From NCBI GenBank assembly GCA_947184155.2, contig CAMXCT020002669.1, positions 319,501-383,500 on the forward strand: 64,000 nucleotides of DNA, written 5' to 3'. The notes beneath the pieces are model-generated. The model was given only the letters and a program-made list of their open reading frames with translations. It searched no databases and had not been told where the DNA came from. A program made the translations under genes and the position numbers. This stretch comes from Cladocopium goreaui (lineage: Eukaryota; Sar; Dinophyceae; Suessiales; Symbiodiniaceae). Below are positions 1-64,000 of the stretch, piece by piece. The first letter of the stretch is position 1; each line of letters opens with the position of its first letter.

Positions 1-230
1 ACGTTTTGCACATTTTTTGTTGGGTCCAACTCTTGACACAAGAAATCACCGAGTATGACGAAGGGCTGATGGACCTTTGAAGTCAGTGGTGAGAGGTTAC
101 CATTGGTCCAAACTTTGACAAGGACAAAGAAACAAAGAAGTGCACCCTTAATCGCTCGCTTAATCCCACCCTGCATATGTCAAATACAACCGGAAAAATA
201 AATAGAGGGCATTTAATAGCAGGAGAAAGG

Positions 231-250
231 GGTTGCAACATGTTGCAACC
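231..250. repeat. 20-bp perfect palindrome
   Basis: A perfect inverted repeat GGTTGCAAC/ATGTTGCAACC reads the same on both strands. It spans the first ATG of the Lys/Glu-rich ORF, so it could be a hairpin or a dimeric protein site. A chance occurrence cannot be excluded. Confidence 0.6.
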
Positions 251-1000
251 ATGTTTCTCCACATTCCGCGGCTTGCCGTGCAGGACAAAGCCACAGAGAT
301 GGAAGTTGAAAAAGAGACGCTTGCAGCGGAGAAAGCGGAGGTTCAAGATGTGAATTCTGAAAACAACGAGCACAAACAGGAGAAAGATGATGTGACAGAA
401 AAGGAGGCTGGGAAGGAAAAGGAGAAGGATCAGAAAGAGAAGGAAAAGACAAAGGACAAGGAACATGCCAAGGAGAAGGAGGAAAAGGATAGTGAGAAGG
501 AGAAGGGAAAGGCAAAAGAGAAGGAGAAGGCGAAAGAGAAGGAAAAGGAGAAGGAGAAGGTGAAAGAGAAGGAAAAGGAGAAAGAGAAGGACAAAAAGGA
601 GAAGAAAAACAAGGAGTCGGAGAACGACAAGGAGAGGCTGAAAGAGAAGAAGGAGAAGGAGAAAGAGAAAGAGAAAGAAAAAGAGAAAGAGAGAGAGAAG
701 GAAAAAAAGGTCGAGAAGGAAGATGACAAGGATAGAGGTAAAGAGAAACGAAAAGAGAAGGAAAAGGACACTGGTTTGGTTGGTTCCAAGAGTGATTTGA
801 GCCCTGACACCTCCTTGCTATGCCGCCCCCAAAGGGTTTGTGAGCAACAACCTACAGGACAAAGAGAGATCCCGCTCGAGAGACCAAAAGGACAGATCCA
901 GGCGCGGAATTGTTTGCATCATTCCTTTTTCTGGTCCAACGACACTAGACAATTCGCAGCAACGGATATTTCAGTAGATTCCGTCCACTTTGCCTTCTGA
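233..1000 (+). CDS. Lys/Glu-rich low-complexity ORF
   Basis: An uninterrupted frame of 255 codons. Residues about 20-180 are almost entirely Lys, Glu and Asp in KEKEKEK-like runs, which would form a highly charged helix or coiled coil. The last 75 residues have ordinary composition (DTGLVGSKSDLSPDTSLL onwards). The DNA is a strong purine tract (GARAAG repeats, about 395-765), so the frame may stay open merely because the repeat lacks stops. No domain was recognised. The same purine module recurs in decayed form at 2.2-5.5 kb. It could be an exon of a larger KE-rich protein, a relic, or non-coding purine sequence. Confidence 0.3.
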   Translation: MQHVATMFLHIPRLAVQDKATEMEVEKETLAAEKAEVQDVNSENNEHKQEKDDVTEKEAGKEKEKDQKEKEKTKDKEHAKEKEEKDSEKEKGKAKEKEKAKEKEKEKEKVKEKEKEKEKDKKEKKNKESENDKERLKEKKEKEKEKEKEKEKEREKEKKVEKEDDKDRGKEKRKEKEKDTGLVGSKSDLSPDTSLLCRPQRVCEQQPTGQREIPLERPKGQIQARNCLHHSFFWSNDTRQFAATDISVDSVHFAF

Positions 1001-2190
1001 AAATCTATCCCTAAATATCCCAAAATTTGCGAATCAATGTTTCAGGGTGTCTCCCCTTCTTACACTCGGCTCTGAAAACCTAAACAGGGCCATCACCAGG
1101 GTATCGACTGCTTGTGGGTGGAAGTGCTCTGGCACTGAAAGTTGAAGTGTCTTATCACTGGCCTGTATTATACTATACTTGGATGTCATGACAAATTGCA
1201 AGTGGTAAATACATGGCTAGGGTCCCTCAGGGTGATCTTGGAACATGCCGCCACGGTCACCGGGGCCGCTTTCGCATCGGGGTGTGTCTCGAGGGCATGC
1301 TATTTCAAAGGTGAACATCATGATGAAGTAGTGACTAGTGGATTTGGGGTGCATCCCGTTTAATCTGATGATGGAGAAAGACATCTTCCACAGCTAGACG
1401 CTAGACTTGCATGATTGCATCCCAAATTTGCCCATCTTGCGACAGGAAAAGATCCAGATCCAGATCAAAAGGTCGGGAGAAGGATGCATCTCAGCCGAAA
1501 ATGGACTGGTCGCTGAAACTGCTGAAATCGTGACAACGGATTGGCCATGGGTCATTGTGGGATCAACTCCAAATTCAAGCGGCACATGGGGAAGAAGCCT
1601 TTGGCTACTCCGAATTCATTGGGATGGGGATGGTGGATACCCAAAAAATGGGTGGTTTGCCACGAAGAGGAAACATCGGAAACACTATGGCAATAGGGCA
1701 GACATGTTTGACTATCTTCTCTAGGGAGCCTAGGGAGTCTGAGATGGTTGATCAGCAATGTCTTGACCAGTATGCAGTCAAAAGACGGACGGAACCCCTT
1801 TCAAAGATATCTACTGTATATCTAAATCAATATCCATTTACATTTATAATATCACACATTCATATACATACATACCAACATACACATTAGATTGCCTTGC
1901 ATTGCGTTGTATCGCATCGCATGGTCAAGGAATCATGGGAACATCTTGCCGGCTAAGTGAATGTTCCTCATGCAAAACACAATTCCTTGCGCCAAATGAC
2001 AGGCCAAGCGCAAAGACAAGGACACTCCTGGGCGCTGCTTGAAAACCAAAGCAAGAACGACCACACTGGTAGCAGATTCAAGAGAGAACATAACGGGATT
2101 CTATATACAAGATTGGATAAAGCAAAAGTGGTTGCGTTTTGGTTCCATTTGCGCTGATGTCTGGCTTCGGTGGTGCGCCCGCTTTGCACC
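1001..2190. other. No supported gene
   Basis: Only short ORFs overlapping on both strands, without recognisable domains. AT content rises near 1,800-1,890, where CATACATA-type sequence appears. Confidence 0.6.
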
Positions 2191-2489
2191 AGCATTTCAG
2201 TTGTGCAGGAGAAAGAGAAGAGGCCTTGCGCATGCTGCACCGCCCGCTTACTATACACTTCAATTTGATGTACAACAAACCCTCTGTCAAACCTGTCAAT
2301 CTGATCCCGCAGAGGAAAAGAAGCGGTAGCTCGCGTTCCTCTCGAGCGAAGAAGAAAGATAAGGAGCAACTGCGTTTTTTTTTTCCCCCAACAGCAAAAC
2401 TTTGCTATGGGGTCTTTGGCCCAGATTAGCTCCGGTGCGATCCGGTGCAGCTTCAACACCAGGTTTTGGACAACGTTCCGGAGGGATCT

Positions 2490-2738
2490 GGTGCAGATAC
2501 CTCGTGAGGTTCCGGAGGGTTCCGGTGAAGATACCTGCTGAGGCTCCGGAGGGTTCTGTGCGGTTCCGGAGGTTCCGGTGCAGATACCTTGTGAGGTTCC
2601 GGAAGGTTCCGGTGCAGATACTTTGTGAGGTTCCGGAAGGTTCCGGTGCAGATACCTTGTGAGGTTCCGGAGGGTTCCGGTGCAGATACCTTGTGAGGTT
2701 CCGGAGGGTTCTGGTGCAGATGCTTTGTGAAATTCCAA
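2490..2738. repeat. 34-bp minisatellite
   Basis: Tandem units containing GGTTCCGGTGCAGATACC and TTGTGAGGTTCCGGA repeat with a 34-bp period, about seven units. The central four are nearly identical and both ends have degenerated. The period is not a multiple of three, so a shared coding role is unlikely. Confidence 0.85.
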
Positions 2739-2837
2739 AGGGTTCCGATGTTTTTTTTTTTTAATGGCATAAGCACTTTTTATGGCAAAAACGCAGAAGC
2801 TTTCAAGCTGTTGGGGGGTGGCACCTGAGTTTATTTT

Positions 2838-4470
2838 GAATCAGAGCTTTGGATTGTGTCAATAATGGTTTTTGTTTAAAAGCTTTGCATTCAGAAGACA
2901 TTCTTTCTGCCCAATTGGCATCGATGCAGGAGAAAGAGAAGAGGCGCATTATACGCACAGACAAATGCATCTGCAACTTTCCCATTGTTTCGGAATATCT
3001 CATCGTCAGATGCGAGTTTGTGGTTGGAATTTATCGGATGTTTGGGCTGCACTCAGATGGTGTAAGCATTCGCCCAGATGCCAAAATCACCAAAAGACTG
3101 CACACGCATACAGTAGTTATCGTCCATTTTGTATGGGAGTCGGAGGTATTTCTGGTAGGGTGAAAGATCACAGCTTTTGCATACTCGTCGTACTCTATAG
3201 TGTCAGCAAATTACCAAACTCAGAGCCTGTGACAATGTGACAAAGCTTTGGGCACACAAACTGGGCTGGGTGAGTTGTTAATCTGTCAGGAAGAGAAGCG
3301 GTAGCTCTCGTTCCTCTCGAGCAAAGAAGAAAGAGAAGGAGCAACTGCGTTTTCTTTGGAATCAGAGCTTTGGATTGTGTCAATAATGGTTTTTGTTTAA
3401 AAGCTTTGCATTCAGAAGACATTCTTTCTGCCCCATTGGCATCGATGCAGGAGAAAGAGAAGAGGCGCATTATACGCACAGACAAATGCATCTGCAACTT
3501 TCCCATTGTTTCGGAATATCTCATCGTCAGATGCGAGTTTGTGGTTGGAATTTATCGGATGTTTGGGCTGCACTCAGATGGTGTAAGCATTCGCCCAGAT
3601 GCCAAAATCACCAAAAGACTGCACACGCATACAGTAGTTATCGTCCATTTTGTATGGGAGTCGGAGGTATTTCTGGTAGGGTGAAAGATCACAGCTTTTG
3701 CATACTCGTCGTACTCTATAGTGTCAGCAAATTACCAAACTCAGAGCCTGTGACAATGTGACAAAGCTTTGGGCACACAAACTGGGCTGGGTGAGTTGTT
3801 AATCTGTCAGGAAGAGAAGCGGTAGCTCTCGTTCCTCTCGAGCAAAGAAGAAAGAGAAGGAGCAACTGCGTTTTCTTTGGAATCAGAGCTTTGGATTGTG
3901 TCAATAATGGTTTTTGTTTAAAAGCTTTGCATTCAGAAGACATTCTTTCTGCCCCATTGGCATCGATGCAGGAGAAAGAGAAGAGGCGCATTATACGCAC
4001 AGACAAATGCATCTGCAACTTTCCCATTGTTTCGGAATATCTCATCGTCAGATGCGAGTTTGTGGTTGGAATTTATCGGATGTTTGGGCTGCACTCAGAT
4101 GGTGTAAGCATTCGCCCAGATGCCAAAATCAGCAGTTATCGTTCATTTTGTATGGGAGTCGGAGGTATTCTGGTAGGGTGAAAGATCACAGCTTTTGCAT
4201 ACTCGTACTCTATAGTGTCAGCTAATTACCAAACTCAGAGACAATGTGACAAAGCTTTGGGCACACAAACTGGGCTGGGTGAGTTGTTAATCTGTCAGGA
4301 AGAGAAGCGGTAGCTCTCGTTCCTCTCGAGCAAAGAAGAAAGAGAAGGAGCATTTTTTTGTTTTAATCAGAGCTTTGAATCCTTTCAACAATTGAACTTT
4401 GTATTGAGAAGATGTTCTTTCTGCACAATTTGCATCGATGCAGGAGAAAGAGAAGAGGCGCACCGGCTGG
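2838..4470. repeat. 521-bp tandem repeat, three copies plus a partial fourth
   Basis: Units start near 2838, 3359 and 3880 (spacing exactly 521). The first two differ by about one base, which means a recent duplication or an assembly effect. The third unit lacks about 26 bp near 4130 and has further small deletions. A diverged partial copy runs about 4366-4470. Each unit holds two copies of the purine module and only short ORFs with no recognisable domain, so they are not called as genes. Confidence 0.9.
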
Positions 4471-5065
4471 CAGGTTGAGATTGATGCATGTTGATGAGGC
4501 TGAAGAGGAACGCACTCCCCAAGTCAGCTTGTGAAAATGAGAAACTGATCATAGAATTCACAAATCAAACATTCTTTTTAGGACAATGCAATTTTGGATT
4601 GGATTCAGACGAGCACATGGATGTCAAGGAAGAGAAGCGAGAGCTCTCGTTCCTCAGCAAAAAAGAAAGACAAGGACCAAACCACATTCAGTTCATTTTT
4701 GCATGGGTGAAATTTGGACACCGCCAAATTCGGATGGTTTACTACAACAAAAAAGTTAATGACCAAAATCATCCAAAATCATTTAGAACCAATTTTCCAC
4801 TTCGTGAAATGCACAGTGTTTGCTGATGACTGCTGTGCAGCCAAAGTGACTTGGCCTGAAAACTAGATTTGAGATGTTTGTATTTGTTGGCCTACTCTTC
4901 GCTAGCTTATCGACGGAACGGCCTCGAAGTACATGCAGGAGAGGGGAAGAGCAAAGGAAAAAGAGAAAGAGAAAAGGACTGCACTAAGGGTTTGCATACT
5001 CCTGTTGCGGCGGCGTCAGAAACACAATGCTTCCATTCAAAAAAATGCAAACAATGCTAAAGGTA

Positions 5066-5135
5066 TGTGTATACAGTATATATATATATATACATAATTA
5101 TATACATATTATAGTATAATTATAGTATATTAACT
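5066..5135. repeat. TA-rich microsatellite
   Basis: A run of TATATATA with ACATA and TAGTATA interruptions. Non-coding. Confidence 0.8.
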
Positions 5136-5139
5136 CTCC

Positions 5140-6740
5140 CAGCTTGGCTCATTTTTTCTCCTCCAATTGGACTCAGCTCAGGAGAAAAAGTAGCATCTCT
5201 GAAGCTCCATCGAAGAAGGAGCAGGGATGCATCCGGGATGCGAGCTTGGGAATTTTGAGAAGTCACCTTCCAAATCCTTCCAAAGGTTTGATGGGAGCAG
5301 ATGGACCTGATGCTTTCAGAGCTTTCTCTATTTCCATTTTGCGCTTATTTATTTTGTTTGACTTTGGACCATTGTCCCCATCAGCATTGCAGGAAGTACA
5401 CAGTCCATTCCGGCTCACTCCATCTGCGCAGGAAAAGAAGAACAAGAGGAGGTCCAGCTGCAAGTCCAGTGTGAGAAATATTCGAATGAATCTATCCATC
5501 AAACGATCCGACTGAGAAACAACTGCATGAATCTGAAAGTGAAATAGCACTTTTGGAGCCTGCCAACCAAAGCCACATGCCCGCAAACGCCATGCCCATA
5601 CACAAAGATTGTTTTTTTTTTTCTGTGTTTTTTGTTTTTCCTCTGCAATAGGCAGTACTGCCATCCAGGGGGTTTGACCGCAAGCAAGAAAGGTTGGATG
5701 TCATCCCAATTTGTGTATCTAGCTGTAGGTTTCATGTTTCTATATGTTTCTCTTTTTCACTCTAGGATGATTATGATTATATTTGTATTAATCTACCACA
5801 TATAAATACAAATATAATCATAATTGGATTATGATTATGATTATGATTATAATACAGGTTTAATCTACCAAATATTGGATTATGATGATTATGATTATGA
5901 TTCCCATGTTTTTTCGGGGGCTTCAACCTACCAAGTATGGATCCAGCGCCACTGTTACCCCGAAGATTTTGCGCTCTGTTACCATCCAGGAGGAGCTCGT
6001 CGTGAGCGCGGCCGGAAAAAAAAAACATCGGCTGCGGAGGCTTCAAGCAGCCATTGGGAAGGATGAGGGTTGATGGTGGTCGATGATGGTTGATGATGGT
6101 TGATGGCGGTTGATGATGGTTGATGTGTGAACTTTCACTTGGGGATGTATGAACAAACATGCTGACTTTGACCAATGAACGTTGGTTGATGTCAAAACTG
6201 GTGTTTGTCGTCCGTCCCTGCACATTGCATGTGTTGATGACTCCGGTTCACCAAAGCTTCTGGGATGCAGTCAAACTAGCAAACAGGAAATGATGCCGCG
6301 AAGTTGTGGCCAGCTTTGGCTCAAGCAGCGAGCCTTGATGATGCTGGAGAGTTCCACATAACTCCGAAAGCCGCATGTGACACGTGGAGGTTTCCTAAAA
6401 TGGGGGTACCCCCAAATCACCCAAGTCATTGGACAGTTTTAGTATTGAAACCTTGGGGATCAATTTTAAGAACTCCCCTGTCTGAGTCTTCGTTGGTAAC
6501 CTCTGTTGAGCGAACAGGTCGCTCCAAAGATGCGACCCAAAATCGCCCCCAAAAATGGAACCACAATGGAACCATAATGGAACCATTCCTAAAGCTGACC
6601 TGACATTTTGACCCATCCTTTACATCGTTCCCTTGTGAAAAGCTGCCTGGTGGCATGAGTTAGCGAAGAAGAGCGTGGCCCTCATGTCATGTTTCGAAGG
6701 CGACAAGAGGAGCTGGGAGACCCAGCGATGGGTCTATCCA
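5140..6740. other. No supported gene; several simple repeats
   Basis: Short ORFs only. GATTAT repeats lie at about 5765-5905 and GATGGTTGAT repeats at about 6065-6125. An introner-like dispersed repeat lies at about 6386-6470 (see separate entry). Confidence 0.6.
6386..6480 (-). repeat. Introner-like dispersed repeat, copy 1
   Basis: It holds GGAGGTTTCCTAAAATGGGG, GTACCCCCAAATCA and TTTTAGTATTGAAACC. The same sequence in reverse orientation is seen at 61,185-61,260, and a related copy at 28,883-28,965. Confidence 0.55.
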
Positions 6741-6754
6741 TTACATGTATGTCA

Positions 6755-6965
6755 GAATATATATATACACATAATTATATATATAATTATGTACATACAA
6801 ATTATAGCATTACAGTTAATTACATGTGCATGTATTTGTATATATATATATACATACTCTGTATATATGTATATGTGGACGTACCTATCAGTGTATAGTG
6901 GTTCTACATACCTTCACCACGAGTGAGACAAATCAGTATATATATAAATACATACACATATAGCC
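6755..6965. repeat. TA-rich microsatellite block
   Basis: Repeated ATATATAC/ATATGTAT stretches with interruptions. No coding signal. Confidence 0.75.
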
Positions 6966-7179
6966 CATCTGTATGTTCTAGTTGCAGACTATTTGTGGGT
7001 TACAAAGAAATAATTCACACATTACATGTTTGATGTTTCGGCGCCACATGGGGGTCTGCGCAGATTGGGTCAACTTGTGAGCCTAGACCATGTACCCATC
7101 AAAGTAAAGGAATGTAAGGGACATATTTCTGCCACGAAAGGACTAACAAAACTTTGGCATAATTCCAATAATAACAGTA

Positions 7180-7488
7180 GATATGATATGTATATATATA
7201 TATATTACATATATATTATATATATATGTATATCATATATATCTCTATATATTATATGATATTAAATTATATATATATATATTATGAATTATATATTATA
7301 TATTATATATTATACATTAAATATTATATATTATTTATTATATATTGTATATTATATATCATATATCATATATCATACATATATAAATATATTATATTGT
7401 ATATTATACATATATATATACAAATATTATACATAAATATGTATATATATATATATACATACATAAATACATACATACATACATACAT

Positions 7489-7524
<36 letters not shown>

Positions 7525-8855
7525 ACAGACAGACAGACAGACAGACAGACACACATACATACACACATACATACACACGTACGTACATACGTACATACGT
7601 ACATATGTACATGCATACATACACAGACATACACAGACATACACATACATATACACATACATATACACATACATATACACATACATATACACATACATTT
7701 ACACATACATAGAAATACATACACATACATACATACACATACATACACATACAGACATACACATACATAGGCATACATAGACATACATAGACATACATAG
7801 ATATACATAGACATACATACACATACATAGACATACATACACATACATAGAAATACATAGACATGCATAGACATACATAGACATACATAGACCTACATAG
7901 ACATACATAAACATACAAAGACATACATAGACATACATAGACATACATATACATACATAGACATACATAGACATACATAGACATACATAGACATACACAG
8001 ACATACATAGACATACAAAGACATACATAGACATACATATACATACATATACATACATACTCAATAACATACTATACATGGCCTACCACATACCTAGACA
8101 TAGCGTATCATACTATACAGAATACTAGACAATACACAACCTACATAAAGTACATACACAGACATACATAGACATACAAAGACATACATAGACATACATA
8201 TACATACATATACATACATATACATACATACACATACATAGACATACATATACATACATATACATACATAGACATACACAGACATACATAGACATACAAA
8301 GACATACATAGACATACATATACATACATATACATACATATACATACATACACATACATATACATACATATACATACATATACATACATACACATACATA
8401 GACATACATATACATACATATACATACATATACATACATATACATACATATACATACATATACATACATATACATACATATACACACATATACATACATA
8501 TACATATACACATACACATAGACATATACATATACACATATATACACACATACACACATACACGCAGACACACATACATACAGACATACAGACATACAGA
8601 CATACAGACATACAGACATACAGACATACAGACAGACATACAGACAGACATACAGACAGACACACACACACATATATATACATATTTATACACATACACA
8701 TAGATATAATATAGACATAGACATAGACATAGACATACACATAGACATAGACATCCACATCCACATCCACATTCACATCCACATTCACATCAACATCCAC
8801 ATCCACATCTCCATCCATCCATCCATCCATCCATCCATCCATCCATCCATATCTG
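7180..8855. repeat. Compound microsatellite array
   Basis: Successive blocks of different simple repeats: (TA)n to about 7480; ATAC to 7490; GGCA about eight times at 7491-7523; GACA about seven times; ACGTAC/ACATAC; a long decanucleotide ACATACATAG/ACATACATAT at about 7620-8510; ACAGACAT near 8580-8660; ACATAG and CCACAT hexamers at 8700-8805; and CCAT at 8805-8850. Six-frame reading gives long Tyr/Val/Met/Cys-only ORFs, an artefact of the repeat. A non-repetitive gap lies at 8060-8140. Confidence 0.95.
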
Positions 8856-8869
8856 TTGTATTTGTACTT

Positions 8870-9340
8870 GTCCCAGGTTGCGAGGTCCGCCCGGCGAGGG
8901 CGAGGAGGAGACTGAGTCGCTCCTGGCCAAGGTGCTGGGTGGAAGTTGTGGACACTTTTGGACAGACAAGTTCTGATTGTATGATGAACAAACGAATCTA
9001 ACGAATCTAACTTTAGTTTTTGTTTGGAAAAAATAGTACGTTTTGATATTTTTGATCCGTTGATAAGTTGCTCACCTATAGATTTACTGATCCGAGGGTT
9101 CATGATTTTTCGATATATAAACTATTCAGTAAAGAAGTTATAACTTCACTGATCCAATTCTTGGAACAGGGATGACAATTTTGCCAAAAATTCACCACAA
9201 TTCGGATGGCACACATATAGAAGAACCTTTGCGCCGGCAGGAGCAAGCGGAAGATGCCAAGGCACCATATTCCAAGGCCGAAGAAGTGCTGCTGTTTTCC
9301 AAGCTGGTGGTGGGGCCTCATGGTACATCAGGGATCTATA
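8870..9340. other. No supported gene
   Basis: Unique-looking sequence between the microsatellite and the retroelement flank. A 97-codon ORF from 9172 runs into the element's left repeat and has no recognisable domain. Confidence 0.5.
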
Positions 9341-9349
9341 GGGATGTCA

Positions 9350-9402
9350 CAATTTACTCTCCGGCAATCAAACATGGCTGGCTAATCCACCATTTACGTA
9401 CA
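9350..9402. repeat. Left half of an inverted-repeat (MITE-like) element split by the retrotransposon
   Basis: Contains CCGGCAATCAAACATGGCTG followed by GCTAATCCACCATTTAC. The right flank of the retrotransposon (about 15,590-15,670) holds the inverse counterpart, TTTTCCAGCCAGCCAC then ATTTGATTCC. The uninterrupted relative at 46,020-46,115 shows the same two parts. Confidence 0.5.
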
Positions 9403-9468
9403 TGTCCTTTCGCCCCCGGGGATAAACATGAATTCACGATTTCTTTTAATGTAGCTCTGGCTTAAGGG
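9403..9468 (+). repeat. Split direct repeat A1
   Basis: 66 bp starting TGTCCTTTCGCCCCCGGGG and ending CTGGCTTAAGGG. It matches A2 at 15,198-15,263 except for one base (TTAATG versus TTGATG). It marks the left end of the element. Confidence 0.9.
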
Positions 9469-9515
9469 ATTTGGATGTGGGGACACGCAGACAGTTGTCC
9501 CTGCTCCGTCTGTAA

Positions 9516-10145
9516 GAGCCTCCCTCGCATTTTCCACCTGATTGCGAGCGGGCTTCTTCAACTACGAGTTCTTCCAGCTCCCGGGTTCCTGGAGGTACCG
9601 GTCTTTTTGACGAAGAAGACCGGCTGCGGCGCATCTGGAAGAAACACCCAGGCGCCCTCACAGCGGGGGCCATCAGAGAGGCCCGTCAAGGGCTCATGAC
9701 TCAGGCTGGAACGCTTTGGAACATCAGTGAGGCTGAGTTACCGCCCCTCTTCACGCAATATTGCAGACAGCAAGTCGTTGCGCCGTTGCCGGTAAGTCCA
9801 GCCCTGACTCAGGAACTTCTTACGCTGGCGCAGTGCTTGGGCCACTTGCTGATGGGCAAGATTGCGGCTGGCGCTGACATCCTTTGTCAAAGGATCAAAT
9901 GCGTTGAAAGCCTTGCAAGGGGCTACCATTGGAGCGTGGGACGGCAACTGGAGTTGATCCATAGTGAGCAGAACTCCATCGCTGAAGGTTCCGAAGCTTT
10001 GAGTGCAGCAAGACGCGCAAAGGAAGAGGAGAAGTTGAGGTCTCTGGTCAGCAAAGGAGGAGCTGGAAAGAGTGGCAGCAACTATGAAGGTGGAAAAGGT
10101 CGCAAAGGAAAAGATAAGTATACGCCAAAGGGATCCAAAGGGTAG
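9516..10145 (+). CDS. Gag-like ORF of the YR retrotransposon
   Basis: The frame is open from 9516; the first ATG is at 9696, giving 149 residues. The frame upstream of that ATG also looks coding (LFDEEDRLRRIWKKHPGAL), so the true start may lie upstream through splicing or a non-AUG start. The last 45 residues are a basic Lys/Gly tail (GGKGRKGKDKYTPKGSKG), suiting an RNA-binding nucleocapsid; no CCHC knuckle is present. The frame ends at 10,145 and overlaps the open part of the polymerase frame (from 10,118), so a -1 shift could join them. Assignment rests on position and tail, not on a recognised domain. Confidence 0.6.
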   Translation, partial: EPPSHFPPDCERASSTTSSSSSRVPGGTGLFDEEDRLRRIWKKHPGALTAGAIREARQGLMTQAGTLWNISEAELPPLFTQYCRQQVVAPLPVSPALTQELLTLAQCLGHLLMGKIAAGADILCQRIKCVESLARGYHWSVGRQLELIHSEQNSIAEGSEALSAARRAKEEEKLRSLVSKGGAGKSGSNYEGGKGRKGKDKYTPKGSKG

Positions 10146-10150
10146 ATCCG

Positions 10151-12376
10151 ATGAGGGAGGAAAAGGTCGTGGCGGTGAAAATCGAACCCGTGATGATGGC
10201 AAGCCCTCGGGAAAAAAGAACTGAAAGAGGGGAGGAGCACCTCCCAAGGACTACCCATGGCGAAAGAAGAAAGCGACCTAGTGCGGCTTCGTTGGGCGAA
10301 GGTGTGGCATGTGGCAAGCGGCGAGAGGAGAAATGTGATGCGGCCGGCAAAGAAATCCTTGTGGCAGAGGATGCATGGCGCGAAGTGGCAGAGAGTATCA
10401 CCCTCAGTGAGATCGATGCCCTGATCTCTCAAGCTCGAAGTAGCGCTGAGGAAGCACAGGGGAGTCAGTTCGAGCCGACTTGGACGGACTCCCAACCTTT
10501 GAGTTTGAATTCGAGTGGTGCATGCCAGGGGAGTGGTAGCAGTAAGGAATCCCACTCCCAAGCCCCGCTGCTGCGAGCACGAGCGCTAGTGCGGGCTTTT
10601 TTGGACGGTCCGGAAAGGACTTGTAGCCTTGAAGGTCTTGGTGGTCTCTTAAAGGATGTCCTGATTATGTTTGAAAGTTTTCCTTGTTGCAGGCCCCGGC
10701 CCACTACAGGACGGAAAGACATCTTTCCACTACCTGTGTCAGAACATCCAGAGACCTCCAAGCGCGGCCAATTTCTTCCTTTGGTGGCAGCCAGTCTCAA
10801 CAGTATGTATGGCGTAGATCACTCAACTGAGGCACGCCCGTCCTCTTTACGGGTCATGAAAAGGCTTGCTGCTGTGGTGGAGCACTCTGAGATTTTGGCT
10901 GAACCCCTTCCTGAAGTTTCTTTCTCAACCCTTTTTACTACCAAAGGTGTGGATTACCAAGGTGATGAGATTCGGGTTGCTCGTAAAGTTGTCTGGGAAT
11001 CTATTGAGGCGTCTTTACCGTCTCAGGTAGGTACTTTGGATATTCGGGATTTTTGTCATTCAGGGGTCCTTCACTATATCAACCACTTTGAGGAGTTCCT
11101 TATCCCTGCGGCTGACCAGATGGTAGGAAAACCACCCCGGGTTTTTGTGGATGATGATGAATGGGGCCGAGTGGCAAATGGCCTTCTTGACAGGGGTATC
11201 TGTGTTGCCCGGAAGCTTTCTGATCTTCACTTCATTGATGGCTCCCCCCTGGTTAATGGATTGTTTGCAGTCTCCAAAGATGAATTTCATGGGTCTGTCG
11301 AACTATGTCGTTTGATCATGAATTTGAAGCCTGTGAATGCCCTTGCTCGTCCTCTGGAAGGGGATACCTGCACTTTACCTATGGTAACCCAATTGGGTAG
11401 CCTCTATTTGGAAGAAGGGGAACTCTTGTCCATTTCTTCTGAGGATCTCCGTTGCTACTTCTACTTGTTCAGCATTCCGGAGGCCTGGCAAAAGTACATG
11501 GGCTTTGGACGGGCATTGCCGCTCGGTCTAGTACCTGAGGGGGGGCACCGTGATGAAGTTTGGGTTCTTTGTAGTAGGGTCTTGCCTATGGGGTTTCTAA
11601 ACAGTGTTGGCATTGCCCAGCACATCCATCGAAACGTGGTCAGAAAGGCAATGGGGAGTTTGTACCCCCCTCTGGGTGGAGAACATGAACTTAGACGTGA
11701 TCGCCTATTCAGTCAACTGCCGACCCTTTATAGAGTTTATCTAGATAACTTTGACGAGCTTCGCAAAACTGACCGCCGACTCCATGAGCTCATTGGGGGC
11801 CATACTTCTGAGAGCGTGGCACGGTTACGGGAGGCCTATGCTGAGGCAGGCCTCCCAACTCACCCGAAGAAGACAGTGCGGGAAGTGTCAAGTGCGGAGG
11901 TCCAGGGTGCCTGGATCAATGGGGAGCAAGGTACCATGAGTGCGAAGCCTTCAAAGATTAGCCGCTATGTGAAGCTGGCCCTTGAACTGGTTGGCCGTGG
12001 GGTGGCTAGCCAGAAGGAGCTTCAAGTGGTCGGTGGCGGGATGGTTTACATTGCGATGTTCAAAAGACCGCTGCTGGGAGCCCTAAACCATTTGTGGCGG
12101 GCCATAGTGGCTCTGGAAGGCCTCCCAAGGGATCGTCAGTATCCCCTACCAAGGGAGGCCATGGTGGAGCTTGTGAGGTTTGTAGGACTGGTCCCACTGG
12201 CCTTTAGTAGTTTCAGGTCTGACTTTGACGACATGGTGACCGCCAGTGACGCTTCATCTTCAGGGGGGGTTTCTGCGCCTCTCGAGGGCTCACACCCTAT
12301 GGCGCGGCAGCAGCTTCAAGCTATGTTCGCGGTGATCTTCCAGAGTGTGATGACACCTGCCAGGTGTTGTCGATAG
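10151..12376 (+). CDS. Reverse transcriptase with N-terminal part of RNase H
   Basis: A 741-residue frame. The first 330 residues are unassigned, with a basic start. RT motifs follow: fingers with DRGICVARKL and FAVSKDEF, then RLIMNLKPVN near residue 386; motif A SSEDLRCYFYLF with Asp432; motif B LPMGFLNS from residue 478; motif C as YLDN at 530-533 instead of the usual YxDD; then thumb/connection. The C-terminus enters RNase H: TASDASSSGG with the first catalytic Asp at residue 700. The frame then leaves the coding path after seven G at 12,263-12,269. The -1 frame from there reads FCASRGLTPYG and runs straight into the methyltransferase. Residues after about 704 of this ORF are therefore probably not the native protein. 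Confidence 0.85.
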   Translation: MREEKVVAVKIEPVMMASPREKRTERGEEHLPRTTHGERRKRPSAASLGEGVACGKRREEKCDAAGKEILVAEDAWREVAESITLSEIDALISQARSSAEEAQGSQFEPTWTDSQPLSLNSSGACQGSGSSKESHSQAPLLRARALVRAFLDGPERTCSLEGLGGLLKDVLIMFESFPCCRPRPTTGRKDIFPLPVSEHPETSKRGQFLPLVAASLNSMYGVDHSTEARPSSLRVMKRLAAVVEHSEILAEPLPEVSFSTLFTTKGVDYQGDEIRVARKVVWESIEASLPSQVGTLDIRDFCHSGVLHYINHFEEFLIPAADQMVGKPPRVFVDDDEWGRVANGLLDRGICVARKLSDLHFIDGSPLVNGLFAVSKDEFHGSVELCRLIMNLKPVNALARPLEGDTCTLPMVTQLGSLYLEEGELLSISSEDLRCYFYLFSIPEAWQKYMGFGRALPLGLVPEGGHRDEVWVLCSRVLPMGFLNSVGIAQHIHRNVVRKAMGSLYPPLGGEHELRRDRLFSQLPTLYRVYLDNFDELRKTDRRLHELIGGHTSESVARLREAYAEAGLPTHPKKTVREVSSAEVQGAWINGEQGTMSAKPSKISRYVKLALELVGRGVASQKELQVVGGGMVYIAMFKRPLLGALNHLWRAIVALEGLPRDRQYPLPREAMVELVRFVGLVPLAFSSFRSDFDDMVTASDASSSGGVSAPLEGSHPMARQQLQAMFAVIFQSVMTPARCCR

Positions 12377-13953
12377 GGCTCTTTGATGGCATTGCCGCAC
12401 TCCGGGTTGCTCTGGATGTGCTCCAGGCACCAGTGGCAGGACACGTGTCTGTGGAATGCAATGGGGCAGCACAACGAGTAGTTGAGGCCAATTTTCCGGG
12501 ATCACTGCTTGTTGAAGGAGTCGAGCAAGTCGATGAGGCAATGGTCACTGAGTGGAGCCTGCGCTTCGGCATGGTAGGCCTAATGCTGGTGGGCGCTGGG
12601 CCCCCCTGTCAGGGGGTTTCAGGCTTGAACGCCGACAGGCGTGGTGCCTTGAGAGACGCCAGAAGCTCTTTGTTTTGCCATGTCTCCAAGATTGTAACAT
12701 TGTGCAAAAGGAAGTTCCCTTGGGCCCAGGTAAGGGCCTTTGTGGAAAACGTTGCGTCAATGGATCGGGTAGACTGCGAGGTGATGAATGAAAGCTATGA
12801 CATGTGCCCCTGGTATGTTGATTCAGCAGGTATCTCCTTGTGTCACCGGCCAAGGCTCTACTGGTTTGACTGGGAAGTTCAAGAAGGCGTAGGTGTGGAA
12901 CTATGGCATGGGAGTGATGGTAGACTCCCAATTCAAGGAGAGATCCGCTTCATGGCCGAAGTGGAGAGCCACGCTTTTTTCCCGCGAGGTGTTCGTATGG
13001 GAGGCGACAGTCTCCCAACTTTCACTACTTCAAGGCCGTGCAGCGTGCCAATGAGAAAGCCAGCTGGGTTGAAGGATTGCCTGGCTCATGAGGTTCAGAG
13101 GTGGAAATCTGATAGCCACCGGTTTCCGCCCTATCAATACAAGGACAAGCACTGCATTGACGAGCAAGGGACGCTGAGGCCTCCCAAGGTGTCTGAGCGT
13201 GAGGCTATCATGGGTTTCCCCATTGGGTACACCGTGCAATGCATGAAGAAGTCAGACCATGGCTCTAGCGCTCACAACGACTGCAGGCTGACCCTTATTG
13301 GAAACACCTGGCATGTGGGGGTTGTAGCCTGGCTTTTAAGCCAGCTGTTGGCTCCCCTTGGTCTTATCATGCCAGTTTCAGTTCAGGAGTTGGTGGAGCG
13401 CCTCACCCCGGGAAAAAAATGCTCATCTTCAAGCTTTATTGCTGAGGCCGCCTGTGGAACATACCACCCAACCTTTCCTCCCAGTCGTCTCCTGGTTCAA
13501 ATGCTGGCCGGGCTTTCGTCGTTGAAAGGGGAGGATATTCTGGTGCAACAAGTCACTGAAATGCCGCTGAGGTATCATCGACTGCGACAGAGCATCCCAG
13601 GTAAGCTGTGGCGCTGGCGCATCATATCTGGATGGCGCGGGGTGGGAAATCCAGAACACATCAATGTGTTGGAGGCACGGGCGACCTTTACCACATTGAA
13701 GTGGAGAGCTCAACAACTTGGCCAATTAGACTGCCGGTGTGTACATCTAGTGGATAGCATTGTGGTGCTTCATTGTTTGACTCGAGGACGCTCCTCCTCA
13801 AGAAAGCTGAGACGGACGGTTATGCGGATTGGATCTCTTCTTCTGGCGACAGGCATCCAGCCAGTTTATGGCTATATTGATACTCATCAGAACCCAGCCG
13901 ACAAACCGTCGCGCTGGGCCGTCAAGAAAAGATGGCTAAAAAGGCGTCGGTGA
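12250..13953 (+). CDS. C5-cytosine DNA methyltransferase inserted in RNase H (pol continuation)
   Basis: The frame is open from 12,250; the first GTG is at 12,364 and residues are numbered from it. Methyltransferase motifs: I GLFDGIA (5-11, S-adenosylmethionine site); IV GAGPPCQG with catalytic Cys82; VI VENV with Glu128; VIII HRPRLYWF at 161-168; X GNTWHVGVVAWLL from 313. Size and motif order fit a full catalytic domain of about 330 residues with no regulatory domains. After it, RNase H resumes: NVLEARA (Glu437), HLVDS (Asp464) and NPADKPSRW (Asp513), completing the catalytic set begun at Asp700 of the RT ORF. The domain therefore lies between the first strand and the helix of RNase H. Likely action: de novo CpG methylation, possibly of the element's own copies (inference). 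DNMT3-like or bacterial-type origin was not resolved. Confidence 0.88.
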   Translation, partial: RFIFRGGFCASRGLTPYGAAAASSYVRGDLPECDDTCQVLSIGLFDGIAALRVALDVLQAPVAGHVSVECNGAAQRVVEANFPGSLLVEGVEQVDEAMVTEWSLRFGMVGLMLVGAGPPCQGVSGLNADRRGALRDARSSLFCHVSKIVTLCKRKFPWAQVRAFVENVASMDRVDCEVMNESYDMCPWYVDSAGISLCHRPRLYWFDWEVQEGVGVELWHGSDGRLPIQGEIRFMAEVESHAFFPRGVRMGGDSLPTFTTSRPCSVPMRKPAGLKDCLAHEVQRWKSDSHRFPPYQYKDKHCIDEQGTLRPPKVSEREAIMGFPIGYTVQCMKKSDHGSSAHNDCRLTLIGNTWHVGVVAWLLSQLLAPLGLIMPVSVQELVERLTPGKKCSSSSFIAEAACGTYHPTFPPSRLLVQMLAGLSSLKGEDILVQQVTEMPLRYHRLRQSIPGKLWRWRIISGWRGVGNPEHINVLEARATFTTLKWRAQQLGQLDCRCVHLVDSIVVLHCLTRGRSSSRKLRRTVMRIGSLLLATGIQPVYGYIDTHQNPADKPSRWAVKKRWLKRRR

Positions 13954-15104
13954 GTACTAGATGCCCGTCCAAAGAAGAGAGAAAGAAGATCCGCAAAAAT
14001 TTGGGAAGTCTCAAACAACTTACCGTCCAGCCAAAGACAAAGGAGCGCTATCAAACTGGCCTTACCCTCTTCTTCAAGTTCTTGGCATGGGAGGGTTTGT
14101 CTCTCCCAGAAAAACGCGAGGAAATGGATGGGCTTGTGAGTGACTATTTGGAGCACCTGTGGTCCGAAGGAGAAGGCCGTGCCACAGCCAGTAACTTTCT
14201 GGCGGCTTTGCAGGACTCCCAGCCCAAGTTAAAGGGAGCTCTACCTGGGGCGTGGCGACTCATGCGCACTTGGAGCACTCAAGAAGTCCCCCAGCGTGCA
14301 CCCCCATTGAGTGAAACAGTGCTGTTGGCCATGGTGGGATGGTCCATTCTGCACGAACATTTGGTAGGCTTTCATGGGCTGCTACGAACAGGGGAACTTC
14401 TTGGACTTCAAGCCTGGCAGATACATATGACTGGCAAGAACTCTCCGGCCATGGTTAGTCTTGGCTTGACCAAGTCTGGCAAAAGACAAGGGGCTGCAGA
14501 GAGCATCACCATAACTGAGCGCAGTGTGCTCCATATTTTGTGGCTTTGGAAACAGTCAGTAGATCAGCATGAATTTTTAACCTCTAAGCCGCATGCCTGG
14601 AGGAATTTATTCTCTGATTGTTTAGTTGCCCTTAAATTGGAAACCTCAGGTTTCCGACCTTACTCTTTAAGGCGAGGTGGTGCAACTTTCCTGTTTACCA
14701 AATGTGGCTCCTTAGATAGAGTCTTGCTTGCTGGTCGATGGACCGCCATTAAAACGGCCAGGATTTACCTCAACTCAGGGTTAGCCATGCTGGCTGACAT
14801 TCAAATTCCTCGTGCACTTTTAACTCCGTTTCATCCTGTTTTTACCAAATGGCTGAATTCCTTGCCATGGCTTGAGCACACTCCCTTCGGTCATAGGACG
14901 GGGGGACGTGGAAAGGCTATGAAGCTTCATGCTCGAAAAGCCCAAAAAGCGGTGGGGGGCTCTGTTTTTTTCCGTTTCTACCAAAGATCCGTGTGTCTAG
15001 GGCTTGGGGGTTTCCCCGGTGTGGCGGGGTCCCTGAGGGACACTGGGGGGTATTCTTCATTCTGGGTGTGGCCGAATGGAGAATACTACGCCCTCAAGTG
15101 GTAA
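13932..15104 (+). CDS. Tyrosine recombinase of the retrotransposon
   Basis: 390 residues starting at ATG 13,932, overlapping the previous frame by 22 bp. Residues about 25-130 resemble the SAM-like DNA-binding domain of tyrosine recombinases (KTKERYQTGLTLFFKFL). The catalytic part shows Arg152 in GLLRTGE, Arg247 in YSLRRGGAT (the usual His three residues earlier is Tyr), Trp270 in AGRW in place of the second His, and nucleophile Tyr279 in ARIYLN. This R..R..W..Y pattern suits DIRS-like or Crypton-like enzymes. Its role would be to insert the circular cDNA by recombination. The last 65 residues overlap repeat B1 and may be dispensable. Confidence 0.87.
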   Translation: MAKKASVSTRCPSKEERKKIRKNLGSLKQLTVQPKTKERYQTGLTLFFKFLAWEGLSLPEKREEMDGLVSDYLEHLWSEGEGRATASNFLAALQDSQPKLKGALPGAWRLMRTWSTQEVPQRAPPLSETVLLAMVGWSILHEHLVGFHGLLRTGELLGLQAWQIHMTGKNSPAMVSLGLTKSGKRQGAAESITITERSVLHILWLWKQSVDQHEFLTSKPHAWRNLFSDCLVALKLETSGFRPYSLRRGGATFLFTKCGSLDRVLLAGRWTAIKTARIYLNSGLAMLADIQIPRALLTPFHPVFTKWLNSLPWLEHTPFGHRTGGRGKAMKLHARKAQKAVGGSVFFRFYQRSVCLGLGGFPGVAGSLRDTGGYSSFWVWPNGEYYALKW

Positions 15105-15197
15105 GTTTACCGCTTTTGGATCTTTTCTCCGTTTACTTTATTTTATTTGAGAAAGCTTGGGCTGCAACGCTCAAAAAGATCGAGTGAAGTGAATGTT
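14910..15197 (+). repeat. Split direct repeat B1
   Basis: 288 bp from GGAAAGGCTATGAAGCTTCA to GAGTGAAGTGAATGTT. It matches B2 with a handful of substitutions and is followed directly by A2. It overlaps the end of the recombinase ORF. Confidence 0.9.
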
Positions 15198-15263
15198 TGT
15201 CCTTTCGCCCCCGGGGATAAACATGAATTCACGATTTCTTTTGATGTAGCTCTGGCTTAAGGG
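15198..15263 (+). repeat. Split direct repeat A2
   Basis: 66 bp matching A1 with one difference. It is sandwiched between B1 and B2, the diagnostic arrangement for split-direct-repeat YR retroelements. Confidence 0.9.
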
Positions 15264-15281
15264 CCCAACCCCCCCCCAGAA

Positions 15282-15570
15282 GGAAAGGCTATGAAGCTTC
15301 ATGCTCGAAAAGCCCAAAAAGCGGGGGGGGGGCTCTGTTTTTTTCCGTTTCTACCAAAGATCCGTGTGTCTAGGGCTTGGGGGTTTCCCCGGTGTGGGGG
15401 AGTCCCTGAGGGACACTGGGGGGTATTCTTCATTCTGGGTGTGGCCGAATGGAGAATACTACGCCCTCAAGTGGTAAGTTTACCGCTTTTGGATCTTTTC
15501 TCCGCTTACTTTATTTTATTTGAGAAAGCTTTGTCTGCAACGCTCAAAAAGATCGAGTGAAGTGAATGTT
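15282..15570 (+). repeat. Split direct repeat B2 (right end of element)
   Basis: 289 bp, near-identical to B1. It ends AGTGAATGTT directly before a (TA)n stretch. Small ORFs inside it are shadows of the B1/recombinase sequence. Confidence 0.9.
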
Positions 15571-15584
15571 TATATATATATATA

Positions 15585-15690
15585 CATTTACATATTTATG
15601 TGATTTTCCAACAAAGACAGCCGGTTTTTTTTCGGGATTTTCCAGCCAGCCACATTTGATTCCACTGGACTGTTCCGTTGAGGCGAAAGC
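15585..15690. repeat. Right half of the inverted-repeat element split by the retrotransposon
   Basis: Contains CATTTATGTGATTTTCC, then a T-run, then GGATTTTCCAGCCAGCCACA and TTTGATTCC. It is the inverse of the left flank at 9350-9402 and similar in order to the copy at 46,020-46,115. Confidence 0.45.
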
Positions 15691-15838
15691 GCCTTCGTCC
15701 CGGTGCAGTTGGTTGGATCACCCAGCGCTTGGGATTTGGTGACTTCAGAGCTGAAGGGCCCAGTTGCCTATTTCCCTGAAACTGGGCCCACCTGAAGCCG
15801 TGAAGGAATGGAAAGTGAACTCTTTGGTACGTAATATG

Positions 15839-15935
15839 GCAGTGTGTCAAAACCCTGGTATTAATAGCTGGTAAATGGATGTTCATCCCACTAAAAATGG
15901 TATTAATAGGTATTGATCCATACCCATATGATTCC
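15839..15935 (+). repeat. Dispersed repeat (GTCAAAACCCTGGTA family), copy 1
   Basis: Shares GTCAAAACCCTGGTA, ATAGCTGGTAAATGGATGTT, CATCCC, AAAAATGGTAT and TAGGTATTGATCCATA in the same order with 54,486-54,595, and more weakly with 56,022-56,125. Confidence 0.7.
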
Positions 15936-16496
15936 ACATGATTGCACCATATTGCACCAATGCTTGGTACTTTGCCCACGCAAACTTTGATTCAGTTTCT
16001 TGCCACAAATATCCTGGAACTGGGGGGAAAACCAACAGGACCCCTGTATCTAAGGGTTTAAACTATGGTTTTGCTGTAAAATATCCCTTCAACACAGTGT
16101 AGTCACTCAGAGTAGTCTCTGCAGTGCGAGGGGTGGGTTCTCTAGTGTTCTTGATGCTGGTAATCTATATCCTTCAAATGAAGGCGCCTGTGTTTTGGTG
16201 AATTCCTGTGACCCCGCTGTGACCGGGTCGTCGTGACTTTTCTGCAAGCGATTTGTCCACATTCAAAAAAATTTCTGTGACTTCAGCCCTCGACTGTATC
16301 CCAATGAATGATGACTTATTATCCCCATTATACTTGTACCCTGAGTATATCTCCATTATATCCCCCTTGGTATCCCCATTGCATCCCCATTGTATCCCCA
16401 TTACATCTCCAGTATATAATCATCCTACAACCAACCGTCCCAATGAAAATAGGGCTACCCGCCCCGCTCGCCACCTATCTTTGAATTTACCCCAAG

Positions 16497-16566
16497 GTTG
16501 CCCCCGAGTGCTCGCGGCCCGCTGGCGCTAGCAACAGCGCGGGGACACAGCTGCGGCTCTTCCGTA
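16497..16566 (+). CDS. Candidate exon (unknown protein)
   Basis: GC-rich island after CCCCAAG, reading VAPECSRPAGASNSAGTQLR. No domain recognised; the right border is unclear. It may belong with the exons at 17,002 and 17,641. Confidence 0.3.
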
Positions 16567-17001
16567 GTCCAACCATTGCTTTGTTCAGCAAACATGAAAA
16601 AACGAAAACCACCATGAAGAAACCAACCGAATCCTTGCTTGGAAAGGTATGAATGATGGGCGACCCCAGCTACTTTTAATGAAGCACCAAGTCACCAAGT
16701 GCTCTGTGTATATGTACACATACGTGCACGTAGAGGAGACACTCTTGATACAAGAAACCCCAAGCAGCTGCCAGGTCTTGGCCATTTTGAGCTTTATCGT
16801 CCGCCCAGCCCATTTGATGCTGGATGGGTTGGAGATATGATCTGGGTCCACCTCAAATTGGGCCCACATAAAACAGACGCCATATGTTTCTATTTCAATG
16901 AACCAACCAATCTAAACAGCAAAATCCTCCCAGATCCTGAAAAAACCAGCCAGCAACTTATTTCATTCCAGTGTCGGTCCAAGATTGCCCGGTCCAGCCA
17001 G

Positions 17002-17136
17002 GTGTGGACCCTTCCAGCCCCCACCCTGCTGGGCAAGTTGGATTTGCTGCGGCAATCCTGGCGCCTAAACAAGGTGCTGGACGATGCTGCTGAGCTGCGC
17101 AGCAAGATAAAGGACCGGACGGGACCGTGGCACGGG
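17002..17136 (+). CDS. Candidate exon (unknown helical protein)
   Basis: Begins after GCCAG and reads VWTLPAPTLLGKLDLLRQ, then WRLNKVLDDAAELRSKIKDR, an amphipathic helical composition unlike the surrounding intron. A possible GT donor is at 17,137. No family recognised. Confidence 0.5.
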
Positions 17137-17640
17137 GTGTCATAGTGGCCATGGGGGTCGATGAAGGAAGTAAAGGGATCCCAAAGCAGACTATGATGCA
17201 AAATGATATGATATACTGTAGAATGATGGCTAATTGTGATAGTGAATGTGTGATAAGAGCAAAATTGGTGGGAGACATTTAGTAAATACTGGGCAGTGGT
17301 CATGATTCCTCCCCAAAGGTTTATTTTCAAAAGGTGGTGAACCCTCATGGTGCTCCAATTGGAGCTAGTCAGGCCGCCGATCTCGAGAAAGCCAACCTTG
17401 AGCAGGCCACATGAAGCGATGTTCATTGATGGGTTACTGAATATTTGTTCATATGTCCACACTAGTGACCATTGCACATTAAATGGTCCTATATATATAC
17501 ATCTTGTTTGCTTTTGGTGAGCATCGCTTGCATGATCTACAAGATAGATGTTGTTGTTTTTTTACTTCGGGAAACATAATATTTCCTATATGGTGTAGCA
17601 TCTGGCATGCTAAGACATCGTGTAACTTGAACCCCCGAAG

Positions 17641-17723
17641 TTGGGATGCACCCCTGCGCCCTGGTACGCGTTGCTACAGGCGCTGGTCTCAGAGAAGGCC
17701 CGTAGCGACTCGCTGTCCGAGAG
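17641..17723 (+). CDS. Candidate exon upstream of the AT-rich block
   Basis: Bounded by GAAG before and GAG/GTGACC after, in frame. Reads LGCTPAPWYALLQALVSEKA then RSDSLSE. If the donor at 17,724 is real, the AT-rich foreign block lies in the intron of this gene. Product unknown. Confidence 0.5.
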
Positions 17724-17771
17724 GTGACCTAGCAGGAACATATTGGTGGATTTATCGTGCAAACATCAAAC

Positions 17772-18026
17772 ATGGAAACAAATGGTAGAAGGGGGAAACA
17801 TTTCTTTAAAACAAGGATGGAGAAATCACCTATCTATTTATCCAACACCGACCGAACAAATGTTAGAGTAATGAAGAGAGAAATAGATGCTTTATTGGAC
17901 ACCTATAAACTGAAGGTAGAATTTCAAAAAGATAAGATATATCTTCAAGCGCTTAAGTCTTATGTCAAAAACCATTGGAAATACACTTATCATTTATCAT
18001 ATTCTAAAGAACTTTCACGACCTTAA
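17772..18026 (+). CDS. Hypothetical protein, AT-rich block ORF 1
   Basis: 84 residues from ATG 17,772 (an alternative ATG lies at 17,817, MEKSPIYLSN). Rich in Lys, Asn, Tyr and Ile: REIDALLDTYKLKVEFQK. It overlaps the next ORF by 65 bp in the +1 frame. The two may be one gene broken by an indel, since the C-terminal SYSKELSRP ends abruptly. No family recognised. Confidence 0.45.
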   Translation: METNGRRGKHFFKTRMEKSPIYLSNTDRTNVRVMKREIDALLDTYKLKVEFQKDKIYLQALKSYVKNHWKYTYHLSYSKELSRP

Positions 18027-18231
18027 TTTCATCAATCACAGTAAGCAACGAAGATGCTGGTGGTTTCCTAATGTTGAACGAACTTTTATGTTTAGAAACA
18101 GGGAGTTCAAGATAAAAGACATTTTGGAAATTTTCTTGCGTGAATACACCGAAGAACTGTTCAATGGTTATGAGAAATACTGTAATCAAGAAGAAATAAA
18201 AGAACACCTACAAAAAGTGATAAATACTTAA
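17962..18231 (+). CDS. Hypothetical protein, AT-rich block ORF 2
   Basis: 90 residues from the first ATG, though the start may be artificial if ORF 1 continues here. Protein-like content: RRCWWFPNVERTFMFRN, then FKIKDILEIFLREYTEELF. Mixed charged/aromatic composition, no domain recognised. It ends at 18,231, 30 bp before the next start. Confidence 0.5.
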   Translation: MSKTIGNTLIIYHILKNFHDLNFINHSKQRRCWWFPNVERTFMFRNREFKIKDILEIFLREYTEELFNGYEKYCNQEEIKEHLQKVINT

Positions 18232-18261
18232 AGAAAAAATACCTATATATAATAAGAGAAA

Positions 18262-18738
18262 ATGAGTAGAGCAAAAATTGAGGTTATAGATATAGGTAAT
18301 ATCGGTTTATATGCTGACTTTGGTAGTGAAAGCGAAGACGATGACTGGGAAAGAAACGCAATAGAAAAAGAAGATGAAGAGATTAGAGACTTTGTAAGGT
18401 GTCATCCTATGCCTTCACCAGATGATGAGGAAGGAGACAAATTTTGGAAGAAAGTAATTAACAGATTGAAAAACGACCAAGGAATAAATGCTATGATAAT
18501 ATATTCGTTTGTAAACTTTGACATTATGAAAAAGATGTATGAAAACCTCACTGATAAAAAGGTCATCGTTGATTGTGGTAAGGAACTTAACCGTGATGGA
18601 AAATGGGATGCTATGGCAATAAATCAAACTCTATTAGCATTAGCAATAGATGAACTGAATGATACAGACAAACCTATCACAAGTCAAGTCAGGATAATTG
18701 AACACTGGTGGGATGGAATAGGAAAGTGGAAAGCATAA
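18262..18738 (+). CDS. Hypothetical acidic protein, AT-rich block ORF 3
   Basis: 158 residues starting MSRAKIEVIDIGNIGLYADF. An acidic patch (GSESEDDDWER) is followed by an alpha/beta-looking region with NRLKNDQGINAMIIYSF, KKVIVDCGKELNR and EHWWDGIGKWKA. The start is preceded by TATATATAATAAGAGAAA, a TATA-like AT run as often seen before genes of AT-rich DNA viruses. Codon use is strongly A-ending, unlike the PPR gene at 23 kb. No known family recognised; full-length and intronless. Confidence 0.65.
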   Translation: MSRAKIEVIDIGNIGLYADFGSESEDDDWERNAIEKEDEEIRDFVRCHPMPSPDDEEGDKFWKKVINRLKNDQGINAMIIYSFVNFDIMKKMYENLTDKKVIVDCGKELNRDGKWDAMAINQTLLALAIDELNDTDKPITSQVRIIEHWWDGIGKWKA

Positions 18739-19367
18739 ATGATTAATTCATAATATCTTAACAAAATATATTATGAAGTAATCACCCGCCCAAACACAAA
18801 CACAAAACCCCAACAGTCTAAACAAATCCTACCCCCCTTCAATCCAAACATCAACAGTGAAAGTTAGGGGTAAAATAGTCCCAAAACCCCCACCACATAA
18901 AACATCAAAGGTAGGGAAGAAACATTGAACAATAACATAAAAACCATAACAACCAACATAAACCTTGGGATGTCCATTTTTTTATGGGGGATCCAATAAA
19001 GAACCATGGGCACCCGGACCACCCGGACCAAGGTTTAGCGCCTCCAACGGTACCACCGAATCCTCCAAAACGGAGTTGTCCAACCAACAGGCGCCGGGTT
19101 GCCGCGATTTCCCTGCGCAGAAAGGGCTGGAAAGGGCAGAAAGGGCAGAAAGGGCAGAAACGCTCATTGGCATCGGTTGCCTGATCCATCCCACTGCACC
19201 TTAGTTCATATTGTCCAAGTCAATTGAAATGCGTGTTTTCCAACTCAGGGTCCCCAAATCCATTGGTTTCCGTCCCAAATTCGCTGGTTGCCAAAATCGA
19301 GAATTCAAATTCTGGTGGATTCCAGCGGGAACAGCAGAATGGTATTTGAGATATTTCAGATATTCAC

Positions 19368-19440
19368 GTCGCTTCGCGACGGCAACCGCCCGCACCGCAT
19401 CGTTGGGCAGCCGCTCGTAACTGCCAATGATGTCGGCCAT
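19368..19440 (-). CDS. Candidate first exon, minus strand
   Basis: Starts at an ATG (complement of 19,438-19,440): MADIIGSYERLPNDAVRAVA then VAKR. A GT donor follows in the minus reading (GCGAC/GTGAATAT). High GC against an AT-rich surround. Product unknown. A further minus-strand coding-like stretch lies at about 19,030-19,150. Confidence 0.45.
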
Positions 19441-19564
19441 TGAGACCAAAAACATCCGAAAGTACTGATTGTCGGAAAAAAAAATGCGAAGAATTTGATA
19501 GCCATGTATAGCGGACCAACGCAGTTCAAAAAATAACGAAAAACATGAAAAAACGGCGAAATTG

Positions 19565-20040
19565 CTGTTATTTACAGTGTTTTTGCGCGGTGAGAAGCAG
19601 AAACCACTGCAAATACCATGGTTTTTGAGGGTCAGGTGGCCAAAAACACTGTAATTTACAGTGTTTTTTTAACCAACGTCAAAAAACACTGGTATTTACG
19701 ATGTTTTCATTCACACCGTAACATAAAACAGCGTAATTTACGAGGTTTTTGGAAGTTTTGAAGCTAGCCGTCAAGCATGCAGAAAACAGAAAAAACACTG
19801 TAAAAACCAGTGTTTCTGCTATCACAAAACGACGAAAATCAGTCCGAAAACGGGTCCAAAAACTCAAAAATCCGCCTCCGGGCCAGGCCACCTGCGGAAC
19901 CGCAAAAAAAGATGTTGCAAACCAAAAAATTGAGGTCAAAAAGTTGAAAAACACGGGGTTTTTTCACTTTTCGCTTGCCGATTTTGGACGGGCGCGTTCA
20001 CGAACAGGTGTCTTCCGTACTGTTTTTTACAGTGTTTTTT
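19565..20040. repeat. Cluster of AACACTGTAA/TTACAGTGTT palindromic motifs
   Basis: At least six copies or half-copies in under 500 bp: 19,565-19,585, 19,641-19,670 (AAAAACACTGTAA/TTTACAGTGTTTTT), 19,681-19,706, 19,725-19,750, 19,790-19,816 and 20,019-20,040. The arms are AAAACACTG and CAGTGTTTT with a spacer of 3-8 bases; some are degenerate. ORFs on both strands here are not convincing. Confidence 0.75.
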
Positions 20041-20132
20041 GAAGGCGAGCGTCACGACCTATCAAAAACAGGAGGTTTTGGCCGAAAAATGGTGCCCCCC
20101 CCCCCCCAGGTAAACCTGTAACCTTTTACGAG

Positions 20133-20267
20133 TGCCATCCGGAAGATCACGCCCCAGCACCTTCGGTGCGGGCGGATTTCCCCTACCATACGTACTTCTC
20201 CACCCTTCCTCGTAAGTTCCGGAAGGACATGGCAGAAGGTCTTCGGTCGTCAAATCAACAGCTGCAG
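20133..20267 (+). CDS. Candidate exon (unknown protein)
   Basis: 45 in-frame codons between ACGAG and CTGCAG/GTGCC: ADFPYHTYFSTLPRKFRKD then MAEGLRSSNQQLQ. A minus-strand frame is also open here but is less protein-like. Product unknown; probably joins the exons at 20,673 and 20,768. Confidence 0.45.
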
Positions 20268-20672
20268 GTGCCATGGATTGCTGTGAATCATGGGTGGTGG
20301 TCCCAACAGACAGAAATCATAGTCGTCGTAGGAAAATAGTGGCAACATGCGACAGATTATATTCCCATCGTTTTGGGGGTGATGCAGGCTTGTGTATTTC
20401 AACAAGCTGCACTATCACAGGTAACCAATGGATTTGAGAATAGCATGCATGTCATATCCCAAATGAGAGGAATATGACCAAACATGCTGGCAACATAGCT
20501 GGCAAATGGGAGATGGGAATGGGTCAAACTTGGCCACTCCCAAAACACATGAAATCCAATGGTTGACGTTGGGATTTGCTATTAGAACCAGCACAAAGTC
20601 ACCATGATGAGGATATGGATAAACTGTTTACTACATAGTCTGCCGGTAAATCCCGATTTAGAAGCTAACCAG

Positions 20673-20723
20673 GAAGGGATTGGGTTCATCCACATCGATC
20701 ACTTGGAAGAGTTGGAGTGTTTG
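20673..20723 (+). CDS. Candidate 51-bp exon
   Basis: Exactly 17 codons between AACCAG and GTGAGC: EGIGFIHIDHLEELECL. Both borders match splice signals. Product unknown. Confidence 0.45.
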
Positions 20724-20767
20724 GTGAGCTCTGTCATCCATCGTGGTTGATATGCAACCAACAACAC

Positions 20768-20884
20768 ATGATTTTATTGGTTGACTACGCATGTTCCGCC
20801 GAGGGTGAGCTGGATGCAGAGCGAACTGCACGGCTGCAAATCTTGCATCAGTTGTTGCTTGGCGCGAACGGGGTGTTCCGGTGA
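20768..20884 (+). CDS. Candidate terminal exon
   Basis: Reads MILLVDYACSAEGELDAERT then ARLQILHQLLLGANGVFR and a TGA stop at 20,882. The acceptor is uncertain and may lie inside (GCCGAG at about 20,800). Confidence 0.4.
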   Translation: MILLVDYACSAEGELDAERTARLQILHQLLLGANGVFR

Positions 20885-21180
20885 ATACGTCCATATGCTA
20901 TGGATCAAAATCAAACACCTTAAAGTGGGTAGGTGAACATCCCCCAAATAGTCTATTCTAGCTACTGGAAACCATTCATTCCAAATAGTTTGTCCCTTTA
21001 TGTATATATATATATATATATCTCTTCAAGCATTTTTGTGCAGCGTCCTTTAGCTACAGCTTCCTGGTAAGTTCAAAACCTTATGAAAAAGACGCGATAT
21101 CCCCTAGATCCCATCAATAGTACCTGGTTCTGTTGCGAATTCGGTTTGTTGGTATTTATAAATAGTGGAACATTAGTACT

Positions 21181-21265
21181 AATCAATTCCACCTGGTTCG
21201 GTTTGTCTAGATCATATCAAGAATCATCAGTATTTCCATCAACTGGTGGAATTGATTCTTGATAT
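21181..21265. repeat. Nested inverted repeats
   Basis: AATCAATTCCACC (21,181-21,193) pairs with GGTGGAATTGATT (21,245-21,257). ATATCAAGAATCA (21,214-21,226) pairs with TGATTCTTGATAT (21,253-21,265). The two hairpins share bases and so exclude each other. Also a short direct repeat TTCGGTTTGT. Confidence 0.75.
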
Positions 21266-21298
21266 CATTTAAGATCCCCAACCGCTTAGACACGGTCA

Positions 21299-21643
21299 TC
21301 AAACCATGGCTTGTAGGTGCGCAGGAATTCCCAGGTTGCTGGGCACTGTATCTTGACAGGTCCTGAGACATCGGCCATAGCCCTCAGGCAGCAACTGAAA
21401 AGGACAGAGTTGGAAGAGCTGAAAGAGGTTGGGCAGTGGGAATCCCAGGGCCATAGCAGCTGGTAGCGATGATTTCAGGAATTGTCGACAGTGCGACATG
21501 GATCTTACAACAGGTTCTGAAATTTTCAACCAGACTCTCAAAAGGGATTCATCACCTGCTGCGTCCCTAAGGTTGGACCGCGCAATCTCTCCCGTCACGC
21601 TTGTTCCCCCGAAGCCCTGACACGTGCACAAGGCAACTTGCAC
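21299..21643 (-). CDS. Unknown minus-strand ORF (114 codons)
   Basis: Open frame including ARSNLRDAAGDESLLRVWLK and FLKSSLPAAMALGFPLPNL. Composition is protein-like, but there is no domain and no firm start. It could be an exon or chance. Confidence 0.3.
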   Translation of the reverse strand: MQVALCTCQGFGGTSVTGEIARSNLRDAAGDESLLRVWLKISEPVVRSMSHCRQFLKSSLPAAMALGFPLPNLFQLFQLCPFQLLPEGYGRCLRTCQDTVPSNLGIPAHLQAMV

Positions 21644-21959
21644 CGTTGGGTATGGGTCAAAAATGAGGTGAGGCCTTGAAAACCAAACATTGAATCATAG
21701 ACTTGTCCTTTTTTTAGTATATAGTACTACACCATTCCTGATTCCATCCAAGTTCAGCAATCAAATACTTGACCCATATTGCACAGATGTTGTAGCCTTG
21801 GCCCAGTTTGGAATCTGCGCAGCCTGACTATGGGCAAGGATGCAGCATTGTGGACACAGCGCTGAAAAGCAGAGCATGTTTACCTGCCAGGAAGAGGAAG
21901 AATCAGACTTGGAAAGTCCTTGATATGTTAAGCTGGTAGGGGAATAAATTGTCCCTGGG

Positions 21960-22140
21960 TCAAATCGATGCCCATCTTCCTGCTGGTGGGGAGCTGCTAG
22001 CTTTGAGTCACCTGGTGATTGGGAATGCTTCGGATATAGCTATGTGGCTGTGCATTTGGAAGTCTCCATCGTTTCTCCTCTGCCTTTCCCACTTTAAACA
22101 GACAAGAAACAGAAGGAGACCAGAGCCAGCTGTTCTCCGT
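21960..22140 (+). CDS. Candidate exon (unknown protein)
   Basis: Open frame reading HLPAGGELLALSHLVIGN then ASDIAMWLCIWKSPSFLLC. Borders uncertain. It may precede the exon at 22,270. Confidence 0.3.
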
Positions 22141-22269
22141 CCCTGCCGACTTGGCGGTATGCTGATCAGCGTGAGTTTTACTAGAGCAAGACATTTTCCG
22201 GCAAAGGTTTCTTTACAGAAAACTCCAAAAACTGGGATTTGGAGCAAATGTTCATCAATATTCACACCA

Positions 22270-22585
22270 GTGCTTAGCTGCACTATTCCCAGTTAGACAA
22301 ATTCCTTTCTTTGAAAAGCCGCAATCAACCATTCGATCTTCTGTTGCCGGCTTTTGTCGCATGTATGAGACCTTAAAAACACAAGTGATCCGAAACGCAG
22401 CTGGTGCCGATGGATCCGTGGCAGTGGAGCCGCCAAGTTCTCCGATGAGGCTCGGAGAAGCCATCGTCAGGAGAAAAACCATCACTGAAGCTTCAGCCTG
22501 TCCTGCCAGGCGGGTGGCCACTTTGCTGGCATTGCAGGCAGATCTTCCAACGATGATTAAACAAAGGCTTTTTGTTGTGCCTTGA
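22270..22585 (+). CDS. Candidate terminal exon (unknown protein)
   Basis: A long open frame ending TGA at 22,583. Contains QIPFFEKPQSTIRSSVAGF, MYETLKTQVIRNAAGADG and ARRVATLLALQADLPTM. The frame is open further upstream to at least 22,200. The first ATG at 22,361 gives 74 residues. No family recognised, but the composition is clearly protein-like. Confidence 0.45.
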
Positions 22586-23034
22586 GAAACTTTTTTTTAG
22601 AGGTAATGATGCTCATTGGGTAACACTTTTGGATTAATTGTTGATGCAACTCCAACTTCCTTTTGGATGGGGATGAACTGGTGGTCAGATGTTCTGACTG
22701 TGGTCAAGAAGTGTTCTTCTGCACACACAGACCGGCAGATTTTCTGTGAAAGGTGCCGGCACAGAGCCAAAGTGCAGGGTGTGGTGGCTTAGCACTTTGT
22801 GGTGTGCTGTAGGGGCCCGGGAACGTTCGCTAGCAGCTGTAGAGCTTGCCGTTGTTTGGACATGCTGGCCAGAAAACAAAGACTACAAGGCAGGCATTGT
22901 ATCTGAAGTATGGCTCAAGAGATGTACATCACTCAGTCTCGTGTCTCCCAAACATATCATAACGTATCCAAAAATCGTTGTCCCCTCTTCAGGGGCCATT
23001 TTGGGAGACACCGGAGACACCTAGTCGTTAGGCC

Positions 23035-24333
23035 ATGGCCCGGTCCAGCCGGCCCAAGGATCAGCTTCCCTTATCCGAGCTCAGATGGCTTTTCAGATCC
23101 TCACGGGCAGGAGGGGAGCAGATGTCAGAGGCTACCCTGGAGGTGGCGCAAAGTCTGGAGCAGATGGGATGCTATGGATCGATGGAGCAACGGGTCCTCG
23201 AGGGCATGAGGTGTCAGCGGCTGGAAGTCTATGCCTTCCATCGAAATGCAGCTGCGGCATGTTGCACTCGACGATTTCAATGGCAGAGAGCCTTGGAACT
23301 CTTGGGACGAACGCTGAAACGGCGCAACATGAGCGCGGCGGTGAATGCATTGAAGCAGGCAGGCAGATGGCACTCAGCCTTCGGATTGCTGGCATCATTT
23401 TCTGATCGAAAGATTGAAGCTGATGCCAGTGGATGCAATGCTTTGGCCAGTGCATTAGAACGATTCGAATCAAAGTCCTGGCAGCAGCTCCTGTCATGGC
23501 TTCAAGGCCTTCCAACGCTGGATGAGGACATGACCTTCCACTCGCTGTTGCGGGTGTCATCCTGGAGCCTGTCCCTGGCAGTCTGGAGGTCTTTGAGCCA
23601 AGCAGCCTCCAAGGCCACAGATTTTTCGGACTGCATCGGACTCAACGCCCTGATGTCTCCATTGGCCCGAGCAGGGCGGTGGCAGTACGCCTTGGGCGTC
23701 TTTCAGTTGTTCAAAGCTCTAGGGGTAAGGTGTGATGGTGCAAGTTATTCCACCGCAATGGATGCCTCCAAAGATAGTTGGTCAAGCGCTCTCGAGCTGC
23801 TTTTGCGAATGAAGTTTCACACACTTGCTCCATGCCGCTTTCAATACACAGCAGTTTGTGATGTTTGTACTGCGGCAGAAAACTGGGAGAGGGCATTGGA
23901 TGTGTTCGATCTGTCAAAGGCTTTGGACACATGGGATGTTCTTCTTGGAACTTCTGGTCTTGCAGCTATCTCCAAAAGCAGCAAATGGATGTCTGCTATG
24001 TGGACATTTGCCACACTGCCCCAAGTGTCTCTGCAACCAAATACCATCACCAGCACCTCAGCCTTGAGTGCTTGTGAGAGAGGCAGACAGTGGCAGATGG
24101 CCCTGCTTTCCATGAACGAAATGTTGGAGAAACGCCTGGTCAATGAGCTGTCCTTCAGTAGCACCATGCACGCTTGTGAGAAGTTTGGCCAATGGAAGCT
24201 TCTCGCATGCCTCCTTGCAACGATGACAGTGCCATGGAGCTCAAAGGAGCAGCTTTTGAGTTGTCGTTGGCCTAAGGATACCTTGTTGGTTCTTCCACCT
24301 TTTCCATCCTTTTCCCCTTGTTGGTTACTGTAA
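23035..24333 (+). CDS. Pentatricopeptide repeat (PPR) protein, intronless
   Basis: 432 residues. ATG 23,035 has an in-frame TAG two codons upstream, so this start is firm for this frame. From about residue 60 on, degenerate 33-38-residue helical repeats: AVNALKQAGRWHSAFGLLAS, GLNALMSPLARAGRWQYALG, ALSACERGRQWQMALLSMNE and MHACEKFGQWKLLACLLATM. The ACE..RQWQMAL form is typical of dinoflagellate PPR proteins. Family role: sequence-specific RNA binding, mostly organelle transcript processing, editing or translation. No DYW or SMR domain. The N-terminus is basic (MARSSRPKD), with no clear transit peptide. No introns in 1.3 kb, unlike its neighbours, fitting a retroposed origin. Confidence 0.85.
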   Translation: MARSSRPKDQLPLSELRWLFRSSRAGGEQMSEATLEVAQSLEQMGCYGSMEQRVLEGMRCQRLEVYAFHRNAAAACCTRRFQWQRALELLGRTLKRRNMSAAVNALKQAGRWHSAFGLLASFSDRKIEADASGCNALASALERFESKSWQQLLSWLQGLPTLDEDMTFHSLLRVSSWSLSLAVWRSLSQAASKATDFSDCIGLNALMSPLARAGRWQYALGVFQLFKALGVRCDGASYSTAMDASKDSWSSALELLLRMKFHTLAPCRFQYTAVCDVCTAAENWERALDVFDLSKALDTWDVLLGTSGLAAISKSSKWMSAMWTFATLPQVSLQPNTITSTSALSACERGRQWQMALLSMNEMLEKRLVNELSFSSTMHACEKFGQWKLLACLLATMTVPWSSKEQLLSCRWPKDTLLVLPPFPSFSPCWLL

Positions 24334-24602
24334 GCCACTGTTCATACTTTTTCTTGATAAAAGGCACTGGTACCACCAAGCGTCGCTTTGGAGTGCATGA
24401 TTTCGTCCATCCTTTTTTTCCTGATCATTTTGGGGAAACCAATGGTGTTCGGTATGGTTCTTCTATGAAACCCCCAAATTTGGATCATTTGGCTTTGTTC
24501 GACATTTTTTGGGTACCCTTAAAATTCCCATATGTCATCATTTTATATCATTTTCCCAAAATTCCATGGCCACAAAGATGGCTTGAATCCCCATCAGCCA
24601 AG

Positions 24603-24749
24603 GCCATTGAGCTTCAAGCCAGCAGTACGGTCTACACCTCCGTGCGGCCTCCTGCCGCCGGCGGGATGCCATCGTTTGCGGAGACCCTGCAACAGACCGG
24701 TGATGTCGTCACTCGGGCGCTGAAAAAGTCTCCGAACTGCCGACGGCAT
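24603..24749 (+). CDS. Candidate exon (unknown protein)
   Basis: 49 codons between GCCAAG and GTCGGT: AIELQASSTVYTSVRPPAAG then MPSFAETLQQTGDVVTRALK. GC-rich island in AT-rich intron. Product unknown. Confidence 0.5.
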
Positions 24750-25271
24750 GTCGGTTGGGGAAGAAGTTCACCGAGAAGGGGGAAGATCCACCAATTCAAA
24801 TTGAAAACACTTATATAAATATCTTGGGCCCTTCTTGGAAATTGCTGGGACATGTCCGGTGTTTTTGTGTACTTCCACATCACCTGCATGACCCCTTTTG
24901 TGTGCACATGATCTAGGGCCGCAACCGGCAATGATGACTAAGGGGCACAAAACCGACAATGAATCATAGATGAGATACTTATGATGAGTAAACATGATAT
25001 GTCCTGTTCAGAGGACTTTGGTCCTCACCACCTTGTGGTTGTTGTATCACCTTTGTGTAGTTCCGAAGCAAAACACAGATGCCTCAGATTTCTTTCGCAA
25101 ATTTAATGATCCTTCAGTTGTCTTTGGATATCGGGTTTCCTGGCAAAAACTTCAGGGATTCAGGAGAAAATCCAGTGATTCTGCATCTACACAGAGGAAC
25201 ATTCTGGACCTCCGTTTAATCCCGACCAATCCCACAGCCCATCGATCACTCCAGGGCACGGCTCCAGGCAG

Positions 25272-25516
25272 AGGTCAAAACGGCCTGGCCGGGGCGTAGC
25301 CGCCAGAGTTGTGGCCCCCCGTGAACGCCAAGGGGTTGGAATCCCTGTTCCCGTGGCTTCATTGGAGACCGGGACCATCCGGGACCGCGGCGGCGCCATG
25401 GATGACAAAGACATGCAGTTGGCCAAAGTCGTGGAGCTGTTCACCAAGTTTTCGAAAGATGGTTGGCGGCTCAGCGAAGGGGCCGTGCCGTGCTTCCGTG
25501 CTGCCGTGCTGTCCTG
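25272..25516 (+). CDS. Candidate exon (unknown protein)
   Basis: Open frame with VASLETGTIRDRGGAMDDKD, MQLAKVVELFTKFSKDGWRL and PCFRAAVLSW, then GTGGGT. The acceptor is at GGCAG or nearby. A helical protein of unknown family. Confidence 0.5.
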
Positions 25517-25799
25517 GTGGGTTGGGTAATTCATTCGGTCACTGCAGTACACAGAGTTTAGGAGCCTGCAATTTTCCGCCCTGCAATCCCGGGAGGATTG
25601 GAAGATTTAGGGGGTTGGTCACCAGTTGGTCCTTGGTTTTCTGGAGATTTTCCAAGCCCCAATGACCACCGTGGCAGGCATGGTTCTAACCGCGTCTTGG
25701 CGAAGTAACTCAGGTCTAGCAGAAACGCCGTCGTGGTACCCTGTGGCCCGGGATTAATGACTGATGTGGATATGTGACTATGCATACAATACATTTGTA

Positions 25800-26040
25800 G
25801 ATATGCTGAATAATTATAATATATTGATATATATATATATATTGATACTATATATATATGGCATACAGAATACACATCCACTTTGGGTTTCAAGTGAATT
25901 GCCATTTTGTATCATATTTGATTTAGATTGTACATATACTAAGAACAAAAACAAATTACTCCATGAATAGATACATAAATCACACACAAAGACACATGTA
26001 TATTATGCTTATTGTATTATATATATACAGTTATACAAGA
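25800..26040. repeat. AT-rich microsatellite tract
   Basis: ATATATAT runs with interruptions at 25,830-25,860 and 26,015-26,050. No gene seen. Confidence 0.6.
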
Positions 26041-26129
26041 TAAATAGATAAGTAAAGAGGTAAACAAACATGTCAACAAAGAAAAGTAAACAGCTAAATT
26101 AACACATGTGTTGCACACCTCGAAACACC

Positions 26130-26248
26130 ATGGCCGGATGCGCCGAGGCTTCACTGCAGCGAATCCTCTGCAGCTGCGTCCCGTTGTCCGAGACGGACGT
26201 GGCGCGGCTGGTCGAGGCTCGATGGCCTGAAGCGTCGACCCAGGGGAG
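26130..26248 (+). CDS. Candidate first exon
   Basis: ATG at 26,130: MAGCAEASLQRILCSCVPLS, ETDVARLVEARWPEASTQ, then GGGGAG/GTCACG. GC-rich in an AT-rich surround. Product unknown. Confidence 0.45.
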
Positions 26249-26259
26249 GTCACGAATGA

Positions 26260-27385
26260 GCCCAATGGGCCCCCATTGATGTTGGGAAAATGAGCATTTT
26301 TAAAAAATGGAGTTAGAGGTACCATATTTTGAATAACCCTTAAATGGGAATAGATGGTTGCGAACATGCGGAATTCAAGGGACATTTACGAAGAAACGTG
26401 TGACTTTGTGGGGGATTTAAGACCGAGTACCAATAAATGGAGATTTGACTGGCCATCAGTTGGGTGTTTATCCATGTTTATCCCAGTTGGGTTTGTCAGA
26501 AAATGGAAGATAACAACCCCTTTTTTTGCCATGTTGATGGCATAAATCATGACCAGCCAGAGAAACTGGTGAAACCTTGGATGCCTGGTTGGATGGTTGA
26601 CATATTTTTACTATAAATTTATGGAGGAATACACTAACCGGCTAAAGGGAAATGTAAGGTATCTAAGTTTATAGCATACTATGAAAAGGGATGGCTCGAA
26701 AAATCACAATTTACAATGGTTACATACTTGGAGCCCTATATGATTCCAGCAAACATATGGTGGCTTTGACTTTTTTTAGCCAACAACTACATACAGGAAA
26801 TGTCAAATAGCAAGAACATCAGAGAATGGTCTCAAAACGTGGTTTATTCATGTGGTTTGGGGGTGAGCTGTACCAGCTATTTGGACGTGAAATGTGTAGA
26901 GAATCTCAGCCCTACCAGCCCTACCATGATGACACATTGTCCCAGGCTATGGATACTCAGAAATCTGGAAAGGTGCCAGGGTGAGTGCGGGGGGATCAGC
27001 AATTCAGCCATTGCAAGATCTGATGTCACCAATGTCACCAAGTGGGTGCTTCAACTTGCACGAATGTGATTTCTGTCTTCGCGAAACTGGCCATCCGCTA
27101 GCCACTAGCCCAGGGCTTTATTGTGCGAATAGTTTCTAGATGTATCATGATGTATCTAGTACCAACAACTGAGTTATTCACCAACAAGATTCACCAACAT
27201 ACAGTTGCCACAGTTTTCCTTTTTGAGACCATTTATATAACATATATAACTTGAACCTTGAACAACAAACTGTTCTTTGACCATCTCAGGTCCGTGCAAA
27301 TGATATCCCCAACTATGTGAACAAGATGCTCCGATGATCTCCGATGCCTGGTTCCAGCTCTCTGCACATTTGTAGCCATCAGAGG
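26260..27385. other. No supported gene
   Basis: Intron-like AT-rich sequence; small ORFs only. Confidence 0.5.
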
Positions 27386-27392
27386 TTCAAAG

Positions 27393-27875
27393 ATGATGAA
27401 ATTCTCTCAGCTTCAGCAGATTTTCCTCGACCCAGTCAGTGATCCGGCTCTGATTTGGTGGAGCCCATGGGGTCGTAGACGCAGCCTTGCAGCTTTCCTT
27501 GATCGGGATGATGATGCTCCTTTGAGCAGCTCATTTCACAACTACACCAGCCACCCAACGCAGGGCTACTGGGCTGTGCCCAATGAGAAGTGCCTGGTCC
27601 ACCGAAGTCTGTTGAGAGAACTTTATGGACCTGCCATTGGACCGGAGCACTATTGCGTGAACCAAAATGCGCAGAGAGACTTTAAGGCCTCCAAGGGTTT
27701 CGAGCCCACGCAGAAATGCTACGATCTTCAAAACTGCCAAGCTGCGAATTCTGGCCACTCATCGCATGGAAAGGGAAGGCCCCAAAGGCCTGTGCTGAGT
27801 ACGGATCCTGACTATCCGAACACAGTCGTTTTCCTCACACCAGAGGCAGCCGATGCAGCTTTGGGCATGAAGTAG
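27393..27875 (+). CDS. Unknown protein, possible terminal exon
   Basis: 160 codons from ATG 27,393 to TAG. Content such as FLDPVSDPALIWWSPWGRRR, HPTQGYWAVPNEKCLVHRS, GPEHYCVNQNAQRDF and NTVVFLTPEAADAALGMK looks genuinely coding. No family recognised. The start may be upstream through splicing (acceptor TCTCAG at about 27,290). Confidence 0.5.
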   Translation: MMKFSQLQQIFLDPVSDPALIWWSPWGRRRSLAAFLDRDDDAPLSSSFHNYTSHPTQGYWAVPNEKCLVHRSLLRELYGPAIGPEHYCVNQNAQRDFKASKGFEPTQKCYDLQNCQAANSGHSSHGKGRPQRPVLSTDPDYPNTVVFLTPEAADAALGMK

Positions 27876-28359
27876 CGAGCACTTTGGCACCTGCACTCAA
27901 AGTCAGTGCAGATTCCGCGTTTTCATGTACGGCTCAAAGCGATTGGGTACAGTATACCTCCAAACTTGGATGGTGAATTATACAAGTATCCCAACTGAAG
28001 GAAAGCTGTAGATTGGATCTCACGATTCCCAAGATTTGAATCTCCATTTGTTCACGTGGATTCATTTGCACCTGTTTTTGAGGGCAAAACGACCTCAGAT
28101 ACAGCGGCCGGCCGGTGCGGCGCTTCAGATCAGTGAAAAAAGATAATCCCCCAGAATGGCAATATACGGCAATAAGAAAAATATAGAAAAATGATGACTA
28201 CAGCAACCATAGCATTCTTATTGGCATTCTTATTGCCAATGGCATACAGTAACCATCCATTGTCAATATGGATTTTCAGTGTTTTTTCTTTTTTTCCGGA
28301 GAATCGCATACCACGTGGTAACCCACGGTCCGAAGAGTTGACTGTATCGCTGGTGCCAG

Positions 28360-28420
28360 GTGCCTCTGCAGCACTTCATCAGTTGGATGTTCCGCAACTT
28401 CGAAGACCAAATCGAGGCGG
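28360..28420 (+). CDS. Candidate 61-bp exon
   Basis: Between GTGCCAG and GTGAAG: VPLQHFISWMFRNFEDQIEA. Strongly protein-like with matching borders. Product unknown. Confidence 0.45.
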
Positions 28421-28882
28421 GTGAAGGCTGACCATGGCGGAGGGTGACCTCAATACGGCAATTCAATGGATTGGTTTAACAGGGGTTGGTAACTGTCCCA
28501 TTTTGGGTATATTGGACATCACATGACATCACCTTATAGTAGCCATTATAGACCATATACCTAATGGTTGGGTGATGTTCAATGGGGACATTTAGTGACC
28601 CATGTTTAAGGGAGGAAAAGCCCCGATTTCATGGGAAAAATCCAAAAATCCTGCAGATTCTCCAATAAAAAACCAATCCATTGAGCAATGCCTCAAACTT
28701 CTTTAGCGATCTTGTGTTGTCTACGTCTGTAATTTCTAGCATGTGACTGCACCACTGCACACATAATGTGTGGAGGGCATTCCCGACATTGCCCAGAATT
28801 GGTTGAAGGATGTTCTTTGGGGAGCATGAAAACAGGTTTTTGATCTCTGCTTGAAGCTATTTTTAGATATTTTGAGGGTGTT

Positions 28883-28965
28883 TCTTAAAATGGGAGGTCC
28901 CCAAAACCCATGGGTTTCAATACTTAAATGGTCCTATTTTTGGATGATTACCCCCATTTTAACCT
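28883..28965 (+). repeat. Introner-like dispersed repeat, copy 2
   Basis: TTAAAATGGGAGG near the left and ACCCCCATTTTAA near the right form an inverted repeat. The centre, CCATGGGTTTCAATACTTAA then ATGGTCCTATTTTTGGATGA, matches the intron start at 61,186-61,240. Confidence 0.55.
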
Positions 28966-28981
28966 CTATTTGATCGGGAAG

Positions 28982-29131
28982 AGACATGAGAAGACCATGG
29001 TTTCCTATCCATTTCCGCCATGCGAGGAATGGAAGACGGATGCTGAGTTGGAAAATTTCACCTCTACCTTGCCCGAAGGACCAGGGCTGTCTCCAGGAAA
29101 GCCACTTTTCTTTTATGTCCAGCGAAAATGA
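28982..29131 (+). CDS. Candidate terminal exon (unknown protein)
   Basis: After GGGAAG: EKTMVSYPFPPCEEWKTDAE, LENFTSTLPEGPGLSPGK and PLFFYVQRK, stop at 29,129. Protein-like; family unknown. Confidence 0.4.
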   Translation, partial: RHEKTMVSYPFPPCEEWKTDAELENFTSTLPEGPGLSPGKPLFFYVQRK

Positions 29132-29334
29132 TGAATTTAGTATAATTTAATCAATAACACATGGGGGATTAATTGGTAATCAACGGAATTTAGACGAATT
29201 TGATGAATAGTAATGAGCCTAAGAATTGGGGGAGAATTCCATTTGGGACAACTTTTTGGGGTTTAACAATATTAACAATGGAATTTATGAGACAATTGAC
29301 ATATCTGACATCATCCCCCATTGAGCAGCGTCAA

Positions 29335-29660
29335 ACACCTCCAAGCCGAAGCGCGCGGAAGGGCTTGCGGAAGCAGAGACCGATCTCGTCCGATCGCGGA
29401 AGGGCCGCGGAAGACGATTTGAGTACCGTATTAGATTTATATAAATATAATTAAATATATATATTTACATATATATATATATATATACGTATACATATAC
29501 ATATACATATTCATGAGGAGCTAAATCAATTTGTAGATTTCATGAGGAGCTGGATTCGCGGAAGCTCCGCGGAAGCAGAATCAACTTACCAACCATCCAC
29601 GGAAGCTGAAACTGTGCTGGCGGAAGCAGCGCGGAAGACCGCGCGGAAGACAAGTAAGAT
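29335..29660 (+). repeat. GCGGAAG-rich region, possibly coding in part
   Basis: GCGGAAG or CGCGGAAG occurs about a dozen times in two clusters (29,345-29,425 and 29,555-29,655) separated by a TA microsatellite at 29,455-29,510. In frame it gives RSARKGLRKQRPISSDRGRA and LAEAARKTARKTS. It could be Arg/Ala/Lys-rich exon repeats or a binding-site cluster. Confidence 0.45.
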
Positions 29661-30163
29661 TATAAGAGAATGACACAGGGGTTTTCGCCACCGCTCAATT
29701 GTGGCTTATGTCAAAGGATACACCTGGATTTGGGAATATTTGGGATGATGTTTTTAACGACCCTCAAATGCATGGTTTAGGATGGTTCGGGGATTGGAAT
29801 TACCATATTAGTCCCATCTACAGGTAGAACAGGTAGCCGCATAGCCCTCCAATCTTAGACCAGGAGTCCGGGGGGATGAGCCAAACGACCACATGGCAGG
29901 TTGGAAATGTCACGTGCACACTGAGCTTGGGCTCCAAGGGTTTTTTAAAAGTACCGCAGTGACAACGAGAAAACTTGAATATCTTGACATTGGCATCTTT
30001 CAAGCTTGTTCACTAGACCTCTTACTTGGAGGATCTTCACAATTATGAAGTGGTTGATCATTTGGTCATAAAAGTGGTGGTGGTCCTGGATTCCTGGATT
30101 TATCATATCCCAGTGGAAAGCCAGGCCTCCAGGGAGCGATCTGGGTTTGTGGTGGCATTTCAG

Positions 30164-30270
30164 GACTTCAGAAGCTAGGCCTGAGCTTTGTGGATCCCGA
30201 CAAGTTCACGGATCATGGCTTTGGACTCATCGGTGCAGGCTTTGGACCTCAGATTTTGGGCATTCCGCGG
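30164..30270 (+). CDS. Candidate leucine-rich-repeat exon 1
   Basis: Between GCATTTCAG and GTTTCT. Reads LQKLGLSFVDPDKFTDHGFG then LIGAGFGPQILGIPR. LxxLxLSF followed by a loop and a second helix is a leucine-rich-repeat pattern of the RNase-inhibitor kind. First of several similar plus-strand exons. Confidence 0.55.
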
Positions 30271-30309
30271 GTTTCTCATTGGCTTTTCGATTGACAAAAG
30301 TGACAAAAG

Positions 30310-30387
30310 GTTCACACAACTCAACCCGCGATACAATCTTGTCAAGCGAGTTGGTTCAGCAACTTGATCAAGCAGCGCGGGCTCATC
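30310..30387 (+). CDS. Candidate exon within the LRR gene
   Basis: HNSTRDTILSSELVQQLDQA then ARAH, ending at a strong donor GTAAGT. Acceptor AAAAG. The product portion is helical; likely the same transcript as the neighbouring LRR exons. Confidence 0.5.
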
Positions 30388-30557
30388 GTAAGTTGGTGAA
30401 CTGTTGCCAAACAGTCACCATACATCAAGGTGAATGGTACTTGTTCCATCTTGTTCCTCATGGCATTTTCATCATTTTTCCATATGTTTTTCCTCTGTCT
30501 TTTCGCAAAGCTGGGGTGTTTTTTGGATTGACATTTCGCGACCTGTTCTGCCAAAAG

Positions 30558-30670
30558 AGGCCTCCCAGCGACCTTGAAGACTTTGGCCTTGGCCTTTGAG
30601 TTCTCGTCACCTGGCGGATCTGCACCGGAGGTCGAAATCTCAAGGGTCTGCCATGAAGGGATACTGTACT
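30558..30670 (+). CDS. Candidate leucine-rich-repeat exon 2
   Basis: After CAAAAG: GLPATLKTLALAFEFSSPGG then SAPEVEISRVCHEGILY, donor GTAAGG. LPxTLKTLxLxF repeats the pattern of the exon at 35,273. Confidence 0.55.
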
Positions 30671-31401
30671 GTAAGGGAAATGTGAGGAGCTGGTGTATTG
30701 GAAAGCTTTTTTAAGCCATTGTACCCTGCTTCATGTTGAGATCCTGCTTGTTCATTCAAGGTGGACGGAGTGCAAGATCTCCAAAGATGGCTTTGGCAAA
30801 CTGGTGGCTGGCTTACCAAAGGCTTCGAGAATCCAGACTTCCAGAAGAGCACTAAGAAACATAAAAAGGGAACAGCAAACATCGCGAACAATGCATGTTG
30901 GGCATATGATACCTTTCTCGCCCCAAACTGCTGCGTGTACAATATGCTCAAACTATCCTCGGAATCAAAGGGGCTGAAAGATGCTTTCTGATTGAAAATG
31001 ACACTTGTCAGTTCTTGCGGTTGAATTTCCGGGTGAGAATATCTATATCATACGGATCAACGGTCTTCCCGTCGGTCTTCCCGTCGGCCTTCCCTTTCAG
31101 AAAGTTGGTTGGAAAAGATGAAGTGGCTGAAAGGCGTTCAGACGAAGTTTTCAAGAAATTCCCTATTTATAGTAGCCCCAGATTTGGCTTCAGCAAACAT
31201 TTGCAGGAAGCTTATACTTAATCAATCTTGATCATATTTTGATGGTAAAATGCAATGGCTTCCTGCTGTAAACAAATCCCTCGCAAACCGATGATTTGGC
31301 GTTATCTCAAAATTTGGAGCCCCTTAAACCATCCCATGATATCCCATGGTTTAAGACCTTACAAGATTTTCCCGATTCACATGGCCATAAACTCAGTGCA
31401 G

Positions 31402-31470
31402 GGCTTAACCTCCTTAGACCTCAGCATCCACAACGATGAACTGGGAGATGAGGCGCGGGCGTTCTGGCTG
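31402..31470 (+). CDS. Candidate leucine-rich-repeat exon 3
   Basis: Exactly 23 codons between GTGCAG and GTGCGT: GLTSLDLSIHNDELGDEARA then FWL. LTSLDLSxxxxELGDEA is a clear RNase-inhibitor-type LRR. Confidence 0.6.
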
Positions 31471-31539
31471 GTGCGTTCAAACATTCCGGGGTAACCAACC
31501 ATCAACCACAACCTAATAGTAATGATGGGGATATTCATC

Positions 31540-31660
31540 ATAATATATATAATATAATATAATATAATATAATATGATATAATATAATATAATGTAATAT
31601 AATATAATGTAATATAATGTAATATAATATCATATAACAAAATAATATATATATATATTT
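31540..31660. repeat. AATAT pentanucleotide microsatellite
   Basis: About 20 units of AATAT/AATGT. A further TA tract lies at 31,935-31,980. Confidence 0.85.
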
Positions 31661-31664
31661 ATTC

Positions 31665-32340
31665 ATTCATTGAGTCGGGAAGCATATCATAAACAAATAT
31701 GGGGATGCAGTGGGGATATATTATGGGATATATTGGTCGGCCATATGTTTTGGGATGGTCATCCCCACATTCTATATTTTCATAGGGACTTTGCTGTAGC
31801 CATTAAGGTTTGTCTGAAAATGAGGTACCCCCAAATCTCACAGTTTGTCATAATTTCCCTACGTTCCCTCTCAAAATTGCTGTTTCATGCTGGTAAATTC
31901 CAGACCCACACATCATGTCAACTTGGCTATAATATGATAATATATATATATATATAATTATATATATATATACACACATACTGTTGTATCCCATATGAGT
32001 CCCACATTCATTGCGGAATCATCGTCTGTTTCAAGCGTTGATCCAACACTGAGGCCTTGAAGCTTTTGGCCGAGGTGATGCCTCCCACGATGTCGCGCGC
32101 AACTTGGTGGTGGCAGGCGCTTCTTCTTGGTCGTTTCCTCATGCCATGGGGGAGAATATGTTTAAATCCCAGTGTTATCTTGATGTTTGGATAAATGATA
32201 GTGGGATAAATGGTTGATAAGTAAATAATGTTTTAACAACATTACTTTAGTGGGTTGTAATATGACGTTTGTTTAAACGAGTCCCAAGAAAAAACGATAG
32301 TCATTATCCATGATCATTCCACAATCGTTATCCATGATCA
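31665..32340. other. No supported gene
   Basis: Includes an introner-like fragment near 31,808 (GTCTGAAAATGAGGTACCCC). A GC-rich stretch at 32,040-32,120 could be an exon on either strand, unresolved. Confidence 0.4.
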
Positions 32341-32344
32341 TGAT

Positions 32345-32471
32345 CAGGATCATATCATCATGATGATGATGATGATAATAATAATGAATGATGATGATGA
32401 CGATGATGACGACGACGACGACGATGACGACGTCGACGTCGATGATGAGGATGATGATGAGGATGATGATG

Positions 32472-32505
<34 letters not shown>

Positions 32506-32670
32506 CGATGACGATGACGATGACGACAACGAAAACGATGACAATGACGATGATGACGATGACGATGACGATGATGACGATGACGATGACGATGATGACG
32601 ATGACGATGACGATGATGACGATGACGATGACGACGATGATGATGATGATGACGACGAGGAAGAAGAAGA

Positions 32671-32704
<34 letters not shown>

Positions 32705-32790
32705 GGTGGTGATGGTCATGGTCATGGTGATGGTCATGGTGATGCTGGTGCTGATGCTGGTGCTGATGCTGGTGCTGGTGCTGGTGACGA
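32345..32790. repeat. GAT/GAC trinucleotide and GATGAC array
   Basis: About 350 bp of GAT and GAC triplets, then GGT and GGTGAT/GCTGGT hexamers. The plus frame gives an almost pure poly-Asp then Gly/His/Ala repeat ORF (32,360-32,968, 202 codons). The minus frame gives poly-His or poly-Ile. Most likely a microsatellite, not a gene. Confidence 0.85.
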
Positions 32791-32969
32791 TGACGACAAT
32801 AATTTCTTTGTGCCCGGAAGGGTCCAAATGCATCAAGCTGCGACCCGCAGCAAATCACTGATTCAGTGGAGGTGTGGCAAGCCTTTTCAGCACCGCCGGC
32901 TGAATTCACTGGCTGTGATGACGTCAATGAACTTTTCTTGCCAAATTCCTAAGCAAACAACATATTAGG

Positions 32970-34880
32970 CATGGATACACACTAAATGAACGAACAACGC
33001 AAGCTAGGACAACAAGAGTCTTGGACTCTCAAAGGTCCTTTGAAGAATGTCAGCGGGGTGGTTCTGTGCAAGCGGCTTTGAATCTGCTCGTGACTTCCAA
33101 AGCATCTAATATGACTTGAATATGGATAAGCTACCCATCCTTTGCAAGATTCAAGATCCAAACTTCATGCTTGAAAGTCTCAATCACATCCTTCAGAAAA
33201 GATCTCCACGCGGAGCAAAACGATAGGTTTTGTTGATACTAGCCTAGGTTTACTGACCCTGTCAGATCTTTGAACTTGATTCTTATCGGCCCCCGTGGGT
33301 TCTACAGCCAGTTGAATACAGTTTGCATTCAGCAACTGGCTTGGATTCTAACCACAAAATACCACTTAAATGTTTGTTGGTGGCTGACACTCTGGCTGAC
33401 TCAGGTGGCAGACTCAGGTGACCGACCGAACTTCCAAAACAGATAGAATCAGATAGATAAGGGTGTGTCTGAAAATAGTACCCCCAAACTTTATATTGAT
33501 TGGTAAAGAGATGATGAACGCTTGGATTTTGGAGGTACAGTTACATAGAGTTACCGGATCCATCCGGATCTGTTTGGATAACCCCCACCTCGGAGCACCC
33601 CTGCGACCATTCCCAGGTAGTGCTGCACTTCAAGGACAACGATTCCTTCAGCGACACAGGTCTCTGTTCCCTGGTGGCATGGGCCGCATGGGCCGCAAAT
33701 CGATCAAACATTTCCCAGGTTCTCCAACAGAAACGGTGTGGTTCAGCACCACCAAAGCCACACCCATTGCTTTTCCCATTTCAATAACCTTCTGGTCCGA
33801 ACACAAGTCGAGAGACAGGAACATGTTGCAAAAACAGGACAGGTCGTTTAAATTACCACGTTTCACCGCTGCTCATCTCACGACATGAAATGAAAGATAT
33901 GCAATGGTTTTACTAGCAGTGGAACAAGAAAGCTACTATGCTTTGGACACAAGAGCCTGATGCTGAAAAAGATTTCCGCCGACGGATCAACCTTGAATTG
34001 CACAGCCATGACCCGCCATAAATCTCATTAAATCTCCAGCAGAGCGGAACTTCAGCAACTGTTTCATTGCAAATCACTAAACTGGAGGAAACAACACAGT
34101 TGGAAAGATTCAAGTTGATGCAGCAAGAATTTCAGAACGAAAAAAGAGGGAATGGTCAATGCAGAAGGATGGTGCAATCCCTGCAGAATTCAGAGACAGG
34201 GTATCTCAAAGCAAATAGACATGGCTTCTGAGGAATCAGCACAGTTATATATACGAATCACAATTTTTGATGAATCTAAGACCAGGATAGCGCAACTCAC
34301 TTTTGCATAGATGTACGAAATTAATTGGACTCATACTAATATGCATTGACAGTGTAACAAGACATGAATACTGTCCAAGACTGCAACTCACCTCCGGTTT
34401 CCCAGAGAACACCTGCCATTTTTGGTCTTCCGAGGCGCTCTCATATCAAGTGTCTTGATCGCAGTGGATATAGGCTGTGGTTTGTTGGTGCCACCAACAG
34501 CCTGGATGAACATCATCATCCAAGTCATCCTTAGGATTTCCAACCCAACTTAGGGAAGCAAAGAATTTGAGCCATCAGCAATCATCAGAATACCCAAAAC
34601 CTTGTCAAACAAGGAAACATCATTTGGCCATAGCCATCCATGACGGTCAGCTTGCAAAACATCAAACATCACCCTAAGACTGTCAGGGCATCACCCAAAT
34701 GGCCACTGAATACGAGTAATGTTGTGGATCCATATAGGTAGATAGGTAAGCCATTTTGGGTCGCCATAGCCAAACCTGCTTCAACGCTCAGCTCTGGGGT
34801 TTCAACATGTTTCAAGTTTCAAGCATTAAAAAATCCCTTGAACCAATTCCAGGATCACAACAAATCACCATAGACCTGGG
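32970..34880. other. No supported gene
   Basis: Intron-like sequence. Introner-like fragment at about 33,462-33,490 (GGTGTGTCTGAAAATAGTAC). A GC-richer stretch at 33,590-33,730 gives no decisive reading. Confidence 0.45.
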
Positions 34881-34904
34881 CAAAGTATGAACAATTTGAT
34901 ATGT

Positions 34905-35218
34905 AACTGTATATATATATATATATACATATACGTATACATATACATACGTATATATATATATATAGATATACGTATCCATATACATATGTGTATATAT
35001 ATATACATATACGTATACATATACATACGTGTATATATATATAGATATACGTATCCATATACATACGTGTATATACGTGTATATATATACATACGTATAC
35101 ATATACATACGTATATATATATATTATTTAATATATTATATATATATATTAATATGTATATATATATATATATGTATGTATATATATATATATTCATGTA
35201 TATATATATATAATAATA
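34905..35218. repeat. TATACGTATACATATACA microsatellite
   Basis: TA runs alternating with ACGTATACATATAC. Long ORFs of Tyr and Ile here are artefacts. Confidence 0.9.
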
Positions 35219-35272
35219 TCTAGCACCCATGGTATACACAAGACACAACCCTGACATGTCGAACTCGTCCAG

Positions 35273-35356
35273 GTCTTCCCAGCAGCCTCACAGAGTTGAG
35301 TCTCAACTTCGACGCCAACGGCCAGTTGTCCGATGCCACGTTGACGACGTTTCTAG
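35273..35356 (+). CDS. Candidate leucine-rich-repeat exon 4
   Basis: 28 codons between CGTCCAG and [26 protein letters not shown] then ATLTTFL. LxxSLTELxLxF plus a second helix is an LRR unit. Confidence 0.6.
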
Positions 35357-36057
35357 GTCTGAAGGGCGTTTAAAAAAGGGTGGTAAATGGTGGTCTAAAT
35401 GGTGGTCTAAATGATGGTTTAAATGATGGTAAATGGGGGTAAATGATTCAGTAAATGGTGGGAAATGATGGTTAGGATTGAAGAACTTCACTAAAATGGA
35501 TCAAACTTGCTGATGATTTCTAAGGGAATTCATGGGGGAATCATCCCCTCAAAATGGATCAGAATTTGGCTCTTTGATTTGGAAATGCGCGTAGTTTGCC
35601 AAGAAAGGACGGTTGTGGGGATCTGGCTTTTTGTGGTGGAACTATCCCATAAAGAGGTGGAGAGTCAACTTGAACCAATGAGGCAAACATAATTGAGAAT
35701 ACTAAGCCAGATATACTCAATTTTATGATGTAGGGGGGGTGGTTGATAACCTTGAGTAGGTACTTTTAAAGTCTTGGAGTTTGTTCTTGGCTTTACCACT
35801 TTACAAGGGAAATGGTGTTTGCACCACAATTTCCCACCACTCAGTGCAGTTCAGGCTTGCAATCTGGCTGCGTGATACTGGCAAAGCACTGCAGAAGCTG
35901 CTTGGCGCCTCGTGGTATCTTCTTTGATTGGCTCTGTCTGAACATGGCGCTTTTCCCCAACAATATATGGCCATGTTAATGGGACAAAGAGGTTGAAAAC
36001 CATACAATCTGCGGTAGGATTTGGGTGGGATTTCCCCTATTTTCAACCAAGACCCAG

Positions 36058-36164
36058 CAACAAAAACTCGCCAGGTTGCAGTTCATTGGCAACAGCAGCC
36101 CCAAGATCACAGAGAATGGGTTACATGATCTTTGCTCCGCGCTGCCCAAGATGAAACAATTGCG
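36058..36164 (+). CDS. Candidate leucine-rich-repeat exon 5
   Basis: After GACCCAG: QQKLARLQFIGNSSPKITEN then GLHDLCSALPKMKQLR. LxxLxFxxNxxxITENGLxxLxxAL is an LRR unit. Ends at GTGACC, or at TGA if terminal. Confidence 0.55.
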
Positions 36165-36235
36165 GTGACCTGACTGCAGACCGGTGACTGCTTGTTCGAA
36201 ACATTCCTTCTATTCCATGATGTTTTGGATCAACT

Positions 36236-36335
36236 TACTTTAGTAGGGAATGGGGGAATGGGATGATTATTGTATATTATTGTGATTATTAATAGTTATG
36301 GATCATTCCCCTATTCAATCTATTCCCTACTAAGC
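36236..36335. repeat. Foldback element
   Basis: TTTAGTAGGGAATGGGGGAA near the left mirrors TTCCCTACTAAG and ATCATTCCCC near the right. Arms of about 28 bp are imperfect and the AT-rich centre is about 40 bp. MITE-like. Confidence 0.6.
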
Positions 36336-36399
36336 ACCAGTCAAGAGCCCAATGCAGCTGTGCTGACAGGTTAGAGTTCCAGTCCAGCGATGCAGCAGA

Positions 36400-37500
36400 C
36401 CTGCCGGGGCAGTTTATCACGAAGCAGGAAGAATTCGTCGTGTTTGTGCCACACTGAAAGGCCCTGGAGGGCTGAGATGGGCTACCCTACAGACCTGTAT
36501 GTTTTTCCCATGGCCTACCATTGTTTTCCCTATTATACTACAGATATCTACAGATTAACATGGCAATTTTTGGGCTGTCCACATTTTGAGATAGAAATTG
36601 CATCATGGGTGGACTCCGGGTGGACCTGGCTTTGCCCCCCAACCTGCAAGATGGTAGACTTGGTTTTGGCAACTCCGTTGTCGTTCACTTGTCTAAAAAT
36701 ATGGTCTCAGAAGATAGATCGGGAAACACCAAGTGTCCACATGTTGAAGAAGCGCTGGCATGAATCTTTTCCACTATGTCTTTTGCACTTATGCCATAGC
36801 TAGTGGTGGCATTAGCTCCCAAAAAATGATCAACATTTATCCTTTGGCTGCTACACCCGGCTTTCCGGACTAATCATCTATTGATCTTCTATCGGTCCAT
36901 TTTCTTATCAATTTGGATTTCCACGCTTACCAGGCAGATGTGGCACTGTGGGGAAGACCACCCACGCCATGCGCAAAGTGGACCTTCTGGGTGTTTTCAA
37001 AATGAAACAAATGGACCTAAAATGACTCAAGCGTGCTTCAACGTGCTTTAACGTGAAAAAAATTGAATCTGGACAATCTGGAAATGATCCGGATTGGCCT
37101 ATCCTTTGTTGGTTTCAACCAATCGGACATCTTAAAGTTTCAGCATTGGAATCCATTTTTGAATGCACCCAATTGAAGCTCCATGTTCTATACCGATACT
37201 GTATTTGGCATGTGGCTGTTTCCGAAGTGATTCAAATGGCATGAAATGACCAAGTCCTGAATATCTAAGTCTCGTTCCGAGGCTTCAAAATATTCGGAAC
37301 CAGAGCAAGGCTTGTCTCTTCATTTTGGCTCGCAATCTTAGGAATCTCAGAGCCTCTGAAAACGGCTGCATTAGAGGCAACTGTGACTTTTTGGCCAGTG
37401 CCCCTCATCGGACAGTCTTGATAAGCCAGGGGCCTGCCACTAGCATGTATGATTGCTATGTTTGCTCATTCTCTCTGTCCAAAGAAATATGATGGTGAAT
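36400..37500. other. No supported gene
   Basis: A 137-codon frame at 36,390-36,803 lacks coding character. Otherwise intron-like. Confidence 0.4.
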
Positions 37501-37512
37501 AACCTCAGCCAG

Positions 37513-37690
37513 TGAAGCTTGGCACTTTGGAAATCAGCACTGTGAATCTCACAAAGTTGGGATGGCCTTCGAAGAAAACGAAGAAAGCAGACGACAGGAG
37601 ATTCAGGGTCCAGGGGCACGCCATGACAGGGGACATTCGGCCTTGCAAGTTGTGTGGGAAGCCATGGTTACAGGAACGGCAGCCTGATGT
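37513..37690 (+). CDS. Candidate exon (unknown protein)
   Basis: After CAGCCAG: KLGTLEISTVNLTKLGWPSK, KTKKADDRRFRVQGHAMTG and DIRPCKLCGKPWLQ. Contains a CxxC pair. No family recognised; right border uncertain. Confidence 0.4.
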
Positions 37691-38234
37691 TTCGCACAAC
37701 GCCCCATCCACCGTGCTCCGGTGGCAAATGGGGCTGCCATATATGGTGGCAGCTCCATCAAACTCTGCTGTTTACTCCGAATCTTTCCTTCCTGCATCTT
37801 CCTGCGATCCGCACCGGGAGAGAGCCTCCTAGGTTGTACGGGAATTCAAGAGCGAAAAATCAGCGGGTGGGGGAGCAGGTGGATCAATGAAAGGGGGAGA
37901 TCGCAACGTCATCCCACTGAAGTACGTAGGACTCCATCTGACAGCACAACTGTTTGCAAAGGGGAACAACTCTGGGTATATAATCAGGAGAGTGAACACC
38001 GTTTTTTCCCCATATGGAAAGTGTTGTGCATTTGTTTCCCACATTTTTTCCACCCAACACTGTTTTTTTTGCCAGAAAAAACGTCACCCGATTTCCGAAG
38101 AAATCCAGGTTTGGACTTGCAGCCCTAGGCAATTGCCCAGAGGCTCAACAGGGGTCGACTTGGACATACCAGGTGTTTGCTTTCAATTGTTATTAAAAAC
38201 GGATGGAAATTGGTGGAATTCTATCAAATACTGG

Positions 38235-38600
38235 TATATATATATATAATACACTTTTTATATACTTTATATATACTATATATATACATTATATATACAT
38301 TATATATACTTTATATATACTATATATATATACTTTATATATACTCTATATATATACTTTATATATATACTTTATATATACTCTATATATACTTTATATA
38401 TATATATACACTATATATACTTTTTATATACTTTATATATACTTTATATATACTATATATACACTTTATATATACTTTATATATACTTTATATATATACT
38501 TTATATATATATATACTTTATATATAATACTTTATATATACTTTATATATACTATATATATACTATATATATACTATATATATATACACTTATATAAAAA
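38235..38600. repeat. TATATACTTTATATATAC microsatellite
   Basis: About 360 bp of TATATA with regular CTTTATATATAC interruptions. Long Ile/Tyr ORFs are artefacts. Confidence 0.9.
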
Positions 38601-38697
38601 TATCAGCTTTTCTGAGTCATTTTGGGGTTGACTAGAAGCAAACTTAGACCTGGGTACTCAAGGACCAACGCTCATTCTCCTGGCGCCAGGCTGCTGA

Positions 38698-38952
38698 ATG
38701 GCGGGAGTGGTTGCCTCAGCTGACCTATGGCACTTGGATGGAGAAAAAGCCATGGTGGATATGGTGGAGGATGCCAAATTACAGCAGCTTCAATTCCGTT
38801 TCATGCTCAGACTCACGGATTGCTCGTGGCTCTCAGCAATGCTGATCCTGTTTTGCCAGCCTCAGCTGGAGATTCTCACACCGGAGCTTAGCCGAGGCTT
38901 CTCCAAACCATCAACACTGGTGCAGAGGCGGGCCCGGAGTGTTTCAACACAG
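38698..38952 (+). CDS. Candidate exon (unknown, possibly LRR-related)
   Basis: Open frame ending at AACACAG/GTGTGT. Contains DLWHLDGEKAMVDMVEDA, KLQQLQFRFMLRLTDCSWL and PELSRGFSKPSTLVQRRAR. A second frame is open for part of it but is Trp-rich and less likely. LxxLxF spacing hints at LRR. Confidence 0.45.
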
Positions 38953-39323
38953 GTGTGTCAGAAAGTTGGGAACCTCAACCCCTATCGGTTTCTGATAGTT
39001 TTTGGGCTCTAAGTTTAATAGTGCGAATTCATCTAGAAGGCTAGGAGGGTTTTGCAGTTTGAGATATGCCATATCCCTGGTGAGTATAGCCCTCATAGAT
39101 TCTCACAGAATATGAACTGTAGCCTTTCAGGGGACTTTGCCGGACAATATTTTGCACTGACAGTCCGGAGCACTCCGAACAAGTGCCAGAACTCCAATTG
39201 ATTGGAATTGATTGGAGGATCCCCGCCCCAGTCCCGTGCTTTGAAATTGTTCTCTCCAACGTTGTTTCCTTTTGTTTTATTTTATACATAGTTGATGCCA
39301 CCTTGATTCCTCCTCGCCCTCAG

Positions 39324-39443
39324 TTGCTTCAGTGGTTTGAGGCCTTTAAGTCGGGCCACTTCGATAAAGCCAAGGCCGATCTTAGCTGGGACTGGGCTAA
39401 GAATTCCCATGGGCGAAACCTATTCGGATTCCTTGACGTGCAC
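39324..39443 (+). CDS. Candidate 120-bp exon (unknown protein)
   Basis: Exactly 40 codons between GCCCTCAG and GTGGGG: LLQWFEAFKSGHFDKAKADL then SWDWAKNSHGRNLFGFLDVH. Strongly protein-like with good borders. Confidence 0.5.
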
Positions 39444-39449
39444 GTGGGG

Positions 39450-40150
39450 AAACCTATGATTCTTCGACAACTTCTCCTTTGCATGTTTTCGCTTTTTGTT
39501 TTGGTTGGGTTTCGGAGAGCCAATGTTGCAAGTGTGGTGCAATCTGACTCTGGAAAACAGCTGCCGGGCTGACACCGCATTTTTATTTTTGGACTTCGGA
39601 CGACTTCGGAAGGTTTTCAGTTAGCACGCACATATTCTTAGTACGTATCTCGAGATTAATGGGGTAAATCTACCACTACGAAATCAATTCCCAATCCAGA
39701 TGGTTCATCATTCACCTTCTTACAAGGTTCGAAAATGCTTCTGTCATCTTCCATTTATCATGAATTGGAAATCAATTCGACAAATCTATGGTCCATTATG
39801 TCCATTGAACTACCAAGAATTTGTTGATCTTTGGCATTGTGTTGTCAATTGTCTTGGGGCCCATTTTAAAACCGTCTAAATCCACTGATCAATTCATCAT
39901 TAACTCGGCAGATGTTTTGTTGTAGATGTTCATATATTCTTTCCCCAGACTATTAAACACCTCCCAAATGGGACCTCAAAATGAAACCATCGTGGTTTCA
40001 AAGAATCTTCTGGGGTATTGAATACTTTGGATACTTCGGGGAAGGGAAAAAACATGATAAACATTGATAAACCATGATAAACCCCTTATACTACACACCC
40101 CATAAACCCTGGGAGTTCTTTTCTGAACCGGGGCCCCGGAACAAAAACAC
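39450..40150. other. No supported gene
   Basis: AT-rich intron-like sequence. Confidence 0.5.
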
Positions 40151-40155
40151 CGGAG

Positions 40156-40258
40156 GTGCTTCTGGCTGATGCTGCAGCGGTGACGCGGGATGAGCGGCAG
40201 GCGGTGATTCCAAGAGTCGGATCGAAGGATGAGCTTCCCTCAATGTCGAAACAATGGG
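40156..40258 (+). CDS. Candidate exon (unknown protein)
   Basis: After CCGGAG: VLLADAAAVTRDERQAVIPR then VGSKDELPSMSKQW. Possible donor at GTTATT. Product unknown; probably same gene as the exons at 40,732 and 40,931. Confidence 0.45.
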
Positions 40259-40731
40259 TTATTTAACGATTTTAACGGTAGTTGCTAAGCTGCTATAAGT
40301 ATTTACTACTGTATTATTTATGAACTGATTTAACTGCCATGGCAATTTTGGGTTTTTCAAAATTAACCATTACTTTAAGGCAATTTTGATGGGGGTAATG
40401 ATGTTCTGCACGTTGTTTTCTAAGCGTGGGGAGGGGTAATACCATGAGAAACCCAAAGAAGCCCGGGGTGGTTGGATTTATGACACATTTTATGAAATTA
40501 TCTAGGAATCTAGCCATACCGGGAGATGTGGTTGTGGGTCGAGCGGGGACCCATACACAATGGGAAATTCATGGAAATTCTGAAGATTGCCATCGATCCA
40601 TTAAGAGAGAAGCGTTAATGTGGGAAAGCCAGTGGCATAAACTTAAACCTACCATTTGGATCCATTTGGGTTATACCACCCATTTATGGTGATTTTGGGG
40701 ATGGTCCACATTTCAGGCCATCCTGCTGTAG

Positions 40732-40823
40732 GCCTTCTCCTGCTCCCTGGGAATCTCTGCTTTGTATCGAGCCCTGGCCTATGCCTACTGCTCCCACTTG
40801 CACGAGGACAAGAGGATCATGAG
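40732..40823 (+). CDS. Candidate exon (unknown protein)
   Basis: Between GCTGTAG and GTGCGG: AFSCSLGISALYRALAYAYC then SHLHEDKRIMR. Clear borders. Confidence 0.55.
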
Positions 40824-40930
40824 GTGCGGATGTCGGATAAGTCAACCTATTGGAGCCATATTCTTGGGGAATGAACATCCACCTATACCTACGTTACTAT
40901 ACCTGAAAACCCATGTTTTTCCGCACTCTT

Positions 40931-41009
40931 GAGAGATGACTTGGTGGTGGATTCCGAAGTGCAACTCCTGCTGGGCGGTGGAGTGAAGACACTGGTGACC
41001 GTTGGAGAT
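40931..41009 (+). CDS. Candidate exon (unknown protein)
   Basis: After CTTGAG, 107 bp beyond the previous exon: DDLVVDSEVQLLLGGGVKTL then VTVGDTW. Right border uncertain. Confidence 0.5.
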
Positions 41010-41159
41010 ACATGGACGTGCGTGTATATGTTGACCTGGCAAACCTATGCATACACTTCTGACTTCTACATCATTTTTTTGTTTTTTGGCCGTCAGCAGC
41101 TCTTAAATGTTTTTCGAAAGGGTTGGCTTCTGGCCAAGCTTTCTTGACCTCAAACATAC

Positions 41160-41345
41160 GGTACCACGTTGGAGTGGTCAACGGACCTCAAAAAGTGTCT
41201 TAATTTATATATAATATAAATATACACTAATAGCGGTATATCCTGAAGCATATTGAGGATATGATAGGATATATATATATATACACCACTATATAAATAT
41301 GATATATATATATACATATATCTATAACATATACTATATACAAAA
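41160..41345. repeat. TA-rich tract
   Basis: ATATAT runs with short interruptions. No coding content. Confidence 0.6.
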
Positions 41346-41379
41346 TCATACGAATTTTCAAGCATATTTGGATGCACCT

Positions 41380-41470
41380 TGCCTATCCTCGACGTTTCTT
41401 TGCAGCAGTCAGCACCTGCAAGGCGTTTGAATCAGATCGGGCTAAGGTTTTTGCCCCTTGGCTGAAGTGA
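41380..41470 (+). CDS. Candidate terminal exon
   Basis: Reads AYPRRFFAAVSTCKAFESDR then AKVFAPWLK and TGA at 41,468. A minus-strand frame is also open, so strand is not certain. Confidence 0.35.
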
Positions 41471-41479
41471 ACTGAGGAA

Positions 41480-43970
41480 GACCCAAGTTTTGGCAATTTC
41501 AATCGGGAACATTCGAACATTTTCAATGGCATTTTGATGCATTTTGGGGTTTCCAACTTTTGAATACTTTTGAAACTACTTTTGAAACTACCCCACAAGT
41601 AGCTGCTAGCTGCTCACGTCATGCAAGTCCTCAAACCAAGTGTTGCTGATGTTGTCATGGCCAAGTTGAGAGTGTAGTTGCGGTTATGCCGGTTATGCTT
41701 GCGCTGCGCCCGGGTGTTGCTTTGTTGTGCTGGGATAACAACATTGCTGGTTGATAGTTGCGTGGTGACAAAGAAACGCATGTGTTGATGGGTGGCTCCC
41801 TTGTGGCTTCCATATTGCAGGTGACAGGACTAGCTAGCTGCAGCTACAGTAGGTGTTCTGGGATATGAGCACCGCATTTCACAGCATACTGTTGGACCTG
41901 CACTTGGGCTTTTCATCCATTCACAAGCAGCATGAGGCACTTGGCAATGAATTGGCATCTTGGCAAGTGTGGTCGGGCTGTCAGGTTTTGTTCCTCAAAA
42001 CAGTGTTCCAGAATGTGTAGATTGCAAATTCACGTGATTAACTTTCCAAAATTGAGATTTCATCTTGCATTTTGAAACCGTTCGACCCCCTGAGATATGC
42101 AGGGAAGACCAGAAAACCCTAAATACTGTCTTTTGTGTGCATGCATGCAAATGGAAGAATCCATGACATACCAGCCCTGGTCCTTCAAGGGTCGAACCAC
42201 GTCAAATCACGTTCCCTTTGTATGTCTGTAGTCTGTAGCTCTTTGTCCTGACTCAAGCTTGTGATGCAACATATTTTGTGGATTTTTGTGGCATAAATGC
42301 AGGTTGACGCATACTTTCGTCACATCGAATCATGACCAGGCAGGGTGTCCGGTGCGTTTCACCTGGAGGTGTCCGGGGTGTCCGGTCCATGTCTGGCTGC
42401 AGGCGATGATCGATGGAAGTGCATGGCCCATTGGTATCCAGGCTGGCTATCTGAAAAGGGGAGCGATGACAGAAAAGCTGATCTCGATTTAGCTTCATGG
42501 CGATGGATGATATATTTATTTGTATATATATAATACATATTGACATATAGTAGATATATATATATATATTTATTGAGGCTTGGAACTATACTGATATTTT
42601 TGGGAAGTATCCAACGGTGGGCTCAACTTCTGTGCCTTTCCTGGCTTCTCAGGACATCAACAATGACTTGACGTCAGGGTCTAAGTCTGGTGATCCTGGT
42701 GATCAGTATCGCTTGTGATGTGTCTATCCTGATGTGACTGCTGGACACCTCATCCCATGGTAGTTTCCAGCATCTCCTACACGCATCCCCATTGTTGTTT
42801 GATGATGTTTACTATTTATCATCAGCTAATGCAACTAATACACATCAGTGAGATAAATATCAGCTAAATCATGAAATCACCCAGTTGTTGCTGATTGACT
42901 TTTCAGCAAACACTTAGCCAATTGGCACCAATGGGTAGAGACTAGCCATCCATCCACTGTTTAACAAAACCATGTTCTTTTTTCACCTAAATTTTCCGTA
43001 TACTACATAGTTACATAGACTATAAATCATTCCTCCATTACTTGTTAAAATTACCAGTGACTACATAAGCAAAGCCATTTTTGCCCACGGGAGAATCCGC
43101 CACTCCCGCAGTTCGATTTCGAGGTCTGTGGTGGCTGCGATCCAAAGCTCTGGCAGCTTGGGACCGGCTTCTCAGAGTGCGGATGGGTTGCCGGTTGCAG
43201 TGTCAAACACCCATTGGTTTATTTGGTTTATTCAATTGAAAAGTCGTGGTTTACCCATTGGTTATTGTTGGCTGATCCCTTTTCACTAGGTTGGTTTATT
43301 GTTCACATTGGGCTTCTACTAACCGAGTGGAAAAGGATCAGCCGACCATCTATTACACTCCACAAAATTGCAATACCTGGTTCCTACCTGAAAAAATCAG
43401 CAGTGCCAGTTGGAAACCAGGTTGGAAATACGCTGGTCCTGATTCATCCTCCCATGAAGAGGGCTGAGATCCCATGGCCATTGGGGAATCCCATGGCCAT
43501 GGATGGTGGGATGACGCTACTCCATATACCATGTTTTGACCATGGCTCATATGATAGTGAACATAATAATTAGATATAATAAGATATAATAAGTAAACAT
43601 ATCAATGATCTGTTTATACACATTTATACATATCATACAAACATACATTCCAGGTGGAGGGGGCCAAAAAATACTTCGAACCCAATGACTTACCATTTCC
43701 TGAGTTATCGAAGCCACGGGTCGTTTCGGTATGTATGACCAATGTCCAATCAAGCAATTGGGAAAAAGGCGCACTTGGTGTGGAGGTTTTTGCCCTGAAG
43801 AACAGATTTTGGCCACCTCCTACAGAGTCAGCGAGCGCTTCCAACCTTAAACGGCTCCCGAAGGCCATATGCCAACAGCAGCCGGCAGGCACGTTCCTCA
43901 TAACTTCAGGCTCGGACGGCTCTGGTGATTGGGTGACAGCTTTTCTCTCAGCAGCAACCGATTAACGATG
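41480..43970. other. No firm gene
   Basis: Mostly intron-like. A GC-rich stretch at 43,085-43,200 is open in all three plus frames, so it is not called. A (TA)n tract lies at 42,515-42,570. An ORF at 43,654-43,965 is open but ambiguous with the minus strand. Confidence 0.4.
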
Positions 43971-43983
43971 ACACATGATCAAC

Positions 43984-44047
43984 TTGGGTGCCCATTGCGC
44001 AATTTGTGAGACACCATGAAGATTGCTCAAACTGATGTCCAACCGCA
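43984..44047 (-). CDS. Candidate leucine-rich-repeat exon, minus strand
   Basis: On the minus strand after CTAG: RLDISLSNLHGVSQIAQWAP then K. LxxLDISLSNLHG is LRR-like. A neighbouring minus stretch at 44,140-44,230 (SGLGPLTHKLTMAMRKSG) may be the next exon. Confidence 0.4.
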
Positions 44048-44054
44048 CTAGTTT

Positions 44055-45865
44055 ACATGGATGGTTCATGAAGATACGAAAATCATGTCCATCTGTGGGT
44101 TTTGGGACAAACTTTTGGATCCATGAGACCTTAGACTTTGATGTCCAGGCGACCTGACTTGCGCATTGCCATCGTGAGTTTGTGCGTCAATGGGCCCAGT
44201 CCAGAAAGGGGGTCACGGAGAGGCTGGAATTGAACAATTCCATTGATGGGTTGAATCACTAATCATTCACTAATCACCACCCATCGCGGGGTAAACATAG
44301 AACCACCAATTGGAATACCAGAGGGTAACCATCACTATTAACCACTATTAACCATCATTAACCATCATTAACCATGGAAAGACTGTGATTTGATGCCAGG
44401 GAATGCTGGACTGGACTTCACGGTGGGCCCATTTGCTGGTTTTTTTTGGTGGGCCCAATGCCATGAAGAAGGGATGAGTTTGATACACATTTACAGTAAA
44501 TCGGGAGATGACCTATCAAGATCTATCAATTTGATTGGGTTTGCCATCCAGAATCTTCACCATAGATCTCTTGAGTTGGCTGGTTCACTGCTTGGCCACA
44601 GCCGATGCTGCGGAAGTTTTTTCAACATCTGAACTCCCGAATTTCCCGAATTTGAGTGAACCTCATGGGTCCCAAACATTCCCAAACAGCCGATGTTTTA
44701 ACAACCTGTTTGGTGGTTTGGATCATTTTTTATTTTTCCATATCTTGGGAATAATCATCCCAACTAACTAACATGTTTCAGAGGGGTTGAAACCACCAAC
44801 CACTTTTGCAGTATACTATGAATCTATCAGCCGATGTCATGACCAGTGACTTAAGACCGACGGGAAGCAGAGACTCGATGACGACCTTGTGGTTCCAAGT
44901 TGTGAACGAAAAATCAATGCCTTGCAAGTCATTTGAAGTCACTGGGAAAGAAGGCAGGAGGAATCATCCGGACCCTTGAACCAATCATTCAAAAGCCTTA
45001 CTCACATGATGTTTGGACATTTATAGAACTGTATAGATACATTATGATACATTTGGTACATATGGCACTAGCACATCTGGACAGTGCAGTAGACACAACC
45101 CCTCTCTGATTTTTGAAAGTTCCTAGTTGCTTTGTGTGGAATCCAGTTTCCCGACAGGAACTCATGACAGAACCAATGTGACCACTGATATTTCACTCAT
45201 GTTTCCACATTGCCAAGCTAACCACTGAAGCTTATGTAGCCCCGCTTGCCACGTTCCCTGATGGTAGCGCCATGTCGCCGCCTCAATCTATGCAGGAGCA
45301 TTCTATAAGCCTACTTTGGTGGTACCTGTATCATATACAGGATTCATGTAAATTTTGGCACATTCAGGGACATAGACCCAGAGATTACGGGGATGGCTGA
45401 AAGGGAAGTTCTTTCTAGATACCCCACTGGAATGCTTGCTTCCAGTTTATGTTGTAAGTATTTGAAGTTTGAGAGACCCTGATTATGTCCGTATACACAG
45501 GATAATCATAATTTGTGTATAGAATTGTGGATGTGTAAATTTATATACTATGAGATGGATAGATATGCACAGGTAGGCAGGTAGGATTTACTATCCAATT
45601 ATTATCGTCGGTACTACGTTTGTTAGTTGCATATCCAGTCATGATCCATGATAATCCAATAACACATCCCCCCACCAAGATTCCTCTAATCTTCCATATC
45701 AGCCCAAACGGTATTCAAAATTCAATTTCCGATAGAACAATAATACTAATTCAATCGATCGGAAATGATGGATTCATATTACATATGGATACAATTTTTG
45801 ATAGAATACCACTTCCGATAGATTCATATTTATTCAATAATAGTCCCATAATATAAATATCTATA
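44055..45865. other. No supported gene
   Basis: Contains a decamer CCATCATTAA repeat at 44,330-44,376. An AT-rich 78-codon ORF at 45,620-45,856 has no recognisable content. Confidence 0.45.
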
Positions 45866-45868
45866 ATA

Positions 45869-45972
45869 TACCCTCTGGTTATTTAACATAGCCATGGGAA
45901 ATGGCCCATGTATAGAGGTTTACCTATTAAGAATGGTGATTTTCCATGGCTATGTTAAATAACCAGATAGTA
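45869..45972. repeat. Foldback MITE-like element, family 1, copy 1
   Basis: 104 bp. The left arm TACCCTCTGGTTATTTAACA then TAGCCATGG mirrors the right arm CCATGGCTATG, TTAAATAACCAGATAGTA. The centre TATTAAGAATGGTGATTTTC is shared with the copy at 49.4 kb. Confidence 0.85.
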
Positions 45973-46019
45973 ATATGAATAATTATTCCATAGTCTATAT
46001 CTCTATGGCTTGCTGGAAA

Positions 46020-46115
46020 TCCACCATTTACACATGATTTTCCTATCTATAAATCTCCATTTAGGCCACGGGGTTTTCCCAGCCAGCCACGTTTGATTAC
46101 CGGATGGTAATTCTC
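46020..46115. repeat. MITE-like element, family 2 (uninterrupted relative)
   Basis: ACCATTTACACATGATTTTC, CTATAAATCTCCATTTAGGC and TTTTCCCAGCCAGCCACG, TTTGATTACCGGATGG in order. The same parts flank the retrotransposon, and related parts occur at 58,140-58,215 and 60,155-60,280. Confidence 0.6.
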
Positions 46116-46548
46116 CATAATCTTCCATAGACTTATTCCATCATTAATCCTACTAGTGATCCATAATTAATCGATTGTCAATTCCATTCTCTATAACCAT
46201 GATGTTGGTTGTGATTCCTAAGGGTATCCCATTAAATGTCCCATTATCAGCCGTTAGTAATCATTATTAGGCACTATCAACTCTTACTTATTAACGCTCT
46301 TTAGCCATACCGCCATCCTCCATCATAATGCTATCATTGGGATGATTTTAAAGGCAGATTCTACAGGAAAACATGTTTCCCTTCACAATAAACGGGGGTT
46401 CCAGCAAATTTTCCTTTAAACCAATCCAATCACCTGGGTTTAAGGTGATTTTTGATTTTTCCACTGAGAAATATATCGCCTTACTAGGGAATCGATAGGG
46501 TATGTTTTTGACCTTTTGGGGGTACCTTACAGCAATCAAAAAAAAGGC

Positions 46549-46650
46549 ATGGCCCTGGCAGCTTCGAAATGGCAGGACTTGGAAGCGCTCAGCGCCGGGG
46601 ATATCCGCCGACTGCTGACACGCGAGGGAGTGAGCTGGGTGGCCCAGGGG
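46549..46650 (+). CDS. Candidate exon, start of KH-like gene region
   Basis: ATG 46,549: MALAASKWQDLEALSAGDIR then RLLTREGVSWVAQG, donor GTGGGT. GC-rich island in AT-rich sequence. Product unknown; the first of a plus-strand run of exons reaching the window's end. Confidence 0.5.
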
Positions 46651-47576
46651 GTGGGTGTTGATGTTCTAATGAAATGGGGAAGTTTTTGTCATATTGGATC
46701 TATAGGTGAATGTAATTTACTAATGTACATATTCTATATTAATTAGATCTATTAATACATGTGAATCTTCATTATTAATTATATACATATTCTATGTGTA
46801 TATATATATGTCATGTTTCAAATGATATTTCATAGACATTGACCAACAAAGAGGCCCATAAATCAAGCAAGCTTTGGATGTGGCATTTAAGCTTTTGTGG
46901 TAAATCTATATACTAAACTTTATGTTTTGAGTCACCTGGATGATTGTTGAACATGACTAGCTCGAGCCGTGGGTCCTTTTGAAATGGGACATTTTGCCCA
47001 ACATCCGAGGCTGCCGTGGATGCATTGAAAAGGGGGACTTTGTGCTACTTGGATTGCATTGGAAGATGAAACAAAACCTATGAAATACCATATGGAGGTG
47101 TCCTAAACTGGGGAAAAACCCAAATCAACCATTTTTGCTTGAGATTTTCCATGATAAACAATCCATTTGGGGGCAACAATCATTTATGGAAACCCCCCAT
47201 ATTTTGGGAGGATGAACATCCATTTATCAGTTTTTTTTTGGGGGTTCACTATGGAATGGTAGTTTTCAATGATTCCATTCCTACTGTAGCTGGGATGATA
47301 ATCTGCATGAAGATGGCATTATTTTGTACCCCTTCCAACCGACATAGATTTTTGGGGACGCGTTGAATCTACCCCTGTGAGGGGCTGAAGCATACTTGTA
47401 GTGGAAATTTAGCGCTGCTAAGGCGACTGGCTGCAAAGACCTTCAGACTCGATGGCTGCTTGGAAGTTGCGGTATTCCTTTTCAGGACAACGCCTTGATC
47501 ACATGTGGGTAAACTAATGGCAGGCTTGAAAATCCGCAAAACCTTTAGGTCAGATGATTTATTTGTTGAAAGTCAT

Positions 47577-47826
47577 GAGTTCCCCCAGCTTCGACTACCA
47601 GAGCTGGGGAATGCTTCGGACTCATTCCGTGCTACGAGGTTCACAGCCTGAAGAAGCAAAGCCGAATGAGCCGGAGCAAGGCCGGGTGAATCTCCAGGGA
47701 AAGCCACTGGATTTAGGGCCAAAAGGCTTTGGGATACATCCAGAAACGAGGCAAATGCCACGGGTTCCGTGTGGCATGGGGCCTATTGAAATCATTGAGC
47801 AGTTCCGAAGATGTTGTACTCGCTAA
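47577..47826 (+). CDS. Candidate exon (unknown protein)
   Basis: SSPSFDYQSWGMLRTHSVLR, PEEAKPNEPEQGRVNLQGK and RVPCGMGPIEIIEQFRR, stop at 47,824. Weak support. Confidence 0.3.
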
Positions 47827-48355
47827 AAGCTTGTGTCATAGAGTTCCCTATTTTCCATGTTCACGCCTCAAACCCTAAGAGTCCTGGATCACGAATCCTA
47901 AAAAGATGGAAAAGAATGGAAAAGAGGTCTCACATATGTAATTATCCTATTTACCATCCAACAAACGGATCAGGATCCACATTCCCAATTCTTTCAGGGC
48001 TGGTGGCTCAGCTCACCCACAACCAATCAAATTTGTTGGAACACCTGTGATTCATCATGATTCCTGACTATCCTCCCATTTGCAAACATCGTTCTTGGAT
48101 AGTTTATCCATGTTTTACCCAGACTGGGATGAAGGCAACATTCATAGAAACGCTCAAAAAGGCCCTTTTTTTCCGTTTGAGCAACCCAATGGATGTCGTA
48201 TTTTGATGTATTTTGGTCAAAATCCACCATGTTCAATGGATAATTATTGGATATCCCATTATAACCCCACTATACATCCCATTCTATCTCCATTTTGATG
48301 GTTGATTGCCACCTGTCTTGATGGTTGACTCACAATTTTTGATGATTGGCCCCAG

Positions 48356-48485
48356 CGTGGCCGCGTCATCAGACGAGCGCAGCCCGAGTTGCGGCAGCAT
48401 CCGCTCTGATTGGAGCGAGGAAGCCTTGAGGGCCAAGGCTAACGATGCCAAGGCGCAAAAGGCCTGGAAAAACTGGGCATGGTGA
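48356..48485 (+). CDS. Candidate exon (unknown protein)
   Basis: After GCCCCAG: VAASSDERSPSCGSIRSDWS, EEALRAKANDAKAQKAWKNW, ending in TGA or at a GTGACG donor. A GGTGTGTCTGAAAATGGTA introner-like repeat begins within 10 bp of its end. Confidence 0.5.
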
Positions 48486-48824
48486 CGGGTAGGTGTGTCT
48501 GAAAATGGTAAATTTAAGCCAAAAAAACATGGGTATGATTAATAAGGGCCCACATTTTTACCAGCACCATTGGGGATATAACATCTGGCATTGTTTTGAT
48601 ATTTGGAATATGAACATGGGACAACCAAGTCGATATGAATTTTGGGTGTGTCAAATAGGGGGATTAATCCCCAATTTATGCTTATGTTTGATAAACATGA
48701 TGATTAATCAACAGATTTAGGTTTTTTCCCACAATTTTTCACACAAACCCAGGTGTGGAAGGATGAGTCAGTGGCCCCCTCCATCCTTTGCTTCGGATTC
48801 CAATTGATAGTTGGCTGCTGATAG

Positions 48825-48906
48825 GAGGCGAAGCGAAGCCCCGACCGCAACCGGCGCACTAGACTCAGTACCGGGGTGGGCCATCCAGATCGTTGAGTCG
48901 TTGGAG
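48825..48906 (+). CDS. Candidate exon (unknown protein)
   Basis: Between CTGATAG and GTAGGT: RSEAPTATGALDSVPGWAIQ then IVESLE. Good borders. Confidence 0.5.
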
Positions 48907-49019
48907 GTAGGTCAGGCCGGTCAGGCTACATTTGATACCACTGAACCCGCAAGCATTGGTCAAACTTTTTTTGTTTTTTTCATATTATACCCAATGCAAT
49001 CTGAAGTATATGAGTAGCG

Positions 49020-49200
49020 TTTTTCAATCATTTGATCTGGCTACAGTACCCCCGAACATTGCCATTTGGGGAGTATCTATTTATATCGGGGTAAATTATA
49101 ACGTCCTCACAGCGACCTCGCTGGAATTATGCTTAGTAGGGGTATAACTTAACTATCCGCAAATAGCCTTATTTCAGGTCAGTGAATTGCAATTTACTGT
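49020..49200. repeat. Dispersed repeat pair with 53,400-53,540
   Basis: Shares TAAATT.TAACG.CCTCAC, GCGACCTC.CTG, AATAGCCT.ATTTCAGGT and AGTGAATTG-like parts in the same order with the stretch at 53.4 kb. Confidence 0.55.
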
Positions 49201-49397
49201 ACCCATATTTATATGATGTTATATGGGTCTGTCCGAACATGGGGTATAACGGAATACCCTTCAAATGGCTACTTCAATACGGCAAATGGTGATTAAGCAT
49301 AGGATTTCGGGGTATACCATATTTTTCAGACAAAACCATATCCATTTATCAATGTGCCCAGACTTATGACAGATTAATAATTTATAACTATTATTAA

Positions 49398-49506
49398 TTA
49401 CTCTCTAACATAGCTATGGAACATGGTCCATTTGTGGATGATTTACCTGTATTTTCCTATTAAGAATGGTGGTTTTCCATAGCTATGTTAAATAACCAAA
49501 TGGTAA
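49398..49506. repeat. Foldback MITE-like element, family 1, copy 2
   Basis: CTAACATAGCTATGGAACAT on the left mirrors TTTTCCATAGCTATGTTAAA then TAACCAAATGGTAAT on the right. The centre has TATTAAGAATGGTGGTTTTC. The outer left arm is degenerate. Confidence 0.75.
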
Positions 49507-49556
49507 TTGATAATATTTATTAATGATTTCTATCTATGAATCAACCGGGTACCGAA

Positions 49557-49640
49557 AAGGTACACCAACGGTATGGCCGAGGCCGGAGGGACGACAGTCG
49601 CGACTTGAGCCCTGGCAGTTACAAGCCCCGTGTCGCTTGG
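49557..49640 (+). CDS. Candidate exon (Arg/Ser-rich)
   Basis: Reads VHQRYGRGRRDDSRDLSPGS then YKPRVAWLHGM. RS/RG-rich composition. Borders uncertain. Confidence 0.3.
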
Positions 49641-50485
49641 CTGCATGGCATGACTTTTTGTGTTCAGATTCTAAGTGATTGTTCGTTATCATTACTTAAT
49701 TTACCTATGATATAGATTCCTTTTTATGAATTATGAACTAAGTATGAACTAATTATGAACTATTATGAACTAAGTATGAACTAATTATTCATCATCTTAC
49801 TTTGTTGGTGGTATCCTTCTGGTGTCCGTTCCTTGGTTCTTCATGGTTCTTCACCATCCCCTCGATGAGCAATCCATGAGGACTGGAGCGTTGACTCCAT
49901 GCTCCTTGGCAGCAGCGCGATGGGGGTGATAGACTAGCCATGTTTTGAGGCCAACTCACATGGGTCCATCTGACAAGGGGAAATTCATCATTATATATAT
50001 AATCCCCAATTTCATATGGCTATTTAGGCTATTGAATGATTTGATTAATGATGATCACACATCAAATCCTGGGATACTTTTTTTCAGACACACAGAAGTT
50101 GCTGTAATGTGTTGAATCTACACTTCCAAAATAGGTGATATTCGTTCATCGCCGCATCTCTGGAAGGTGATGCCAGCATATCCCAACTAGCCAGGTTGGG
50201 TTCAGTGATTTGGCGAATGATTTTGATCCACTATGGCTCCAAGTTATTGCGTCCATGTGACCCAAAAAAATGACCCCAAGTTGGAGGAAACCATCATATT
50301 TTTACATTCACATCTAGAGATTTCCTGTCCAATCTTCTCTCAACCAATCCACAGATCAAGTGGTTGGTCAAATGATCTTAACGTATCTTAACTTACTTTA
50401 AGTTGATTCATGATCTTTCAACCCATCATAAAAACATGATAAAACCCATCCCAAAAGCTCCAAAACTTGGGTGGCTGTGCCCCAG

Positions 50486-50594
50486 GAAGATCAGTGCGGA
50501 CGATGCAGCAGCCTTGACCTTTGGTGCGGGCGGCCGCACAGTGGAACGCATCCAGCGGGTGTCCGAAGCGGAGGTGGAGCAATTTGGCCGCAGG
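50486..50594 (+). CDS. Candidate KH-like exon
   Basis: Between GCCCCAG and GTGGGA: KISADDAAALTFGAGGRTVE then RIQRVSEAEVEQFGRR. GAGGRTVERIQRVSEAE fits the GxxG loop and second helix of a KH RNA-binding domain. Confidence 0.6.
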
Positions 50595-51269
50595 GTGGGA
50601 GCTGGTTGGATTTCTGGTGATTTAATAGGAATCCATTGGATTTGAATGGGATTTAGTGGGATTTATTGGGATTTTGAATGGGATTTATTGGGATTTAATA
50701 GGACTTCATTGGATTTTTATGGTTTATTTGATGCATTTTTGGTCAGGTTTGAGTTATGAAGCCCATTTTGGGTGCCCACTGGACCTTGACTGTAAGTTTT
50801 TGGCCTTCACCCTTTCGGGTAAAGTTGGGGGTAGAAGACCCAAGGCTTCAGACTGACTGGGTGGACCCAAGAGCTATTTAGAAAACCATGTAAATATCAA
50901 GATTGGCAAGCAGAAGTGTTCCAAAACATGTTCGCGGACAACGGGAGGATGCAAGATTGCTCAGAGCTGACATCTTCATTCTGTAGGTCATGTTCTGCAA
51001 TTCTGTACAGAAGACTCAAGTCCAGCACATCCTAACCTGGTAACCTGGAATGGGCTTGGCCGACATATTGGCAAAAACAATCTTTCAAACGCCAATCGAA
51101 ATATATGCATATGCGTACGTATGGATGCGCACCAACACACAAATGTACATACCGTTTTACATTGTGTTACATACTCATCTATGTATAATTATGTATATAT
51201 ATATATATATACATATTCATACACATGCCACACATATATGAATATATATATATATATATATACATAACA

Positions 51270-51535
51270 TAACATAACATGACATGACATGACATGACAG
51301 AACATGACATGACATGACATGACATAACATAACATAACACACCATTACATTACATGCCATTACGTTACGTTACGTTAGGTCCATTACATTACATTCCATC
51401 ACATATTACATATTACATATTACACATTACACATTACACATTACACATTACACATTACATATTACACATTACATATTACATATTACACATTACATATTAC
51501 ACATTACACATTACATATTACATTACATACATACA
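51270..51535. repeat. ACATR pentamer and ATTACACATT decamer microsatellites
   Basis: ACATG/ACATA pentamers at 51,265-51,340, GTTAC at 51,362-51,378, then TTACACA/TTACATA units to 51,535. Confidence 0.9.
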
Positions 51536-51651
51536 CATGCTCGTTAATTCCAACCAGATTTATGTTGTGTTGTATCATCACAGTCTGAAACGAGCTCCGT
51601 GCTGGTCATGGCCTTGTCATCCAAGGCTCCTGGACAAAGAACTCATTTTAG

Positions 51652-51798
51652 AGGTGCGTGGCACGGAACTGCAGCGGAGACGTGCCAAGAGCCTTGGGCG
51701 GCATGTCCCCCATTTGGAAAAAGGAGCCCCTGTAGCAGAAAGGGTTTCGGGGGTGGAGGTTGATGGGATTGCAACCCTTGAGCTACTAACTACCATGT
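51652..51798 (+). CDS. Candidate exon (unknown protein)
   Basis: After ATTTTAG: VRGTELQRRRAKSLGRHVPH, then EKGAPVAERVSGVEVDG, stop near 51,800. Perhaps another part of the KH-like gene. Confidence 0.35.
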
Positions 51799-52149
51799 AG
51801 AGATGCTGATGATTCGTTGGCCGGAAGTGGAAAAACAATAGCATGGAAGCTGGCGTGGGTAAAAAAGAGCACCCGACATTTGCCGTCCAAGGAAATATGC
51901 CAACATTGATCCTCGGTTGCAACGAGGTCTCCAAAAACTCTCTCCTTGAGTAATTTGCAATATCAGGGTCTGAATCCGGCAAAGTGCCGTAGCCTTCTTC
52001 TTAGCCTTCTTGTTTGATGTACTTTCAAACATCCAGAGTCCAGAGGGTTGTAACTTCATAAATGAATTTGTAAACCAACAGCCACACAATTTGCACTGTG
52101 CCTTGCTGGCCCCAGCTAAGATCATGAAGCAACGCATGGGTGAGGGCCT

Positions 52150-52346
52150 TAGCTTTTAGGTCACTGATCGATTTTGGTTCTGACACAGTGCCAGGTGTGG
52201 GCCACTCAGTTGATCAAAAAATCCAGGGAATTCGTGGGTCAGCCGCCACATCGTCAGGCCCAAACATGATCACAGAGGACTTTGAGGACGGTGATCTCAC
52301 CATTCTCTGTGTCCCACCTGATGTGGCCCCTGGGCAACCGATGTAG
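52150..52346 (+). CDS. Possible exon (weak)
   Basis: Open frame with GSAATSSGPNMITEDFEDGD and LTILCVPPDVAPGQPM. The minus strand is also open. Confidence 0.25.
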
Positions 52347-52544
52347 CAACCGATGTAGCTGTGCATCTTGTCAGACCCTGGTTGCCACCTCGCCACAAAT
52401 GGTTGCAAAATGTTGCGAACATGGGGGAAGTCATCAGAAAAGGCCTTCAATCAGTTTCCGATCTTTTTTGGATTTGTTGTAAATGATCATCCAAACAATC
52501 TTGTATAGTTTAAGGCCTAGGGCCACCATTCACATCACATGCAG

Positions 52545-52618
52545 TGAGGTTGGCTACGTTCAGGGACAAGGTGGAATGGTGCTGCGTAGCATTGAAGAGG
52601 AATGGGGCACACTGATGG
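52545..52618 (+). CDS. Candidate KH-like exon
   Basis: After CATGCAG: EVGYVQGQGGMVLRSIEEEW then GTLM. GYVQGQGGMVLRSIEEE is a KH GxxG loop with the following helix. The frame stays open to TGA at 52,645, so it is either a terminal exon or has a non-canonical GA donor after GTLM. Confidence 0.6.
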
Positions 52619-53197
52619 AACCTCGACGAAATGCGCTGGGGGAATGACCAGATATCCACCAAACTTGCTGGGTAAGCATCGAAAATGAGCTGTTCACTTG
52701 AAAAATACAAGTCCTGGATGTTTCGTCCTAAGCAAATGCACAGTTGTGCCAGAAACCGTGCCCTGGAAACCCGTGAAGATGGTGGGACGCTTGAGAAGTT
52801 CAAGCTTTGGACAAACCAATTAATTATTGGTGAGATCCCGCATCCCCATCATGACATTGTTGTGTAGATTCGCAGAGTTTGTGGTTACACTATGATTTTT
52901 ATCGGGTTGCTTGGGCTGTGTGGCCAGTATTGCGGCTTTATCTGCAGTTTTTTGTTGTGATACAGACCTGTTCTCAAAGGTCTTATCTACAGCTTCATTG
53001 CTTAATGTCATAAGTCCGTACAACTCATGGCCTTGATATGCCTTGATCTGCAGTTCAAGAGGAACTCCCTATCTTTAAAGCTGAAAACCATAGGTTTCCA
53101 GGTTTCCGTATTCGTTTGGAATTTTATCTCAAAGGCAAGTCTGAGACTTCATGGATTTTCCATGGGTTTTCCATGGGTTTTTCCATGGTTTTTGTAG

Positions 53198-53295
53198 GAT
53201 TTCTTCTGCAGATTTTGCAGATTTTTTCGAGGTCTTCATTGACACGGATCTGTCGAAGGCCCAGCGCTTGGCTCTGTTCGGCATCCTGGCGTCAA
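53198..53295 (+). CDS. Candidate exon (unknown protein)
   Basis: Between TTGTAG and GTATTT: ISSADFADFFEVFIDTDLSK then AQRLALFGILAS. Clear protein-like stretch. Confidence 0.55.
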
Positions 53296-53399
53296 GTATT
53301 TTTTCATGGTGATTTATAATGATTTATATAGTAGGAATCCATAGGATTTTAATGGAATCTAATGGGATTTTTATGGGATTTATATGATTTATATGAGAT

Positions 53400-53540
53400 T
53401 TTGTATGGATAAATTGTAACGACCTCACTGCGACCTCACTGTAATGATGGTCAATAAGGAAAATCATCCCACAATAGCCTCAATTCAGGTTAGTGATTGA
53501 TTGTCAGTTATCCAGATCATTTTTGATAATTTTTCGGTGG
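53400..53540. repeat. Dispersed repeat pair with 49,020-49,200
   Basis: AACGACCTCACTGCGACCTC, CAATAGCCTCAATTCAGGTT and AGTGATTGATTG match the earlier copy in order. Confidence 0.55.
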
Positions 53541-54330
53541 GGATATACAGTAGCTGATGGTGATGAACACGCTTTCTTTTTGGGTCGTCATTGACTATTG
53601 ATGTTCATTGTCACGTGAGAGGGACTTACATTCGATGGGTTTTCTGATCAAAAGAACAGACTGGGAATACGATTCACGGACAACGATTGAATATATCTAA
53701 AGCATTGAAGCAGTGTGCCCATTTAGGAGATGTGAACTTTGTATAATTGAGAGTGACATGAATCATCATGAACCAATGAATTTTGGGGATGTTTGTGCTC
53801 CTTGACATCAAAAAATGGGGATGTTACAAGCAACAATGGTGGGACACTTTTGCTGCATCATTTCCAGAAACTCACAGGGATGATCATACCGTTGCTGGAT
53901 TCCTCGAAAGTTGGGATACTTTGGGTAGCACGACGTTATTGGATGTGTGTAATAGTGAACATAATAGTGAACATAATGACACATGTTCAAAATTGTGGTT
54001 CCTCTTGTCCTGGAAGCCGTGTTTTAAAGGTTTTGAGCCACACTTGATCAGGATACGGGGCATTGTTCTCAACATTGCTGAGGTGAATATTGCAAAACTA
54101 GATGAGATGTTTGGACATGAATTAGCATACCGAACTTTGCCACATGAACCCCTAATGCCTGACACAAGCCAAAAGGGTGGGATTTCATGGAGCATTGCAT
54201 ACAGATTGCATCCAACTTCAACAGGAATTAAACCGATGATTGCCTGGTTTGGATTGGTGCTTTGAGTTCCAGAATTCTCAGAGGACAACCTCCCCACTCC
54301 GTGTGAAAAATGCTGTGAAGCTGCCCTTCA

Positions 54331-54465
54331 GGTAGCATCCGGGGCCGTCGCGGCAGCGAATTGAAAGTCCTGAGTGCCATCGAGACCAAGATGGGCGGTT
54401 ACTTTGCGTCCGTACGAGATTCGGTGCCTCTGCGCGCGAGAGCTGTTGAAGTTCTTTGGACAGAC
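54331..54465 (+). CDS. Candidate KH-like exon
   Basis: Between CTTCAG and GTGACA, 45 codons: SIRGRRGSELKVLSAIETKM, GGYFASVRDSVP and RARAVEVLWTD. GRRGSELKVLSAIE is a KH-type GxxG helix. Confidence 0.65.
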
Positions 54466-54485
54466 GTGACAAACGTAATATATGG

Positions 54486-54600
54486 GGATGGGTCAAAACC
54501 CTGGTACCTAGTGAACCCCAAAATAGCTGGTAAATGGATGTTCATCCCCCCAAAAATGGTATGTATAGGCTGTATAGGTATTGATCCATAGCCATATCAC
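54486..54600 (+). repeat. Dispersed repeat (GTCAAAACCCTGGTA family), copy 2
   Basis: Same order of blocks as 15,839-15,935. It begins 20 bp after the donor of the exon ending at 54,465, so it is intronic. Confidence 0.7.
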
Positions 54601-54704
54601 TATTTTAATCTATATTTTAATTTTAATGGGATTTTACATTTCTATCTTTGTGGGGGTTGCGGGTTAGGGGTTTCAATGTTGGGGTGAGTTTTTTTTCCCC
54701 CCAG

Positions 54705-54755
54705 CCCCTGAGCCAGGTCATCAGCCGGGACAAGTACAAGGCCGGCGACGAAAAA
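54705..54755 (+). CDS. Candidate short exon of the KH-like gene
   Basis: After CCCCCCAG: LSQVISRDKYKAGDEKHC. No clear GT donor; a GA or GC type is possible. Confidence 0.45.
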
Positions 54756-55372
54756 CACTGTGAATTGTGGTGAATTTATATGGTTGTACTAGGTGGTTTG
54801 TTGGGGGTTATTATGAGTGCAAAGCCCAAGAAAGGCTGTGGAAGTGAGTTCACCAAGAGGGTGACCAGCTTTTTTGAGATCATACTTGTGATATCTTGCG
54901 ATCGAAAATTGGACCAGTCCCAGCAAGCTTTGCCCAGCAGGACCCCACAGGCACATGGGGCACCGTACCTTGGCATCAGATTCCCTGGGACTGTTTGCTT
55001 GACCACAACCGCACGTATGAGGCGAAGCTACTTTGAGCATATAGATATTCAAAGTGGATTTGAGCTCTATCCTTATGCACGGTCTGGTAGACCTGGGTCT
55101 TGTGTTCACCACAGCTTTGCCACCTAAGGATACCATGACTTTCAGAGACGAAGGAGAGATCTCCTATGCCTTGGGCAAGCAGGGTGGCACGAGGCAGTTC
55201 TGTGGTGTTTTTCATTTATTCGCAATTTTGTGGAAGGGTTCCCAATCTATGGAAACCAGGTCATCTCAGGATCAATTTTCGAAAAGCTGCATGCCTGATT
55301 GAGGATCGAGGTCTAAAAAACCTCACAAGGATGCTCAAGCCACTGCTGAATGCACCACTCCCATGCTGTCAG

Positions 55373-55412
55373 GAAGAAGCTAGAACGATCCTCTGGCGCC
55401 ATCGTCCAGTAC
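55373..55412 (+). CDS. Candidate 40-bp KH-like micro-exon
   Basis: Between GCTGTCAG and GTGGCT: KKLERSSGAIVQY. Same residues, same right splice position as the exon at 60,328 (KKLELASGAILQY). Confidence 0.55.
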
Positions 55413-56021
55413 GTGGCTTGGTTGCAACTGGCTTTTCCAATGGGGGAAATATCCAGAACAACCAGCTATTTGGATGCGAAAGTTGTACCCTCGTCAGTTA
55501 GCAGGACAAGGATGGGGACCAAACACTTCGCACACTGCTGACTCAACGCTTCAACAAAGGTGGGCATGGTTGCCGTGGTCTCTGGAACAAAATCTGAACG
55601 CTGTCGTGTTCGGGAGCAGCTTGGCACAGGCAGTGGCAGGTCGGTGAGTGCGAAGGTTCCAATGCATCTCTTTGGGAGTTCATTTTCCGTGACCAAACAG
55701 TTCTAGTTTGGATTTTTTTGTTGTTTTTGTAATGACGTCCATCAAGAAGTACTTTCCATGTCGATTGCTTAGGCTTGGGTAACTGTGCACTCCCCAAAAA
55801 CGGCACAGAACTTTGAAAGAAGCCAAACGGCAAGTCATTCTCCAGTGACCCATGGGTGATTCCAGATCAGATTTCAAGGGTATTGCCATTTCCCCTGCAA
55901 GTTGAGGTACATGAAGTGGCTCTTTCAACAGCTGGAAGGCCCTGTCTATGTAGCTGGCTGGGAGGATCGAGAAGATTGCACAGTGGTGGACATACCAAGA
56001 GACCTGGCCAAATCAAAAGTG

Positions 56022-56125
56022 GGATGTGTCAAAACATGTCAAAACCCTTGAGACCCGGTGAACATCAAATAGCTCGTGAATGGATGTGGCAGCCCACACA
56101 TATGGTATATATAATATTATATAAT
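56022..56125 (+). repeat. Dispersed repeat (GTCAAAACCCTGGTA family), diverged copy 3
   Basis: GATGTGTCAAAACATGTC, GTGAACATCAAATAGCTCG and GAATGGATGT in the same order as copies 1 and 2. Confidence 0.5.
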
Positions 56126-56881
56126 GGGTTTTGAATGGTTTGAGCCTTCCCCTTACACAGAAATTGCCTTCACGGGAGCTGTGTTTTCCCCACTTGTTGG
56201 ACATTCTGGTTTGATCTAAACTGATCTAAACCATCCAACAATCCCCCAACATTTTAAGGAATATTTTGGAATAGCTTCGGCAGAAACTGGTCCCTTTTAA
56301 GGACCACTCCTTTGACTGTCCGACTGTTTCTTTGCTCAGGTGATTGCATCGGATACATCACCGGTACCTTGGCAGCAGCAACGACCTAGAATTTTGCAGC
56401 AGTTTCAATGAGGATTTTTCCGTGTGGCCACGTGGCCAACAATAACCGGACCCAAAACACACTGACCAAACTGTCCAAACATGTCCAAAGCATTTCCAAA
56501 GCTTTGCTCGCAAGATGTTGGACTCAAGGTCTACCAGGATCAGAACTACAGCCACGCATATATTGCTCCCTATGACATATGATGATCATATGTGCAAGTC
56601 ATGGGGGGCCCCCAGCTACTTGGTGTCCCTCAGGAAACCGGAGAGCCACCTTGGGGTTGATGGAGGAGGAGGGGTTGATTGGGTCGGACGTTGAAAGAAA
56701 CTGCAGGTTTAGAAAATAATTTTGGTAATTTTCAGCAACCATTTTGACATATGTTGATATTTTGACTATTTTGGATATATCAAATGGGCATGCAAAATAT
56801 ACCCCAAATACCACAAGTACCAATCATTATCTATTTTTAAGATTTTGTTGGGTATGTATGTGATTGCCCAACGTGACTTGC

Positions 56882-56958
56882 CTCAAGCGGTTGCTCGCCG
56901 CAGGAGTGGGGGACCCTGATGTTCTTCATGAGTTCCTCGGACAGCAAACGTAGTGGAC
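56882..56958 (-). CDS. Candidate exon, minus strand, GC-AG donor
   Basis: On the minus strand between TTTCAG and GCAAGT: PLRLLSEELMKNIRVPHSCG then EQPLE. GC donors are common in dinoflagellates. Product unknown. It opposes the surrounding plus-strand exons. Confidence 0.45.
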
Positions 56959-57318
56959 CTGAAAGAATTCCGTTTGGATGCCACTTTGGATACCCCAACC
57001 ATAATGGGGACATGGTATTTGGATACCAGTTGAATCTTTGAGTTGGGTGTACCCGAACCAAATTTGGACTATCTTCGTTTCTTGTACTTAGGGTTATTAG
57101 TTATACAATCGAAGGAAGGTTAGACGTCAAACTTCCGACAATATGGACAGATGGAAACGCAGTGGGAAGAGTTCGAGAAGAGAAAGGCAGAAATATATAG
57201 AAATATGGGATATTTGATCATACCTGATGAATCCTCATCATATTTGTATATATTTGTTGGGAAAGTCATCTATGAAGATTCCTGGGATTTTCATGCAATC
57301 TCCACGCCGCATCTCAAG

Positions 57319-57386
57319 GTGAGGAGGGCGGTCGCGGACGTGGCGGTGGCACAGAGAGACTCGCCATCTTTGGATGCTCGGCGAAG
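57319..57386 (+). CDS. Candidate exon (unknown protein)
   Basis: Between CTCAAG and GTATGG: VRRAVADVAVAQRDSPSLDA then RR. Alternatively the upstream ORF from 57,151 ends here. Confidence 0.4.
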
Positions 57387-58393
57387 GTATGGGAAGGTGG
57401 AGATGGAGGACCTGTAGGACCTGTAGGACCTTTTTATGGGGCTTTCATCTGAAAATTTTCTTGGTAAAACAGGCGAAAACCCGTTGATTTGGGATGAAGA
57501 CGAATATCACCGTTTTTGGGATTGCAGATTCAAGGTGCAGCAATCTGGGTTTGTCAGCATCCCCACGACTTGGTTGGTGAGAACACGGGTTTTTCCTATT
57601 CAGATAGCCATAACTGGGGGGGGTAATCACCAATTTTCAGACATAACCATTGGACCATACGGTTATGGGATCGTAGTATCTCAGGTACCATCTTGATGTG
57701 CACTTGACAAAACAAGAATGCGGACATGCAGAGATAAAGATGATATAACCATCAATGATTGGGGGTTGAACAAGCTTGGATGTTAAATCCCACTCTGGGG
57801 TGGACATGTATTGGTTATTAGGGGTGAGCATGATAGAGATTCTACGGGCTTCCAAACATGAATATTGGATGTTGGATGTTCATAAACAAAGGGATGTGTC
57901 AAAAAAATCAGATCCCGAGGGCAATCAATTGTGGCCATTTTGTAGTAGCCATCCAAGTTTTTGCTTGTTCTCTATTGACCTATACATACCTATCTGGGTA
58001 TGTTTCCTAACAACAGAGCTCCCCGACATTCAAACGGCTCAACATGGCCCACGGTTGCAGTTCTAAGCCTATCATCCCTCAAAATGACGAGGATTCACAG
58101 TGGCTTCACGTTTACTGTTTTATCCTTTGGCCATTTCACTGTTTTTTTAAATGGAAAATCACGGAACATCACTATTTATGGATGATTTTCCCAGCTATAA
58201 ACCTGCATTTAGGCCAGGGAATCCCAGCGGTAAATCATCCCAAACTGAGGACCCCAACGTCCACGTGCCTCGGCTTTTCATATGGGGAAATTATGGAAAA
58301 CTGATGGATTGTGGTGGAAAAATGATGGAACATTGTGATAAATTGTGATAAAGATGATGGGATTCTGATGTTTTTTTTTTTTCCGGTACTCAA

Positions 58394-58560
58394 GTCGGAG
58401 ACATACCCAGTGCCAGTTTGTTTTTTCGAAGATCCCTCCATTTCGTGGAAATTCGAGTGTCGGACAGCACTGCAAAGATCTGGCATGATGATGTCGGAGC
58501 CAGCACACGGCATCACGAAATCTGTTGTACTTTCAGACTGGCCTCAGGTCTTATTTTTTG
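58394..58560 (+). CDS. Candidate exon (unknown protein)
   Basis: After ACTCAAG: SETYPVPVCFFEDPSISWKF, ECRTALQRSGMMMSEPAHG and ITKSVVLSDWPQVLFFEE. Beta-rich, no family recognised. Confidence 0.4.
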
Positions 58561-59354
58561 AGGAATGCAGTGAATGCAGTGAATGATAGTGAATGCAGTA
58601 TCAAATTCCAGAGGAAAGCTCAAGTGATATCAAGTGATGATGTTTCGAAACGATCATTTTCCATCTTTTTCCAAGTTGTTTCCCTGCAACATATGCCTTT
58701 CAAGTGCCTCTGGAAGGCCGTGGCTCAGAGTTGAAAGTCATGAGTGGCAACCTGGCGATGACAAAGTTGTGGTTTGGAGCTTGGAACCCCCCATTGGAGC
58801 TGAAGGATCTTCACTAAACATGGGCTACGTAGGATCTTCAAGTAGTAGACATGGGGAATTTCCGAAGATGCCGTATTTTGCTAGAGGACGATGACAATTT
58901 TGACGTTGCGAGTCGTCTAGGCATGGGTCTCTTGAAGCTTGATTCTCTCTGAGAGTTGGTTTAATGTCGACATTCCAGGGTTAAAATTATCCTCAATGGA
59001 AACATAGTTCCTTGAATCAATTCATTGGAATCCTGGTTGCTAGCGAATTGTGCCACCCTCCTGGACCTTCCTGGAAACATGGATCATCATGGATCCATCT
59101 TGCCGCGAGGTATTGAAACCAAGAGCCCCGGCTTCTTCACCCGAGGTGGAACCCTGCATCACTAAAAAATGATGGGAATTGGATTGGGGTACCTATCCCC
59201 AAATTGAACCATTTGCAAAAAATCCCTTGGTTACCCTCTGGTACTTGTAGAATCTTGTAGATAGCTGTGGGCTAGGGGAAAATCACCATTTTTTATGGGC
59301 AAGTCATCCATGAATGGGCCATTGTCCATGGCAAAGCGTTCTTCCTGATCGCAG

Positions 59355-59481
59355 GTTTCATGGCCAGATCGAGCCCGGTCGATTGCCAGGTCTCCGTGAG
59401 AAGCAATCCGAAAGAAGAGCCTTCGACACGGACCGCATGATCTTTCGCGACGACGAACTGAGCCTTTTGTCGTTTGCATAG
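59355..59481 (+). CDS. Candidate terminal exon
   Basis: After GATCGCAG: FHGQIEPGRLPGLREKQSER, RAFDTDRMIFRDDELSLLSF, stop TAG. Strongly protein-like. If terminal, more than one gene lies in this series. Confidence 0.5.
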
Positions 59482-60154
59482 CCACGATCTGATGGTGATG
59501 ATGATGGATTTTTGGATCCTTCATCAATGTTCTTTCAATGGAAATTACCTGAGGAAGGAGCGTCGCAAATGCTTGATTTGTAACAATTCATGCTTGACTT
59601 CAAAGAGCATGCACACTTCAATTCTGGAGGTCAAAGAAGCAGGTTCTGGGATTCTTATTGTCCGGTATCGCGACAATGGGCTGACTGAAACTCATGGCCC
59701 GATGCAGTTGTAGAAGCTGGATATATATATACATATATGTGGTCGTTGAATTCTCATTTTGCATGTTTCTGTTCATCCATTTTTGATGGTTAAACCGTTA
59801 AACCCACTCCCTTTCATGGGACCAGTAGATTTTCTTGGGAAGACCGAGGTTATGCGCTCGGCACCTTGGCCGCATCTGCGAGCGCAACGCAGGGCGATTG
59901 AATGATGCTCCAGCAGTAGCTTACTAACCAATTACTGTATACATGTGCGAGCGAGTTGCATCAGGTTCCATGCTTTCTTCTGTTTATGTATGTGTAGATC
60001 ATATGTATAATGTTGGACCCGCATAACCTTGTATTTGGTGGCTTTGACCTACAAACTTTAGGATAAAACATACCAACAAAAATAAGCTTTGACCGTCCAA
60101 CGCAGGTTGGCGATTATCCAAAAGCTGTGGGGTTGACTATGCCAACTATCCATA

Positions 60155-60280
60155 ATTACCTTCCGGTAATCAAACATGGTAATGGACAAAATATGACAAA
60201 ATATGACATGGTTTATGATGTTAACCATCTATAAACCTCGATTTATTCGGGGGGTGATTTTCCATAGAATTTTCCATCCC
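60155..60280. repeat. MITE-like element related to family 2
   Basis: TTACCTTCCGGTAATCAAAC, ATCTATAAACCTCGATTTAT and GGTGATTTTCCATAGAATTT. Partial match to the 46.0-kb element. Confidence 0.45.
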
Positions 60281-60327
60281 CAACAAAGGGAACGGCGTTT
60301 TGTAACTCGGGTTTTGACCACGGCCAG

Positions 60328-60386
60328 GGAAAGATGGCGCAACCCGGAAGAAGTTGGAATTGGCTTCCGGGGCCATCCTGCAATAC
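60328..60386 (+). CDS. Candidate KH-like micro-exon
   Basis: Between CGGCCAG and GTGGGC: GKDGATRKKLELASGAILQY. A GKDG loop followed by the KH helix and strand. Homologous to the 55,373 exon. Confidence 0.65.
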
Positions 60387-61085
60387 GTGGGCCATGTGGC
60401 ACCTTGCTGCAGCAGCGCCAGTTTTTAGCAGCGCCAGTTGGGTGGGGTCAGGGGGTCCAATTGTCCAATTTTCCATAGAAATGGCATATATATATATGGC
60501 ATATCATATGGCATGTGTTGCCACATAGAAAAATAATGAAAATGAGTGTTTTGGGTAATCCCGCCCAATTGATAGAGTTCATTGATCTGAGGTTGACACT
60601 CATACTATCTATTATAAGATTATAAGTCGGCGGGCCTTTTTTGTTGCATTCCTATATTTTCCCGTTCAAAATTGGGGGATTCATTCCTCGTTGCCAAGTT
60701 AGATTGCCAGAGGTTATCGAACAGCATGTCAATGTGGCACACCCCCAAGAAGACTTACAGATTTTTGACCCTTGAGTATCCCTGAGTGGGAACATTGGGT
60801 ATGGTTTATATTGATTGGGTTTACCACCTGGGGCCTTCCAAAGGTCTTGGCCCTTTGGTGCCTTTGAAACCACAGTTTGGTGTGTACAAAGCTGGGAGTT
60901 TGGTATGGTTCACATCTCTTTGTCCAAGGGCCAAGCAATGGGATGGCCAAACTAAAGCCATATCATCCCAAATCAACAATTGTTCAATTGAGTTTCCCCG
61001 TTCTGGGGAAGCAGACGGATATGGCTTTGTCTAAAGATTGTTGGTCAAACTCCCCATTTTTCCACGTTTTCCAGCTGTGACCAAG

Positions 61086-61181
61086 GCCTTCATTGCAGGC
61101 ACGCTGAAGGAGCGGAGGCGTTGCCGTGAGTTTGTTGCCTGGCTGAGCGAAGTTTTCCAGCTGGACCTGCGATCCCCGTTT
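61086..61181 (+). CDS. Candidate KH-like exon
   Basis: Exactly 32 codons between GACCAAG and GTCACC: AFIAGTLKERRRCREFVAWL then SEVFQLDLRSPF. The GTLKERRRCREFVAWL helix would be the C-terminal helix of the KH unit. Confidence 0.6.
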
Positions 61182-61260
61182 GTCACCATGGATTTCAATG
61201 CTAAAATGGTCTAATTTTGGATGATGTGGGGGTTCTCACCATTTCAGGAAACCTCCATTT
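61182..61260 (+). repeat. Introner-like repeat at the intron start, copy 3
   Basis: Begins at the predicted donor: ACCATGGATTTCAATGCTAA, ATGGTCTAATTTTGGATGAT, then CATTTCAGGAAACCTCCATT. Reverse of 6,386-6,480; collinear with 28,909-28,965. Confidence 0.6.
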
Positions 61261-61694
61261 TGTGGGAAGTATCAAGAGAGATTTCTTGCAATTGTTGATG
61301 ATTTTAGGCTGATCATTTGAAATGATCAGGCTAGCAATCAAATCAAAATGATGGATGAGGCATCAATCCTTAAAATCAGGTTTGGGAGATTGCAAATTGA
61401 CCAGATGGGAAGCTGGAGTAGGGTATGGTCACTACTGTCCCACGTTGGACAGGGAACCAAGACCGATGGACTGGCCATAGCAAGAGATCAACCGTGGCCA
61501 ATTGAACTGACTTTTCACTGGTGTGGTTCTGGAAGACAGGAAATCAGATCTCAATTGAAGTCCAGAAACATATGGATTTTAGCATTTTTAGCCCCAAATT
61601 GGGAATGCTGTTTTTCACCATGATCAACCATGATCAACCCATTTTGGACCCTTTAAATATCAGAGGCCCTTGGGGGAAATCTGCTATACATCAG

Positions 61695-61769
61695 GTCAAT
61701 TGGCTCCTGCAGCAACGTCGCGGCTCTGTGACCATCACCGACCTCACGCGACGGGAGGATGTGACGGAG
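61695..61769 (+). CDS. Candidate 75-bp exon of the KH-like gene
   Basis: Exactly 25 codons between CATCAG and GTGGCT: VNWLLQQRRGSVTITDLTRR then EDVTE. Confidence 0.55.
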
Positions 61770-62312
61770 GTGGCTGGTGGGTGGTGGTGATGTGGCTTCG
61801 ACCTGTTTTTTTATACGGTATACCTATGTATACCTTAGTATCCGAAGTCATAGCCATTTGACTATTGTGTCTATTGTAATATACACAATTTTTCCCAATG
61901 CACTAGTGTTTTTGTATTTTTTGGGTACCCTATTCTGGACAAACACGCGTCCTTGGTCCTTTTCCAGGCTGAGCTGGAAACTTGTGAGGCATGCTTCTAT
62001 ACTGGAAAGAATATCTTCAACATCTTGAATTTCTGCTGTATACATCCTTTGCTGTTCGACTTGAAACTGCTTCAGCCTCTACGCGGGGAGTCACTTGATA
62101 GCTTCAGGCCAACTTTTCTGGAAGTATATATGGTTGTGCACTTGATCTGTGCGTGTTTCAACCTCTTCACAAGCCCCAGAGCTTTAAAAATAAATGGAGG
62201 TTTCCTAAGTCATGTGGGTATACCTCTATACCCTCTAAATCATCCATTAACATTTATAGGATTTTCATGGATTTTCCATCACATAAATCATCCATTTTAT
62301 GGGACACCCCAG

Positions 62313-62396
62313 GGCCATCCTGAAGCGTCCCACTGTGGGTGAGGTGAAAATCCCGGACAGCTGCAAGGGCTGGGTCACTGGTACCCTGGCAGTGCG
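62313..62396 (+). CDS. Candidate KH-like exon
   Basis: Between ACCCCAG and GTGCCG: AILKRPTVGEVKIPDSCKGW then VTGTLAVR. VKIPDSCKGWVTG matches the first strand and GxxG approach of KH domains. Confidence 0.6.
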
Positions 62397-62397
62397 G

Positions 62398-62437
62398 TGC
62401 CGGCTACGGCTACGCCTACGGCTACGGCTACGGCTAC

Positions 62438-62471
<34 letters not shown>

Positions 62472-62475
62472 CATT
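62398..62475. repeat. GGCTAC hexamer and ATG triplet microsatellites
   Basis: About seven GGCTAC-like units followed by about eleven ATG units, immediately after the exon's donor. Confidence 0.9.
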
Positions 62476-62622
62476 GTTGGTACTGGTACGATTATTCTTA
62501 GGACGATTATGTATGATTAGTAATAAATACTCATAATATATCATATAATTATTTAATGAATATGTTACCATGTAAACCGTGTACACCCTTGTTTAACACC
62601 TCATCTTCTGACGGCAGTGCTG

Positions 62623-62710
62623 AGGCAACCGTGGCAGCGAGCTTCGCCGCATGGAGCAGGAGCAGAATTTTTGGCCGCTGCCGGTGGATCAATGGCCAAG
62701 ATGAGGGGTC
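62623..62710 (+). CDS. Candidate KH-like exon
   Basis: After GTGCTGAG: NRGSELRRMEQEQNFWPLPV then DQWPR. RGSELRRMEQEQ parallels RGSELKVLSAIE at 54,331 and VLRSIEEEW at 52,545. Confidence 0.5.
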
Positions 62711-63017
62711 AGCGGTGATTTTGAAGAATAAACCAAGCTGAAACCAAGCATTTTCGTGGGGATATGATGGGATATGTACATATATATATACATACATACA
62801 TATATGTATGTGTATATATATATATACAGTCGGGGATATCTTTATTATCTTTATGCACTTGATGGGATATTTGATGTGAGATGATTCAATTCAATGGGAA
62901 AAATGATGAAACATGAAATTTTGGGCCACCCAAAAGGTTCAGACGAACCCAAATGGATCAACACGGGGCAAAAAAATCCGCAGAAACATGGGGGACTAAA
63001 CAACCAAGGTCTGGATT

Positions 63018-63121
63018 TACCCTCTGGTAATTTAACATAGCTATTGAAAATGGCCATTTATAGTGGATTTTCCCATGAAAAATGGTGATTTTCCATAGCT
63101 ATGTTAATTTACCAGAGGGTA
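63018..63121. repeat. Foldback MITE-like element, family 1, copy 3
   Basis: 104 bp. TACCCTCTGGTAATTTAACA then TAGCTATTG mirrors CCATAGCTATGTTAATTTAC then CAGAGGGTA. The best-preserved copy. Confidence 0.9.
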
Positions 63122-63270
63122 TCTACGACCATCTTGATGGAGTTTCTAATTCCATTCCTCAACTCGAAGTTAAATAAGAACCCCCATCAGCTAAGAGGCA
63201 TGATGTGTACGTCGCCTTTCCAAGACGAAAAAACCTTTGGCTTTTTGACTTTGGGGAAGCTGAGCTCCAG

Positions 63271-63322
63271 GAGACCGGCACCTTCATGTTCATGGCCCTG
63301 GATTCAAGGGGCGATGAAAGGC
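63271..63322 (+). CDS. Candidate 52-bp exon of the KH-like gene
   Basis: Between GAGCTCCAG and GTGGGG: ETGTFMFMALDSRGDER. Good borders. Confidence 0.5.
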
Positions 63323-63860
63323 GTGGGGGCTGGGATGGGTCTGGGTTTAGCTGATGCTACATTTGTACCATCTGGGTTTTTAACATAGGAACATGACACA
63401 TTTATGGATGATTTGTGATGATAGGTATATTTTATGTTATTTTCTATCTCATGATCCTATCCCAAATGCTGCATGGTGCTGGAATACTTATCTAGTTTGG
63501 GTCGTCTCTTGTGTAAACGTTGCATCATATTTGTAAATACATAGAGCATTGGGGTATTGTTCATGAATGGAACACATTGGTCATGGCTTCTGACCATTGA
63601 TGATGTGGGCCCTGGCCAACTTCAAGGCGATCCCCTTGCGTGATATGTTGCTAAAGTATAAGCATATATAATTTTGGATCATTTTAGTATCTACTAAATA
63701 GTGATACAATTTTCCGAAAGATCATTGGAATATTTGTATCATCTAGCATTTCAGTATCAATTTATCTCCATTTATTCAATTTTATTTATATATTGGAATG
63801 ATACTATGTTTATCGATATGTCCCCTAGATTTTCCCATCATCTTCCAGTGATGACCGCAG

Positions 63861-63933
63861 GTTGCTGATCTTCAGCACCTACGCTGGCACCAAAACTGGG
63901 CTGGGAGGCCGTCGCCACGCTGAGCGCCGCCTG
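63861..63933 (+). CDS. Candidate exon of the KH-like gene near the window end
   Basis: Between GACCGCAG and GTTGGT: LLIFSTYAGTKTGLGGRRHA then ERRL. The gene probably continues beyond the window. Confidence 0.55.
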
Positions 63934-64000
63934 GTTGGTGGTGACGAAACATGTTGGGATGTTGGGATGCAAAAAAAAGATAAGTGGATTTTCTGGAAAA

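Follow-up and report, generated by a model that had tools for sequence, protein, structure and literature searches.

The window, a stretch of 64,000 nucleotides of Cladocopium goreaui DNA, harbors a tyrosine-recombinase retrotransposon of 6.2 kb at positions 9403-15571. Comparison of repeats within the window reveals an A-coding-B-A-B arrangement, and the following features are found:

9403..9468, + strand: terminal repeat A1, 98% identical to 15198-15263
9516..10145, + strand: gag-like ORF of 209 amino acids, apparently incomplete on its 5' side, detected by its match to the related protein P0131
10118..12376, + strand: Pol frame 1 (ORF), with the RT and, at its end, strand 1 of RNase H with the first catalytic Asp (codon 12248-12250)
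12224..12291, + strand: first part of RNase H, with its strands 1 and 2, lying across two frames in this copy (from the P0003 model and a gapless alignment)
12250..13953, + strand: Pol frame 2 (ORF), with the methyltransferase (MTase), RNase H part 2 and the stop codon
12263..12269, + strand: run of seven G in the sequence, the site where the open frame changes
12340..13371, + strand: DNMT3-type C5-cytosine methyltransferase domain
13609..13911, + strand: RNase H part 2, from strand 3 to the last short helix (P0003 model mapped to P0001, and conservation)
13881..15104, + strand: tyrosine recombinase ORF, with 915 homologues (alignment A4)
14910..15198, + strand: terminal repeat B1, 95-98% identical to 15282-15571
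15198..15263, + strand: terminal repeat A2 (repeat comparison)
15282..15571, + strand: terminal repeat B2, the right end of the element (repeat comparison)

We identify the element as a DIRS-like retrotransposon of the SymbioDIRS-Dnmt3 kind, with repeats of the Ngaro type, present here as a damaged copy. The copy looks defective because it shows a frame change in Pol, has lost seven residues of the recombinase, and lacks a detectable part of gag. The initial annotation of this locus was confined to 12250..13953, an interval that does hold the MTase and the later RNase H residues; however, the codon of the first Asp falls at its edge and in the other frame, and the A-B-A-B repeats, the gag-like ORF and the recombinase ORF are left out. 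Nor did that annotation notice the change of frame or the rest of the damage.

The gag-like ORF belongs to no Pfam family. In tblastn, positions 9591-10082 match residues 276-441 of P0131 at 63%, and no match to P0131 residues 1-275 was detected in the window (E 1e-3). The recombinase likely starts at the ATG at 13932, overlapping the end of Pol. Residues R, RR and Y are invariant in the 32 aligned recombinase sequences of A4 (in the window, the R codon is 14385-14387 and the Y codon 14766-14768), and 21 of the 32 match Pfam Phage_integrase at E <= 1. The window's own recombinase, in which the seven residues found in relatives are absent at about 14360, gave no Phage_integrase match; a SAM-like match was detected below threshold, and no curated cut-off was reached. 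Comparison of the recombinase with PDB sequences gave no match, and an Rfam scan at gathering score found no RNA family in the window.

In Pol, the RT is followed by two strands of RNase H, then by a C5-methyltransferase of the DNMT3 type, and then by the remainder of RNase H. Relatives, among them P0123, P0124 and P0129, have Pol as one ORF, and in P0123 and others the DNMT and the RT are parts of a continuous polyprotein, while the window copy is split by one frame change. Frame 1 is 82% identical to P0123 residues 1-559, and frame 2 is 83% identical to residues 559-1120. When P0123 was compared with the window by tblastn, residues 1-559 fell on 10589-12268 and residues 559-1110 on 12265-13920. 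The two segments abut at 12265-12268; hence, no stretch is missing where the frames join. Programmed frameshifting at the G run was considered and is not favoured, because the junction lies within a single frame in relatives, P0123 (82% identical) among them; it may still occur in the subfamily of the window copy. The frame 1 protein of the window matched no Pfam family, and RVT_1 was matched at E <= 1 in 6 of 38 Pol relatives.

The MTase has its catalytic Cys at codon 12607-12609 and the Glu of its ENV motif at codon 12745-12747. DNMT3A/3B ranked ahead of DRM2, HhaI, DNMT2 and DNMT1, and were also first by fold, with match lists of the fold search filled by C5 methyltransferases. The MTase of the element falls, in sum, in the Dnmt3 class. 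Patterns derived from the MTase part were also run against viral and prokaryotic contigs as candidate sources, and both sources were rejected: the 20 matches among viral contigs include no relative, and prokaryotic genome contigs gave two weak matches, restricted to the MTase part. A 28-nt inverted repeat near the borders of the MTase was considered as a scar of its capture and looks like chance (the best inverted-repeat score in the element is 18, compared with 14-26 in 20 base shuffles). Pfam scans of the four ORFs of the window, the 38 Pol relatives and the recombinase set listed no Dam family, an absence from scans that is not proof.

The RNase H and MTase motifs quoted in the initial annotation are all found in the sequence, and its central proposal, a C5-MTase nested in one RNase H, is borne out by the AlphaFold model of the P0123 Pol (1120 residues, pLDDT 88.8, pTM 0.87). 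The RT is followed by strands 544-554 and 558-567, the MTase (about 585-927), strand 1007-1016 and helix 1024-1042, and then by strand 1048-1054, helices and strand 1090-1095. This is one RNase H pattern split by the MTase and, judged from secondary structure, the only one in the model, with no sign of a second complete RNase H domain. In the P0003 model (pLDDT 88.8, pTM 0.85), the MTase comes after strands 97-106 and 110-119 and before strand 559-568 and helix 576-594. The insertion had been placed after the first strand and before the Glu helix; nesting there is correct, and the P0003 model narrows the site to the loop between strands 2 and 3. Both models show the order b1-b2-b3-aA-b4-aB-aD-b5-aE (strand and helix names are our own, and the last helix is short). 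The two RNase H halves are thus predicted to build one fold, with the MTase predicted to occupy the strand 2-3 loop.

Once the inserted part is set aside, the catalytic D-E-D-D order is present with its usual spacing. D105 and E580 of P0003 lie about 36 residues apart without residues 120-558 (the MTase and both linkers); this distance is 35-41 in well-known RNases H. In the window, the later residues are encoded at 13672-13674 (Glu), 13753-13755 (Asp) and 13900-13902 (Asp). Identification of the RNase H rests on fold, residue order, spacing and Foldseek hits on viral models that bear the name RNase H (prob 1.00, E about 0.01-0.03), as sequence profiles hardly recognize this part: of 19 C-terminal pieces, one matched Pfam RNase_H (E 0.036), Pfam listed no RNase H family for the 38 relatives, and no RNase H was found among the PDB matches. 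The absence of RNase H from domain scans of these elements may be a consequence of the nesting. Weak recognition by profiles would also fit a dead RNase H remnant split by a captured MTase, in an element that uses the RNase H of the host. We consider this very unlikely, as the models of two relatives are confident one-fold models, and all four carboxylates are conserved where aligned (first Asp in 205/206, Glu in 181/181, second Asp in 179/180, third Asp in 176/177).

Conservation was examined in 237 related proteins aligned pairwise, about half of which came from an MTase-containing query. Six catalytic positions were scored: the RNase H D-E-D-D, the MTase Cys and the MTase Glu. Alignments of 162 proteins extend over all of them, and 158 of these keep all six, as do 59 of 59 within the set found with the RT alone; the other four (P0011, P0050, P0078, P0120) have one changed residue, and 75 of the 237 do not reach all six. 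Of the 160 relatives that have all three motifs in order, 153 show a spacing of exactly 118 residues between SDAS and GPPCQ. Such fixed spacing, together with conservation of the six positions, places the nesting beyond chance. Among the 237 proteins examined, no MTase-less protein aligned at both RNase H ends, and more distant ones could lie beyond the matches listed. With the RT query, 120 matches were listed, one of them the window's own: 89 extend at least 150 residues beyond the first Asp, 15 end within 150 residues of it, and 16 lack the first Asp motif. An MTase motif lies beyond the first Asp in all 89 (89/89), and the Glu motif is absent by regular expression in 28 of them. In alignment A1, rows P0163 and P0233 differ at all three later RNase H positions, deviations that we take as frame errors. 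Some relatives bear Skav names, which we take to stand for S. kawagutii, one of the species of the SymbioDIRS-Dnmt3 paper, whose elements come from Symbiodinium (sensu lato) hosts.

We show here that the Pol of one family holds a DNMT3-type catalytic domain between RNase H halves, with both sets of catalytic residues conserved. The frame change of the window copy lies near the border of the inserted domain, as would be expected of a chance nested insertion or an assembly artefact at this locus only. The family refutes this explanation, which we practically dismiss: 640 homologues were found, at least 95% of the query is covered by 109 of the best 120, and ORFs are continuous in P0123, P0124 and P0129. 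The nesting is common to the large family from which the 237 relatives come, and is not peculiar to the window. Neither of the findings that the initial annotation would have taken against it, a second complete RNase H or a nesting seen only here, has come up.

The same annotation regarded a C5 enzyme inside RNase H as a distinct architecture. That a C5 enzyme in a DIRS-like element would be a new kind is not supported: such elements are already published as the SymbioDIRS-Dnmt3 family (de Mendoza et al. 2018, PMC5890265), described with a DNMT3 in the Pol ORF with the RT, a separate tyrosine recombinase ORF and A-coding-B-A-B repeats, as found here. That paper reports two structures with different domain orders, and DIRS without DNMT. 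A search of its main text gave no statement of the DNMT's place with respect to RNase H; here the DNMT is assigned to the RNase H strand 2-3 loop. With Ngaro and DIRS elements our element shares gag, RT, RNase H and YR, and its A-pol-B-A-B repeats are those of Ngaro; in contrast, DIRS carry in their pol a Dam-like N6-adenine methylase domain, instead of a C5 enzyme within RNase H (PMC3783388). KnitGypsy-Dnmt3 of Klebsormidium nitens also has a DNMT3-related domain in a retrotransposon Pol, but it is a Gypsy element and is described as an independent acquisition (PMC5890265). Whole domains within RNase H-like folds are described in PARN (R3H) and in the Hermes transposase (a helical domain) (PMC3985635), whereas the inserted domain is a second enzyme in our element. 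According to the same source, insertions among the first three strands are relatively rare in RNase H-like folds, with the exception of RNases H2 and H3, where strands 2 and 3 are separated by helices (PMC3985635).

As an overall reading, we consider it probable that the locus is a damaged SymbioDIRS-Dnmt3 copy whose nested MTase serves to methylate the element's own cDNA before integration. Retrotransposons with a de novo DNA methyltransferase are a puzzle because DNA methylation usually silences retrotransposons, and we are not aware of a demonstrated activity of the nested MTase-RNase H form. Methylation of the own cDNA is a plausible role for the MTase, and the most likely one that we can infer. 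RNase H and MTase would both be active in the same Pol molecule: the RT would make cDNA, RNase H would then remove the template RNA, and the tethered MTase would methylate CpGs in the element's double-stranded cDNA. The tyrosine recombinase would then insert methylated DNA resembling the CG-methylated host genome. Nesting, which suggests that DNA copying and methylation may be physically coupled, would keep the MTase beside the newly made duplex, and loss of the MTase would be difficult without damage to RNase H. A tentative extension, less likely than the general reading, is that the RT is a single machine with RNA removal and cytosine methylation in one fold: the MTase in the RNase H hairpin would methylate the duplex on its way out of the polymerase, during removal of the template RNA, thus marking the cDNA as self before integration.

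Own-cDNA methylation was already proposed in 2018 (PMC5890265). The same paper reports that isolated SymbioDIRS DNMT domains carry out de novo CG methylation in yeast, and that purifying selection acts similarly on the DNMT and the RT of these elements. Against the proposal, it finds no significant difference in the self-methylation mark between SymbioDIRS and DIRS without DNMT, and similar expansion of elements without DNMT. In the window, the observed/expected CG ratio of the whole element (0.597) is close to those of its downstream (0.598) and upstream (0.620) flanks, so no clear mark of extra self-methylation is seen; the RT stretch (0.509) and the MTase stretch (0.542) lie nominally below the whole element.

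A different target is conceivable: instead of cDNA, the same nested MTase would act on the DNA or chromatin of the host, or on the element's chromosomal copies, and would shape a highly CG-methylated host genome. The enzyme is DNMT3-like, that is, of the de novo type; the host group is CG-methylated nearly everywhere, and possible effects on the host methylome were raised by the 2018 authors (PMC5890265). We nevertheless regard this as unlikely, because a fixed position inside Pol, beside RT and RNase H, suits replication products, and most copies are reported to be silent (PMC5890265). More doubtful still is that the MTase is kept mainly for structure, binding of duplex or hybrid aiding RT or RNase H with little importance of methylation. 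Such a role would agree with the constant spacing and with the definite site of the MTase in the predicted fold; conservation of the MTase residues where aligned (Cys in 205/208, Glu in 203/203) and the activity of isolated DNMT domains in yeast (PMC5890265) oppose it.

Returning to methylation of the element's own cDNA, the conserved, exact place of the MTase inside RNase H opens this idea to test: a single substrate path should serve both activities, and simple truncation should be unable to remove the MTase while leaving RNase H in place.

The retrotransposon occupies about 6.2 kb of the window (9403–15571), with split direct repeats at both ends arranged in the order A-coding-B-A-B. A long simple-repeat stretch that yields repetitive ORFs on both strands (7187–9000) lies directly upstream.

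Features of the retrotransposon, counted from the window start
9403–9468: repeat A1, 98% alike with A2
9516–10145: gag-like ORF
10118–12376 and 12250–13953: Pol in two frames, the first being the reverse transcriptase (RT) frame
about 12340–13371: methyltransferase, after the first RNase H Asp (mapped from the AlphaFold model of P0003, a relative)
13672–13674: RNase H Glu codon (checked)
13753–13755: second RNase H Asp codon (checked)
13881–15104: tyrosine recombinase ORF, likely ATG at 13932, overlapping the end of Pol
13900–13902: last RNase H Asp codon (checked)
14910–15198: repeat B1, 95–98% alike with B2
15198–15263: repeat A2, 98% alike with A1
15282–15571: repeat B2, 95–98% alike with B1

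The initial annotation placed the methyltransferase between two parts of RNase H, and codon checks bear this out: the first Asp (12248–12250) stands at the end of the RT frame, before the enzyme, while Glu and two Asp codons follow it. When borders were mapped from the P0003 model, the methyltransferase was followed by a linker and the rest of RNase H; the two RNase H parts are predicted to make up one fold interrupted by the enzyme. In profile searches, DNMT3A/3B ranked first (8e-19) and DRM2-type enzymes second (about 2e-12 to 2e-13), with HhaI, DNMT2 and DNMT1 far below. An imperfect inverted repeat near both methyltransferase borders (12354–12381 / 13290–13317) was dismissed because the element's inverted repeats do not exceed what shuffled sequence gives by chance.

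The nesting is not peculiar to the window copy. The second Pol frame retrieved 640 proteins (E ≤ 1e-3), and 109 of the best 120 covered at least 95% of the query. The RT frame alone, a query with no bias toward methyltransferase carriers, retrieved 137. Among the best 120 of these, the window's own included, 104 had the first Asp motif and 89 reached at least 150 residues beyond it; a methyltransferase motif followed in 89/89 of these listed matches. We then aligned 237 proteins from the matches listed in both searches pairwise to P0123, a relative with RT, RNase H and methyltransferase in one ORF (P0001, the window's second Pol frame, P0122 and P0123 were left out). There are six catalytic positions, four in RNase H (D, E, D, D) and two in the methyltransferase (Cys, Glu): 162/237 proteins reached all of them, and 158 of those had all expected residues; in the RT-search subset, 59/118 reached them and all 59 kept them. 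None of the 237 aligned at the first Asp and Glu without the methyltransferase Cys position, and the Asp-to-GPPCQ spacing was 118 in 153/160. Pol of this family is one protein with two conserved sets of active-site residues.

Pol switches frame in the window copy at a seven-G run (12263–12269), which adjoins the RNase H active-site hairpin. Segments of P0123 (82–83% identical) abut there with nothing missing, and in P0123 and other relatives, e.g. P0124 and P0129, a single ORF spans the junction. The change may be a mutation, an assembly error or subfamily-specific programmed slippage. A second lesion is the loss of seven recombinase residues at about 14360, upstream of the first catalytic Arg; 30/31 aligned relatives keep all seven and P0244 lacks one. 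In addition, residues 1–275 of P0131, the gag-RT protein of a relative, found no match within the window. On these three grounds we read the window copy as defective; a continuous Pol is present in relatives. Repeat A1 directly precedes the middle of the gag-like region (9403–9591).

The recombinase query found 915 homologues (E ≤ 1e-3). When the window protein was aligned with 31 of the best 120, R169, R264, R265, W287 and Y296, which we take to be catalytic, were invariant in 32/32; at E ≤ 1, Phage_integrase was detected in 21/32 and a SAM-like N-domain in 18/32. Names of some relatives among the Pol matches listed carry Skav, presumably Symbiodinium (Fugacium) kawagutii. Judging from these names and from a nearby PPR-repeat ORF, the host is probably a dinoflagellate.

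The initial annotation suggested that a C5 enzyme inside RNase H would be a distinct architecture. A DIRS-like retrotransposon with a C5 methyltransferase has been published as SymbioDIRS-Dnmt3 (PMC5890265), and PMC6338049 and PMC12344493, in the parts consulted, repeat the 2018 finding. The main text of PMC5890265 places a DNMT3 domain beside RT in Pol, keeps the tyrosine recombinase apart from it and gives the repeats as A-coding-B-A-B; it distinguishes two structures that differ in domain order and reports purifying selection on both DNMT and RT. Because the window retrotransposon shares the DNMT3-type enzyme in Pol, the separate recombinase and the repeat order, it belongs to this kind. 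As far as could be seen, the published text does not state that the methyltransferase sits within RNase H: "nested", "inserted" and "split" are absent from that main text, which mentions RNase H when labelling domains, in the legend of a tree and in one remark of a general kind, and no other title or abstract opening among the literature matches listed describes the nesting. It may, however, be visible in Fig. 1e of PMC5890265.

Most likely, we infer, the retrotransposon methylates its own cDNA before integration: RNA would be removed first, the methyltransferase would then modify the double-stranded cDNA, and the recombinase would integrate the methylated product. Isolated SymbioDIRS DNMT domains perform de novo CG methylation in yeast, according to the main text of PMC5890265. 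The CG observed/expected ratio speaks against self-methylation: it is 0.597 over the whole retrotransposon and the same in the downstream flank (0.598), with 0.620 in the upstream flank, and the main text of PMC5890265 reports no significant CG difference between SymbioDIRS and DIRS without DNMT. Near-universal host methylation may mean, however, that no such trace is to be expected. Ratios were nominally lower in the RT (0.509) and methyltransferase (0.542) stretches. The main alternative to self-methylation is that the enzyme acts on host DNA.

Elsewhere in the window, a single ORF (23032–24333) encodes a PPR-repeat protein of 433 aa (PPR_2, 2.5e-9), and a simple-repeat stretch (32261–32968) encodes long Asp runs.
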